From Acidobacteriota bacterium (GTDB taxonomy: Bacteria > Acidobacteriota > Terriglobia > Acidiferrales > UBA7541), in the NCBI GenBank assembly GCA_021818865.1, contig JAKASX010000013.1, positions 1-56,684 on the forward strand: a stretch of 56,684 nt of DNA, written 5' to 3'. The notes under the pieces are model-generated. The model saw only the letters and a program-made list of their open reading frames with translations. It ran no database searches and was not told where the DNA came from. Position numbers and translations under genes: made by a program. Every line of letters begins with the position of its first letter. The stretch's first letter is position 1. Shown here in pieces: positions 1 to 56,684 of this stretch.

Positions 1-598
1 CAAGCGTGCCATTGGGGTTGATGACATTGGAAAGGACGGAGGTGCTATTTGAGGTGCCGATGTAGCCGCCTGCAACCACCACAAACGCACTGCTGGAAGT
101 CGCCCCGGGAACGGCAACGGCGCCCATCGCGGAGACGGGAGTGGGCAGAGCGGTGGTGGTGGTCCAGGTGACGTTATTCACGTTGAAAGTAACCGTCGGG
201 ACCAGCGTCAGGTTCACCGAATTGCTTGTCCCTCCGGTCGTTTTCACACTCACGGAAACCGTGCCGGGCAGGGTGAAATTTGTCGTTCCGTCACCGGCCG
301 GCACTACGGCCACGATTCCGGTCGGCGACCAGCCGCCGGCGCTCGGCGTGACCGCAGTCGAAATGCTTCCCTGGGTGAAAATCACTTCTCCGGGAGCGCC
401 CTGGAAGCCGGTGCCATTGATCTGAATGGGCAAAGCGACAGGACTTGAGGGACTCGTGGCGTTGTTGATGTTTTGTATCGAGGGAACGGGTGGTGGTGCG
501 GGCGCCCCACCGCCGCCGCCGCAAGCCGCAAGCAGCGCGCAGGCAACGAGAACCGGGAAAACTGAAAAAGCACTTTTGCCTTTTGCCCCGACCTTCAT
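1..598 (-). CDS. Surface lipoprotein, paralogue of the next gene (3' end outside window)
   Basis: Only the N-terminal ~199 residues are in the window; the gene continues past base 1. Translation from the ATG at 598 gives a lipoprotein signal peptide with lipobox LLAAC (Cys26), then a Gly/Pro-rich linker. Next comes an IPT/TIG-like beta-sandwich region (GTGFQGAPGEVIFTQGS) and the start of a kelch-like region (GAVAVPGATSSSAFVVVAGG). The protein aligns almost block by block with the neighbouring gene at 1224-2726, so the two are tandem duplicates. A GAGG ribosome-binding site lies just upstream. Likely anchored in the outer or inner membrane facing outward; ligand unknown. Family assignment comes from visible repeats only. 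Confidence 0.8.
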   Translation of the reverse strand, partial: MKVGAKGKSAFSVFPVLVACALLAACGGGGGAPAPPPVPSIQNINNATSPSSPVALPIQINGTGFQGAPGEVIFTQGSISTAVTPSAGGWSPTGIVAVVPAGDGTTNFTLPGTVSVSVKTTGGTSNSVNLTLVPTVTFNVNNVTWTTTTALPTPVSAMGAVAVPGATSSSAFVVVAGGYIGTSNSTSVLSNVINPNGTL

Positions 599-908
599 TT
601 TGACCTCACTTCACAACAAGCGGCAGCCGCTCCATGGCGGGAGCGGGCGAATCCTTACTTACGTTGATACCACAGTTTCACCCCAGCCGGCGCCGACGGC
701 TGCCGCAAAGTTTCGTCGGGGATTAACTGGAGAGCAACGGCCCAATTGCTGTTTTTGTCACAAGGCTAAGCGGCCGCGTTCGGAGCGAGCGCGTGGCTTG
801 CATTCCTCGGCGCCGGGATTATACGATGCCGGAACTTTGCCGGCCGCGAGGATCGCCGCGACGGGAAACAGGAGCGGCGAGCGAGCTGCGTGAAACGGGA
901 GAAACCAG
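599..908. other. Gene-free stretch
   Basis: This gap separates the partial lipoprotein (minus strand) from the small plus-strand membrane protein gene. It should contain both divergent promoters, but I could not pick a convincing -35/-10 pair on either strand. No RNA gene or repeat was recognised. Confidence 0.4.
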
Positions 909-1106
909 ATGAAAGCGTACCTAGTGACAACGGGAGCCCTTTTCGGGCTTCTTTGCGTAAGCCACATTTACTTTACTGTCCAAGCGCTAAGCATGGCGCA
1001 CGGGAGCCGCGGATTCGCGGGACTCGAGGCGTTCGTCGCGCTGGTGAGCGGGGCGTTGTCCATCTGGGCGTGGCGACTGCTCGCGCGAGGAGCGGCGCGG
1101 GCTTGA
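909..1106 (+). CDS. Small two-helix membrane protein, unknown function
   Basis: A 65-residue ORF with ATG at 909 preceded by GGGAG at a suitable distance. Residues 4-27 form one hydrophobic helix (VTTGALFGLLCVSHIYF) and residues 40-60 a second (LEAFVALVSGALSIWAWRLL), with a short His/Gly-rich connector and a basic C-terminus. This looks like an integral inner-membrane protein with two spans. It stands alone between two minus-strand lipoprotein genes. I do not recognise a named family. The ordered hydrophobicity and ribosome-binding site argue against a chance ORF, but its short length leaves doubt. Confidence 0.55.
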   Translation: MKAYLVTTGALFGLLCVSHIYFTVQALSMAHGSRGFAGLEAFVALVSGALSIWAWRLLARGAARA

Positions 1107-1223
1107 TCGAGGAGCAAAACAAAGAGCGCGAGCTTATCCCGTTTCGCACCTCCCGCGGAGCAGGCGCGAAGCGCGTTCCCGTGGCGACCGGAAGAAACGC
1201 CGCCGCTTCCCGAGCGATGGTGC

Positions 1224-2726
1224 TTATGGTGCGTTGTTCACATAGACGGTGGCGCTGAGCGGGTTCGTGGGAAAGGTGGCGCCAGATGCCACATACTGTT
1301 CCCCGCCAAAAAGCAGAAAACGCGGGGTATTCGACGGAGAGAGAAGCGGGCTGACGATGGCCGCGGCGTTATAAACGTTTGCGCCGGGCTCGTTGATCGA
1401 ATTGGTGATTTGATTCCAAGCAGCAAGCGTGCTGTCGGAATTGACGGTTGAATGCTCGAGCTCGCAGCAGCTCGGCGTTCCGTTGTAGGTGCCCTCGGCA
1501 TCGACGATCTGGCCGAAAGAAAGCCAAGTGACTTGCTTGGAACGGTTCTTCACGGTCGCCGACGTGGCCGTCCAAGCGCCAACAGCCCCGAAAGTCGCGG
1601 GAGCATAGCTGACATTGGTCACACCCCCGATATCGGCCAGGCTGGGATTGGTCTCGTTTTGGCTATCTCCGTTGACGACGTAAAGATTGCCTCCAAACCC
1701 AAAAACGGTCGGGAAAGCCACGGTGACCAGATACGAGTTGGCGGATTTCGTCCAGGACCCGAGAGTGCCATCGGAATTGACGGGAGCGGAATAGACGTCG
1801 GAGGAAGGAATGCCGCTCGTTTGGAGACCGCCAACGACGTAGACGTAACCGTTAAAGAGCGTGACGCCGGGACCAACCAGAGAAACCGGAAGACTATTGG
1901 GCAGTTGCGTCCACGTGCCAACATCGCCTGTCGTGGGGTCAACCGAGGCCATGAAAACCGTGTTTGTTCCACCAGGCAGATCGGTGGAAGTCTGCTGGCC
2001 CGCAATCACGTAGATGAAACGGGAACTGGTGGATACGAGCGAATTGCCGGGATCGGCCTCCACCATCCCCGCGAAGGCGCGCGGCGAGGGAAGAGGATTC
2101 GTTGCAATCGCACTCCAACTGGAGCCAAGCGCGCCACTGGCCGCAATCGTATTGGCAAGTACGGTCGTATTGTCCTTGGTGCCGTCGAAGCCGCCGGCAA
2201 CGACGGCGAAGGCGGTGCCGGAACTGCTTCCGGGCACGGCAACCGCGCCCATGCCTCTCATCGCCGCAGGTAGCGCCGTCGTGGTGGTCCACGTGAGGTT
2301 GTTTACGGCGAACGTGACGGGCTGCACGAGGGAAAGATTGAGGCTGTTGCTCGTTCCTCCGGAAGTCGTCACGCTGACGGCGACGGTGCCGGGAACCGTG
2401 AAATTCGTGGTACCGTTGCCGGAAGGAATGTCAACGACGATGCCGGTGCTGGACCAGCCGGCGGCGTTGGGAGTCACGGTCGCGGTGAGGCTGCCCTGGG
2501 TGAAATTCACTTGTCCGGGCGCGCTTTGAAAGCCGGTGCCACCAATTTCGAGCGGCAAGCTTACCGCGCTCGACGGCAGCGTCGAATCATTGAGATTCTG
2601 GATGACGGGTATTGGCGGCGGAGGCGTGCTGCTGTTGCTCCCTCCACCACATGCGCCGAGAATCAGAAAAGCCGTCAAGACCGGCACGACGGAAAGAATC
2701 TTTCGCCGAATCGCCGACGTTTTCAT
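1224..2726 (-). CDS. IPT/TIG and kelch-like surface lipoprotein
   Basis: A 500-residue secreted protein. The signal peptide ends in lipobox LGAC (Cys26), followed by a Ser/Pro linker. Residues ~40-135 resemble an IPT/TIG or bacterial Ig-like fold (GGTGFQSAPGQVNFTQGS). Residues ~150-500 contain repeated blades of the form 'AVVAGGFDG', 'IYVIAGQQ', 'VYVVGGLQ', 'LYVVNGD' and 'FLLFGGEQ', typical of a kelch-type beta-propeller. A second copy lies directly downstream on the same strand (1-598), the two separated by ~625 bp. Function is unknown; such proteins usually bind ligands or partners at the cell surface. The start at 2726 places the hydrophobic segment correctly. Confidence 0.8.
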   Translation of the reverse strand: MKTSAIRRKILSVVPVLTAFLILGACGGGSNSSTPPPPIPVIQNLNDSTLPSSAVSLPLEIGGTGFQSAPGQVNFTQGSLTATVTPNAAGWSSTGIVVDIPSGNGTTNFTVPGTVAVSVTTSGGTSNSLNLSLVQPVTFAVNNLTWTTTTALPAAMRGMGAVAVPGSSSGTAFAVVAGGFDGTKDNTTVLANTIAASGALGSSWSAIATNPLPSPRAFAGMVEADPGNSLVSTSSRFIYVIAGQQTSTDLPGGTNTVFMASVDPTTGDVGTWTQLPNSLPVSLVGPGVTLFNGYVYVVGGLQTSGIPSSDVYSAPVNSDGTLGSWTKSANSYLVTVAFPTVFGFGGNLYVVNGDSQNETNPSLADIGGVTNVSYAPATFGAVGAWTATSATVKNRSKQVTWLSFGQIVDAEGTYNGTPSCCELEHSTVNSDSTLAAWNQITNSINEPGANVYNAAAIVSPLLSPSNTPRFLLFGGEQYVASGATFPTNPLSATVYVNNAP

Positions 2727-2990
2727 CGCTGCCTCCGGCCGAAGATCGGGTCGAGCCCGAAGCGGCCCGTGAACCTTCTAAATTTACTCAAATATTATTA
2801 GATGCAAAGTAATAAAGAGAAGGAGAGAGGACCCGTTTGGCTGTTGTTCCAAACTGTCAATAGGCCCCCCGGCCAATTTATGCGGCGGGTTGCTCTGCTG
2901 CCAGCAGGGTTCCGCCTCTAGAGATGGGGGCGCCTAAGGCCCGGCCGAAGCAGGGCACGGACGAAACCCGGTCGGCGTGGCTGGGCTTGC
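2727..2990. other. Gene-free stretch before the guaB promoter
   Basis: The AT-rich part at ~2780-2825 lies directly upstream of the minus-strand lipoprotein and probably holds its promoter, although no clear hexamers stand out. The GC-rich part up to 2990 contains several short inverted repeats but no RNA family I can name. Confidence 0.35.
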
Positions 2991-3020
2991 TTGACGCATC
3001 TGCGGGCAGGCTCATAAAAT
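2991..3020 (+). promoter_or_regulatory. Sigma-70-type promoter for the guaB leader
   Basis: A -35 element TTGACG (2991-2996) and a -10 element TAAAAT (3015-3020) are separated by 18 bases. Transcription would start near 3027, about 230 bases before guaB. The match to the consensus is good (5/6 and 5/6). Confidence 0.6.
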
Positions 3021-3065
3021 GATAAATTACCGATATGACTTGTGCGATTTTCGGCTCTTGGAACA

Positions 3066-3101
3066 AGCCCAGCGACCACGGCGCTGGGCTATGGCTTTTT
3101 T
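3066..3101 (+). terminator. Intrinsic terminator-like hairpin in the guaB leader
   Basis: The arms AGCCCAGCG (3066-3074) and CGCTGGGCT (3082-3090) pair perfectly over nine bases around a seven-base loop. Six T residues follow at 3096-3101. It lies ~40 bases after the predicted start site at ~3027 and 160 bases before guaB. It would therefore either end a ~75-base small RNA or act as an attenuator for guaB. Confidence 0.55.
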
Positions 3102-3220
3102 AGGGGCAGAAAAGGGCGCGCAAGAGGGGCTTTTTTTACACAAGGGCTGAACGCCAGCGCCACGCGGGAGTGGCGCGAAAGACCCGAATTGGCCTGGGCG
3201 GGATTCGGGGCGGCGTTTTG

Positions 3221-3240
3221 GCATCCGGGGCGCCGGATGC
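3221..3240 (+). promoter_or_regulatory. Hairpin directly upstream of the guaB ribosome-binding site
   Basis: The arms GCATCCGG (3221-3228) and CCGGATGC (3233-3240) form a perfect 8-bp stem with a four-base loop, ending 8-9 bases before the AAGGAG ribosome-binding site. It could modulate translation or mRNA stability; no function is proven. Confidence 0.4.
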
Positions 3241-3244
3241 CTGA

Positions 3245-4714
<1,470 letters not shown>

Positions 4715-4743
4715 CCGGCGCGAGCGAGGCCGGCCTGCGCGCG

Positions 4744-4763
4744 ATCGCCGCGGGCGCGGCGAT
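4744..4763 (+). terminator. Possible guaB terminator hairpin
   Basis: The arms ATCGCCGC (4744-4751) and GCGGCGAT (4756-4763) pair over eight bases with a GGGC loop, about 30 bases after the guaB stop, followed by a pyrimidine-rich tract rather than a clean T run. A plausible but weak terminator. Confidence 0.35.
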
Positions 4764-4941
4764 GCTCTTCCCTTCCCCGAACGAAAAGCGGAACTGGAAA
4801 TTCGCACGGCGCGACGGCTTGCGTCACCGCGTTTTTTTCAACCCAATCGAAGCGGGGAAACAACCCCAAAACCGGGCGAGGGCATCGGAAGGTAGAGCGT
4901 CCTAGAGGGCCTGACAACTTAGGATACCTGGGAGGTTCTCT

Positions 4942-6384
4942 ATGGGCGGACGCACCTGGCTTACGCTCGCTCTTGGCATGACGTTGGCGTTTTTTCTGGC
5001 AGGCTGCAACAGCAATTCCACTTCCCCCAGCACAAGTGGAGCGGGCATGGCTCCGGTCAGCATGACCATCCACGACACACCGCCAACCGGCGTTTCCATT
5101 CTGAGCTTCGAAATTCACATCACTGGCGCCTCGCTCCAGCCATCGGATTCGACGCAGGCGGCCGTATCGCTGATGTCCGCTCCAGACGAAATCGAATTGG
5201 AGCACTTGCAAACCAGTTCGGCGCTGCTCGGCTCGACGGACGTTCCAGCGGGCACCTACAACTCGCTCACCGTCACGTTTGCCAATCCGCAAATGACGAT
5301 CCTGAACGACACTGGCGCGACGCTGACCGTCGGCGGAACGAGTTGCGCGAATGGGCAAGTGTGCGACGTGCAGCCGGCCCTCAACCAGGTGAGCGTGACG
5401 GTGAATGCGAGCCCGCTGTTTCCGCTGACGCTTTCGGCAACGAGCGGCGTCACACTCCAGCTCGATTTCAACATCAATTCCTCGGTGCAGAGCGACCTTT
5501 CGGTGACGCCGACGGTGACGGTCAGTTCGGCCAATTCGAACATGCAGGGCGGAAACGACAACCAGGAAGACATGGAGCTCATTGGCGTGGTCGGCACGGT
5601 GGACACCACGAAGGAGAGCTTCACGCTGCTAACGGGCCTGAACGGGCAAACCGACACGATTCTGACGACGAGCAACACCGAATTCGGCTTCGAGGACGCC
5701 GGCTGCTCGGCGAATAACTTCGGCTGCCTCGCCTCGGGCCAGGTGGTGAAAGTGGAAGCCCAGATGGCGAACGGCCAACTCACGGCCACGGAAGTGGACG
5801 CATTGGCGCTGCCGAACACAGCCGCAGTGATGGGCACGGTGGTGTCGGTGAACGCCACCGGGAACGAGTTCGGGATGGTCCTGAACGACATCCAGGACAG
5901 TCAGGATTCGGCGACGCTGGGTCTGGGATTGCCGGTGACGGTGACGGTGGGTTCGGGCGCGACGTTCAACGTTGGCGTAGCCGGAATCAACCTATCGGGT
6001 GGCCTCACGTTCAGCGGCATGGCCAATCTGATGGTTGGGCAGGAAGTTTCGGTGGACGTTTCCGGCCTTTCGACCTCGGGCAGCACCGTTACGCTGAGCA
6101 CCAATCAGGTGACGCTCGAAGCCTCGGGGCTTTCCGGCATGATCGAGTCGGTGGACACCAGCAACGGCACGCTGGTGCTAACGAACCTCTCGCCGCTTTT
6201 TACTGCAAACGGGATCACGCAGATCCTGGTTCAGACGGGCAGCAACACGCAGTTCGAGAACGTGAGCGGACTCGGGTCGCTCTCCGCGGCTCAGAACGTT
6301 TCGGTGAGCGGGGTGCTGCTCGAAAACGGCACAAGCGGAGCGGAACTGCTGGCGACAGCGGTGCGGCTGCGCTTAAACGACTAG
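4942..6384 (+). CDS. DUF4382/DUF5666-like lipoprotein
   Basis: A 480-residue exported lipoprotein: a hydrophobic signal peptide with lipobox LAGC (Cys22), then a Ser/Thr linker. Residues ~40-190 match the DUF4382 style (MTIHDTPPTGVSILSFEIHITGASL and DVPAGTYNSLTVTF). Residues ~215-480 hold several DUF5666-like small beta units ('GVVGTVDTTKESFTLL', 'GTVVSVNATGNEFGM', 'GMIESVDTSNGTLVL'). Asp and Thr/Ser are abundant, as in extracellular beta proteins. The start has GGGAGG upstream. Such proteins are common in Acidobacteria and their role is unknown. It is convergent with the ribosomal superoperon. Confidence 0.8.
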   Translation: MGGRTWLTLALGMTLAFFLAGCNSNSTSPSTSGAGMAPVSMTIHDTPPTGVSILSFEIHITGASLQPSDSTQAAVSLMSAPDEIELEHLQTSSALLGSTDVPAGTYNSLTVTFANPQMTILNDTGATLTVGGTSCANGQVCDVQPALNQVSVTVNASPLFPLTLSATSGVTLQLDFNINSSVQSDLSVTPTVTVSSANSNMQGGNDNQEDMELIGVVGTVDTTKESFTLLTGLNGQTDTILTTSNTEFGFEDAGCSANNFGCLASGQVVKVEAQMANGQLTATEVDALALPNTAAVMGTVVSVNATGNEFGMVLNDIQDSQDSATLGLGLPVTVTVGSGATFNVGVAGINLSGGLTFSGMANLMVGQEVSVDVSGLSTSGSTVTLSTNQVTLEASGLSGMIESVDTSNGTLVLTNLSPLFTANGITQILVQTGSNTQFENVSGLGSLSAAQNVSVSGVLLENGTSGAELLATAVRLRLND

Positions 6385-6447
6385 GTGAATCCGGGCCGTC
6401 GCGCCATACGCCGCGCCAACGCCGGCGCGACACTGGCTCCGTCGAAT

Positions 6448-6474
6448 GGCCGGTCCCACGAAATGGGACCGGCC
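6448..6474. terminator. Perfect hairpin between convergent genes, likely bidirectional terminator
   Basis: The arms GGCCGGTCCCA (6448-6458) and TGGGACCGGCC (6464-6474) pair over 11 bases around a five-base loop. It lies in the 254-base gap between the plus-strand lipoprotein (ends 6384) and the end of the ribosomal superoperon (L17 stop at 6639). No T tract follows on either side, so termination may need Rho or the stem alone. Confidence 0.45.
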
Positions 6475-6638
6475 AAGCCGGAACGCACCGGAACACGGGG
6501 ACGGCGCGATTCGCGGGGGAAGATTGAGAGACGGTCGAACTGCGAGCCGCGTTTTCGGGAAGCGGCCCTGCAAAGACCCTCGACCATCAAGTGGAGAGTA
6601 AAACGCGGCCACCGGCGCGGCGGCGGGTGAACCTGGAA

Positions 6639-7082
6639 CTATTCTTTTTCTTCGGCTTCCGGTTCGGCTTCTTCGGGCTTGCCCTTCTTACCCTTCTTTT
6701 CGGGCTCCCTTTCCTTGAGCTTCAGCTCGGAGCCGACCAGTTCCAAAATCACCGCTTCGGCGTTGTCGCCGCGGCGCCACCCGGCGCGAACGATACGCGT
6801 ATAGCCGCCGGGCCGCTCGGCGAAGCGCGGCGCGATTTCAGCGAAGAGCTTTTTCACCGCGGCCGGGCTCATCAGGAACGCGGCGGCCTGGCGGCGCGTA
6901 TGGAGGCTATCGCGCTTGCCAAGGGTGATGACGCGCTCAACGAGCGGGCGCGCGGCGCGGGCGCGGGCGAGCGTGGTGTGAATGCGCTCGCGCTCGATCA
7001 CGTTGGTGACGAGATTGCGCAGCGTGGCGCGGCGGTGCGCCGGGTTCCGTCCGAGTTTCGATCCGCCCTTCCGGTGTCGCAT
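6639..7082 (-). CDS. rplQ: 50S ribosomal protein L17
   Basis: Large-subunit protein near the peptide exit tunnel. The N-terminus [23 protein letters not shown] is diagnostic, as is [22 protein letters not shown]. It has 147 residues against the usual ~120. The extra length is a charged Glu/Lys/Pro tail (from about residue 118) with low complexity. It is the last gene of the superoperon, 124 bases after rpoA, the standard alpha-operon order. Confidence 0.96.
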
Positions 7083-7206
7083 GGTTCGCGGTCCTTTGGC
7101 TCAAAGTGCCGAAATTTGTCCGGGGCGCGGCGAGCGCGCCCGCGGGATCTTGCGTGGCTGCCTAGCGCGGCTGCTCTTTGCGGCGGGCCGCACCGGGCCG
7201 GGTGCG

Positions 7207-8235
7207 TCAGGGCGCCGGCGTTTCTTCCGGCGCGGGCACGGCCGTCTGGCTGGGGAGCGGGGGCCAGATGATGCGGCCCTGCTCGTCGAATTTCATGCCG
7301 AGTCCGAGGCCCATTTTATTGAGGATTTCCTTGATCTCGGTGAGAGATTTCCTGCCGAAATTCTTGGTTTTCAGCATTTCGGCTTCGGTCTTCTGCACGA
7401 GTTCGCGAATGGACTGGATATTCGCGTTCTTCAGGCAGTTGTAGGAGCGGACGGAAAGCTCGAGTTCCTCGACCGAACGATCCAGATATTCGATTCGGGG
7501 ATCGTAGAAGGATTCGCCGGCTTCCTCGGGCATTTCCGGCTGCTCCTCGAAATTGATGAACATGTTCATGTGGTGCTTGACGAGCTTCGCGGCGAGGCCG
7601 ATCGAATCCTGCGGCGTGATCGCGCCGTTCGTCCAGACCTCGAGCGTGAGTCTTTCGTAGTCGGTCATCTGGCCGAGGCGCGCCTGCTCAACCATGTAAT
7701 TGACCTTGCGCACCGGCGAATGGACCGAATCGATCGGGATGTAGCCGATCGGGAGATCCTCGTCGAAGTTGCGGTCAGCGGAAACGTAGCCGCGGCCGTT
7801 GCGCACGCGCATTTCGATGACGAGGCGTCCGCCCTCGCCGACGGTGGCGATGTAGATGTTCTTGTCGAGGACGGCGATATCGGCGTCCTCCTCGATCATC
7901 GCGGACGTGACGACGCCGGGCGCTTCGGCGCGCAGGACCATCGTCTTGGGCAGGTCGCCGTGGAGCTTGAGCGGGACCTGCTTCAGGTTGAGGATGATGT
8001 CGGTCGCGTCCTCGACGACGCCGGGAATCGGCGAGAATTCGTGCAGAACGCCCTCGATGCGGACGGCGGTGATCGCCGCGCCCTCGATGGAGCTGAGGAG
8101 CACGCGGCGCAGGCCGTTGCCGACGGTGGTTCCCCAGCCGCGTTCAAACGGCTGAGCGGTGAATCTTCCGTACCGGTCGGTGAGCGTTTCCAGCTCGGCC
8201 ACCAGTCGCTTCGGTCGTTGAAATCCCTTCCACAT
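7207..8235 (-). CDS. rpoA: DNA-directed RNA polymerase subunit alpha
   Basis: Assembles core RNA polymerase and contacts upstream DNA and activators. The 342-residue protein has the N-terminal dimerisation domain (residues ~1-235, with [21 protein letters not shown]). It also has the C-terminal domain (~265-325, with [19 protein letters not shown] and [16 protein letters not shown]), then a Pro/Ala-rich tail. The start has GGAGGGA nine bases upstream. A GC-rich hairpin (8253-8268) abuts that ribosome-binding site. The gap to S4 is 158 bases, unusually wide for this operon. Confidence 0.98.
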
Positions 8236-8252
8236 GATTGCTATTCCCTCCT

Positions 8253-8268
8253 CCCGCCGAGCGGCGGG
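8253..8268 (-). promoter_or_regulatory. rpoA: Hairpin adjoining the rpoA ribosome-binding site
   Basis: CCCGCC (8253-8258) and GGCGGG (8263-8268) form a 6-bp GC stem with a four-base loop. On the transcribed strand the 3' arm runs directly into GGAGGGA, the rpoA ribosome-binding site. It may tune rpoA translation or isolate it from the S4 cistron. Confidence 0.35.
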
Positions 8269-8393
8269 AAAGCCTGCCTACGGACCGCGATAAAAGAGCC
8301 AGCCCCGGGAGCGAAGGCGGAAAACGAACGATTCGCCTCGCTCGCCATGACGCGGCCAAACGCTGCGGCGAGAGCACGCATGCGTTCGGCGAA

Positions 8394-9026
8394 CTACTTC
8401 GAATACAACTCGACGATCAGCTGCTCGGTGACCGACGGCGTTTGCACATCCTCGCGCTTGGGCAACGCCACCACTTTCGCCCGATGGTTTTCCCGGTCGA
8501 TTTCGAGCCAGGGCGCGATGGCCTGGCTTTGGGAGACGTCGCGGGCCTGGAGGACCATGGCGTTTTCTCTCATTTTGTCGCGCAGCGCGACGAGGTCGCC
8601 GACGGAAACCAGGAACGACGGAACGTTGACGTTGCGGCCGTTGACCTGGACGTGGCCGTGGGAGACGAGCTGGCGCGCCTGCGGGCGGGAACTTGCCAGG
8701 CCCATCCGGTGCACGACGTTATCGAGCCGGCGTTCGAGCATGATGATGAGGTTTTCGCCGGTCGGTCCCTTGGCGCGCTCCGCTTTCTCGAAATAATTGC
8801 GGAACTGGCGTTCGAGCAGGCCGTAGGTGCGCTTCACCTTCTGTTTTTCGCGCAACTGCTGGCCGTAGCCGGTCAGCTTGACGCGGCGCGACTGCCCGTG
8901 CTGCCCGGGGGGGAAATTGCGGCGCTCGATGGCGCACTTCTCCGTAAAACAGCGCATGCCCTTCAGGTAGAGCTTGGTGCCCTCCCGGCGGCAGAGGCGG
9001 CAGACTCCTTCACGTTGCCTGGCCAA
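8394..9026 (-). CDS. rpsD: 30S ribosomal protein S4 (zinc-binding form)
   Basis: Primary 16S rRNA binder that starts 5'-domain assembly. In 210 residues it shows the zinc-type N-terminus with Cys at positions 9, 12, 26 and 31 (CRLCRREG...CFTEKC). The body motif FPPGQHGQ and the S4 RNA-binding domain ([25 protein letters not shown]...GHVQVNG) follow. It sits between S11 and RpoA as in the canonical alpha operon. In other bacteria S4 represses this operon; no leader structure was identified here. Confidence 0.97.
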
Positions 9027-9056
9027 CTTCGTTTCCTCCTCGAAACTCCCGATCGG

Positions 9057-9512
9057 CTACACGCGGCGCCGCTTGGGCGGCCGGCAGCCGTTGTGCGGAA
9101 TCGGCGTAACGTCCTTGATCGAATGGATGCGCAGCCCACCGGCGGAAAGCGCGCGGACGGCGGGCTCGCGGCCGGAGCCGGGGCCCTTCACGCGAACGTC
9201 CACCGAGGTCATGCCGTACTGCTCGCGCGCGATCGAAGCGGCGGAAACCGACGCCTGCTGCGCCGCGTAGGGCGTGCCCTTGCGCGAGCCCTTGAACCCG
9301 ATCGAGCCGGCCGAAGCCCAGCAAACGGCGCGGCCGTTGGGATCGGTGATGGTGACGATGGTGTTGTTGAAGGTCGCCTGAATGTAGACGATCCCATGCG
9401 GCACCACGCGCTTTTCGCGCTTGCGCCGGAATTCCTTTTTCCGCCGGGCGGCTTTCGCCGGCGCCGCGGGCGCCGGACCGCCAGGAGCGGGAGTTTGCGG
9501 TTCCTTGGCCAA
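9057..9512 (-). CDS. rpsK: 30S ribosomal protein S11
   Basis: Platform protein of the small subunit contacting helix 45 and the mRNA exit region. The core is clear: [35 protein letters not shown], and the C-terminal [26 protein letters not shown]. The protein has 151 residues against ~130. The extra part is an N-terminal Ala/Pro/Lys-rich extension of ~30 residues. It lies 15 bases after S13. Confidence 0.97.
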
Positions 9513-9527
9513 GTCGTCTCCTCCGTC

Positions 9528-9914
9528 CTATTTCTTCAAAACGGCCTTTTTCTTCACGGCGACCGCGCCGCGCCGCGGCCCCTTGCGGGTGCGCGCGTTG
9601 GTATGGGTGCGCTGGCCGCGAACCGGCAGGCTGCGCCGATGGCGATAGCCGCGATAGCTGCCGATTTCGATCAGCCGGCGGATATTCATCTGGATCTCCT
9701 TACGGAGATCGCCCTCGACCTGGCCTTCGGATTCGATCACCTGGCGGAGCCGGGTGACTTCGTCCTCGGTCAGGTCCTTGATTTTCTTCGCCCACTCCAC
9801 GCCGGCCCGGTCGGCCACGGCGCGGGCGCGGACCTGGCCGATGCCGTAAATGGCGGTCAGGCCGACCCACAGGCGTTTATTCGGCGGAAGATCGATGCCG
9901 GCAATGCGAGCCAC
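9528..9914 (-). CDS. rpsM: 30S ribosomal protein S13
   Basis: Head protein that contacts tRNA and bridges to the large subunit. The N-terminus [24 protein letters not shown] and the helix-hairpin [30 protein letters not shown] are diagnostic. It has 128 residues, close to the usual 118-126, with a basic C-terminal tail reaching toward the P site. It begins nine bases after the L36 stop. Confidence 0.97.
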
Positions 9915-9923
9915 GTCGCCCCC

Positions 9924-10037
9924 TTATCCCTGGCGCTGCTTGTGCTTGGGGTTGGAACAGATCACCCGCACCACGCCGCGCCGATGAATGACTTTGCACT
10001 TATCGCAAATCTTTTTAACCGAGGCCCGTACTTTCAT
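9924..10037 (-). CDS. rpmJ: 50S ribosomal protein L36 (zinc-binding form)
   Basis: A 37-residue gene. The translation starts [21 protein letters not shown] and continues [16 protein letters not shown]. The Cys11/Cys14/Cys27/His32 set is the classical zinc site of the C+ form. It sits between IF-1 and S13, its usual place in the alpha operon. The start codon at 10037 lies 31 bases after the infA stop. Confidence 0.97.
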
Positions 10038-10068
10038 TCCGTTTCTCCATCCGACCGCAGGCTGCCGG

Positions 10069-10341
10069 TTACTTGTACCGGTAGACGATGCGGCCGCGGG
10101 TCAAATCGTAAGGCGACAGTTCGACGGCGACGCGATCGCCGGCGAGGATGCGGATGAAATTCTTGCGCATCTTGCCGGAGATATGGGCGAGCACCTGATG
10201 CTTGTTATCGAGTTCAACCCGAAACATCGCGTTCGGGAGGGGCTCGATGACGGTGCCCATCACCTCAATCGCGTCTTCCTTGGCGCTTTCGGCCTGCTCG
10301 CGCCTCCGGTCCTGATTATTGCGCCCCGATGCTTTTTTCAC
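10069..10341 (-). CDS. infA: Translation initiation factor IF-1, N-terminally extended
   Basis: Binds the 30S A site during initiation. The OB-fold core from [24 protein letters not shown] to [17 protein letters not shown] matches IF-1 closely. Typical IF-1 has ~72 residues, while this frame gives 90. The first ~18 residues (rich in Lys, Arg, Asn, Gln) precede the usual 'AKEDAIEV' start, and no ATG or GTG lies near the classical start, so the GTG at 10341 is chosen. The gene lies 16 bases after map. Confidence 0.93.
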
Positions 10342-10357
10342 GTTTCTTTCGATACCC

Positions 10358-11134
10358 CTACCAGCTTGGTCCCTGAATTTCCCGCGGACGAGTCAAGATC
10401 CACGGCCCATCGGCGGTGATCGCGACGGTGTGCTCGAAATGAGCGGAATAGCTGCCGTCGGCGGTGACCGCCGTCCATTCGTCGTCCAGAATCCGAATCG
10501 CCGGCCCTCCGGCGTTGACCATAGGCTCGATCGCGAGCGTCATTCCTTCGCGCAGGCGCGGGCCGCGGCCCGGCTCACCGTAATTGGGCAACTGCAAATC
10601 CTCGTGCATCCGGGTGCCGATGCCGTGGCCGACCAGTTCGCGAACCACCGAATAGCCGTGACTTTCCACCCAGCTCTGCACCGCGTGCGAAATATCGGTC
10701 AAGCGGTTTCCCGGCCGCGCCTGCTCGATCGCCTTGTCGAGCGATTCGCGGGTGACGCGCAGCAGCCGCTCGAGTTCCGGCGAAATCGTTCCCACCGGAA
10801 CGGTGACGGCGGCGTCGCCGTAATACCCCTCGAGCTCGGCGCCGAAATCGAGCGAGAGAATGTCGCCCTGCTCGATACGGCGTTTCGGCGACGGAATCCC
10901 GTGCACCACCTCGCCGTTGACCGACGTGCAGAGCACGCAAGGATACCCGCGATAGCCTTTGAAAGCGGGCCTGGCTCCCTGCTCCTTCACGCGGCGTTCG
11001 GCGTAGTTCTCAAAATCCATCGTCGTCAAGCCCGGCCGGACCATCTGTTTCAATTCGTTGAGCACGTTCCAGACGACGAGGCCGGCCCGGTGCATCTTTT
11101 CGAGTTCCGCCTCTGACTTACAGATGACTGCCAC
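10358..11134 (-). CDS. map: Methionine aminopeptidase, type I
   Basis: Removes the initiator methionine from nascent proteins; a dinuclear metal M24 enzyme of the cytosol. The expected ligands are visible: [18 protein letters not shown] (two Asp), [10 protein letters not shown] (His), IEPMV (Glu) and [10 protein letters not shown] (Glu). The GTG at 11134 ([18 protein letters not shown]) is chosen: it gives 258 residues, the usual type I size, and overlaps the end of adk by 17 bases. Longer in-frame starts would run deep into adk. Confidence 0.95.
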
Positions 11135-11822
11135 GTGCCTCTTCCCGATCGATCGTTTCGACGAGCGCGCGCGTAACCGCTTCGGGCGACGCCGAACCAT
11201 CCAGTTCGACGACCGTCTGCCGCCGGCGGTAATACTCGAACACCGGCTCGGTGTGCTCGCGGTAAGCGGCGAGGCGATCTTCAATCACATCAACTCGGTC
11301 GTCATCGCGCTGCACCAGCTCGCCGCCATCCCGATCGCAGCGATCCGGCGTCTTCGGTGGGTGATCGTAGATATTGTATATCTCCCCACCCACTTTGCAC
11401 ACTCGCCGGCCGGTGAGACGGCGCAAAACGGCGGCCGGATCGAGTTCTATGCAAACCACCACCGGCTCGGGCCTCCCGGTGCGGCGGAAGAGCGCAGCGA
11501 GCGACTCCGCCTGCGGCACGGTTCGCGGAAAGCCGTCGAGCACGAATCCCGCGGCGCAATCGGGCCGGGCAATTCTTTCCTCGATCATCGCGACCACAAT
11601 CTCGTCGGGAACCAGCTCACCGCGGTCCATCACTTCCTTGGCCTTGCGGCCCAGTTCCGTTCCCCGCCGGACGTGCTCGCGAAACATATCCCCGGTGGAG
11701 ATGTGCGGCACGCCGTAGCGCTCGGCCAGCTGCTTCGCCTGGGTTCCCTTGCCGGCACCCGGCGGACCCATCAGAATCACCGGACGCCGCAGGCCCTTAA
11801 CGGTACGATCCGGCGCGGCCAC
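11118..11822 (-). CDS. adk: Adenylate kinase
   Basis: Interconverts ATP + AMP and 2 ADP in the cytosol. The 234-residue protein has the P-loop GPPGAGKGT (residues 19-27), AMP-site STGDMFR, DGFPR (96-100) and a long LID domain (~135-175). In the LID only Cys142 and Cys162 plus Asp165 remain of the zinc-binding C-x2-C / C-x2-C(D) pattern; the second position is Gly145, so metal binding is doubtful. An N-terminal extension of ~12 residues precedes the first strand. It lies directly after secY in the spc operon. Confidence 0.96.
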   Translation of the reverse strand: MAAPDRTVKGLRRPVILMGPPGAGKGTQAKQLAERYGVPHISTGDMFREHVRRGTELGRKAKEVMDRGELVPDEIVVAMIEERIARPDCAAGFVLDGFPRTVPQAESLAALFRRTGRPEPVVVCIELDPAAVLRRLTGRRVCKVGGEIYNIYDHPPKTPDRCDRDGGELVQRDDDRVDVIEDRLAAYREHTEPVFEYYRRRQTVVELDGSASPEAVTRALVETIDREEARGSHL

Positions 11823-11823
11823 G

Positions 11824-13233
11824 CTAATACCGCCGGCTCCGAAGCCGGCCGCGACGCACGAAACCCTCGTAATTCCGCATCACGAGTTGCGCCTCGAGCT
11901 GCTGAACCGTGTCCATGGCGACGCCAACGACGATCAGCAGCGAGGTGCCACCGAAATAAAACGTGATGCCCAACCCTTGCAGCAGCCAGAGCGGCGCGTG
12001 GGCGTCGAACCATGCCCCGCCCAGCCACACCGGCAGGTGCTGCAGGTGGATACCGGCGATCATCCATTCCGGCAACAGGCACACCAACGCCAAATACCAG
12101 CCGGCGACGAACGTGAGGTACGTGAGGATGCGGCTGATGTATTCGGACGTGTGGCGGCCCGGTCGAATGCCGGGGATGAATCCGCCGTACTTCTTCATGT
12201 TGTCGGCCAGCTCGGTTGGATTGAAAACAATGCCAACGTAGAAGAACGAAAAGAAAATAATCAGCGCGACGTAGAGCAGCGTGTAAAGCGGCTCGCCCCA
12301 AGCAAGCGCCTGACCGATCGAATCCACGAATTTCGATTTGTGCTGGAAAAAGAGGGCGATCGTCTGCGGGAACGTAAGCAGCGAACTGGCGAAAATCGGC
12401 GGAATCACGCCGGCCGAGTTCACGCGCAGCGGCAGGTAGGTCATCTCGGCGCCCATCACACGCCGGCCAACGACGCGCTTGGCGTATTGGACGGGGATGC
12501 GGCGCTGGCCGCTTTCGACGTAGACGATAAAGGCGATGACGGCGGCGAACAGAATGAGCAGCGCGCCGACGGCGACCGGCGTGAGCTGGCCCCACTGCTG
12601 GTTCTGCACTTTGCTCCAAAGGTCGCCGATGCCGCCGGGCAATCCGACGACGATGCCGGCGAAAATGATGAGCGACATCCCGTTGCCGATTCCGCGCTCG
12701 CTGATCTGCTCGCCCAGCCACATGATGAAGGTGGAACCGGCGGTGAGCGTGAGGATGGTCATCAGCGTGAAACCGACGCCGGGGTGGTAGACGAGCGGCT
12801 GGCCGGAAAAGGTCTGGCGCTGGAGGGTCAGGGCGATGGTGAACGCCTGGAAGACGCTCAGCACGATCGTCAGATAGCGGGTGTACTGGGTGATCTTGCG
12901 GCGGCCGAGTTCGCCCTCTTTCTGCAAGCGCTCGAGGTACGGCCAAACGACCACCATGATTTCCAGGATGATGGCCGCGGTGATGTACGGCATGATGCCG
13001 AGCGCGAAAATCGACATGCGGCTGAGGTTGCCGCCGCTGAACAGATTGATCAGGCCGAGGACCGAGCCCTGCGTTTCGGCGAACAGCTGCTGCAGCAGGC
13101 TGGTATTGATGCCGGGCGTATAGATGAAGGAGCCAAGGCGATAGATGGCCAGCATCCCCAGAGTGAACAGAACGCGATTGCGCAACTCCGGCGTGCGGAC
13201 GATATTGCGAATAGCTTCGCCGAGTTTCCTCAT
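11824..13233 (-). CDS. secY: Protein translocase subunit SecY
   Basis: The central channel of the Sec translocon in the inner membrane. The 469 residues contain ten hydrophobic spans. Landmark motifs are [10 protein letters not shown] near the N-terminus, [13 protein letters not shown], the loop with [20 protein letters not shown], and [17 protein letters not shown]. The start overlaps the end of rplO by four bases (ATGA type), so the two are translationally coupled. adk follows after one base. The C-terminus is Arg-rich ([12 protein letters not shown]). Confidence 0.98.
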
Positions 13234-13697
13234 CCGACGATTTCCACCTTGCCGCCGGCGGCCGAAATCTTCTGGCGCGCCGACTGGCTGAACGCATGAG
13301 CCTGAACGGTGAGGGCGACTTTCAGATCGCCATCACCCAAAATTTTCACCGGCAGCGAACGGTCGCGCACCAAGCCGGCCTGGCGCAGGCGCTCGGGCGT
13401 GACGGTTTCGCCGGCGGCGAAGCGGCCGAGTTCGCTGACGTTCACCGCGGCGAAATCATGGCCGAAGATATTGGAGAAGCCGCGCTTGGGCAGACGGCGG
13501 TGAAGCGGCATCTGGCCGCCCTCGAAACCGCGGCGCATGCGGAATCCGCTGCGCGATTTGCCGCCCTTGTTGCCGCGGCCGGCGGTTTTGCCGAGCTTCG
13601 AGCCCATGCCGCGCCCCACGCGGACTTTCCGGTGGCGCGAGCCGGCCGGCGGATGCAGATTCGACAGGGTGACGGGAGTGGATTCGTTCTCGGTCAC
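13230..13697 (-). CDS. rplO: 50S ribosomal protein L15
   Basis: Late-assembling 23S rRNA-binding protein. The N-terminal extension with [21 protein letters not shown]-type Gly/Arg-rich sequence ([16 protein letters not shown]) and the C-terminal core ([20 protein letters not shown]) are typical. 155 residues. The start overlaps L30 by four bases and the end overlaps secY by four bases, the standard spc order. Confidence 0.96.
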
Positions 13698-13915
13698 GAT
13701 TGGGTCTCCGGCGTCACCTCGACTAGGTGGCGCACCTTGAGGATCATTCCGCGGATCGACGGGGTATCGGGCCGCACCACAACTTCATGGAGGCGGTGAA
13801 GGCCGAGGCCGCGCATGGTTTCGCGGACGTGGATGGGATGGCCGATCGCGCTGCGCACCCAGCGGATGCGGAGGCTCTGCGGCAGGTTCGTTGCGGATTT
13901 TTTCGCCTTGGCCAT
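13694..13915 (-). CDS. rpmD: 50S ribosomal protein L30
   Basis: Small 23S rRNA-binding protein. The 73 residues (usual ~60) contain [31 protein letters not shown], matching the L30 core, then [17 protein letters not shown] ~12-residue basic N-terminal extension is present. Located between S5 and L15 as expected; start and stop are tightly packed with the neighbours. Confidence 0.94.
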
Positions 13916-13926
13916 CGTCGCGCTCG

Positions 13927-14472
13927 CTATGCCGTCGTCGGCTGCGGCTGTTGCTGCTGCTTGCCACGCAGCTCGGCCACTTCGGAGGCGTCGCGGAGCC
14001 GCAGGAAGGCGTCGAAAGTCGCCTTGATGACGTTATGAGGGTTCGACGTGCCGAGCGACTTCGTCAGCACGTTGCCGATGCCGGCGACTTCCATCGCCGC
14101 GCGGACCGGGCCGCCGGCGATCACGCCAGTGCCTTCGGGAGCGGGCTTGAGGAGCACGCGGGCCGAGCCGAACCGCCCGACCACCGAATAGGGGACGGTG
14201 GACCCTTTCAGGTTCACGCGGATCATGTTCTTTTTCGCCTGCTCGATCGCCTTGCGAATGGCCATTGGAACTTCGCGGGCCTTGCCCATGCCGAAGCCGG
14301 CGTGGCCCGCCTGATCGCCGACGACGACGAGGGCGCTGAAGCTGAGGTTTTTGCCGCCCTTGACGACTTTCGTGACGCGGTTGATGGCGACGACCTGATC
14401 CTTGAGGCTCGCCACGTTCACTTCGACGGGCCTGCGAACCGCCAACACTTGTTTAAGAACATTTTTCGACAT
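13927..14472 (-). CDS. rpsE: 30S ribosomal protein S5
   Basis: Small-subunit protein involved in decoding fidelity and mRNA unwinding. The dsRNA-binding-like motif [30 protein letters not shown] and the C-terminal [40 protein letters not shown] are diagnostic. 181 residues with a Gln-rich tail. The N-terminal extension is slightly longer than in E. coli. It begins three bases after the L18 stop. Confidence 0.97.
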
Positions 14473-14475
14473 AAG

Positions 14476-14856
14476 TCAGAACCCGAGTCCCATCTCGCGC
14501 GCAGCTTCCGCCAGCGCTTTCACCCGTCCATGATACTGGTAGCCGCCGCGATCGAAAACCACCTGGCGGACACCGGCCGCCTGGGCGCGTTCGCCGATCA
14601 GCTTGCCAACGAGCTTCGCGGCAGCCAGATTGCCGCCGGTTTTGAGCTGCTTCTGGAATTCCGCGTCAAGCGAGCTGGCCGCGGCGAGCGTGCGCCCGGC
14701 GTGATCGTCAATCACCTGCGCGTAAATCTGGCGCATGGACCGGAACACCGCGAGGCGCGGGCGTTCCGGCGTGCCGCGAACGCGGCGCCGGACGCGCCGA
14801 TGCACCTGGCGGCGATGGGCGCCACGAGTGAGCTTGCGAATCGGAACAACGGCCAC
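14476..14856 (-). CDS. rplR: 50S ribosomal protein L18
   Basis: Binds 5S rRNA in the central protuberance. 126 residues: [29 protein letters not shown], then [45 protein letters not shown], which is the typical L18 C-terminus. The N-terminus ([21 protein letters not shown]) is basic. Located between L6 and S5 in the conserved order. Confidence 0.97.
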
Positions 14857-14874
14857 GAATCCTCCCTTTACTCG

Positions 14875-15417
14875 TTAGGCTCCGGCCTTCACGCCGGCCT
14901 TGCCCGCTTTCTTCTTCAGGCGCTGTCCGGCGATTTGGATGCCCTTCTGCTTGTACGGATCGGGCGGACGCAGGCTGCGGATATTCGCCGAAACCTGGCC
15001 GACCAGGCCCTTATCGGCACCGCTGACGGTAACGTGGGTCTGGCGATCGACGGTGATTTCGATACCGGCGGGAATCGGAAATTCCACCGGATGCGAATAG
15101 CCCAGGCTGAAGACGACCGCACGGCCCTTGACTTCGGCGCGGTAGCCGACGCCGACGATATCCATTTCCTTCTTGAACCCCTGGTGGACGCCGGTGACCG
15201 CGTTGGCAACGAGCGCCCGCGCCAGTCCGTGCAGCGCCCGCTGCTCGTCGCTCTGGCGCAGCGCGACCAGGTTTTCGCCCTGCCGCTCGAACCGGATGCC
15301 GCGCGGCACGGCGATTTCGAGTTTGCCTTTCGGCCCTTCCACCCGAACCGAGGTATCGGCGATATCCACCTTGACCTTGGCCGGAACGGGAATCGGTTTT
15401 CTGCCGATGCGCGACAC
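14875..15417 (-). CDS. rplF: 50S ribosomal protein L6
   Basis: Binds near the sarcin-ricin loop at the factor-binding site. 180 residues starting MSRIGRKPIPVPAKVKVDI, with the two L6 repeats and the C-terminal SGADKGLVGQVSANIRSLRPPDPYKQKGI motif. The Ala/Lys-rich tail is ordinary. It starts one base after the S8 stop codon. Confidence 0.97.
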   Translation of the reverse strand: MSRIGRKPIPVPAKVKVDIADTSVRVEGPKGKLEIAVPRGIRFERQGENLVALRQSDEQRALHGLARALVANAVTGVHQGFKKEMDIVGVGYRAEVKGRAVVFSLGYSHPVEFPIPAGIEITVDRQTHVTVSGADKGLVGQVSANIRSLRPPDPYKQKGIQIAGQRLKKKAGKAGVKAGA

Positions 15418-15418
15418 C

Positions 15419-15817
15419 TTACCAGACCTCGCAGAGAACTTCGCCGCCGACGCCGGCGCGACGCGCCGCGTGGCCGGTCATCAAACCGCGGGGGGTGCTC
15501 AGGATGCTGATCCCGGTCCCGCCCATGACGCCTTTGATTTCGGTTTTGCCGACGTAGACCCGGCGGCCGGGCCGCGAAACGCGCTGCAGATCGCTGATCG
15601 CGTTGCGGCGTCCGCCGGTGGATTTCAGGAAGACGCGCAGCGTCTTCTTCGCTTTCGTTTCCTCGACCACCTTATAGGTCGAAATGTAGCCCTCTTCCTT
15701 GAGGATCCGCGCGATTTCCACCTTGAGGCGGGAACTCGGCATCTCGACGCGCGGCTGACGGCAGCGGGCGGCGTTGCGGATCCGGGTGAGCATGTCGCTG
15801 ATCGGGTCGGTCACCAT
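15419..15817 (-). CDS. rpsH: 30S ribosomal protein S8
   Basis: Primary 16S rRNA binder; in E. coli also the translational repressor of spc. 132 residues beginning MVTDPISDMLTRIRNA and ending with the conserved GISILSTPRGLMTGHAARRAGVGGEVLCEVW. Cys18 in place of a usual Gly/Asn is a minor difference. Located between S14 and L6. No S8-type operator was identified near L5. Confidence 0.97.
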   Translation of the reverse strand: MVTDPISDMLTRIRNAARCRQPRVEMPSSRLKVEIARILKEEGYISTYKVVEETKAKKTLRVFLKSTGGRRNAISDLQRVSRPGRRVYVGKTEIKGVMGGTGISILSTPRGLMTGHAARRAGVGGEVLCEVW

Positions 15818-15826
15818 CGGCGGCTC

Positions 15827-16012
15827 CTACCAACTCGCCTTGATCACGCCGGGCACTTCGCCCCGCAGCGCGCGCGAGCGGAAACAGATGCGGCACATCT
15901 GGAACTTGCGCAAGAAGCCGCGCGGCCGGCCGCAAATCCGGCAGCGGTTGCGCATGCGAATCTTGTACTTCAGCTTCTTGCGGGTCTTGGCGAACTGAGA
16001 GGTTCGCGCCAC
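15827..16012 (-). CDS. rpsZ: 30S ribosomal protein S14, zinc-binding (type Z)
   Basis: The 61-residue length and the CRICGRPRG...[12 protein letters not shown] zinc ribbon (two CxxC pairs) identify the short, zinc-dependent S14 form rather than the 89-101-residue zinc-free form. It binds 16S rRNA in the head. It lies ten bases from S8 and eleven from L5, the usual place. Confidence 0.97.
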
Positions 16013-16023
16013 GTCGTTCTCCT

Positions 16024-16563
16024 TTAGCTTCGCAAGGGCAGCCCGAGCAGCCGCAGCAGCTCGCGCCCTTCCTCGTCGGTTTGGGCGGTGGTGGTGAGGC
16101 AGACGTTCAGCCCTTTCACCTTGTCCACCCGGGTGTAATCGATTTCGGGAAACACGAGCTGGTCGCGCAACCCGATCGTATAGTTGCCGCGGCCGTCGAA
16201 GGCGTTCGCGGGCAGGCCGCGGAAGTCGCGCACGCGCGGCAGCACGATGTTGGCGAGGCGGTCGAAAAACTCGAACATGCGCTCGCCGCGCAGCGTGACC
16301 ATCGTGCCGATCGGCATGCCTTTGCGAATCTTGAAGTTCGCAATCGACTTTTTCGCGCGGGTGATGACCGGCTTCTGGCCGGTGATCTGGCCGAGTTCCT
16401 GGGCGGCGACGTCGAGCAGCTTGATGTTCTGGGTCGCTTCGCCCAACCCGATGTTGACGGTGATGCGCACCAGGCGCGGGACCGCCATGCGGTTCTTGTA
16501 TCCGAAGCGCTTCATCAGCGCGGGAACGGTTTCCTTCACGTAGCGTTCATGCAGGCGGCTCAT
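16024..16563 (-). CDS. rplE: 50S ribosomal protein L5
   Basis: 5S rRNA-binding protein that touches P-site tRNA. 179 residues with the motifs [56 protein letters not shown] and the C-terminal [26 protein letters not shown]. Normal length and position after L24. Confidence 0.97.
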
Positions 16564-16570
16564 CGTCAGC

Positions 16571-16894
16571 TCACTGATCCAGATTCACGCCGCAGCGGCG
16601 GCAGATCCTCGCGCGGGCGCCATCGGCAAGGAGGTTGCGCCCGATGCGGGTGTGCTTGCCGCAGCCCGGGCAGACCACCATGACGTTGGAAAGGTCGATC
16701 GAAGCTTCCTTTTCGACGATCCCGCCGCGCACGTTCTTCGACGGATTCGCCCGTGTGTGGCGCTTGATGATATTGACGCGCTCGACGGTGACCCGGCTGC
16801 CGGAGATGGCGAGTATTTTCCCGGTTTTTCCCTTATCGCGCCCGGCCATCACGCGCACGTTGTCGCCGCGGCGGAGCATCGTTTTCGTCGCCAC
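16571..16894 (-). CDS. rplX: 50S ribosomal protein L24
   Basis: Assembly-initiator protein with a KOW motif near the N-terminus ([21 protein letters not shown]). 107 residues. The C-terminal half contains [16 protein letters not shown]...RICRRCG, two CxxC pairs that could hold zinc, as in a subset of bacterial L24 proteins. An alternative in-frame start exists at Met6. Located between L14 and L5. Confidence 0.96.
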
Positions 16895-16896
16895 GT

Positions 16897-17265
16897 TTAC
16901 CAGACCTCCGGGGCCAGCGAGATGATTTTGGTGAACTTCTTTTCGCGCAGCTCGCGGGCGACCGGCCCGAAGACGCGCGTGCCGACCGGCTCGCCGGCCT
17001 CGTTGATGAGCACGGCGGCGTTGTCGTCGAAGCGGATATAGGTGCCGTCGCGGCGGCGGTGCTCCTTGCGCGTGCGAACGACGACCGCGCGCACCACCTT
17101 GCCTTTTTTGATGCTGCTGTCGGGCGCCGCTTCCTTCACCGACGCGGTGATCACGTCACCCAGCCCGGCTTTGAGGCCAGCTGCGCCGCCGATCGGCAGA
17201 ATGCACGTGATGCGCCGGGCGCCGGAATTATCGGCCACCGTCAACCATGTGCGCATCTGAATCAT
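16897..17265 (-). CDS. rplN: 50S ribosomal protein L14
   Basis: Forms intersubunit bridge B8. 122 residues, the standard size: [49 protein letters not shown] and the C-terminal [26 protein letters not shown]. The usual second residue context 'QTYT' is changed to 'QMRTW', a small deviation. Begins six bases after S17. Confidence 0.97.
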
Positions 17266-17271
17266 GGCTTG

Positions 17272-17577
17272 TTACTCCCCCTGCCAGCCGCTCGCCCGCG
17301 AGACCACTTCCACCAGCCGCCAGCGCTTCAGGCGGGAAATCGGGCGGGTGGCCTCGATGCGGACGGTATCGCCCGGCCGGGCCTGCTGGTGCTCGTCGTG
17401 AGCGTAATATTTTTTGACGCGGCGCAGCACGCGGCGGTACAGCCGATGCTGCACCGTCCGGGTGACGCGCACGACAATCGTTTTCTGCATCTTCGAGCTG
17501 GTGACCACGCCGACCAGCGTCTGCCGCCGGGCTTCGCGCGTGCGAGCGGCCGGGGCCTGTTGCGTTTCAGCGTCCAT
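17272..17577 (-). CDS. rpsQ: 30S ribosomal protein S17
   Basis: 16S rRNA 5'-domain binder with an OB fold. The core [46 protein letters not shown] and [24 protein letters not shown] is diagnostic. 101 residues (usual 80-90) with a ~15-residue N-terminal extension. It overlaps the end of L29 by 11 bases, suggesting coupled translation. Confidence 0.96.
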
Positions 17578-17788
17578 GAGTTCCCTTCCGGGCCGCGCCC
17601 TTGGCTCCGAGCAGCGCTTTGATGCGCGCCAGGTCGCGGCGCGCCTCGCGGTAGCGCTTCAGGCCTTCCATCTGGCCCGCGGCGATCTGGAAGCGCAGCC
17701 GAAACAATTCCTCGGAAAGCTCGTGTTCCTGCACGTCGAGCTCCTCGGTATCCATCTCGCGGAATTTTTCCATCTTCGACGCCATCAC
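17567..17788 (-). CDS. rpmC: 50S ribosomal protein L29
   Basis: Two-helix protein at the tunnel exit, part of the SRP and trigger-factor docking site. 73 residues: [53 protein letters not shown], the typical helical hairpin. The start overlaps L16 by four bases and the end overlaps S17 by 11 bases. Confidence 0.95.
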
Positions 17789-18201
17789 GCCTCCCCGCCG
17801 CGGCTGATGAATTCGGTGGGAATCGGCATCTTGTGCGCCGCGAGGCCCAGGGCTTCCTTGGCGGTCGCCCGGTCGATTCCGGCCATTTCGAACAGGATGC
17901 GGCCCGGCTTGACGACCACCACCCAGCGTTCCACCGCTCCCTTGCCCTTGCCCATGCGGGTTTCCGCCGGCTTCTTCGAGAACGGCTTATCGGGAAAAAC
18001 GCGAATCCAGAGCTTGCCCGAGCGCTTGATGAAGCGGGTGATCGCCACGCGGGCGGCTTCGATCTGGCGGTCGGTAATCCAGGCGTTTTCGAGCGCTTTC
18101 AGGCCGTATTCCCCGAAGGCGAGCGACGAGCCGCGCCACGCCTTTCCGTTGCGGCGGCCGCGCTGCTGTTTGCGGTACTTCACCTTTTTCGGCATCAACA
18201 T
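17785..18201 (-). CDS. rplP: 50S ribosomal protein L16
   Basis: Binds near the A site and organises 23S helices. 138 residues: [34 protein letters not shown], then [25 protein letters not shown]. Two starts are possible (18201 and 18195). The first has AGGGA at the better distance, giving MLMPKK. Located between S3 and L29. Confidence 0.97.
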
Positions 18202-18225
18202 GGCAATTTCCCTTTTGTCCCGACC

Positions 18226-18882
18226 TCAGGCCACCGGCTCTTCCAGGCGCAGGCCGTCGGGGCGGTTTTCGCCGCGATAGACCCAGCACTTGACGCCGAT
18301 CACGCCGTACGTCGTGTAGGCCTGCGCGAAGCCGAAATCAATATCGGCGCTCAGGTTCTGCAGCGGCAACCGGCCCTGCAGATACCATTCCTTGCGGGCG
18401 ATTTCGGCGCCGTTCAACCGGCCGGCGACGCGCACCTTGATTCCCTTGCAGCCGAACCGCAACGCGGAATCGACCGCCTTGCGCATGGCGCGGCGGAAAG
18501 CGACGCGCTTTTCGAGCTGGAGCGCAATGGATTCGGCAACGAGCTGCGCATCGAGTTCGGGGCGATGCACTTCCTGAATATCGATATGCACTTCGCGCTT
18601 GGTGCGCTGCTGGACTTCGTTTTTCAGCTTCTCGATTTCCGAACCCTTGCGGCCGATGATGATGCCCGGCCGGGCGGTGTAGATGCGCACCACCAGCTTG
18701 TTGGCGGCGCGCTCGATATCGATGGCGCTGACGCCAGCCGATGCGAGCCGGCTCTTGAGGCGTTCGCGCAGCTGGATATCTTCATGCAGCAGGTCGGCGT
18801 ATTCCCGGCGAGCGAACCAGCGCGAGCGCCAGCCCTTGTTGTAGCCGAGCCGAAAACCGTAGGGATGGGTTTTCTGTCCCAT
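18226..18882 (-). CDS. rpsC: 30S ribosomal protein S3
   Basis: Head protein at the mRNA entry channel with helicase activity. 218 residues: [24 protein letters not shown], the KH domain with [17 protein letters not shown], and the C-terminal domain containing [24 protein letters not shown]. Normal size. It begins two bases after the L22 stop. Confidence 0.97.
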
Positions 18883-18884
18883 AG

Positions 18885-19415
18885 TTACTTCTTTTTCCCC
18901 CGTTTCTTCAATTTCTTCTCGATCTTTTCTTTCTTGCGCGCCTGCGCCTTCTGCTGCTGCCGTGCGGTTTCGAGCGCGCGCCGCATCCGCCCGCGGGTCG
19001 TCGTCGGCGCCTGGGCGCGTTCGACAGCCGAGCCGGCATGCTCGGCGACCGCGACGACGATATGGCTGGTGCGACGCACGTAGCCGTGGGCGCGGCCAAA
19101 CGGCGCGCCGCGGAACCGCTTGAGCACCGGCCCGGGATCCACCGAGCAGCGGCTGACGAAGAGGCGGTCCACGTCGAGCGAACTGCCGGCGTCCTCAGCC
19201 TTGCGCTGGACGTTGGCGATTGCGCTGCGCAGCGTCTTTTCGACGTCGCGTGCGACGCGCTTGCGCGCGGTGTGCAGCAGCGTGAGCGCGCGTTCGGCGC
19301 CTTCGCCGCGAATCAGATCGATGACCAGGCGCGCCTTCTGTGGAGACACGCGGACGTAGCGCGCGATCGCCACTCCTTCGAGCGGCAGCGGGACCGCCAT
19401 CGGCTCGGTTGCCAT
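18885..19415 (-). CDS. rplV: 50S ribosomal protein L22 with basic C-terminal tail
   Basis: Lines the peptide exit tunnel. The L22 core is [27 protein letters not shown]...[11 protein letters not shown], then the beta-hairpin [31 protein letters not shown]. The total is 176 residues against ~110-115. The last ~45 are a Lys/Arg/Gln-rich, probably helical tail (about residues 132-176) with no similarity to the core. Located between S19 and S3. Confidence 0.95.
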
Positions 19416-19418
19416 CGC

Positions 19419-19784
19419 TTAGCCCTGTCCTCCCGCCGGTTTGGCTCCGCCCGCGGCGGGCGCGGCAGCCGGAGCGGAGCCGGGAGCCGGCGCGCCGGCG
19501 ACGCCAGCGGCCTTTTCCATGGCGGCGTGCACGGCGTGGCCGCGGAAACTGCGCGTCGGAGAAAATTCGCCGAGCTTGTGCCCGACCATCTGTTCGGTGA
19601 TGTAGACGGGAATGAATTTCTTCCCGTTATGCACGGCGATCGTGTGGCCCACCATTTCCGGCAGGATCGTCGAGCGCCGCGACCACGTCTTCACCACTTT
19701 CTTTTCGTTCGTCTGGTTGAGCGCCTGCACCTTGCGGAACAGCGGCTCGTCGACGAACGGTCCCTTCTTGAGTGAACGCGCCAT
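19419..19784 (-). CDS. rpsS: 30S ribosomal protein S19 with Ala/Pro-rich tail
   Basis: Head protein forming bridges with the 50S subunit. The core [22 protein letters not shown]...[54 protein letters not shown] is textbook S19. The 121-residue length exceeds the usual ~93 by a low-complexity Ala/Pro/Gly tail. The ATG at 19784 is preferred over an upstream TTG because it restores the conserved N-terminus. Confidence 0.96.
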
Positions 19785-19794
19785 CAAGAACCCC

Positions 19795-20094
19795 TTACTC
19801 GAAAACCCGGCGCAGCTTCAGCCACTGCGGCCGCCGCACCCGGCGAAATCCGCGCACCGGACCGGGAACGCGGTGCGAGCGCGGGCAAAACGGGCAAACG
19901 AAGCGCGTATCGGGCGCGCTGGGCTGCATTTCCGCAACGACCGCCCAGCCCGACTTGCACACGCGGTAGAGCACGGTGGGCACCGGCACGGGCGCCTTGC
20001 GCACAGTCGGGCGCGCGGTCGCGCGAGCCGCAACCGACTGCCTGCGCCGCGCCGTCCGGCCCGTTCTCTTCGTCGCTCTTCGCGCCAATCGCAT
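19795..20094 (-). CDS. Unrecognised 99-residue basic protein between L2 and S19
   Basis: An ORF filling the space between rplB and rpsS, which are normally adjacent. The N-terminal half (residues 1-38) is almost entirely Arg/Ala/Thr/Lys/Pro. The C-terminal half has a single CPFC motif (Cys67, Cys70), an earlier Cys46 and His74, so a small zinc-knuckle-like fold is possible. It ends WLKLRRVFE. The ATG at 20094 is preceded by a purine-rich GAAGAG. Without this ORF the L2-S19 gap would be 330 bases in an operon otherwise packed to a few bases, which supports a real gene. Likely a ribosome- or RNA-associated protein by context and charge; no family recognised. Confidence 0.6.
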
Positions 20095-20114
20095 CTCTTC
20101 TCTACGCTCCTCGT

Positions 20115-20936
20115 TCAGGGCTTGCGCCGCTGGACGATATAGGAATCGCTCTGGGTCCGATGCCGCGTTTTGCCGCCGAGCGTCGGTTGCCCCCAAGGCG
20201 TTTGCGGATGGTTGCCCTTCACGCGGCCTTCGCCGCCGCCGTGCGGATGGTCCACCGGGTTCATCGCCACGCCGCGAACGGTCGGCCGTATGCCGAGCCA
20301 GCGCGAGCGGCCGGCCTTGCCAATGGTGACGTTTTCGTGGTCCACGTTGCCCACCTGGCCGATCGTCGCCATGCATTCGAGCCGCATCCGGCGAACCTCG
20401 CCCGAAGGCAGCTTCACCAAGGCGAAATCGCCTTCCTTACTGAGCAGTTGGGCCGCCGCACCCGCCGCGCGCACCATCTGGCCGCCGCGGCCGGGATAAA
20501 GTTCGATGTTGTGCACCATCGTGCCGGGCGGAATATTGCGCAGCGGCAGGCAATTGCCGGGCAGAATGTCAGCTTCGGCTCCGCTCAAGACCGCCATGCC
20601 GACTTCGAGGCCGATCGGGCGCAAGATGTAGCGCTTTTCGCCGTCGGCGTAGTGGAGCAGCGCGACGAGCGCCGAGCGGCTAGGATCGTATTCGACCGCG
20701 GCGACGCGGGCCGGCACGCCAATTTTGTCGCGCCGGAAATCGATGCGGCGATACATGCGCTTGTGGCCGCCGCCGCGATGCCACGAGCTGACCTCGCCGT
20801 GGTTGTTGCGGCCGCCGGAGCGCTTGAGCGGCTCGAGCAAAGCCTTTTCCGGCCGGTCCTTGGTAATCTCGCTCTTGTCGAGCACCGTGAGGAACCGGCG
20901 GGAAGCCGTATACGGTTTGAAGCCTTTCAGGGGCAT
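20115..20936 (-). CDS. rplB: 50S ribosomal protein L2
   Basis: Core large-subunit protein needed for subunit association and peptidyl transfer. 273 residues: [55 protein letters not shown], and the highly conserved [21 protein letters not shown] near the peptidyl-transferase centre. Length is standard. The gene downstream is the unknown 99-residue ORF instead of S19. Confidence 0.98.
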
Positions 20937-20973
20937 CGTTCAGCCCTCCGCCCGCTTGCTGGAAAAAGCGGAT

Positions 20974-21273
20974 TTACAGATTCTCGGCATACTCAATCAT
21001 CTTTTCTCCGGCCGCCAGGCGGACGTAGGCTTTTTTCCAATCCGCCCGGTAGCCGCCGCGCACTCCGCGCCGGCGAAATTTACCGTGAAAGTTTGCGGTG
21101 CGAACCGCGGCCACTTTCACCTTGAAAATTTTCTGCACCGCTTCCTTGATCTGGGTCTTGGTGGCGTGCGGCGCGACCTCGAAAACCACCGTTTGGAGCG
21201 TCTCCTTCGCCGCCAGCCCCTTTTCGGTGATGATCGGGCGGCGAATGATCTGGAATGCGTCGGTCCTCATCAC
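20974..21273 (-). CDS. rplW: 50S ribosomal protein L23
   Basis: Sits at the tunnel exit and docks trigger factor and SRP. 99 residues with DAFQIIRRPIITEKGLAAKETLQTVVFEVAPHATKTQIKEAVQKIFKVKVAAVRTANFHGKFRRRG, typical of L23. The start overlaps the end of L4 by four bases. Confidence 0.96.
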   Translation of the reverse strand: MMRTDAFQIIRRPIITEKGLAAKETLQTVVFEVAPHATKTQIKEAVQKIFKVKVAAVRTANFHGKFRRRGVRGGYRADWKKAYVRLAAGEKMIEYAENL

Positions 21274-21923
21274 TCGCCTCCGTTGGCCGAAGCCTTGCCG
21301 GCGAGCGAAGCGCCGAGCCGCAGCGCCGCTTCCTTCGAGAACACCAGCCGCTCGTGCCGCAGAACGTCGTAGGTGCCGAGTTCGGCCGGATGAGTCAGCT
21401 TGACGCCTTCGAGATTGCGGCTGGCGAGCTCGAGGTTGTGGTTTTCGCCTTCGGCCACCAGCAGCGCCGAACGCCCGGTTTCGTCGAGCCGGTCGAGAAT
21501 CTGGCGCAGCGCTTTCGATTTGTGCGTTTCGAGCGCCCAGCCGTCGACGACGGTGATCCGGCCTTCGGCGAGTTTCGCCGAAAGCGCCGAACAGAGCGCG
21601 CCGATCACCATCTTGCGCGGCAGCCGATAGGAATAATCGCGCGGCGACGGCCCATGCACCGTACCGCCGTGACGCCAGAGCGGCGAGCGGATCGAGCCCA
21701 TGCGGGCGCGCCCGGTTCCCTTCTGCCGCCAGAGCTTGCGCCCGGCGCCTTTCACTTCGCTGCGGGTTTTCACCTTGTGGGTGCCCGAGCGAGCCGCGGC
21801 GCGCTGCCAGCGCACCGCCGCGTGCAGCAGGTGCTGATTGACCGCCGCGCCAAAGACGGCCTCGGCGAGCTCGATTTCGCCCACCGGCTTGCCTTCGAGA
21901 TTGACCACGCTTACAACCGGCAT
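21270..21923 (-). CDS. rplD: 50S ribosomal protein L4
   Basis: Lines the exit tunnel with a long loop; in E. coli it also represses the S10 operon. 217 residues. The tunnel loop region TRSEVKGAGRKLWRQKGTGRARMGSIRSPLWRHGGTVHGP and PRKMVIGALCSALSAKLAEGRI are clear. Located between L3 and L23 with an overlapping end. Confidence 0.97.
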   Translation of the reverse strand: MPVVSVVNLEGKPVGEIELAEAVFGAAVNQHLLHAAVRWQRAAARSGTHKVKTRSEVKGAGRKLWRQKGTGRARMGSIRSPLWRHGGTVHGPSPRDYSYRLPRKMVIGALCSALSAKLAEGRITVVDGWALETHKSKALRQILDRLDETGRSALLVAEGENHNLELASRNLEGVKLTHPAELGTYDVLRHERLVFSKEAALRLGASLAGKASANGGE

Positions 21924-21933
21924 TTCGTCCTCG

Positions 21934-22575
21934 TCACTTTTTCCGCTTCGTTTTGCGGACGATCACGTAAGCGCCCGCCGGGCCGGGAACCGCGCCGCGC
22001 ACCAGCAGCAGATTTTCCTCGGCGTCGATTTTCACCACTTGCAGATTTTTCGCGGTCACCCGCTCGTGCCCCATATGGCCGGGGAAATGCTGCCCCAGCC
22101 AGACGCGCGAGGGAAACGAACTGGCGCCGATGCCGCCCGGGGCGCGATGGAACATCGACCCGTGCGTTTCGTCGCCGCCGCGATAGTGCCAGCGCTTGAC
22201 ACCGCCCTGAAAGCCGCGGCCTTTGCTGACGCCGACGACGTCAACGAACTCGCCCGGCTGGAACCCATCCACCAGCACGCGGTCGCCCGGCTTGGTTTCC
22301 TCCGACGATTCCTCGAGGCGAATTTCCCGGAGAAAGCGCATCGGAGGCACTTTGGCCTTGTCCAGATGACCGCGCTGGCCCTTGGTGAGCCGCTGCGGCT
22401 TGACGAATTCGACCAGGCCCAATTGCGCGGCGTCGTAGCCGTCGCGGTCGCGCGTGCGCCGGGCCACGACGACGCAGGGACCCGCCTGAATCGCCGTGCA
22501 CGGCACAACGGCGCCGTCGTCGCCAAAGATCTGCGTCATGCCGAGCTTGATTCCGAGTATGCCGTTGACCGCCAT
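21934..22575 (-). CDS. rplC: 50S ribosomal protein L3
   Basis: Assembly-initiator protein reaching toward the peptidyl-transferase centre. 213 residues beginning [30 protein letters not shown], with the W-finger region [49 protein letters not shown]. The tail is basic. Located between S10 and L4. Confidence 0.97.
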
Positions 22576-22584
22576 GGCTTCCGC

Positions 22585-22920
22585 CTATTTCGCCTCGTGT
22601 TCCGGGCCGAACGCCTTGATTTCGACGTCGACGCCGGGCGGCAAATCGAGTTTCATCAGCGCGTCCACCGTATCCGGGGTCGGCTCGAGAATATCGATCA
22701 GCCGTTTATGGGTGCGGAGCTCGAACTGCTCCCGCGATTTCTTGTCCACGTGGGGCGAGCGCAACACCGTCCAGCGGTTGATCGCCGTCGGCAGCGGAAT
22801 CGGCCCGGCGACGTTCGCGCCGGTCCTCCGCGCCGTATCCACGATTTCCCGCGCCGATTGATCGAGCACGCGGTAATCGTACGCCTTCAGCCGAATGCGA
22901 ATTTTGTCTCCCGCAGGCAT
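22585..22920 (-). CDS. rpsJ: 30S ribosomal protein S10
   Basis: Head protein, also the NusE component of antitermination complexes. 111 residues with [62 protein letters not shown] and [12 protein letters not shown]. The C-terminus is slightly longer than the usual ~102. It begins only four bases after EF-Tu, joining str and S10 clusters into one operon. Confidence 0.97.
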
Positions 22921-22924
22921 CGGA

Positions 22925-24112
22925 CTATTCGATCACTTGCGTGACCGCACCGGCGCCGACGGTGTGGCCGCCTTCGCGGATCGCGAACCGCAGCCCCTTG
23001 TCCATCGCCACCGGCTGGATCAGTTCGACCTCCATCTGGATGTTGTCGCCGGGCATCACCATTTCGACGCCGTCGGGCAGCTTGATCGTGCCGGTGACGT
23101 CGGTGGTGCGGAGGTAGAACTGCGGCCGGTAACCGGTGAAGAACGGCGTGTGGCGGCCGCCCTCCTCCTTTTTCAGGACGTAAACTTCGGCCTTGAATTT
23201 CGTGTGGGGCGTGATCGAGCCGGGCTTGCAGATCACCTGCCCGCGCTCGACTTCATCCTTTTCAATACCGCGCAGCAGCAAGCCGACGTTGTCGCCGGCC
23301 ATGCCTTCGTCGAGCAGCTTGCGGAACATTTCGACACCGGTGACCACCGTCTTGCGGGTATCGCGGAAGCCGACGATTTCCACTTCCTCGCTGACGCGCA
23401 CGCGGCCCCGCTCCACGCGGCCGGTGACGACCGTGCCGCGGCCGGTGATCGAGAAAATATCCTCGATCGGCATCAGGAACGGGCGATCGACCTCGCGCTG
23501 GGGTTCGGGGATGTACTTATCGGCAGCGGCCATCAGATCGAGAATGGATTTTTCCCACTTTTCCTCGCCGTTCAGCGCGCCGAGCGCGGAACCGCGAATC
23601 ACCGGCACGTCGTCGCCGGGGAAGCCGTAGCTCTTCAGCAGTTCGCGCACTTCGAGTTCGACCAGCTCGAGCAGTTCGGGATCCTCCACCGCGTCGCACT
23701 TGTTGAGGAACACGACGATGTAGGGCACGCCGACCTGGCGGGCGAGCAGGATGTGCTCGCGCGTCTGCGGCATCGGGCCGTCGGTCGCCGCGACGACCAG
23801 GATCGCACCGTCCATCTGCGCCGCGCCGGTGATCATGTTCTTGATGTAGTCGGCGTGGCCGGGGCAATCGATATGGGCGTAGTGACGGTTTTGCGTCTCG
23901 TACTCGACGTGCGCGACGTTGATCGTGATGCCGCGCGCCTTTTCCTCGGGCGCGTTGTCGATCGAGTCGAACGGCTTGTACTCGACCGCGGTGTTGTACT
24001 TCGACAGCACCTTGGTGATCGCGCTGGTGAGCGTGGTCTTGCCGTGGTCAATGTGCCCGATCGTGCCGATGTTCAGGTGCGGTTTCAACCGCTCGAATTT
24101 CGCCTTAGCCAT
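22925..24112 (-). CDS. tuf: Elongation factor Tu
   Basis: GTPase that delivers aminoacyl-tRNA to the ribosome. 395 residues. Motifs: [10 protein letters not shown] (P-loop), [12 protein letters not shown] (G3), NKCD (G4) and the C-terminal domain with [15 protein letters not shown] and [17 protein letters not shown]. Normal in every visible feature. It lies 60 bases after EF-G, on the same strand. Confidence 0.98.
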
Positions 24113-24172
24113 GACGTTCTCTGCTCCTCAAATTTCGTGACTCTAACCCTCGCCAGCTCCCATTCACTGGAC

Positions 24173-26434
<2,262 letters not shown>

Positions 26435-26458
26435 GATTTCTCCCCGATTCCTTTCGCT

Positions 26459-26929
26459 TTACCAGCGGTAATGGGCGAAGGCCTTATTGGCTTCCGCCAT
26501 CCGGTGCACATCTTCGCGCTTCTTGATCGCGCCGCCGCGATTATTGGCGGCGTCAATCAACTCTTCGGTCAGCTTGTCGGTCATCGTGTGGCCCGAGCGC
26601 TCCCGCGCGTATTGAATCAGCCAGCGAATCGCCAGCGACTGACGGCGATACGTATTGACCTCGACCGGAACCTGATAGTTCGCGCCGCCAACGCGCCGGG
26701 TTTTCACCTCGACGGCGGGCTTGGTGTTTTCGACCGCGCGAAGGAAAACCTTCAGCGGCTCTTCATTCGTTTTCTGCGCGATGCGGCCCATCGCGCCGTA
26801 GAAGATGCGTTCGGCCGTCGCTTTCTTGCCGTCCCACATCATGCAATCCAGAAATTTCGTGACGAGCTCGCTGCCATAGACCGGATCTCCGGCCGATTCG
26901 CGCTTGCTCACCGCTCCTTTGCGTGGCAT
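26459..26929 (-). CDS. rpsG: 30S ribosomal protein S7
   Basis: Primary binder of the 16S 3' domain near the E site. 156 residues, the standard bacterial length: [50 protein letters not shown], then [19 protein letters not shown] and ending NKAFAHYRW. Located between S12 and EF-G; 24 bases to fusA. Confidence 0.98.
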
Positions 26930-26943
26930 CGCCGCTCTCTCCC

Positions 26944-27327
26944 TTACTTCGCCGCGCCCTTGGGCCGCTTGGCGCCGTATTTCGACCGGCCCTGCATGCG
27001 CTTTTCAACTCCGGCGGCGTCGAGCGTGCCGCGGATGATGTGGTAGCGAACGCCGGGCAGGTCCTTCACACGGCCGCCGCGCACGAGCACGATCGAGTGC
27101 TCCTGCAGGTTGTGGCCGATGCCGGGAATATAGGCGGTGACTTCGACCGCGTTCGTCAGGCGCACGCGGGCCACTTTCCGCAAGGCCGAGTTGGGCTTTT
27201 TCGGCGTTTGCGTGTAAACGCGGATACACACGCCACGCTTCTGCGGGCACCCCTCCAGCGCGGGTGCCTTGGTCTTCGCCGGCACCCTCTCCCGGATTCC
27301 CCGGACCAATTGAGCAAAAGTCGGCAC
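26944..27327 (-). CDS. rpsL: 30S ribosomal protein S12
   Basis: Decoding-centre protein. The frame continues far upstream, but the GTG at 27327 is chosen: it restores [13 protein letters not shown], has GAGG eight bases before it, and gives 127 residues (usual 123-125). Conserved [42 protein letters not shown] and [35 protein letters not shown] are present. First gene of the superoperon, ~300 bases after the promoter. Confidence 0.97.
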
Positions 27328-27632
27328 AGCAATCCTCTTCTTTCCGTATTCCGTGAGACTGTTCCAGCCCGTGCGGCGCGCATGGCGCGACGCCTGGACC
27401 AGCTTCCCTACCGAGAAAGGGAGACTCTGCGACCTCAGGAAAAACCGCAGAACTCGCCACCGGCTCTTCCACAAGACTGGCGGAAACTCCGGCGGTTTGA
27501 GCGTTGAGGCTTGCTCGGCTTTGCGGGGCTGGGGCGCCCCATTCCGGCCGCTCCCCGGCTCCACATCGATCATCCCCTCAAGCGGAGTCAGGGACTTCCC
27601 TTCCACTACCGGGACACATTTCCCCCGGCAAA
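27328..27632 (-). promoter_or_regulatory. Long 5' leader of the ribosomal superoperon
   Basis: About 305 bases separate the predicted start site (~27632) from the S12 start codon. The frame of rpsL stays open through most of it, but the conserved S12 N-terminus argues that it is untranslated. I could not match it to a known leader family. Its length suggests a regulatory role, for instance antitermination or ribosomal-protein feedback; that is inference. Confidence 0.4.
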
Positions 27633-27638
27633 TGTAAC

Positions 27639-27667
27639 AGTATAGGGAACGGTCTTTCTCCTGTCAA
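27639..27667 (-). promoter_or_regulatory. Near-consensus sigma-70 promoter of the ribosomal superoperon
   Basis: Read on the minus strand: -35 TTGACA (27667-27662), a 17-base spacer, then -10 TATACT (27644-27639). Six of six and five of six matches make this the strongest promoter seen in the window. It faces S12. Confidence 0.8.
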
Positions 27668-28087
27668 ACGCTTCGGAAGCGTCTTGTCAGGCGCGGCAGG
27701 AGCGCAGATGCGGAAAACCCGATGCCCAAGGCAATGTAAACCAAGCCGTGCACAATCAATAAGATACGATGCCCCCGCTCTTTGCCCCTCCTTGCGTCAG
27801 CGCGGGACCCAAAGACGCCGCCAGACTGGCGCTTCGGGCCGGCGAACATCCGTAAAGCGGCCCGACATCCGCCCGGCGGCGACGTCTTTTTCTAATAGAT
27901 AATCCACACAGTCAGAAATTCCCCAAAAGAAATTGGCGCGGTATTCGCGAGAGCTCAACCTGCCGCTGGCGCCGGGCGGAAAAAGTTTCTTTTTCGTAGC
28001 GGCGAGGGAGCGCGGGGAGTTGCACCAGGCGGCGATTTCCGCCTAGTCTAGTGTGCGCCGCGAAGCAAAAATCGCGTTATCACAAAC
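27668..28087. other. Divergent intergenic region upstream of S12 and the glucosidase
   Basis: About 420 bases between the superoperon promoter and the glucosidase start. It contains an AT-rich patch near 27890-27940 that could hold the glucosidase promoter, but no clear hexamer pair. No RNA gene was recognised. Confidence 0.35.
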
Positions 28088-30784
28088 ATGGCCACCAAAT
28101 CGCCCCTGACGAACAACAAATCCGCCAAACCGCCGCTGACCGCCGAGGAGCAACGTCTGGATGCGGACCGGCTGGGCCAGGCCAATTGGAAACGCTGGGG
28201 CCCGTATCTGGCCGAGCGGCAATGGGGCACGGTGCGCGAGGACTACAGCGCTTCGGGCGACGCATGGAACTCCTTTCCTTTCGAACAGGCGCATTCGCGC
28301 GCGTACCGCTGGGGCGAGGATGGTCTGGCCGGAATATCAACTCCGCGACAGGGGATTTGCTTCGCGCTGGCGCTATGGAACGGCAAGGACGCGATTCTGA
28401 AGGAGCGGCTGTTCGGCCTCTCGAACGCGCAGGGCAATCACGGCGAAGACGTGAAGGAATATTACTTTTATCTGGACAGCACACCGACACATTCCTACTT
28501 GCGCATGCTTTACAAGTACCCGCAAGGCGAATTTCCTTACCGGCAACTCATCGAGGAAAACGGGCAGCGATCGCGGCTGGAACCGGAATACGAGCTGCTC
28601 GATACGGGGATTTTCGACGAAAACCGGTATTTCGACGTAGAAGTGGAATACGCGAAGGCGGCTCCCGAAGATATTCGCATTCGGATTACGGCCACGAATC
28701 GCGGCCCCGAAGCGGCCGGGCTTCATCTGCTGCCGACGATTTGGCTTCGCAATACGTGGAGCTGGTTTCTGAAGGCCGATCGGCCGCGATTTTACGCGGA
28801 AAAATCGGCCGGCAGCGGCTCGAGCGCGATCCGCCTGGAGCATCCTTATTATGGCAAGCGATGGCTGGTGGTGGAAGGGCCGGCCGAACTCCTTTTCACG
28901 GAAAACGAAACGAATTTCGAGCGGCTGTGGAGCGTGCCGAATCATTCGCCGTACGTCAAGGACGCCTTTCACGAGTATGTGATTGCAGCCAAACGAGACG
29001 CGGTGAATCCCGCGCTCGAGGGAACGAAAGCCGCGGCGTACCGGCAGATTCCCGTCGCGCCGGGCGCGAGCTTTACCTGGCGCCTGCGCATCACGGACGC
29101 GCCGCCGGATTCAAGTGTTGGCGAGGATTTTGAGGCGGTTTTCGAGCAACGAAAAAAGGAAGCGGGAGAATTTTTCGACAAGCGCGTGCCGGCGCGATGC
29201 GGCGCGGACGGACGCAACATTCAACGGCAAGCTTTTGCCGGTCTTTTGTGGTCGAAGCAATTTTATTTTTACGACGTGCGCACGTGGCTCGAAGGCGATC
29301 CGGTGGGGCCGGCGCCGCCGGCCGAACGCCTATCGGGCCGGAATCACGACTGGCCGCACCTCTACAATTCCGACATTCTCTCGATGCCCGATACGTGGGA
29401 ATATCCGTGGTATGCGTCGTGGGATCTGGCGTTTCACACCGTGGCGATGGCGCTGGTGGATCCCGATTTCGCCAAGCAGCAACTGGTGCTTCTGCTGCGC
29501 GAATGGTATCAGCACCCGAACGGGCAACTGCCGGCCTACGAATGGAATTTCGATAACGTGAATCCTCCCGTGCACGCCTGGGCGGCGTGGCGCGTTTACC
29601 GGATCGAGCAGCGCGTGCGCGGACGCGCCGATCGCGCGTTTCTGGAGCGCGTGTTTCAAAAACTGCTGCTGAATTTCACCTGGTGGGTAAACCGGAAAGA
29701 CCGGCAGGGATTGAACCTGTTCGAAGGCGGTTTCCTGGGACTGGACAATATCGGCCTGTTCGATCCCTCGCAGCCTTTGCCCGGCGGAGGCTCGATCGAA
29801 CAATCCGATGGCACCAGCTGGATGGCGATGTTCAGCTTGAACATGATGGTGATGGCCATGGAACTGGGGCGACAGAATCCGGTTTACGAGGATCTGGCGA
29901 GCAAATTTTTCGAGCATTTCGTCTGGATTTCGGAGGCGATGAACAATATCGGCGGCGAAGGCCACGGATTGTGGGACGAGCAGGACGGCTTCTATTACAA
30001 CGTGCTTTCGCTCGCCGACGGCAGCAACATTCCCGTGCGTTCGCGCACGATCACGGGTCTGATTCCGCTTTTCGCCGTCGAAACTCTGGAACCAGAGGAC
30101 CTGAAGCGCTTCCCGGCGTTCGCGCGACGCATGAAATGGTTTCTCGACCACCATCCCGAAGTATCGAACCTGGTGACGATGACGCGAGAGACTTCGCGCG
30201 GACCGCGCTACATGCTCGCAATCGCGAATGAAGACCGGCTGCGGCGCATCCTGCGCTACATGCTCGATCCCGAGGAATTTTTTTCGCCGTGGGGCATTCG
30301 CTCGCTTTCGCGCTACCACCGCGACCACCCCTGCCGCATCGCGCTCGACGACCATGAATACGTGGTGGATTACGAGCCGGGCGAATCCACGTCCGATCTT
30401 TTTGGCGGAAATTCGAACTGGCGCGGGCCGGTGTGGTTTCCACTGAATTTCCTGCTGATCGAAGCGCTCCAGCGATACCACTTCTATTACGGAAGCGACG
30501 TCGTGGTGGAATGCCCCACCGGCTCGGGCATGCCGATAAACCTGTGGGACGTCGCGCAGATGATCTCGCGGAATTTGATTGGGATCTTCCGACAGGGACC
30601 TCAGGGTCGCCCGCTTTACGGCTCGCGAACCAAATTTCAGCAGGATCCCAACTGGCGCGACCTCATCGAGTTCCATGAATATTTCCACGCCGACACGGGC
30701 GAAGGGCTCGGCGCGAGCCACCAAACCGGATGGACGGCGCTCGTCGCGAAACTGATCGAGCAGAGCGGCAGCGGTTTCTGTTAG
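28088..30784 (+). CDS. GH63/MGH1-like glycoside hydrolase (glucosidase family)
   Basis: An 898-residue protein without a signal peptide, so probably cytosolic. The N-terminal half is beta-rich (residues ~20-370). The C-terminal part is an (alpha/alpha)6-type barrel with [63 protein letters not shown] and later [26 protein letters not shown]. These match bacterial 'glucosidase' proteins related to GH63 mannosyl-oligosaccharide glucosidase and yeast YMR196W. The acidic residues in YASWDLAFH and [11 protein letters not shown] are candidates for catalysis. Substrate unknown, perhaps an alpha-glucoside. The start lacks a clear Shine-Dalgarno. The CaiB gene follows after 73 bases. Confidence 0.85.
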
Positions 30785-30857
30785 CGCAGCCGCGTGTTTC
30801 GACAAGGGCGGGCAGGCGCGGTGAACCGAAGAATCCGCCGACTGGAAGGAAACAGGA

Positions 30858-31730
30858 ATGGGACGGAGCCGCAGGCGAATTCGTACATCGGGCCGGGTGC
30901 TCGCCGGGTTTCGCGTGGTGACGCTTGGCGCGAACATCCCCGCTCCGGCAGCGGCGGCGCGTCTGGTCGAATTGGGCGCGAGCGTTGTGAAAATCGAATC
31001 GCCGGCCGGCGATCCGATGGCGGCGATTGCGCCGGATCTGTATCGCGAACTGAATCGCGGGCAGGAAATCCTCACGCTCAGTTTGAAAACGAAGGCGGAT
31101 CGCGCGCGGGTGGACGCACTGCTTGCGAAAAGCGATCTCCTGCTCACCGCGAGCCGGCCGGCATCGTTGCGCCGGCTCGGGCTGGATTGGAAACGGCTGC
31201 ACGCGCGATTTCCGCGGCTTTGCCATGTCGCACTCGTCGGGCATTCGGCTCCGCATCAGAACCGGCCGGGGCACGATATGACGTATTTGGCGGAAACCGG
31301 CCTTATCGAACCGCCGAATTTGCCGCTCAGTTTGTGGCCAGATCTGGCGACGGTCGAGCGTATGGTGTCCGCCGCGCTCGAATTGCTTTTTGCGCGAGAG
31401 CGCACTGGCAAAGCGGGCTGGCGGGAAATTGCGATCGAAGAAACGGCACGATTTTTTACGTTGCCTATGCGCTTTGGACTGACGGCGCGCGGCGGGCTGC
31501 TGGGCGGAGGATCGCCGCGCTACAACCTTTACCGCGCCAAAGACGGCTGGATCGCGCTGGCCGCGCTCGAACCGCATTTCTGGTCGCGACTCAAAAGCGA
31601 ATTGCGGTTGAAAACGGGAAGCAAGCGCGAATTGCGCTCAGTCTTTCGCAAGCGCAGCGCGGCCCAGTGGTCCTGCTGGGCTAACTCGCGCGACCTCCCG
31701 CTCGCGGCTCTGCCTTCGCGCAAGGTGTGA
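30858..31730 (+). CDS. Short CaiB/BaiF-type (family III) CoA-transferase
   Basis: The family moves CoA between acyl groups through an enzyme-bound anhydride. 290 residues against ~380-430, so much of the small domain is missing. Seen: VVTLGANIPAPAAAARLVELGASVVKIESPAGDP, GQEILTLSLKTKADRARVDALLAKSDLLL, RRLGLDWKRLHARFPRLCHVALVG and GHDMTYLAETGL. Asp162 (SLWPDLATVERM) lies where the catalytic Asp of family III is found. Similar short forms exist, so it may be functional. It follows the glucosidase on the same strand after 73 bases, but no shared pathway is evident. GGAAGGA precedes the ATG. Confidence 0.78.
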   Translation: MGRSRRRIRTSGRVLAGFRVVTLGANIPAPAAAARLVELGASVVKIESPAGDPMAAIAPDLYRELNRGQEILTLSLKTKADRARVDALLAKSDLLLTASRPASLRRLGLDWKRLHARFPRLCHVALVGHSAPHQNRPGHDMTYLAETGLIEPPNLPLSLWPDLATVERMVSAALELLFARERTGKAGWREIAIEETARFFTLPMRFGLTARGGLLGGGSPRYNLYRAKDGWIALAALEPHFWSRLKSELRLKTGSKRELRSVFRKRSAAQWSCWANSRDLPLAALPSRKV

Positions 31731-31768
31731 GCTGAGCTGGTCGCCGGCTTGTGCACTGGCAAGTTGAG

Positions 31769-34249
31769 CTATAACGAGTGGAGCGCTTCCTGCGGGTCGA
31801 CCCGCATCGCGCGGCGCGCAGGCAAATAGCCAGCGAGCAGCGCCACGGCAAAGAAGACCACGGACACAGCGGCGAGTGTGGCCGCGTCGTGCGGGCTGAC
31901 GCCGAACAGCATTCCGGCAATGAGCCGCGAAGCAGCGAGCGCACCCGCGAGGCCCAATCCCAGCCCCATCGCTGCCAGCGTCGCCGTTTCTCGCAACACC
32001 ATGCCGCGCACGACAGTTGCATCGGCGCCCAGCGCCATGCGAATGCCGAACTCACGCGTGCGTCGCGTAACGCTGTAGGAAACGAGGCCGAACAGGCCAA
32101 TCGCCGCAAGTAGCAAACCGAGCCCACCGAAAAAGGCGGAGAGAAGCGCGGTGACTTGTTCATCCACTGCCGCCAACACGCGCACCTCGCCGAGCGTCAA
32201 ATACTGGTAGGCGTATTCGTAGCCAGCGTCGGTGAGCACTTGCCGAATTTCGTGGGACAGCAATGACCGCGGCGCGTCTGCACGCACCAGGAGCGACATT
32301 CCGTTGTCGAACGTTTTGTCTTGCGTGAGAGACGTGTAGACGGCCAGCAGGCTGGGATCGCGCGGGTTGAACACCCGTGCATTGTTCACCACTCCAACGA
32401 TCTCGGCTTTCTGCAGTTCAGGAGCTCGGCCAACTCGAATCAGCCGACCGATCGCATCGCCGGTGGGAAACAATTGTCTGGCCAAGCTCTGGCTCACGAT
32501 GGCGACGCGCTGCATTCGGGGCGTATCGCTCCAGGAGAAATCGCGTCCGGCAACGATGCTCATACCGAGCGTCCCGAAAAATCCGGGCGATATGATGCCG
32601 TCGAAAGCCAGAACTCCCCGGCCGGGCGGCGCGTTCGCGGGCGCGACGGACGGCTTCCAGGCCACTTGGCCTCCTGGCAGAATATCGGATATCGCGGCCG
32701 AAACAACCCCCGGCGAACCGTCGAGATCCGTCTGCACCCTCCCCCAATATGCATCGTTCTGCGGTGGGGTTCTGTCGCCGGGGCGATGGCGCAGCGGGGC
32801 GGCCAGTACGCCGCTGCTTTGATAACCGGTTTTCACGGTGACGAGCGCGATGAAGCTGCGGACTAGAAGACCAGCGCAGGAAAGCAAGACCACCGCCAGC
32901 GCCAACTGGACGGCAACCAGCAGCTTTCCGAGCCGGCCCGTGCCGCCAATCGTCCGCGGCCCGGTTTGCAGCGCGTCCACGGGATTTCTCCGAACCGCTT
33001 GCCATGCGGGCGCCACGCTGAACAGGACGCCGGCAAGAATCGCCAGGGCCACAGTAAGGGACAACACCCGTGCATCGGGCACCAGATCGATGGTGGGAGC
33101 GACAGGGTAATTCCAGGTGATCGTGGCGATTAGCGCCTGGTCGCTCGCCCACGCCAGCCCAATCCCCGCGCACGCTCCCGCGCCGGCGACCAGCAGCCCT
33201 TCGAAAATTGTCTGCCGGGCCAATCGAAACGGCCCGGCTCCGAGCGCAATTCGAACGCCCATTTCCTGGTCGCGAGCGGCGGCTCGCGCCAGCATCAATC
33301 CTGCCAGGTTGGTGCAGGCCAAGAGTAGGATCAAGCCGGAGAGGCCCATCAGGACTTCGAGCGGACGCGTGAAGCTGCCGCGGAGTCCGATGTCTTCGCC
33401 CCGCGCCCCCGAGCGAACCAGGATGCGCCTGCCGAGGAAGCTCGTTGTTCCCGCGTCGTTTTCATCCGGCGGCAACGCTTCCTTGAGGATCGCGGGCCAC
33501 TGCGTTTCGAGCGTCGCCCGCGCCTGCAGGAGAGTCACGCCCGGCTTGAGTCTGGCGAAAGCGGCGATCCACAACATGTGCCGGCTGTTGATATCCATTT
33601 GCAGCGTACTTCCAAACACGAGCGGAGCTGCCGTCAGCGGGATCGTAATTTGCGGCTCTTCATCGATCGAGACGCCGCTGAATCCCTTTGGCGCAACGCC
33701 GACAATAGTGAATGGCACGCCTTCCACTTCCACAACTTTGCCAATTGCGCTGGGATCGCCGCCGAATCGCCGTTGCCAGAAATCGTACCCAAGCACCGCG
33801 ACACGCTCCGGCGATTGTTGAGCGAGGTTCACATCCAAGGATTCCAGCAGCCGTCCCGCCGCCGGGCGCGTACCGAGCATCGAGTAGCACCCACCGCTAA
33901 CCATCCAAACGTTGTTGCGGCCGAGGCTGCCATTGGCCTTGACGTCGAGAGTGGTCTCCGTTTCGCCGCAGAGACGGGAGAATGAGATTTGATCTCGCGC
34001 GATCCCCCGATACATCGCCAGCGACAGTGGTTCGGCCTGTTCGGTTCTCGGCTCAATTTCCCTGATTTCGACGAGTTGGTTCGCGTGCCGGACGGGCAAG
34101 TCGCGTAGGACGATGGCGTTCAGGAGGCTGAAAAAGGCGGTGTTTGCGCCGATGCCGAGCGCAAGCGAAGCGATCGCGACAACCGCGAATCCGCGGCTGC
34201 GAGCGAGCCGCCGCGCTGCGTATTTCACGTCGTGCCAGATCGCGCCCAT
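31769..34249 (-). CDS. ADOP-type ABC transporter permease (MacB/FtsX family)
   Basis: An 826-residue inner-membrane protein. Near the N-terminus is a transmembrane span (GFAVVAIASLALGIGANTAFFSLLNAIVL), then a MacB-like periplasmic core. The first FtsX domain follows (~310-420, LEVLMGLSGLILLLACTNLAGLMLARAAARDQEMGVRIALGAG). A second periplasmic core and second FtsX unit come next (GLLLAAIGLFGLVSYSVTRRTREFGIRMALGA), ending LLAGYLPARRAMRVDPQEALHSL. No ABC ATPase gene is adjacent, as is typical of 'orphan' acidobacterial duplicated permeases. The ATG at 34249, with GAGG seven bases upstream, is preferred to the longer start at 34276. Substrate unknown. Confidence 0.9.
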   Translation of the reverse strand: MGAIWHDVKYAARRLARSRGFAVVAIASLALGIGANTAFFSLLNAIVLRDLPVRHANQLVEIREIEPRTEQAEPLSLAMYRGIARDQISFSRLCGETETTLDVKANGSLGRNNVWMVSGGCYSMLGTRPAAGRLLESLDVNLAQQSPERVAVLGYDFWQRRFGGDPSAIGKVVEVEGVPFTIVGVAPKGFSGVSIDEEPQITIPLTAAPLVFGSTLQMDINSRHMLWIAAFARLKPGVTLLQARATLETQWPAILKEALPPDENDAGTTSFLGRRILVRSGARGEDIGLRGSFTRPLEVLMGLSGLILLLACTNLAGLMLARAAARDQEMGVRIALGAGPFRLARQTIFEGLLVAGAGACAGIGLAWASDQALIATITWNYPVAPTIDLVPDARVLSLTVALAILAGVLFSVAPAWQAVRRNPVDALQTGPRTIGGTGRLGKLLVAVQLALAVVLLSCAGLLVRSFIALVTVKTGYQSSGVLAAPLRHRPGDRTPPQNDAYWGRVQTDLDGSPGVVSAAISDILPGGQVAWKPSVAPANAPPGRGVLAFDGIISPGFFGTLGMSIVAGRDFSWSDTPRMQRVAIVSQSLARQLFPTGDAIGRLIRVGRAPELQKAEIVGVVNNARVFNPRDPSLLAVYTSLTQDKTFDNGMSLLVRADAPRSLLSHEIRQVLTDAGYEYAYQYLTLGEVRVLAAVDEQVTALLSAFFGGLGLLLAAIGLFGLVSYSVTRRTREFGIRMALGADATVVRGMVLRETATLAAMGLGLGLAGALAASRLIAGMLFGVSPHDAATLAAVSVVFFAVALLAGYLPARRAMRVDPQEALHSL

Positions 34250-34301
34250 TGGGAAACCTCGCGCCGACGCCCGCATGCATTTTAGCGCGACTAGCCACGG
34301 G

Positions 34302-36617
34302 TCAATAAGGGTTGGCGGTCATGGTGGCGCGGCGGCCGGTGACAATCGAAAAGAATTTCATCCATTGTTTGCGAATGCCACTGGTTTCATCGATCAGGCG
34401 GCGACTCGGCTTTTGTCCGTGCTGGACGATGATCACCATACCGGTGTTGAAGTGACGCTGGGAGTGCATGACGTCCGGCTCGCGCGGGCCATCGGCGGCG
34501 ATTACATCTTGAATCGTGACCTTGACGGGGTCCGCCTTGAAGATGCGGTGCCCGTTCGCGTCCGTGCCGACGTAGTGGAGGTGTCGGAGAAGGAAAAAGT
34601 CAGGCACTTCGGCGGGAGAGAGTAAGCCCATCAGATAGAGGTCGAGATAGGAATAACCGGTTGCGGGGACGTAGTAATTGTCGTCGAGCTGCGTGTAAGT
34701 GCCGTCGTGGTTGTCCTGCCAGACGCCGCCGCCCATGATCGAAGCCTCCGTCGGCCGGACGTAGGGGAACGGCACACGAACCTGGAGGCCGGGGATCCAG
34801 TGCGGGTCGCCGAGCGGGATCATCTTGCCCTCGATTTTCGCATAGGCGAATGCGGCCCAGCGGTGGTCCATTTCATGGCCGATTTGCGAGATGGCGTACA
34901 TGTAGGGCGGCATCTTGCCGTCCTGGGAAATTTCGTCGAGTTGCTTTTCGTAATAGGTAATGTCGTCCGGGGTCTTCATGATCGGGGCGTTTGCCGGCGG
35001 GCGTTTCTGCATCTGGATAGCGCCTGAATAGACGGGCTGGATGAATCCCCATTGGAATCTGCCTTTCGAACAATAGGAGGCGAGGCCGCGAGCGTCGCCC
35101 TCCCCGTTTGGCGCGAGGCCCGTAACCGGCGGGCCGAGCGAACCACGCGGTCCATCGCTGGGCGTGCCGGCTTCCTGATTGTCCACGCGGAAATCGGAAT
35201 AGTAGGCGAGGAAATCGAAATGGTCGCCGAGCGCCTTGATGACGGTGCAAGAAAGGTCGCGGGGATTGGGAAGATTGTAGTAATGGAAGGCTTCGTAGAC
35301 GACGGGGAACGGACCGCTGCGCGGGGTGAGCGAGGAGAAATGGACTTCGGGATTGCGAATGCCGGCGATAGAAACCGTGCGGGCGGGAATCCGGGATGCG
35401 GGCGTGTTCGAACCGGGCGCGGAAGCGTCGGCGGAAATAGTGACGTGTTTCTGGCCGCGGAGTGCGGGTGGCAGGAGACCCATGATCGAGATCGTGTTGC
35501 CGGTGGCATCCACGCAACGGCCGAACGGAAGACCGGGGCCGAAAGCAAAATAGTGCGACGCGCCAGGATTTGGGCCTCGGCGGAACGCGAAACCGCGAAC
35601 CCTCCAGACGGCGACAGGAGCAGGATTCGTTGCGCCGCGCGCCGGATTGCCGCGGCTGAAGTAGACGTTATAGGCGACGCCGGAAAGCTGCGGATCTCCT
35701 TCAGGCAAGACGGGCCCGCGCGTTTGGAACGTAACCTTCAGAAAAAGACCGGCAACAGCGGAAATCTTCAGATTCTCGATGTCGAGATAGGCGGATGCGG
35801 AGGGGTTGTGGGAACCGGCGAGCGTGACGATCGGCCTTTCGCTGTCGCCGGAGACGAGCGGATAGACGCCGACGATCGCGTCCCTGGCGGCGAGTTGCTT
35901 GTAGGACATTTCAATAACGCCGGTCTTGAAGAGCACGAGCTGAAACCGATTGACCGTCGGGAACCAGGAGAAATCCTGGATGTTTCCATACGGCTCGGTC
36001 AAATCCCAAGTGATCACAACGCGATCCTGGAGTTCCTTCACGTACCGATCGCCGGTCATGCGCGGCTTGAAGAAAACGCAAATGGCCGGGACGGTGTTCA
36101 CCAGTTCGGACGCGCCCTGCGCAAGCGGCGTGAAGCGGCCAAGGGAAACGCCCCCGGCTTCTCCCCGGTAACTCTGATAAATCCCACCACGGAAACCGCC
36201 GCGCGCGCCGGTGCGAGACGCCGCACCCGGCGTGGTGAAACGGATCGAACCGGCGACGCCGACGGAGAAACTGGTCCATTCTTTGCCGGAAAAAGGGAAA
36301 GAGAAATTGTGCAGTGAAACCAGAGGGCCGCTGAGTTTCCGGCCGAAATCGGCGTCCCAGCGTAGCGGAAGGTTCGCAACGCGATACCCTTCACTCTCGG
36401 GCGTGAAGCGGAGGGTTCGGTGGTCGAGATCGAAAAGGTTCTGGTGGCCGAGCGCGCCGGGGTTCAGCTCCATCAGGATCAGCTTTCCCAGAACCGAGAC
36501 TTTGCCGATGGTTTTGCCTTGTTCTCCCCGCATCTGAGCACGCACGGCAAACGGAGCCAACAAGATGGCGCAGAAAATCAAGAGCGCTTGAAAGGAGAGC
36601 CGCATTGTTTTGGTCAT
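34302..36617 (-). CDS. Secreted protein with an HExxH zinc-protease-like motif
   Basis: 771 residues with a cleavable signal peptide (LSFQALLIFCAILLAPFAVRAQ). The first ~570 residues are mainly beta-rich with no named domain. Near the C-terminus ISQIGHEMDHRWAAF gives HEMDH (581-585), a possible zinc site. His606 (GDPHW) is a candidate third ligand, and a Met-turn-like YLMGL occurs at 661-665, after the conserved SYLDLY. The order HExxH, further His, Met-turn resembles metzincin-like proteases, but no named family was confirmed. GGAGGTG precedes the ATG. Likely acts outside the cytoplasm. Function is inferred from the motif only. Confidence 0.6.
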   Translation of the reverse strand: MTKTMRLSFQALLIFCAILLAPFAVRAQMRGEQGKTIGKVSVLGKLILMELNPGALGHQNLFDLDHRTLRFTPESEGYRVANLPLRWDADFGRKLSGPLVSLHNFSFPFSGKEWTSFSVGVAGSIRFTTPGAASRTGARGGFRGGIYQSYRGEAGGVSLGRFTPLAQGASELVNTVPAICVFFKPRMTGDRYVKELQDRVVITWDLTEPYGNIQDFSWFPTVNRFQLVLFKTGVIEMSYKQLAARDAIVGVYPLVSGDSERPIVTLAGSHNPSASAYLDIENLKISAVAGLFLKVTFQTRGPVLPEGDPQLSGVAYNVYFSRGNPARGATNPAPVAVWRVRGFAFRRGPNPGASHYFAFGPGLPFGRCVDATGNTISIMGLLPPALRGQKHVTISADASAPGSNTPASRIPARTVSIAGIRNPEVHFSSLTPRSGPFPVVYEAFHYYNLPNPRDLSCTVIKALGDHFDFLAYYSDFRVDNQEAGTPSDGPRGSLGPPVTGLAPNGEGDARGLASYCSKGRFQWGFIQPVYSGAIQMQKRPPANAPIMKTPDDITYYEKQLDEISQDGKMPPYMYAISQIGHEMDHRWAAFAYAKIEGKMIPLGDPHWIPGLQVRVPFPYVRPTEASIMGGGVWQDNHDGTYTQLDDNYYVPATGYSYLDLYLMGLLSPAEVPDFFLLRHLHYVGTDANGHRIFKADPVKVTIQDVIAADGPREPDVMHSQRHFNTGMVIIVQHGQKPSRRLIDETSGIRKQWMKFFSIVTGRRATMTANPY

Positions 36618-36636
36618 GTCTGCACCTCCGCAGTAT

Positions 36637-37740
36637 TTAGGAAAGCGATTCGCGAATAATGGGGATGACGTGGCGAGCGATGGCGAGCGAAGAGGTGAGG
36701 CCGGGCGATTCCATGCCGATTAAATGAATCACGGCCGGGAATTGCGGATCGCACTCAATCACCCAATCGGGATGGCCGGCCGTGCCGGGCGGCAAGAGCT
36801 TGGCGCGAATGCCGGAATAGGACAGCGTGACGTCGCTCGGCTGGATTTCCGGCAGGAGATGCCGGGCGTAGCCGACAAAATTTTCCACCGGCTCGCGGCC
36901 CGATTCGTAGTCATTTTTATCGGCGACGTAGCGCGCGGTCGGGCCGATCAAAACGGTGTTCCATAGAGTCCGCGTGAGGTGAATGCCCAGGCTCAAACCG
37001 TCGCGGCGCGGGAGCGGGTAGACGAGGCCATTGAGCATGTGGGATTTCGCACGCATGATTTCGGCATATTCACCGCGGACGGGATAGATGCGATAGCGCG
37101 AATAGCCCGTGAGCGCGGCGATTTCGTCGGCAAAGAGCCCGGCGCTATTGACCACCACGCGCGTTTCGATTTCTCCCGCGGCGCTGCGCACGCGCAAGCC
37201 ACAGGCAATTGGCTCAATGGATTCGACGCGGGCGCTTGTCACGATGTTCGCGCCGCGATCCGAGGCGATGCGCGCGTAGGCTTTCACGAGCTCCTCGGCC
37301 ATCACGATGCCGGTGGAAGGGACTTCGATCGCGGCGACGGCCTCGACGTGCGGCTCGATTTGGAGAATTCGCGCGCGATCGACGATTCGCAAGCCTTCGA
37401 CGCCGTTTTGGCGTCCGTTTTCGGTGAGCGGTTCGAGATCGGCGATTTCGGCTTGGGACGTGGCGACGACGAGTTTGCCAGTGCGGCGATGCGGGACGCC
37501 ATGTGCGGCGGCGAATTCGTAAAGCAGGCGATTGCCAGGCACGCACAGGCGCGCCTTGAGCGAGCCGGGCGCGTAATAGAGGCCGGAATGTATCACACCG
37601 CTATTGCGTGAACTCGCGCCCATGCCGAGTTTCGGCAGGGATTCGAGCAGAAAAACGTCTTCCCACCGCTCGCTTGCTTCGAGCGCGATCGCGGCGCCGA
37701 TGACCCCGCCGCCGATGATGACGATATTCGCGCGATCCAA
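36637..37740 (-). CDS. lhgO: L-2-hydroxyglutarate oxidase-type FAD-dependent oxidoreductase
   Basis: Probably oxidises L-2-hydroxyglutarate or a related 2-hydroxy acid to the keto acid, passing electrons to the membrane. N-terminal dinucleotide motif IVIIGGGVIGAAIALEAS. The LhgO hallmark GASSRNSGVIHSGLYYAPGSLKARLCVPGNRLLYEFAAAHGVPHRRTGKLVVA follows, then IYPVRGEYAEI and GIRAKLLPPGTAGHPDWVIE near the C-terminus. No ATG lies close to the Rossmann motif. A TTG at 37740 with AAGGGG upstream gives 367 residues; the longer frame to 38016 contains no family sequence. The next gene downstream is the secreted HExxH protein. Confidence 0.85.
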   Translation of the reverse strand: MDRANIVIIGGGVIGAAIALEASERWEDVFLLESLPKLGMGASSRNSGVIHSGLYYAPGSLKARLCVPGNRLLYEFAAAHGVPHRRTGKLVVATSQAEIADLEPLTENGRQNGVEGLRIVDRARILQIEPHVEAVAAIEVPSTGIVMAEELVKAYARIASDRGANIVTSARVESIEPIACGLRVRSAAGEIETRVVVNSAGLFADEIAALTGYSRYRIYPVRGEYAEIMRAKSHMLNGLVYPLPRRDGLSLGIHLTRTLWNTVLIGPTARYVADKNDYESGREPVENFVGYARHLLPEIQPSDVTLSYSGIRAKLLPPGTAGHPDWVIECDPQFPAVIHLIGMESPGLTSSLAIARHVIPIIRESLS

Positions 37741-37781
37741 AAACGCCCCTTGGGCCAAAGACGCACCAACCCCGGCCCTCA

Positions 37782-37834
37782 GCGGCTGAAGCCGCGTTGA
37801 AAAGCCATACTTGCGGCACGGCTGAAGCCGTGCC
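37782..37834. repeat. Two REP-like hairpins with TGAA loops
   Basis: Two palindromes lie close together in the 151-base gap between lhgO and the M42 gene. One is GCGGC-TGAA-GCCGC (37782-37795); the other is GGCACGGC-TGAA-GCCGTGCC (37815-37834), a perfect 8-bp stem. Both share the core GGCTGAAGCC. Their design is that of interspersed palindromic elements; a genome scan would be needed to confirm repetition. Confidence 0.5.
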
Positions 37835-37891
37835 CTTACAGGGGCCGGAAGCCACACAAACCCTATGGCTGATTTTCCGCTGCGAAGGCGC

Positions 37892-40114
37892 TTAGCGCCA
37901 GTCGTGCGCGGCGACGACGGTGATGCGCGCCAAGCCTTCGACATCGCGAGTATCCACGACTTCGGCGGGCGAATGCGAATAACGCATCGGCCAGCCGAGC
38001 GCGACGTCGATCGCACCGTAGCGCAAATACGCGGCGCCGTCGTTGCCGCCGCCGGTGACGCCGTATTGCACGGGAATTTTGTTGGCGCGCGCCAGGCGAA
38101 TCATGCGCCAGGCGAGCGGAAGCGGAACGATATTCGAATTATCAACCGCGCGGACGACGAAGCCGTGGCCGAGCAGCGCATCGGCAAAGCGCTTCGATTC
38201 GAGCGGCGAATCGGACGTGACGAAGGTGTCGATCGCGAACACATACCGCGGTTCGCGATGCTCCTTGGCCTCATCGGCGGCGAAAGCCGCGGCGCCATCG
38301 AGGCCGATCTCCTCCTCGGTGGTGAAAACGAAGGTCACGTTGCGATGGAAATCCGGGCCGAGCGCCCAGGCCGCTTCGATGAGCGCGGTATCGCCGACGC
38401 GGTCGTCCATACTGCGGCACGTGGCGACGTGGCCGAGCAAGGAGCGATAGGTCTTGGGAATCGTCATCATGTCGCCCACGGCGACACCCATCGCGCGAGC
38501 CTGGGCCGCGCTCGAAGCGCCGACATCCACTCGGAACGTTTCGCCGCGGCGGAACGGCACATTCAAACCGCGCCGTTCCCAGCCGGCGGGCAATTCCATG
38601 ACGCCGGGAACGACGCCGCGGCTGGTGAGCACGAGCGTGGGATGGCCGAGGTAATACTCAAGGTAGCCGCCGCCACGCCAGAAAACGTTCAGCGTACCGT
38701 CTGGAGAAATGGATTTCACCTCGAAGCCGATTTCGTCCATATGCGCGTCGAAAACCAGGCCGGGCTCTCTCACGCCGGCGGGAGCGTGCCAGCGCAAAAT
38801 GAGATCGCCAGCGGCGTTGGTTTCTGTTTTGGCCCAGGACGGCAGCAAACGCTTTACGGTCTCTCGCACCCGGACTTCATTGCCGCTGACGCCGTAGCTT
38901 TCCGTCAAATCTTTCAGCACGGTGGGAACGGGCGGAGCGGTTGTGGGACGATTCGGCAGTGTGAGGCGCGGCGGCGGAATGGGCGTGAGAACGGGAGCGG
39001 TGAAAGAGCCGTCGGAATAGAGTTCGAGCAACTCGGTGAGATACGCCAAATCGCCGGAATCGATCATCGCCGCGGGGGTGGCCGGCCAGGCCGTGGCGAT
39101 CGCCAAATGCGCGAAGCTCGCGGGAAGCGGCGGTTCGGGCAGATAGCCGGGCGGTTGCGGCGGGATCGAAAAATCCGTGGCGATCGGAATGCCATGAGAC
39201 GAAGCGAGCTGTTGAAGCTCGGCCGGCAATCCGGTGAGCGGGGCTTGCGGATTCGGGCTGACCAGCAGAACACCGTCGCCAGGCTTTTTCGTTGGCGATT
39301 CGGCCTCGGCGGGCGGGAAACGCCGCGCCTGGGCGGGGCCGACGAAAATCATCGAATCGGGATGGAAGCGATCGAGCACGCGCTCGAGGCCGTGACCGCC
39401 GGTCCATTGCTGCGTGACGAACGCGACAATCAGCGTGCCCTGGACTTTCGCGGGATCGAGATGCCGCAGCGTGGCGAGCAGCGCGGCGGCGCCGAAGCGG
39501 TCTTCAACGGACATGCCGGCGAGCTTGCTTGGTCCGAGCTCGAAAAGCTGCCGATCGAGCGCGATCGGATCGAGCAGGTCGACGCCGGCGGCATGCACTT
39601 CCGCCGCGGAATGAGCGCCGATATCGATGTAAATGAGGTTTGGCGAAAGAACGTGATGGGTCCGCGGCGTGAAACCCTCGAGGTGAATCGAGGGCCCAGC
39701 AACGACGCCGGGAACCACGCGGCCCGCGGCGGTGAAAACCGTGACCGGCTGCGCCGAGGCAAGTTCGTCGAAAACGGGATTGGGCGGGGCCTGCGGCAGG
39801 CGTTGAACGCGCAGGTAACCGTCGGGCGTGATGCCGCTGACGACGTAGCCCGGCTCGTCAATCGGCGTGACGAGCAGGCGCGTGGGCGCACCGCTCCCGA
39901 TCCGGACGATGACGTCGCCCAGTTCGTCCTGCTGCGGCTTCCATTTCGCCAGCCGCTTGAGCAAAACGCTCGAAAGCTGCTGCTCGTAACCGCTGACGGC
40001 CGGCGTCTGAACGAGTTTCTGCAGATCGCGGGTGAGCGTTTGCGCCGCGAGCGGACTCGCCGCAAACGCCACGAGCAACAGAGCCCACAGTCCCTGCCTC
40101 GCACGCTGCTTCAT
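37892..40114 (-). CDS. Tandem M42-type peptidase; N-terminal domain degenerate
   Basis: A 740-residue exported protein (signal peptide ALLLVAFAASPLAAQ). It contains two M42-like halves. The C-terminal half (~395-740) keeps the metal and catalytic residues: His458 (AHMDEIG), Asp571 (MDDR), Glu601/602 (TTEEEIGLDG), Asp629 and His714 (YSHSPAEV). The N-terminal half (~27-365) has the same layout but with His replaced by Pro84 (TPIDEPG), the Glu pair by Gln235/236 (TQQWTGG), and the last His absent. It is therefore probably a structural or binding domain. The ATG at 40114 follows GGAGG; the longer frame to 40384 lacks a signal peptide. Likely a periplasmic or secreted aminopeptidase. Confidence 0.85.
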   Translation of the reverse strand: MKQRARQGLWALLLVAFAASPLAAQTLTRDLQKLVQTPAVSGYEQQLSSVLLKRLAKWKPQQDELGDVIVRIGSGAPTRLLVTPIDEPGYVVSGITPDGYLRVQRLPQAPPNPVFDELASAQPVTVFTAAGRVVPGVVAGPSIHLEGFTPRTHHVLSPNLIYIDIGAHSAAEVHAAGVDLLDPIALDRQLFELGPSKLAGMSVEDRFGAAALLATLRHLDPAKVQGTLIVAFVTQQWTGGHGLERVLDRFHPDSMIFVGPAQARRFPPAEAESPTKKPGDGVLLVSPNPQAPLTGLPAELQQLASSHGIPIATDFSIPPQPPGYLPEPPLPASFAHLAIATAWPATPAAMIDSGDLAYLTELLELYSDGSFTAPVLTPIPPPRLTLPNRPTTAPPVPTVLKDLTESYGVSGNEVRVRETVKRLLPSWAKTETNAAGDLILRWHAPAGVREPGLVFDAHMDEIGFEVKSISPDGTLNVFWRGGGYLEYYLGHPTLVLTSRGVVPGVMELPAGWERRGLNVPFRRGETFRVDVGASSAAQARAMGVAVGDMMTIPKTYRSLLGHVATCRSMDDRVGDTALIEAAWALGPDFHRNVTFVFTTEEEIGLDGAAAFAADEAKEHREPRYVFAIDTFVTSDSPLESKRFADALLGHGFVVRAVDNSNIVPLPLAWRMIRLARANKIPVQYGVTGGGNDGAAYLRYGAIDVALGWPMRYSHSPAEVVDTRDVEGLARITVVAAHDWR

Positions 40115-40259
40115 GCTGCCTCCTTCGCCTGTTTGGAACACGAATGATGGCTGACCGGCAGAATCTAGCATACAAGTGGCACATCGTTGCGCTGAAAATC
40201 GCGGAATGAACGAAGGCGCGCGGCGGCCAAGCGCTCGGCCGTTTCGCCGGCCCAAGGCC

Positions 40260-42077
40260 TTACAAGGAACGGGCGACCGGATCGAGGAAGGATTTGAGCG
40301 GAAGCGGCAAAACGACGGCAGGCAGCGCGATGCGGAAAACGGCGCCGCCTTTGGGGCCGTTGGCGCAGGAAATTTCGCCAGCATGCTCCTGGATGATTCC
40401 GAAACACATGCTCAGGCCGAGCCCGGTGCCTTCGCCGATGCCTTTGGTGGTGTAGAACGGGTCGAAAACGAGCTCGGGATGGTCGAGGCCAGGACCCGTG
40501 TCGGCAAATTCGGCGACGATTCGATCGCCTTCCAGATGCGTGCGAATCTTCAGCCGGCCGCCGCCCTGGGGCCGCATGGCGTCGGCGGCGTTTTCGATGA
40601 TCTCGTCGAAAACTTGCAGTAGCAGTTTTGGATCGCCGCGAACGGCGGGGAGATCGGGCTCTCGATCCAGATCGGCGACAACGCTGGAATCGGCCAAATG
40701 GAAGCGATGAAGCTGAACGACGCTCGAAAGCAGGGCGTTCAGATCGAGCAGCGCCTTTTCCGAAGGCACCTGCCGGGCGAAGCGCAGCAAATTTTCCACG
40801 AGGCCGCGCGTGCGGTGCGCCTGCGCTTCGATTTTCTGCGCCGCGGTGCGCACGCGTGGGCCGGCGTCGGATTCGGCCATCAGCAGCGCCGTGTAACCGA
40901 AGATCGCGGTGAGCGGGTCGCTGATGCCGCGCGCGGCCCCCGCAGCCAGATCGCCGAGCGAGGCGAGCTTTTCGGTAAGCACGAGATAGGCCTGAAGGCG
41001 GTTTTTCTTGTCGAGCGAAATTTGCGTTTGCTCGAGCAGGCGGTGACGGTAACGATCCACCCGCCGCTGGCGCAATAGGAGCAGCAGCATGCCGACGACG
41101 ATCGCGCCGAGCGTCAGGTCACCCTGGATTTGCCCCGTCCGCGTGCCGCGCCCACCAAGCATCGCCAGCGCTCCCAGTAGCGACAGGGAAATGATTCCCG
41201 TGGCCTCCAGGCGCAACGCCCAGCGGTGACTCAAAGCGCCGCGCCGTTCCACCGGCGCCGGCTTGAGCCGATGCGCTTCCATCCCCGTCCATCCGAACCA
41301 GAGGAACGACGCGATGAGGGGAACGTCCCAGAGCGAGCAGGGATGATAGACGCCGCGCGCGAGCGCCCAACGGATCGCGAGCCATCCTGCGGCGTGAAGA
41401 GTTGCCGCGCCGAGCAGATGGCCGTAGAGCTGGCGCCAGCCGCCGCGCGTGGTGCGCCACAAATGGAACAGCAGGGGCGCGAGCAGGAAATTGACCGCAG
41501 CCGCAAGCCCGGCGTAGCGCAATGCGTAGCCCGGCGAACGCGCGGAAAAATCGGATGGCGCGAGAACGAAGTAGCCGTAGAGGTAGAGCCACAGACCGAA
41601 GAGCAGCAACAGATCCACATAACCGTTGCGCAGAGCATTGGCTACGCATCGCCGGTGCGGACGCAGCGAAAGCGCCGCCAGCATCGGCGCGAAACTGAGG
41701 AAAAACAGCAGATCGGCGACGCCCTGCGGAGCGATTCGTCCTCCCCGGAGCAGCGGAATGGCCCAAAGGAGTTCCGCTGCGGACCACAAGGCGCACCCGG
41801 CCGCCCATAAGACCCAAAAAGTGTTTTGACGCCGAAAGTGCGAGCCGGAACTCGAGAGCAGGCCGAGATTGGCGACGAGCGGCGCAAGACACAGCACCAC
41901 CACTCCAAAGGCGGAACGCGCACGGCCCGGCGCCACGAACATCGCCACGGCCGCGTACGTCGCCAGAAGAAAACAGGCGAGCAGAAACGGTCTGGACAGC
42001 CAGCGAACCCCAGACATCAGCGGATAAGGAATTCTAGTGCGAGGAGCGGGGAAAAAGCCGTAGTACTTCCGGACCAT
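40260..42077 (-). CDS. Membrane histidine-kinase-like protein lacking the phosphoacceptor histidine
   Basis: 605 residues. Residues ~30-340 contain about ten hydrophobic segments, a multi-span sensor. A linker (~341-365) leads to a dimerisation/phosphotransfer region: LASLGDLAAGAARGISDPLTAIFGY at 371-395. Here Arg383 stands where His lies in the consensus 'AAGVAHEINNPL'. The catalytic domain looks intact: N box ENAADAM (495-501), G1 DTGPG (526-530), F box FDPFYTTK, G2 GEGTGLGL (548-555). Without the His it cannot autophosphorylate in the standard way; it may be a pseudokinase, regulator or ATP sensor. No response regulator gene is adjacent. Confidence 0.85.
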   Translation of the reverse strand: MVRKYYGFFPAPRTRIPYPLMSGVRWLSRPFLLACFLLATYAAVAMFVAPGRARSAFGVVVLCLAPLVANLGLLSSSGSHFRRQNTFWVLWAAGCALWSAAELLWAIPLLRGGRIAPQGVADLLFFLSFAPMLAALSLRPHRRCVANALRNGYVDLLLLFGLWLYLYGYFVLAPSDFSARSPGYALRYAGLAAAVNFLLAPLLFHLWRTTRGGWRQLYGHLLGAATLHAAGWLAIRWALARGVYHPCSLWDVPLIASFLWFGWTGMEAHRLKPAPVERRGALSHRWALRLEATGIISLSLLGALAMLGGRGTRTGQIQGDLTLGAIVVGMLLLLLRQRRVDRYRHRLLEQTQISLDKKNRLQAYLVLTEKLASLGDLAAGAARGISDPLTAIFGYTALLMAESDAGPRVRTAAQKIEAQAHRTRGLVENLLRFARQVPSEKALLDLNALLSSVVQLHRFHLADSSVVADLDREPDLPAVRGDPKLLLQVFDEIIENAADAMRPQGGGRLKIRTHLEGDRIVAEFADTGPGLDHPELVFDPFYTTKGIGEGTGLGLSMCFGIIQEHAGEISCANGPKGGAVFRIALPAVVLPLPLKSFLDPVARSL

Positions 42078-42157
42078 TCGGCGAGGATGTGCGGAAACAG
42101 CACCGTCCCGCGCGAAGACGGGGCGGTGCGCGAGGGGTGTCGGTTCCGCGAAAAGTC

Positions 42158-42181
42158 TGGCGGAGGAGGAGGGATTCGAAC
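42158..42181 (-). repeat. 24-bp copy of the 3' end of tRNA-Ser
   Basis: Identical to bases 42249-42272, the T-arm and acceptor 3' end of the intact tRNA-Ser including CCA. It is shifted 91 bp and followed by unrelated sequence. This looks like a remnant of tRNA-targeted integration or a broken tRNA copy. Confidence 0.65.
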
Positions 42182-42219
42182 TTGAGGCGCCTTGAGGGCG
42201 TCCGAGCCCTCAGCCGAAA

Positions 42220-42236
42220 TCCCGGCGCAGCCGGGA
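42220..42236 (-). terminator. Hairpin just after the tRNA-Ser gene
   Basis: TCCCGGC (42220-42226) and GCCGGGA (42230-42236) form a 7-bp stem with a three-base loop, starting 12 bases past the tRNA 3' end in the direction of transcription and followed by TTT. A plausible weak terminator for the tRNA. Confidence 0.4.
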
Positions 42237-42248
42237 CCCCGAGCGGAA

Positions 42249-42338
42249 TGGCGGAGGAGGAGGGATTCGAACCCCCGAGACCCTCGCGGGCCTAACGGTT
42301 TTCAAGACCGCCGGTTTCAACCACTCACCCACTCCTCC
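42249..42338 (-). tRNA. tRNA-Ser (anticodon UGA)
   Basis: Read on the minus strand it begins GGAGGAG and ends CTCCTCC-G-CCA, so the acceptor stem is perfectly paired and CCA is encoded. The anticodon loop CTTGAAA carries TGA at the anticodon. The long variable arm (GCCCGCGAGGGTC region) and the T-arm GGGGGTTCGAATCCC identify a class II serine tRNA. Its 5' end is four bases from the stop codon of the integrase. Confidence 0.93.
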
Positions 42339-42342
42339 GAAA

Positions 42343-43428
42343 TTAACTGCTTGAGCCAGTGTAACTTACTACCCGTCTTTGTGACAGTCTGCCCCGCGAA
42401 TGGTGCATCCTCGGGCCCACTGTCACAAAATTGTCACAAGCCCTGCTCAGTTTGTCGACGGCAGCCTGCTTGGATGCGAGGTTCGTGTGCGTGTAACGCA
42501 TTGTCACTGTAACAGTCGAGTGCCCGAGTAGCTCTTTCACGGTCACGATGTCCGCACCCCGGTCCAGCAAGCGAGAAGCGAAGGTGTGGCGCAGCGTGTG
42601 CCACGTCACGCCCGAGATTCCTGCCTTCTTGCAGGCCAGGGCGAATCCAGATTTGAGATCGACAAACGGTTTTCCGGTCTCAGGGTTGTAGAAAACGAAC
42701 TCGTTTTTCTTTGCCAAATGCCAAGCCTGCAAAACCTTGAGCGCTTCCGAATTGATCGGAACGTCTCGGGTCTTGCCGGTCTTGTGAGCAAAGACGTTCA
42801 AAACATGGTTTTCCCAATCCACCTGAGACCAACGTAGCCAGAAGACTTCCCCAATTCGCAAGCCCGTGTTCAGGTCAAACCGAACCAAATCCTGAATGTA
42901 TGGGGCTGCATTCTGAAGCAGTTTCTCTTCCTCTTCCGGGCTCAAGACCCGCACGCCGGTGTTGAATTCCCGAAAGAATTTCACCTTGCGAACGGGATTT
43001 GAGTCCAAAAAGAGATCCCATGTGATCGCGAGATTGAACATCCGCTTGAGCAAGGCTAGCTCCCGATTCACGGTCGAGCCCGAAACTGACGCACGCCGAT
43101 GGAGCTTGTACCCCTCAATCTCGGCAGGCGTGATTTCCCCGAGCTCTCGCTCGCTCCCAAAGAATTCTCTGAGATGCTCAAGCATTTGCTGATCTCGCAA
43201 CCAGGATCGCTTGTTAATCTTCGCATGCTCCATATAGCGTGCGCCAAACGCTTCGAAGGTGATTTTCACGGGTCGTTTGTAAACGCCCCGCAAAATCTCG
43301 GCTTTCCTCAACGTGAGAAGAGCTTCGGCATCGCGCCTGTTGGAACTGTGCGAAGATTCCTGGACCCGTCTTCGGTTTTGATCGCAGAAATCAATCCACC
43401 AGACTTGACCTCTTTGGTAGAGACCCAC
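42343..43428 (-). CDS. Tyrosine site-specific recombinase (integrase)
   Basis: 361 residues. N-terminal arm and core-binding (SAM-like) region (~55-150), then the catalytic domain. Catalytic set seen: Arg191 (NTGLRIGE), a Lys in HKTGKTR (216/219), His277-x-x-Arg280 (WHTLRHTF), His303 (LLGHSTVTVTMRYTH) and Tyr312. All are present, so it is probably active. The gene ends four bases from the 5' end of tRNA-Ser on the same strand, suggesting the tRNA region is its attachment site. The C-terminal ~25 residues are basic and Ser-rich and extend beyond the usual end. The excisionase-like gene is 57 bases upstream. Confidence 0.95.
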   Translation of the reverse strand: MGLYQRGQVWWIDFCDQNRRRVQESSHSSNRRDAEALLTLRKAEILRGVYKRPVKITFEAFGARYMEHAKINKRSWLRDQQMLEHLREFFGSERELGEITPAEIEGYKLHRRASVSGSTVNRELALLKRMFNLAITWDLFLDSNPVRKVKFFREFNTGVRVLSPEEEEKLLQNAAPYIQDLVRFDLNTGLRIGEVFWLRWSQVDWENHVLNVFAHKTGKTRDVPINSEALKVLQAWHLAKKNEFVFYNPETGKPFVDLKSGFALACKKAGISGVTWHTLRHTFASRLLDRGADIVTVKELLGHSTVTVTMRYTHTNLASKQAAVDKLSRACDNFVTVGPRMHHSRGRLSQRRVVSYTGSSS

Positions 43429-43485
43429 TTGCGGCTTCCTTTCCTCCCTTTGCCAGCCGCGCCCTTATTTTACTCGGGGCGCCCC

Positions 43486-43731
43486 CTATTTTGCTGAGAA
43501 TCCAGCCGAACCGGACTTGACCCGACTCGTTTCGATAAACCTATTAAGGTCGTGGAGATCAAAGCGGAGTGCTCTACCCATCTTCACGAAAGGAATCCGG
43601 CGTTGCCAGACCCACCCATAGAGGGTGGAGACGGAGACAGCCATATAACGGGCGGCTTCTTGCACGTTGAGGAGTCGCGCCTCCGTAGCCGGCACTGAAC
43701 CGTTTTCGACCCTGGCTTCGCTCTGCATCAC
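43486..43731 (-). CDS. Excisionase-like helix-turn-helix protein
   Basis: 81 residues. LLNVQEAARYMAVSVSTLYGWVWQRRIPFVKMGRALRFDLHDLNRFIE is a MerR-like/AlpA 'excisionase family' winged-helix HTH (residues ~20-68). Such proteins bind DNA near attachment sites and promote excision or control the integrase. Here it sits directly upstream of the integrase on the same strand, the usual arrangement of a recombination-directionality gene. An upstream Met-Met start leaves a one-residue ambiguity. Confidence 0.85.
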   Translation of the reverse strand: MMQSEARVENGSVPATEARLLNVQEAARYMAVSVSTLYGWVWQRRIPFVKMGRALRFDLHDLNRFIETSRVKSGSAGFSAK

Positions 43732-44136
43732 TCCTGCCTCAGGAGCGGATTTCCAAAATTCCTAGGGCTTCTCGCCGCTTTATGACATCCGTCGCAATTC
43801 GGTTGTCCATGTTCTCCGCTTGCCGATCTGATTTTGGGCGCCTCCGCGCCTGATAAGGAGTCGAATCTTAGCTCTCCCCCGCGGACTTTCAAGTTTTGGG
43901 AATCGGGTTCCACGCGCCACTACGCCCAGAACAGATTGAGCAAGGTGGGTTCTTGGGCAGTTTCAGAACTCCTTGGCTGATCGCAGGCTTGATGGCTGCT
44001 AATGCCTGTCCGCACCGCAGGCTACCTGTGCCTGACCATTCGCTCGACGAAAGTGCCACGTGTAGGCAGGAGGCAGGAGTCACTGTGCGTTGGTCATCTT
44101 CGGGAGGAAATCGATCGGTAGACGGAGGAAGGTCAC
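43732..44136. other. Divergent regulatory gap between xis-like gene and ssb
   Basis: About 400 bases of lower GC than the flanks. It must contain the divergent promoters of the int/xis and ssb transcripts, but no hexamer pair is convincing. Short ORFs here have no family features. Confidence 0.35.
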
Positions 44137-44556
44137 ATGTCGAATGTCGGAGTCAACAAGGTAATCCTGATCGGGAACGCCGGGCGGGATGCGACCGTGC
44201 GAACCACATCGTCGGGAAAGTCCGTGGCCAATTTCTCGCTCGCCATCAATGAGCCTTTCCGCGACAAGAACAACGGAAACCGGCAGAGGGTCGAGTGGGT
44301 GCGCTGTGTCGCATGGAACAAGGTGGCCGAGATCGCCGGTAAATTGATCACGAAAGGGAAGCATGTGTTCATCGAAGGGCGCTTGCAGACGCGGCAATTT
44401 GAAGACCGTGAGGGCACGACAAGGACCGCTACCGAGGTCGTCGTGACATCTCTGCGCGTTCTCGGAGGGACGGCGAATGGGAACCCCAACGGCAGCGAGC
44501 AGCGCACAATGGCGAGCAGCACGCAGCATGCCGCGGATGATGAGATTCCGTTCTGA
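44137..44556 (+). CDS. ssb: Single-stranded DNA-binding protein
   Basis: 139 residues with the OB fold: VNKVILIGNAGRDATVRTTSSGKSVANFSLAINEPFRDKNNG, VEWVRCVAWNKVAEIAGKLITKGKHVFIEGRLQTRQFEDREG. It ends in the acidic tip DDEIPF, which recruits helicases and repair proteins. GGAGGAAGG precedes the ATG. The linker is short (~25 residues, Gln/Asn/Ser-rich). Located on the element rather than beside uvrA or rpsF, so it is probably an element-encoded copy supporting its own DNA transactions. Confidence 0.96.
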   Translation: MSNVGVNKVILIGNAGRDATVRTTSSGKSVANFSLAINEPFRDKNNGNRQRVEWVRCVAWNKVAEIAGKLITKGKHVFIEGRLQTRQFEDREGTTRTATEVVVTSLRVLGGTANGNPNGSEQRTMASSTQHAADDEIPF

Positions 44557-44582
44557 GTGTGGCTGGTCAATGCTGCTGCCAA

Positions 44583-46193
44583 TCAATCCGGGAGCTCAGC
44601 GGATCCGGAGGTTTCCCCGAGGCCCGCCCTCAGCTCTTTCAGCCACACCTGGGGATTCGTGCCATGGATCAGGCGGGTCTGAAAGGCTAGCTTCTCGGCG
44701 ATGTTATTGCGGTTGTGGCGGATGTCGTCTTTCGTGACGTGGCTGTAGAGGACCAAGAAATCGGTCATGCTGGCCGGCTTCGAGAAGACGTACGTCGCGT
44801 GGCCGAGCTGAGGGGTCTCCACGACCACCGCCTGTTCGAGATCAAAAATGTATTCTGAGCGGAACACGTAGAGGCGGCGGGCGCGGTTCGAGAGCTGCCG
44901 ATAGTAGAAAGCGTTGTAATCCGGGCGCCACGTGATCAAGGCCACGTCGAAATCGTGGGGAATGCCAAAGGCCGCGCAGAGCTTTTGCAGATCGGCTCGC
45001 TCAAGCGGGGCAGATTCGATTCGTTGGCGAAGTCGATCGAGGGCTTGGGCGCATTGGCCGAAGCGGTGGTGGGTTCTGCGGGCCTCGGCAATCTGCTCCT
45101 CAATGTTCGCGGGGAGCTGGACATCGATACGGCTGGGAACCGCCGCCTCCCATTCCACAAGATGCCATTCGCCAGCGCGGTGTTGATATTTGCCGGTCTG
45201 AACGAACGTCGCCTTCACGCCGATTTTCGTGGCCAACAGATGCGCCCACTGGTTCCAGGTCGAATCCCACGACAGTGGCAACAGGGCTTGGTCGAAAAGG
45301 ATCTCAAACTTGCGCCGGGAATCGCGGTAGGCTGCGCGATCAGCGTAAAACGTGACCTTTCGCAACGGCATCGGGAAGCTCTTCACTCTTCGGTCAGGCA
45401 GGAACGCCAAGATGCGAGAGGCGTAAAAAGTCCTGCCGTCGCTGGCACGGCCTCCAGCCACGAGCAGGGAGCCAAAGCCGCCATAGGGGAAAAGTGCTGG
45501 AGCCGCCGAATCGGTCAAGAGAGAGTCGTAGCAAGAGCGCAGCTCGGGGCGGGCGAGGATGTTGAAGGCGCGCTCCAGACTGGCAAGATCGCTGGCGGGC
45601 GCTCGCGAGGCGCGGAGTTCGAGGCCGCGGAGTTTGAAGGCAAGCCGCAAGTCGGCCGGCGAGGCTTTGGAATCGACTCGAAAAAGCTCGTAGAAAGAGG
45701 GCTGTCGGTCCCAGGCCTTGCGGCGGTTGCCAACATAGAAATAATCCCGCAGTGTCTCACAACGCAAATGGATCGCCGAGATCCCTAGCCGTCCTCCGGC
45801 TACCTCTGCCGAGACGAAGAGATTGTTGCGCTTGTCCTTCTGGGGCTGCGTGGCGTACCCGACCGGTGCCTGGAAGATATCGCGCCTTCTCGATTCCGGA
45901 TTCGGGTTGCGGACGTAAATTTCCGTGCGTGCGTTTGCCGCTTCGAGGGCGAGTGGAAAGCTAAATTCGTCTCCCGGCCGAATGAAAGACGCGAGAAAAT
46001 TTGAGGCCAGGATAGACGTGCCGTCAGTGAAAATGGACTCTGACCTGTCGCCCTTTGGATGAATCCGTAGGACTACACGCTGACAAATATCCGATGTTGG
46101 ACCAGCGTCTTGTTGGACCGCGAGCGCCATGACGGTTGGGAATCTAGCACCGGTCGGACAGATAGCCAAATAAGCGGGCTCTTTCTGCAACAT
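44583..46193 (-). CDS. Unknown 536-residue protein with a J-domain-like segment
   Basis: No named family for the whole protein. Residues 166-226 (SFYELFRVDSKASPADLRLAFKLRGLELRAS...LERAFNILARPELRSCYDSLL) follow the helix I-IV layout of a DnaJ J-domain. The HPD tripeptide that activates Hsp70 is missing, so the fold may serve as a binding module. The first ~150 residues are beta-rich. The C-terminal part (~300-536) has many Arg/Trp/Tyr and no clear motif. ATG at 46193 with GGAG close upstream; Met22 is an alternative. Convergent with ssb (26 bases) and divergent from the methyltransferase. Confidence 0.75.
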   Translation of the reverse strand: MLQKEPAYLAICPTGARFPTVMALAVQQDAGPTSDICQRVVLRIHPKGDRSESIFTDGTSILASNFLASFIRPGDEFSFPLALEAANARTEIYVRNPNPESRRRDIFQAPVGYATQPQKDKRNNLFVSAEVAGGRLGISAIHLRCETLRDYFYVGNRRKAWDRQPSFYELFRVDSKASPADLRLAFKLRGLELRASRAPASDLASLERAFNILARPELRSCYDSLLTDSAAPALFPYGGFGSLLVAGGRASDGRTFYASRILAFLPDRRVKSFPMPLRKVTFYADRAAYRDSRRKFEILFDQALLPLSWDSTWNQWAHLLATKIGVKATFVQTGKYQHRAGEWHLVEWEAAVPSRIDVQLPANIEEQIAEARRTHHRFGQCAQALDRLRQRIESAPLERADLQKLCAAFGIPHDFDVALITWRPDYNAFYYRQLSNRARRLYVFRSEYIFDLEQAVVVETPQLGHATYVFSKPASMTDFLVLYSHVTKDDIRHNRNNIAEKLAFQTRLIHGTNPQVWLKELRAGLGETSGSAELPD

Positions 46194-46313
46194 CTTCTCC
46201 GTTAAGCAATAGGAATCCTGTTTTCTGGGCCGTTTCGGTCACCTTGTGCTGCCGCTGTCTTCTCTTCCCTGAGATTTCCTGTCTGAAACAACGCATGCGA
46301 AAGGAGAACGAAA

Positions 46314-47339
46314 TTGCGCTTAGCTGGACGCTCTAAGCTGGGTTTCTACCCGCTTCCGGTTGCAGAGGCGGAGCGAATCCGCCGTTTCCTGAGATTCCCT
46401 GACCAACAGTCTCCGGCGCTCGATCCCTGCATTGGCGATGGGGTCGCCTTCGCCAAGATCACCTCCGATGCACAGGTGCTTCGCTTCGGAATCGAATTGG
46501 ACACCTACCGGGCGGAAAAAGCTCGATCCTTCGAAACTGACTTAATCCAAGGAAACTGCTTTGACGTGCAATGCCCCGTCGACTCCTTCTCTCTGATTTA
46601 CCTGAACCCTCCCTACGATTTCGAACTCGGCGAGCAGAACTCGCGGCGCATGGAGCGGCTTTTCCTGGAACATGTCTATCGCTGGCTGAAGCCCGGCGGT
46701 GTGCTCGTTTTTGTGATTCCTGGAACGCGCATCGGGGACTGCAATGTGGCGCTTTCGACTCACTTCCGGGACGTGCGCGTGTATCAACTCACCGAGCCTG
46801 AAAGTGTCCGCTACAAGCAGGTTGTCGTGTTCGGCGTACGGCGGACGCGGCACGAGAGGGAGCGGCTTCGGGACGACGACATCACGCGGGCCCGACAATG
46901 GTACGCCTCGCTCGCGAGGGATCCGGAGCGACTTCCGCCTCTGCCCTCGGAACCTGATCGCCAATACGCCGTGCCACCAGGGGATTCGGTGCGCATGGTT
47001 TACCGCGGGCTTTCGCTGGATGAGATTGAGGACTTGCTTCAGAGATCGTCTGCTTATCGTCAGGCTGCGCCTGTGCTTTTCGCGCAAGAGGCCGACATCA
47101 GTGGCCGGCCGCTCACGCCGCTGCATGGTGGGCATGTCGGCCTGCTCTGTACGGCCGGAATGCTGAACGGCATTTTCGGCAAGGGAGAGGCCCGGCATGT
47201 AGCGGTGTGGCAGAGCGTGAAACTGGTAGACCGAACAGAGGAAGAAGAGGATGGTGCAACAGTTGTTCGAGAAAAGGAGCGGTTCTCAAACGAACTCACA
47301 CTGGTTTATTCGACCGGACAGATTTCAATCCTGAAATGA
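46314..47339 (+). CDS. DUF6094-type SAM-dependent methyltransferase
   Basis: 341 residues. A Rossmann SAM-binding start DPCIGDG (37-43) and the amino-methyltransferase motif NPPY (98-101, in LIYLNPPYDF) indicate N6-adenine or similar amino methylation. The DUF6094-like C-terminal part follows (RGLSLDEIEDLL, FAQEADISGRPLTPLHGGHVGLLCTAGMLNG). The TTG at 46314 is the start, with AAGGAG eight bases upstream. No restriction endonuclease gene lies beside it. It could be a DNA-modification or self-protection enzyme of the element. Confidence 0.8.
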   Translation: MRLAGRSKLGFYPLPVAEAERIRRFLRFPDQQSPALDPCIGDGVAFAKITSDAQVLRFGIELDTYRAEKARSFETDLIQGNCFDVQCPVDSFSLIYLNPPYDFELGEQNSRRMERLFLEHVYRWLKPGGVLVFVIPGTRIGDCNVALSTHFRDVRVYQLTEPESVRYKQVVVFGVRRTRHERERLRDDDITRARQWYASLARDPERLPPLPSEPDRQYAVPPGDSVRMVYRGLSLDEIEDLLQRSSAYRQAAPVLFAQEADISGRPLTPLHGGHVGLLCTAGMLNGIFGKGEARHVAVWQSVKLVDRTEEEEDGATVVREKERFSNELTLVYSTGQISILK

Positions 47340-47391
47340 CCTTCCTAGGTCTCGGGTAATCTCTTCCTGATCCGCGTCGGAACTCCCCAGG

Positions 47392-49806
47392 CTACTCCGA
47401 CCGCAGCGCACTGGCTGGATCAACTCGCATGGCACGACGCGCAGGCATGTAACTGGCGGCGAGTGCGACGGCGAGTGCGAGGGCGAAGGCCGCTCCCATG
47501 GCCGCGGGATCATCCGGGCTGACGCCATGAAGAAGGCTAGCCATCAATCGCATTGCGCCAAGCGCCAAAACGACCCCCACGCCGGCGCCAAGAGCGGCCA
47601 GCTTGAGGCCCTGTCCGACCACCAGTCGAAGCACTTCGCTGCGCTGGGCTCCAAGCGCCATGCGTAGCCCAATCTCCTGCGTCCGGCCGTTCACGAGATA
47701 TGCGACTACTCCGTACAGCCCGATCGCCGCAAGAAATACGCCCAACAGGCTGAGTCCTGCGGCCAGTCCCACCGCTGTACGATCGCTCCAGAGCGCATCC
47801 TGCATCAATTGGCTCATTGTCATCACGTCTACGATCATCGCGCCTGGATTTAGAGATTGAATCCTCCTCCGCACTTCGGGCGCAAGGGCTCGCGGGCTCC
47901 GGGCCGTTTCCACGATGAGCGTGCCCTCTCCGACCGGCTTTTGTGCGAAGGGGAAATAGATGTAGGGCTCGGGCGGCTCATGCACATCCTCGATCTTGGC
48001 ATTTTCGGCGATGCCGACAATCCGGAACTGAACCCCATCGACCACGATGACGCTGCCAATAGCGTCTCCCCTCGGCCAAAAGCGATGCTCCATGGCCTCG
48101 TCGACAATCGCCACTTTTGCCGCCGCCGGTCCGTCGGACTCCGCGAAGGCACGGCCCTTCATGATTGTGGTTCGCATGACCTCAAAATAATTCGGCGCCA
48201 CGCTGTTGAACTTGATGTTGATCGTGGGCTGGCCCTGGGGAAATTCGACACCCGGGATGGAGACCGGGACCGTTGCGCCGCCTCCGGACATGCCGAGGGG
48301 TGGTCGCATGGCAAATGTAGCGCGCCGCGCGCCCGGCAGTGCGGCGACGCCGTGAGCGAACCGCTCGTAAAACTCCCAGGTTGGCTCGGCCGGTTTGCCA
48401 TTTTTCACTGTGGGCCGGGGAGATAGATCCACCAGCAATAGCTTCTCATGCCAATCGAAGCCCAGATTTGCCTGGAGGGTACGGAGCAGGCTTTCCAGCA
48501 ACAAGCCAGCCGCGCTCATCAAAACCACCGCCAATGCCACTTCGCCGACAACGAAGGCGCTTCGCATCCTGTGTCTGGCAGAGCGGCCGCCGACGCGTCC
48601 TCCGTCGTTCTTCAGTGCGGGTACGATGGCCATCCTTGACGCGGGAATGGCAGGTGTGAGGCCGAAAATCAGAACGGCGACGACACTCGCAGCAAGGGTG
48701 AACGCCGCGACCGGCCCATTGATCCGAAGATTCGCGCCTATTGGAATCGGGGCTGGCGGCAGAAGCGCAGGTTGCAGGTGGATAAGCCACGAGGCCAGGA
48801 GTACGGCCACTCCCGCACCCGCCAAGCCGAGCACCGCACTTTCAGTGAGGAGCTGGCGGACGAGCCGCCAGCGGCTTGCACCGACGGCCAAGCGGACGGC
48901 GGTCTCCCGACGGCGAGTCTCCGATTGGGCTACAAGGAGACCGGCGATATTGGCGCACGCAATCAGCAGCACAAGCCCGGTTAGCGCCAGAAGGAAGCTC
49001 GTTGGCACAAGAGCCTTCGCGAGCCGCTGGCTCTCCGAAACCAAGCCGAAAGAGCGTGCCGCGTTGCTTGCCGGATATTCGTTGACCAGCCGAGTTGCGA
49101 TTGCAGTTAGCTGTGTTCGCGCTTGACGCGCGCTGGCATCTTCCTTGAGCCGACCGACCAAGTCCAGGTCGCGAAATTTGCGGCTGGCAAGCTCCGCTGA
49201 GCTGTAGGAAACGCTCAGGGGCAACCAGGCTTCCGCCGGCAGCCCTTTCGCCAAGCCCGTAAACGAGGGCGGAGCTATGCCAATCACGGCGTAGCTCCTG
49301 CCATTGAAAACGACGCTCTTTCCCACCAGTCCCGGGTTTCCCCCGAATAGACCCTGCCAAAGCGCGTAGCTCAGGACAATGGCTGGCGCTTCCGAAGACT
49401 GCGAGTCCGGCGAGAGCATCCGTCCACGATGCGCCTCGATCCCGAGCACCCGAAAATAGTTCCGCGAAACGTAATGGACGGTGATCAGCCGTGGATTCCC
49501 TTCCACTCGCAGAAACCCTCCGTGCCTCGAGTACGCGAGGATTCCGGAGAACGCAGAACACTGCTCGCCAATGTCGCGATAATCAGGAAATGAGAAATGA
49601 TCGTCTTCTCCCTGTGGGGTGCTGCTGACTAGCCTCACGAGATGAGCAGGATTCTTGCCTGGCAGCGGGCGAAGGAAATAGGCCTCGGCAACGCTGAAGA
49701 TCGTGCTATTGACGCCGATGCCGAGGGCAAGCGTGAGAATCGCGAAAACCGCGAGGGCCGGATTGCGTCCCAAGCCGCGCAGCGCGTAGCGCAGGTCGTT
49801 CCACAT
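47392..49806 (-). CDS. Second ADOP-type ABC transporter permease, within the element
   Basis: 804 residues. N-terminal span FAILTLALGIGVNSTIFSVAEAYFL, MacB-like core, then FtsX unit SFLLALTGLVLLIACANIAGLLVAQSETRRRETAVRLAVGA. A second core and FtsX unit follow (LSLLGVFLAAIGLYGVVAYLVNGRTQEIGLRMALGAQ), ending ASYMPARRAMRVDPASALRSE. GGAGGTGACC precedes the ATG at 49806, deciding against the longer frame to 49938. No ATPase gene adjacent. Shares design with the permease at 31769-34249 but is clearly a separate paralogue. It stands between the methyltransferase and the unknown gene, so it looks like cargo or a local insertion. Confidence 0.9.
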   Translation of the reverse strand: MWNDLRYALRGLGRNPALAVFAILTLALGIGVNSTIFSVAEAYFLRPLPGKNPAHLVRLVSSTPQGEDDHFSFPDYRDIGEQCSAFSGILAYSRHGGFLRVEGNPRLITVHYVSRNYFRVLGIEAHRGRMLSPDSQSSEAPAIVLSYALWQGLFGGNPGLVGKSVVFNGRSYAVIGIAPPSFTGLAKGLPAEAWLPLSVSYSSAELASRKFRDLDLVGRLKEDASARQARTQLTAIATRLVNEYPASNAARSFGLVSESQRLAKALVPTSFLLALTGLVLLIACANIAGLLVAQSETRRRETAVRLAVGASRWRLVRQLLTESAVLGLAGAGVAVLLASWLIHLQPALLPPAPIPIGANLRINGPVAAFTLAASVVAVLIFGLTPAIPASRMAIVPALKNDGGRVGGRSARHRMRSAFVVGEVALAVVLMSAAGLLLESLLRTLQANLGFDWHEKLLLVDLSPRPTVKNGKPAEPTWEFYERFAHGVAALPGARRATFAMRPPLGMSGGGATVPVSIPGVEFPQGQPTINIKFNSVAPNYFEVMRTTIMKGRAFAESDGPAAAKVAIVDEAMEHRFWPRGDAIGSVIVVDGVQFRIVGIAENAKIEDVHEPPEPYIYFPFAQKPVGEGTLIVETARSPRALAPEVRRRIQSLNPGAMIVDVMTMSQLMQDALWSDRTAVGLAAGLSLLGVFLAAIGLYGVVAYLVNGRTQEIGLRMALGAQRSEVLRLVVGQGLKLAALGAGVGVVLALGAMRLMASLLHGVSPDDPAAMGAAFALALAVALAASYMPARRAMRVDPASALRSE

Positions 49807-50155
49807 GGTCACCTCCAGGTGGCCCCGTGGCTGTCCCCCGCAGCCCTGGATTTGGTACGTAGGTCGTCCAACTCCAGTTTCATACTTTTCCGTGCATGTG
49901 GCTCTCCATTCCGACCTTGGCCAATTCACTTTAATCAAAACGCTTAGGTTCGGTCGGACGCAATCTTCTGCTTACCGGTGGCCGATCTCGGACGTTCGGT
50001 GTCCGAAAGCGGACGGAGGCGCGCATTTGTACAGCGGGCGCGCGAACGCGATTTTCACGAAGCAGTGCAAGGGTGTTTATCGAGTTCAGGCCACACAAAA
50101 CCCAGCAAGCAAGCGACCAGGAAGGTTGGGGACAAGGGGAACAAAGGAACCAGCG
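49807..50155. other. Divergent gap upstream of the helicase gene cluster
   Basis: About 350 bases between the ADOP start and the first gene of the plus-strand trio. The downstream frame stays open through it but codes for no recognisable sequence. Promoters for both sides are expected; none could be assigned with confidence. Confidence 0.35.
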
Positions 50156-50908
50156 ATGAAAAACGCTCACCAGCGCTTTGGAACCGTTGCGTTCGCGAAG
50201 CGCGTGAAGGACACCACCACCCAGATCCGGGTGCACATGGACCGGCTTATTGCGGAACCAGCGAAAGACGCCCGCGGGCCGGTGCCCACCCATCTTCTCT
50301 CAATGCTGGGAAGCGATGCGGAAATCGGGGCTTTGTGGGCAGCGGTGACTGAGGGGGCGTTCTTCCAGATTCGAATCCCCGGCACTCCACCATTTGCGTC
50401 ATCTCTCGGTCCCGAGGCGCAATGCTTTCGCGCGAGTGTGATGGCGCCCGGGCAAAAGCGCCCTGTCCGTCATCTTGTTGCCTTGTCAGTGGAGATGCTG
50501 AAAACGAGGCCAGGAACGGATCGCGAGGGGAATCGCACCATCCTGTGTGACAGTGATCCAACGTTTGTGCTCTATCGGGTGGCGCGCCGGTTTGGCGTGC
50601 CAGTCGTTCCGCAGTGGGCGCCGTGGTTCATGCGAGAGTTGGAACGACACAAGGCGATCCAACCGTTGCTCGGCTTGGGATGCTCGCCGGTGCTGGTGAA
50701 GGGAAGCAAGGAAACGTTCCTCAGTTGGATCGGGAAGGCGCTCAAGGCCGGCTCGGTCCGGATACCGGAGGAGAACGGGACCATCGCCTGGAAGCTGCCC
50801 GCGAATTTCCTGAACCGGCCTGCATTGCCCGAAGGAAAAATCGGCGGGTTGGCTTCCAGCGCAAGTCGGAGCAAAGCGGCTGAGGAGGGGTTGTGCAAGT
50901 CATTTTGA
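50156..50908 (+). CDS. Unknown 250-residue protein, first gene of the helicase cluster
   Basis: No recognised family. The ATG at 50156 is preferred to upstream in-frame starts because sequence before it has no family-like composition. Features: a helical N-terminus (RFGTVAFAKRVKDTTTQIRVHMDRLI) and a conserved-looking central part (FQIRIPGTPPFASSLGPEAQCFRASV). The end is Ser/Lys-rich (SASRSKAAEEGLCKSF). No signal peptide or membrane span. It overlaps the next gene by 16 bases and precedes the SNF2-like helicase, so the three are probably co-transcribed. A DNA-transaction role is inferred from context only. Confidence 0.7.
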   Translation: MKNAHQRFGTVAFAKRVKDTTTQIRVHMDRLIAEPAKDARGPVPTHLLSMLGSDAEIGALWAAVTEGAFFQIRIPGTPPFASSLGPEAQCFRASVMAPGQKRPVRHLVALSVEMLKTRPGTDREGNRTILCDSDPTFVLYRVARRFGVPVVPQWAPWFMRELERHKAIQPLLGLGCSPVLVKGSKETFLSWIGKALKAGSVRIPEENGTIAWKLPANFLNRPALPEGKIGGLASSASRSKAAEEGLCKSF

Positions 50909-51369
50909 AAGTGTGGAGCAGCAATTCGGATCACAATGGTGGGTGCGACTTCGCGCTGGTCGAGGTCACTCCGGACTTTGCGAGGCTTGCCTTGCGCCGA
51001 ATCAAAGTCCTGCGTGAGCAAAAGGCGCTCGATCCCGCCGTGGACGAGACGTACTGCTGGGATTCCGCGGCGCTGTTCTTCAGCCCCTGGGCTGGTCCCG
51101 TCGGTGGCACCCGAGAGGGCGAGGCGTCGCGTCTGAAGCTGGAGGAGCAACTGGACCTCCTTCAGATCGATAGGCACGAGGTTGTCACCGCCTCAGAAGA
51201 TTTCGCCGTTCCACAAAGCCAGATCGGGCGGGTCGAATGCGTGCAGATGGTCGTGAGGGAGGACGGTATTGCCTTCACTGCAATCCCGAAGCACACGGAC
51301 CTTTGCGTGACGTCGGCTGAAATCCCCAAAGAAATTTTTGAACGGTCTGTGACCCCGACCAATAGCTGA
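50893..51369 (+). CDS. Unknown 158-residue protein, coupled to the preceding gene
   Basis: GTG start at 50893 directly after GAGGAGGGG, lying inside the last 16 bases of the upstream gene, so translation is probably coupled. The sequence is mixed alpha/beta with acidic stretches (KLEEQLDLLQIDRHEVVTASEDF) and a hydrophobic core (CVQMVVREDGIAFTAIPKHTDL). No known domain. The helicase follows after 72 bases. It could be a small regulator or partner of the helicase; this is inference. Confidence 0.7.
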   Translation: MQVILKVWSSNSDHNGGCDFALVEVTPDFARLALRRIKVLREQKALDPAVDETYCWDSAALFFSPWAGPVGGTREGEASRLKLEEQLDLLQIDRHEVVTASEDFAVPQSQIGRVECVQMVVREDGIAFTAIPKHTDLCVTSAEIPKEIFERSVTPTNS

Positions 51370-51441
51370 GAATTCTCGCCTTTCATTCTTTCCCCTTGCA
51401 AGAGGCATCCGCTTTCATTCCGTAAAGAAGAGGACAAGACT

Positions 51442-53781
51442 GTGCAATTGCCAAACGAAATCGATTCGATCACCGCATATCTCCGCGCATGGAGCTCCCA
51501 GCTCGGTGAAAGGATTCTTGCGACTTACCCGCCGCTGCAGGCCGTCGAAGATCCGCCTTCGCCGCTGATCGGGCAACTGCTGCGGAGACCCTTTCCTGCA
51601 CAGGCTCTGGCCATTATGGGCGTGGTGAAACGCTGGAACAAAGCCTGCGCCGCCGCGGTGATCGCGGAATGCGGCACGGGCAAGACGCTGATCTCACTTG
51701 CGGCGGCGCACGTTCACAGCGCGGGGCGACCGTTCACTGGATTGGCGATGGTTCCGCCTCAATTGGTGGAGAAATGGGCCCGAGAGGCGTTTCGCACGGT
51801 ACCCCGTATTCGCGTGTTCTTCATCGACGGGCTGCGGGCGCGGACAAGCGCAAATGGCCATGCTGGAGTGAACGAAGTCAGGCTGCGGCATGGACGTATT
51901 GTTCGAGAAGGGCTGCGGACCACACTGACCGAGTTGCGGCTGCGAAAGACCGCGCACACGGCACGGGAGCGTTGGGATTCCATATGCCAGTCGCCGGCAC
52001 TTTTCATTGTCGGGCGCGATCGGGGGAAGCTCAGCTATTTCTGGCGGCATGCCTACGCAGTCGCTGAGAGCGGCCGCTACCAGGGGAGCGTTGTCAATCC
52101 AGACACCGGCTGCCCGATCTACCTGGGTGAAGACGGAGAGCGGCTTCTGCGTGCCGATTTCAAGAAGGCCAAGCTGAGCGAGATTCTTGGCAACCACAAC
52201 AGCGACGAACCCCGCAAGCCTCGGCGAGCCATCTACAGCGCGCTGTGGCAGGCCGACGGGACGAAAACCAGGCGGTTCGCCCCGGTGGATTTCATCGGGC
52301 GGTACACGCCCGATTTCTTTGATTACGCCATCGCCGATGAAGTGCACGAGCTGAAAGGGGATACGGCGCAGGGGAACGCGCTGGGCACGCTGGCCGCCTG
52401 CGCGCGACACACGGTGGTTCTGACCGGGACGCTGCTCGGAGGATATGCGGACGAGGTGTTCAACATTCTCTACCGGCTCGAGCCGGCCAAGATGGTTGCC
52501 GAAGGATTCGAGTACGGAGAAGCGGGTGTGCGGGCTTTCACGGAGACCTATGGCCTGTTGGAGAAGGTGACGGTGATCGAGCCTACCGACAACGCTTGCT
52601 CGGAGGCGCGCGTGACGAAACGCGTGCGCCGCCGCCCGGGCGCCTCGCCGCTGCTCTTTGGCCGCTTCTTGATGAGCTTGGGGGCCTTCATTTCACTCGA
52701 AGACATCTCGGAGGCGCTGCCGCCTTACCGGGAAGAGGTCGTTAGCGTGGAGATGGACCCTCAGCTGAAGGAGGCCTACAAAAAGCTCGAAGAAGACGTG
52801 AAGTGCACTCTCAAACAGCACCGTGGGAATCAGTCGGTGATAAGCGTAGCGTTGAACGCCTTGTTGCTTTATCCGGACCGGCCGTTCCATTTCGGGGACC
52901 TGTTTGGGTGGGAATACGACCCGGAGACGCAACGGCGAGAGAAGTTCCTCATCGCCGAGACCGAAGACCTGGACGAGGAACGCGTCTACGCGAAGGAGCG
53001 CCGGCTGGTGGAGGAAGTGAAAGCGGAACTCGGGTGCGGTCGTCGCTGCCAGATCTATGCCGTGTACACGCAGAAGCGCGATGTGACGCGGCGCCTGGAG
53101 CGAATCCTCAGCGACGCCGGGATCCGTGTGGCCGTGCTTACGACGGAAGTACCGCCGGAGGCGCGGGAGGCGTGGTACGAGCGGCAGCTCCGGGCCGGCG
53201 TGCAGGCGGTCATCTGCCACCCGAAACTAGTGCAGACGGGGCTCGACCTGATCGAGTTTCCCACGATCCTCTTCTACGAAACCGGTTACTCGATCTACGT
53301 CCTTCGCCAAGCCAGCCGGAGAAGTTGGCGGATTGGCCAACGAGCACCAGTCAACGTGAAATTCCTCCATTACGCCGAGACGATGCAAGAGACGTGTTTA
53401 CGGCTCATGGGGAAAAAGCTTCTGGTTTCCCTGGCCATGGAAGGCAAGTTCTCATCGGAAGGGCTGCAAGCCATAAACGACGACGATGACATCTTGATGG
53501 CGATGGCGCGCGAGCTGGTCACGGAGAAAGGGATTGGCGAGAATGCCGACCTAGTCTGGTCGCAGCTCCAAAGGAAGCAGGAAGAAGTTTTCGGTGTGCA
53601 CGCTCCCCAAGTCGAGGAACCGAAGATCGAATCGGCCAAAGATGTAGTGCCGTTCTTGGCGGAGATGCAGACCGACGGAAACCAGCAGATCCCAATGGAA
53701 ACGAGCCTTGGATCGGTTCGCCTTGAGAATCCACGGCGGAGCCCAACCATCACGCCCGAGGGACAGCTCACCCTGTTCTGA
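51442..53781 (+). CDS. SNF2-like superfamily 2 helicase
   Basis: 779 residues, cytosolic. Motifs in order: I AECGTGKT (75-82), II DEVH (299-302), III TGT (328-330), V QTGLDL (598-603), VI QASRRSWRIGQR (623-634). The last is typical of SNF2-type DNA translocases. Between motifs Ia and II lies a ~160-residue insertion (~125-285) with His-, Arg- and Gly-rich segments, including GRDRGKLSYFWRHAYAV. The start is GTG with AAGAAGAGGAC upstream. The C-terminus is acidic and ends PEGQLTLF, perhaps a partner-binding tail. Together with SSB, methyltransferase and two small genes it suggests DNA remodelling by the element. Confidence 0.9.
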   Translation: MQLPNEIDSITAYLRAWSSQLGERILATYPPLQAVEDPPSPLIGQLLRRPFPAQALAIMGVVKRWNKACAAAVIAECGTGKTLISLAAAHVHSAGRPFTGLAMVPPQLVEKWAREAFRTVPRIRVFFIDGLRARTSANGHAGVNEVRLRHGRIVREGLRTTLTELRLRKTAHTARERWDSICQSPALFIVGRDRGKLSYFWRHAYAVAESGRYQGSVVNPDTGCPIYLGEDGERLLRADFKKAKLSEILGNHNSDEPRKPRRAIYSALWQADGTKTRRFAPVDFIGRYTPDFFDYAIADEVHELKGDTAQGNALGTLAACARHTVVLTGTLLGGYADEVFNILYRLEPAKMVAEGFEYGEAGVRAFTETYGLLEKVTVIEPTDNACSEARVTKRVRRRPGASPLLFGRFLMSLGAFISLEDISEALPPYREEVVSVEMDPQLKEAYKKLEEDVKCTLKQHRGNQSVISVALNALLLYPDRPFHFGDLFGWEYDPETQRREKFLIAETEDLDEERVYAKERRLVEEVKAELGCGRRCQIYAVYTQKRDVTRRLERILSDAGIRVAVLTTEVPPEAREAWYERQLRAGVQAVICHPKLVQTGLDLIEFPTILFYETGYSIYVLRQASRRSWRIGQRAPVNVKFLHYAETMQETCLRLMGKKLLVSLAMEGKFSSEGLQAINDDDDILMAMARELVTEKGIGENADLVWSQLQRKQEEVFGVHAPQVEEPKIESAKDVVPFLAEMQTDGNQQIPMETSLGSVRLENPRRSPTITPEGQLTLF

Positions 53782-54182
53782 GCCATACTGCTGTCCACAT
53801 ACTCGACCGAAATCTAAGAGTCGATTCGTGGGTCGGCTCGAGGCACACTGAGATACGGCGCTCCGGTTTTCGCAGATCGCGTTACGGACGCCCACAATGG
53901 CCAAGCCAGCCCGGCACGCCGTTCATGGAGTGCAAGAGCCTGCGAACCTATACTGTGAGCGCCGCTGCAGCATTGGCCGGCGGAAGTGCCAAATCCACAA
54001 TGACGGCGCCAAACTCGCGCAGCGCCGCCCACCGCGCGTCACGACGCTCTCGGGGCCCTTCGGCCGCCCCGGGGCCTCAGGGTGACGCAACCCGAGGCAC
54101 CATGCCGGAGTCCGTCGTGGAGCGCCATGGATTTGCTTGCAGCTCCGCCGCGCTGTGTCGGCCTGTCTCGCCCAACGCGACA
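53782..54182. other. Gene-free stretch between helicase and anti-sigma gene
   Basis: About 400 bases between convergent genes. Its only clear structure is the hairpin at 54170-54194 spanning the anti-sigma stop codon. The several short ORFs have biased composition and no family features. Confidence 0.35.
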
Positions 54183-54194
54183 TCAGCGTTGGGC
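54170..54194 (-). terminator. Hairpin spanning the anti-sigma stop codon
   Basis: GCCCAACGC (54170-54178) and GCGTTGGGC (54186-54194) pair perfectly over nine bases with a seven-base loop that contains the TGA stop. No T run follows, so terminator function is only possible. Confidence 0.35.
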
Positions 54195-54773
54195 GGCCAT
54201 TCGGGAGCGGAAATACAAAAACCACCACATAGCCGCCAGGAGCCCTGCGGCGAAGATGATCGGGTTGCTGGTGGGGACGGTTTTCCGCAGGACGACTCCC
54301 AGCCGGTTCAAAATGAGCGTTATTTCGCCCGCGCTTATGAAAATCGCCCAGGCGAGGGTTACATTCCGTCTGGCAGGTCGGATGATGTACAGCAACCACA
54401 AGAATGCGGCTATGGACCAAAACGTGATTCTGCCGCCCCAAGTATGGGGCGCGCCCAGCCATGCATCGAGCTGACCACTGACCAGAGGCAGAAATGGGTA
54501 GAGTGTGGTGAACACCGCCAAGACGAGCCATCCCCTTCGCGAACGCAATTCCCACCCGATGCGCTGCATTTCGCGCTTCTCCTTTTCGGCTTCGGACGCG
54601 GCAGGCGCTGCGTTTCGCAGGCCTTCGAGCGGCTTTGCCGCGGCACGGGCCACCCTCTCGAAATCGGGATTTTCGCGGAAGAAACCCTCAACGAGGTGGC
54701 GCGTATCTTCGCTCACTTCGCCGGAAAAATAGAGCGGCAGCAGATCGGTCACTACATCACGTGTCACCTTCAT
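54183..54773 (-). CDS. Putative anti-sigma factor with four membrane helices
   Basis: 196 residues. The N-terminal ~45 residues (MKVTRDVVTDLLPLYFSGEVSEDTRHLVEGFFRENPDF) follow the anti-sigma (ASD/zf-HC2-like) pattern. The zinc-binding His/Cys residues are missing. Four hydrophobic helices fill the C-terminal half, at roughly residues 81-101, 115-134, 139-161 and 169-191. The ATG overlaps the TGA of the sigma gene by four bases (ATGA), showing translational coupling. Probably holds the sigma factor at the inner membrane until a signal arrives. Confidence 0.85.
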   Translation of the reverse strand: MKVTRDVVTDLLPLYFSGEVSEDTRHLVEGFFRENPDFERVARAAAKPLEGLRNAAPAASEAEKEKREMQRIGWELRSRRGWLVLAVFTTLYPFLPLVSGQLDAWLGAPHTWGGRITFWSIAAFLWLLYIIRPARRNVTLAWAIFISAGEITLILNRLGVVLRKTVPTSNPIIFAAGLLAAMWWFLYFRSRMAAQR

Positions 54774-55291
54774 CGTTCTTCTCCGGAAGCAGCCAATTTC
54801 TCGCGCGCGGGGTTTCGGATTTCCATCAGCTTGGCCCGGGCGCGGTGCACCTTTACCTTCGCGGCCGTCACGGAAATTTCCAGGGCGGCGGCGATTTCTT
54901 CGTAGGGCATATCGTCTACCGCGCGCATCAGCAGTACGGCGCGATCGATTTCCGGCAAGCATTGGAGCGCCGCGAAGACCGCGCTGAGCTCCTGCTTCTG
55001 TTCGAGATGCGCGTGGGCGCCGATCTGCGCCTCGGGTTCTTGCTCGCCGAGCGCCGCCCGTGTCCGCGAACGCCGCTGTAAATCGCGATACGCGTTGCGA
55101 GCGATGATGAAGAGGTAGCTCTTCACCGTGGGCTCACGAATGGGCTGGCCTGCCTGGAGCGCCCGCAAGAACGTGTCGGCAGTGATGTCGTCGGCCATCG
55201 TCGCGTCGCCGCACAAGAACAGAGCGAATCGCCGGACCGCCGGAGCGTATTTCTCGTAGAGGCCATCGAAGTCCATCGCTCTGTTTGTCAC
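54770..55291 (-). CDS. ECF-type RNA polymerase sigma factor
   Basis: 173 residues. Region 2 (FDGLYEKYAPAVRRFALFLCGDATMADDITADTFLRAL) and region 4 (LPEIDRAVLLMRAVDDMPYEEIAAALEISVTAAKVKVHRARAKL) are typical of the extracytoplasmic-function family. Directs transcription of a specific regulon when freed from its anti-sigma partner, which overlaps its 3' end by four bases. An autoregulatory promoter is expected upstream but was not identified. It opposes the strand of the helicase cluster. Confidence 0.95.
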   Translation of the reverse strand: MTNRAMDFDGLYEKYAPAVRRFALFLCGDATMADDITADTFLRALQAGQPIREPTVKSYLFIIARNAYRDLQRRSRTRAALGEQEPEAQIGAHAHLEQKQELSAVFAALQCLPEIDRAVLLMRAVDDMPYEEIAAALEISVTAAKVKVHRARAKLMEIRNPAREKLAASGEER

Positions 55292-55584
55292 ATAGATTAC
55301 GCACGAGCCGGCAGAAAGTTACAAAGAATATCCGAAGGGCTGGCCCCTCTGTGCGGCACGGTGACAGGGGGTCAGCTCATATCAGGAGCGGATGGCCCCC
55401 GCCTCCGTTGACGGCCGGCCGATGGGCTCTTCGCCAAACAGGCGCGTCTCTAAGGCTCTTCGCCTGTCGTGTTTTACACCCAGAGAAGCGAAGATTTTGG
55501 CTGGAATGAATTGCGAGAAGGAGTACCCCGATACGTGTGGCGGCGGAAGTGAAATCCGTAGGGCGAACGAAAGGAGTAGGCGCA

Positions 55585-56684
55585 ATGGGTATTCTCGGAT
55601 TGACGCACGACGAAAGCGGCACGGCCCTGGAGAAACTGCCGGTGAGGATCAAAGTGGCCATTGGCGAGGGGCCGGAACCAGGAAGCCAGAACGGCCACCC
55701 GCGCAAGCTCGATCATTTCGTTTTCAAGCGGAAGACACTTCGTGGCCAAGATGTCGTTTGGGAGCCGGCTCCGGACATCGCCAAGCTCTACGGTGAGAAG
55801 CCAACGGAATTGGGCATTGTTCTCCTGAATGACGATCCCAGAGAAGTCCTTCGGACCGAATATGCACTTTGGACCACGGCGGGTTGCAAGTGCCACGGTG
55901 AGCTGGTGCAGATCATGAATGGGAGCGGGCCGAAGTACGAGATGCGGGCCATCCGGCGAACGCAAAAGCACCCGGAGGGCGAACCTTGGCCCGGGAAATA
56001 CAGATACACTGAGGGGCCGAAGAAGGGGCAACCGGTCGAGCCTTGCGGCGACGGCTGCCCCGATCTCGAGCGCGGCGACTGCAAGCCTTCGGGCGATCTC
56101 TATTTCATCCTGGAAAAGTTCCCTACGGTGGGAGCGGTGTGCCGTCTCCACACGAGCAGCTACCGTTCGATTCGGAACCTTTCGAACGGGCTGATGCAAA
56201 TCCGGCGATTTAATGGCGGGCGTCTAGCCGGGATCAAGGCGTTGCTCAGGGCCACTCCGGAGAAGATCTGGTACAGCGATCGGGACGGGATGAGGCATTC
56301 GTCTGTCGTTTACATCCTCAGTCTCGAAATGGGCGGAACGGACATTCCCGAATTCACTGCGGAGACGGTCGTTCCGGCCGTGGGCGTGCGCCAGAGTCCC
56401 GCGTCCGCTGGGCCGGGCCCCGGAATGCAGTACGCTGTGCATGAACCAGATGGGGAACGGGCTGAGGAGATCGCCGGGGAGTTCTATCCGAACAGCGACT
56501 CAACACTGAGTGAGCCGGCGGATTCACCAGACGGGCCAAGCGAGGAAGACGAACAGTTCGCGAGGATTTGCGATTTGGCACGGCGACTCGGATATAACGA
56601 GGCCAAGACCAGGATGAAGCTGGGTCAGTGGGCGGGGAAGCTTGCCGGTCTCGAAGTTGAACTTCTGGGCGAGCTTGAGGGGAT
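55585..56684 (+). CDS. Gp3-like recombination-directionality/metal-binding family protein (3' end outside window)
   Basis: At least 366 residues; the frame is open to the window edge. ATG at 55585 with AAGGAG nine bases before. The N-terminal part KLPVRIKVAIGEG...KLDHFVFKR...LYGEKPTELGIVLLNDDP resembles phage/plasmid Gp3-like proteins, called recombination directionality factors or 'metal-binding proteins'. Cysteines follow at 101, 103, 154, 158 and 166 (CKCHGE; CGDGCPDLERGDCKPSGDLYFIL), a likely metal-binding cluster also seen in that family. The acidic Ser/Pro linker after ~residue 300 leads to a charged C-terminus. It may control recombination or bind ssDNA in the element. The family assignment is by memory of pattern, not a search. 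Confidence 0.6.
   Translation, partial: MGILGLTHDESGTALEKLPVRIKVAIGEGPEPGSQNGHPRKLDHFVFKRKTLRGQDVVWEPAPDIAKLYGEKPTELGIVLLNDDPREVLRTEYALWTTAGCKCHGELVQIMNGSGPKYEMRAIRRTQKHPEGEPWPGKYRYTEGPKKGQPVEPCGDGCPDLERGDCKPSGDLYFILEKFPTVGAVCRLHTSSYRSIRNLSNGLMQIRRFNGGRLAGIKALLRATPEKIWYSDRDGMRHSSVVYILSLEMGGTDIPEFTAETVVPAVGVRQSPASAGPGPGMQYAVHEPDGERAEEIAGEFYPNSDSTLSEPADSPDGPSEEDEQFARICDLARRLGYNEAKTRMKLGQWAGKLAGLEVELLGELEG

Follow-up and report, generated by a model that had tools for sequence, protein, structure and literature searches.

The order of genes in the S10 operon is among the best preserved across bacteria. In the acidobacterial DNA under study (the window, a stretch of 56,684 nucleotides), an additional open reading frame, here called X, lies between rplB and rpsS of this operon. 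The features of this locus are the following:

20115..20936, minus strand: rplB (uL2), the upstream neighbour of X, identified by Pfam PF00181/PF03947
20095..20114, minus strand: rplB-X intergenic gap of 20 nt, with a purine-rich stretch, GAGGAGCGTAGAGAAGAG, preceding the start codon of X
19795..20094, minus strand: inserted gene X, encoding 99 aa that comprise a basic tail (residues 1-40) and a zinc-ribbon-like core of 59 residues (41-99), as defined by translation, orthologs and dN/dS
19975..20094, minus strand: variable Arg/Lys/Ala/Pro-rich N-terminal tail of X, as defined by orthologs and the AlphaFold model
19798..19974, minus strand: conserved C-terminal core of X, residues 41-99, as defined by the alignment of 40 orthologs and the AlphaFold core model
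19785..19794, minus strand: X-rpsS gap of 10 nt, with a GGGG run, similar to a ribosome-binding site, that abuts the stop codon of X
19419..19784, minus strand: rpsS (uS19), the downstream neighbour of X, identified by Pfam PF00203

The initial annotation had described a full-length ORF between rplB and rpsS, with Cys46, Cys67, Cys70, His74 and a CPFC motif in its product, and both points held: the ORF runs uninterrupted on the minus strand from an ATG at 20094 to a TAA at 19797-19795, Pfam confirmed the flanking genes, and the residues were located at the positions given. The encoded protein contains 26 Lys/Arg versus 3 Asp/Glu residues, with a calculated pI of 12. The rpsS ATG is placed at 19784, in such a way that TAAGGGG comprises the X stop codon and a Shine-Dalgarno-like GGGG for rpsS; the presence of this GGGG directly 3' of the stop suggests that translation of X and rpsS may be coupled. 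The spacing between both genes was 4-10 nt in most relatives, within a whole range of 4-126 nt. When the region 18800-21400 was scanned, no promoter-like sites were found on the operon strand, and the number of terminator-like sites was not above chance expectation. Because of the operon spacing and the lack of a nearby promoter, X is probably co-transcribed with its neighbours, from which it is separated by short distances only within the S10 operon. The C-terminus of uS19 (19419-19784) is extended by some 30 residues rich in Ala, Pro and Gly, and uL22 (18885-19415) ends in a long Lys/Arg-rich tail; tblastn matches end before these tails in most relatives outside the genus.

As many spurious ORFs arise in GC-rich DNA, X could be read as a non-functional chance ORF in a GC-rich intergenic region, and frame and codon conservation in relatives had been named beforehand as the test of this point. 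In an ortholog set of 44 loci with 40 distinct core sequences, obtained by genome search and contig scan, the frame stayed open, and both the start region at the N-terminus and a C-terminal core of 59 residues without gaps were kept. Substitutions in the core were distributed over codon positions 1, 2 and 3 as 21, 17 and 61%, and its median pairwise dN/dS was 0.14. With this dN/dS, the invariant residues described below and a start region and length conserved over 40 distinct loci, the probability of a chance ORF is negligible, and the conservation of the frame rules it out: X is a real gene.

Constraint on X was compared with that on L2 and S19 in the 19 loci where X, rplB and rpsS could all be aligned cleanly. 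The values for the X core (mean identity 0.804, dN/dS 0.127) were near those of L2 (0.825 and 0.117), whereas S19 was under tighter constraint (0.858 and 0.071). The distances between X sequences tracked those between L2 sequences (Spearman 0.73, reached by 0/999 permutations), the pattern that vertical inheritance together with the operon would produce.

Within its own GTDB family, to which Acidobacteriota "gp2" and Candidatus Acidiferrum and kin belong, X was detected in 77 of the 89 genomes. Of the 12 remaining family genomes, 11 likewise had no match to rplB, and one had an rplB truncated at the contig end; as the absences coincide with a missing or cut rplB, X may be universal in the family. 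The order rplB-X-rpsS was found in every family locus whose context was checked, including those of two assemblies (G086 and G102) with two copies of X, each between rplB and rpsS, which are most simply explained by mixed strains. The orthologs that carry a name all come from MAGs of Acidobacteriota; several of these bear the label gp2, and one is Candidatus Acidiferrum typicum. Since the named members are all MAGs, the translation machinery of the family has probably not been studied.

Outside the family, X was not found in any of six genomes from two other families of the same order, and in 11 outside genomes (these six and five of other lineages in the class) the rplB-rpsS gap lacked X and measured between -4 and 23 nt, with one case of 130 nt. 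A search of 399 genomes of the class returned credible matches in family members only; three additional weak hits (E 5e-4 to 9e-3) were rejected as homologs, as they contained internal stop codons. In a profile search of a phylum sample of 396, the genome of origin was the sole match, and no homologs were found in viral contigs, plasmids or phages. The syntenic homologues with conserved cysteines that the initial annotation had proposed to look for do exist, in a single GTDB family only, and the simplest history is that the ancestor of that family gained X once.

The two parts of the protein differ markedly. The N-terminal tail ranges from 33 to 74 residues in the relatives and is composed of 22% Arg, 20% Ala, 12% Pro and 9% Lys; AlphaFold confidence was mostly low along the tail of X, which is probably disordered. 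The core is nearly fixed, with a net charge of about +10, and residues C46, C67, C70, H74, G49, W50, W91 and L94 were invariant in the 40 sequences, as were positions 63-71 (TRFVCPFCP), 73-76 and 78-83 (GPVRGF). AlphaFold predicted an all-β core of five strands, with only one of the five models being confident in each run. In the predicted topology (beta1-C46-beta2, beta3-C67xxC70-beta4), the candidate ligands are C46 in the turn of the first hairpin, C67-x2-C70 in that of the second, and H74 at the start of strand four. The core would thus have the layout of a zinc ribbon in which one CxxC pair is reduced to C-x2-G and a His provides the fourth ligand, and X probably binds zinc, as judged from the conserved residues and the model.

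Searches with X gave no match above the curated cut-offs of Pfam and NCBIfam, and scans of PHROGs, Pfam and NCBIfam produced weak and inconsistent hits alone. The sole hit in the PDB sequence search was a non-significant CPFC stretch of L37A (E 0.43, 20 residues), and neither Foldseek nor VIA-align detected a PDB fold relative for the AlphaFold models of the full protein or of the core. In these searches, no ribosomal protein was a significant relative in sequence or fold. The comparison of X by hhalign with 14 neighbours of the S10/spc operons gave probabilities of at most 5.3%, and its origin as a paralog of an operon neighbour was rejected for lack of a significant profile-profile match. 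A literature search revealed nothing on X or on acidobacterial ribosome structure. Therefore X, which had been presented as unknown, has no family in the databases searched and constitutes a new one, a probable member of the lineage-specific ribosomal or ribosome-associated proteins.

The operon position, charge, constraint and universality of X point to a role in the ribosome, either as an integral component or in its assembly, and the gene combines lineage-wide conservation with r-protein-like constraint and absence outside the family. The explanation that we favour, with about even confidence, is that the family ancestor acquired X on one occasion, as a ribosomal protein, or one tightly associated with the ribosome, that is specific to this lineage. 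We infer that X would share a transcript with rplB and rpsS and that its translation would probably be coupled to theirs; its disordered Arg/Lys-rich tail would thread along rRNA, and its small β core, stabilized by a single metal ion (probably Zn2+) through C46, C67, C70 and H74, would dock onto an rRNA or protein surface. The narrower proposal that X is a stoichiometric ribosomal protein, universal in the family and with a zinc-binding fold so far unseen in ribosomes, can be made only tentatively. Against a ribosomal reading stand the low codon adaptation of X, the lack of a significant ribosomal-protein relative, the lack of a family-specific 23S indel at an obvious binding site and the single confident AlphaFold model out of five per run.

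Regarding the first of these points, X ranked below all other operon genes tested in leave-one-out codon adaptation in 12 of 14 relatives, with a mean of 0.52 compared to 0.62-0.74 for the other genes; in its own window the value was 0.54. Hence, the suggestion in the initial annotation that X would be made in ribosomal-protein amounts was not supported; X is perhaps made below such amounts, and its low codon adaptation would fit a factor required in smaller quantities, or a young gene. Production below the r-protein level would also be in line with X being an assembly factor or another substoichiometric factor, which would bind pre-rRNA and leave before or after maturation. This possibility shares with the r-protein reading the evidence from operon, charge and conservation, but X has no resemblance to known assembly or hibernation factor families in the Pfam and NCBIfam scans, and assembly factors are only occasionally encoded in the S10 operon; we consider it unlikely, though of appreciable probability.

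Two further functions were considered. The Arg/Lys/Ala/Pro-rich tail is similar to that of histone H1, and six of the 40 members showed a sub-threshold likeness to the Elf1 zinc ribbon (best E 0.1), as if X were a zinc ribbon binding DNA or RNA polymerase, i.e. a nucleoid or transcription factor whose place in the operon would serve only to link its expression to growth. However, the Elf1 resemblances were not significant, and the strict rplB-rpsS position at all loci checked speaks for a role in the ribosome, so that this function appears improbable. Even less probable is that X acts as an RNA-binding autoregulator of the S10 operon, tuning rpsS and the downstream genes; its placement inside the operon and its likely translational coupling to rpsS would suit such a regulator, but no Rfam element was found in the operon within the window, and the X-rpsS gap varies between 4 and 126 nt among relatives.

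With respect to the favoured ribosomal or ribosome-associated role, the comparison of 23S rRNA from five family and four outside sequences revealed no family-specific indel, so no docking site for X is suggested by it. The 23S rRNA gene of the genome of origin contains a group I intron (RF00028, 55.7 bits) at 1187-1839 of L080 (G000:C42:3100-9800), minus strand, and a 171-aa ORF with VGFVDGEGCFYVGI at 1186-1701 of L080 resembles a LAGLIDADG homing endonuclease. The 23S sequence of one family MAG (L086, G005:C51:150-6850) is 67-73% identical to the others aligned and is perhaps foreign or misbinned. X as a substitute for a lost zinc r-protein (bL31, bL33, bL36 or uS14) was rejected: bL31 was present in all 10 genomes tested and bL33 in 8 of them, the genome of origin having both, and ORFs similar to bL36 and uS14 were found at their usual places in the window. 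As a separate observation, bS21 was unmatched in the genome of origin (G000), maybe due to an assembly gap, and present in nine compared genomes, five of them of the same family.

The insertion of a gene into the S10 operon and its fixation throughout a family point to a remodelling, specific to this lineage, of the ribosome or of its assembly. For ribosome proteomics and cryo-EM, X offers a clear target, and it exemplifies a synteny-based route to other overlooked ribosomal proteins.

Compared to known systems, the top profile score among the operon neighbours corresponded to the C-terminal CxxC...CxxC stretch of uL24, at a non-significant hhalign probability of 5%, and there is no evidence of paralogy between this protein and X; uL24 itself (16571-16894) probably contains a separate zinc ribbon, with a CPGC...CRRC pair. 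The modelled core has a hairpin-knuckle arrangement similar to that of eL43 (L37A) and other ribosomal zinc ribbons, but its candidate ligands follow a C-x20-C-x2-C-x3-H pattern instead of two CxxC pairs, and no fold match was detected. A precedent for the favoured reading in terms of distribution is bL37, a small r-protein of the Mycobacterium smegmatis 70S ribosome limited to high-GC actinobacterial species (PMC5876184). Like X, bL37 is small, belongs to one bacterial lineage and was missed by annotation; bL37 is helical, in contrast to the all-β core with four invariant Cys/His of X, and no PDB chain matched X significantly in sequence. Similarly, bS22 and bL38 are restricted small r-proteins of Borrelia and Flavobacterium, for which the available text of PMC10618245 describes no Cys/His metal site, and no sequence similarity between them and X was found in the PDB sequence search. 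X would act in the manner of these proteins and of bL37. Of the two, bS22 is highly basic and bL38 contains β strands, features akin to those of X, and these proteins are likewise small and lineage-restricted and stayed unannotated, in Borrelia for instance, until the ribosomes were imaged (PMC10618245).
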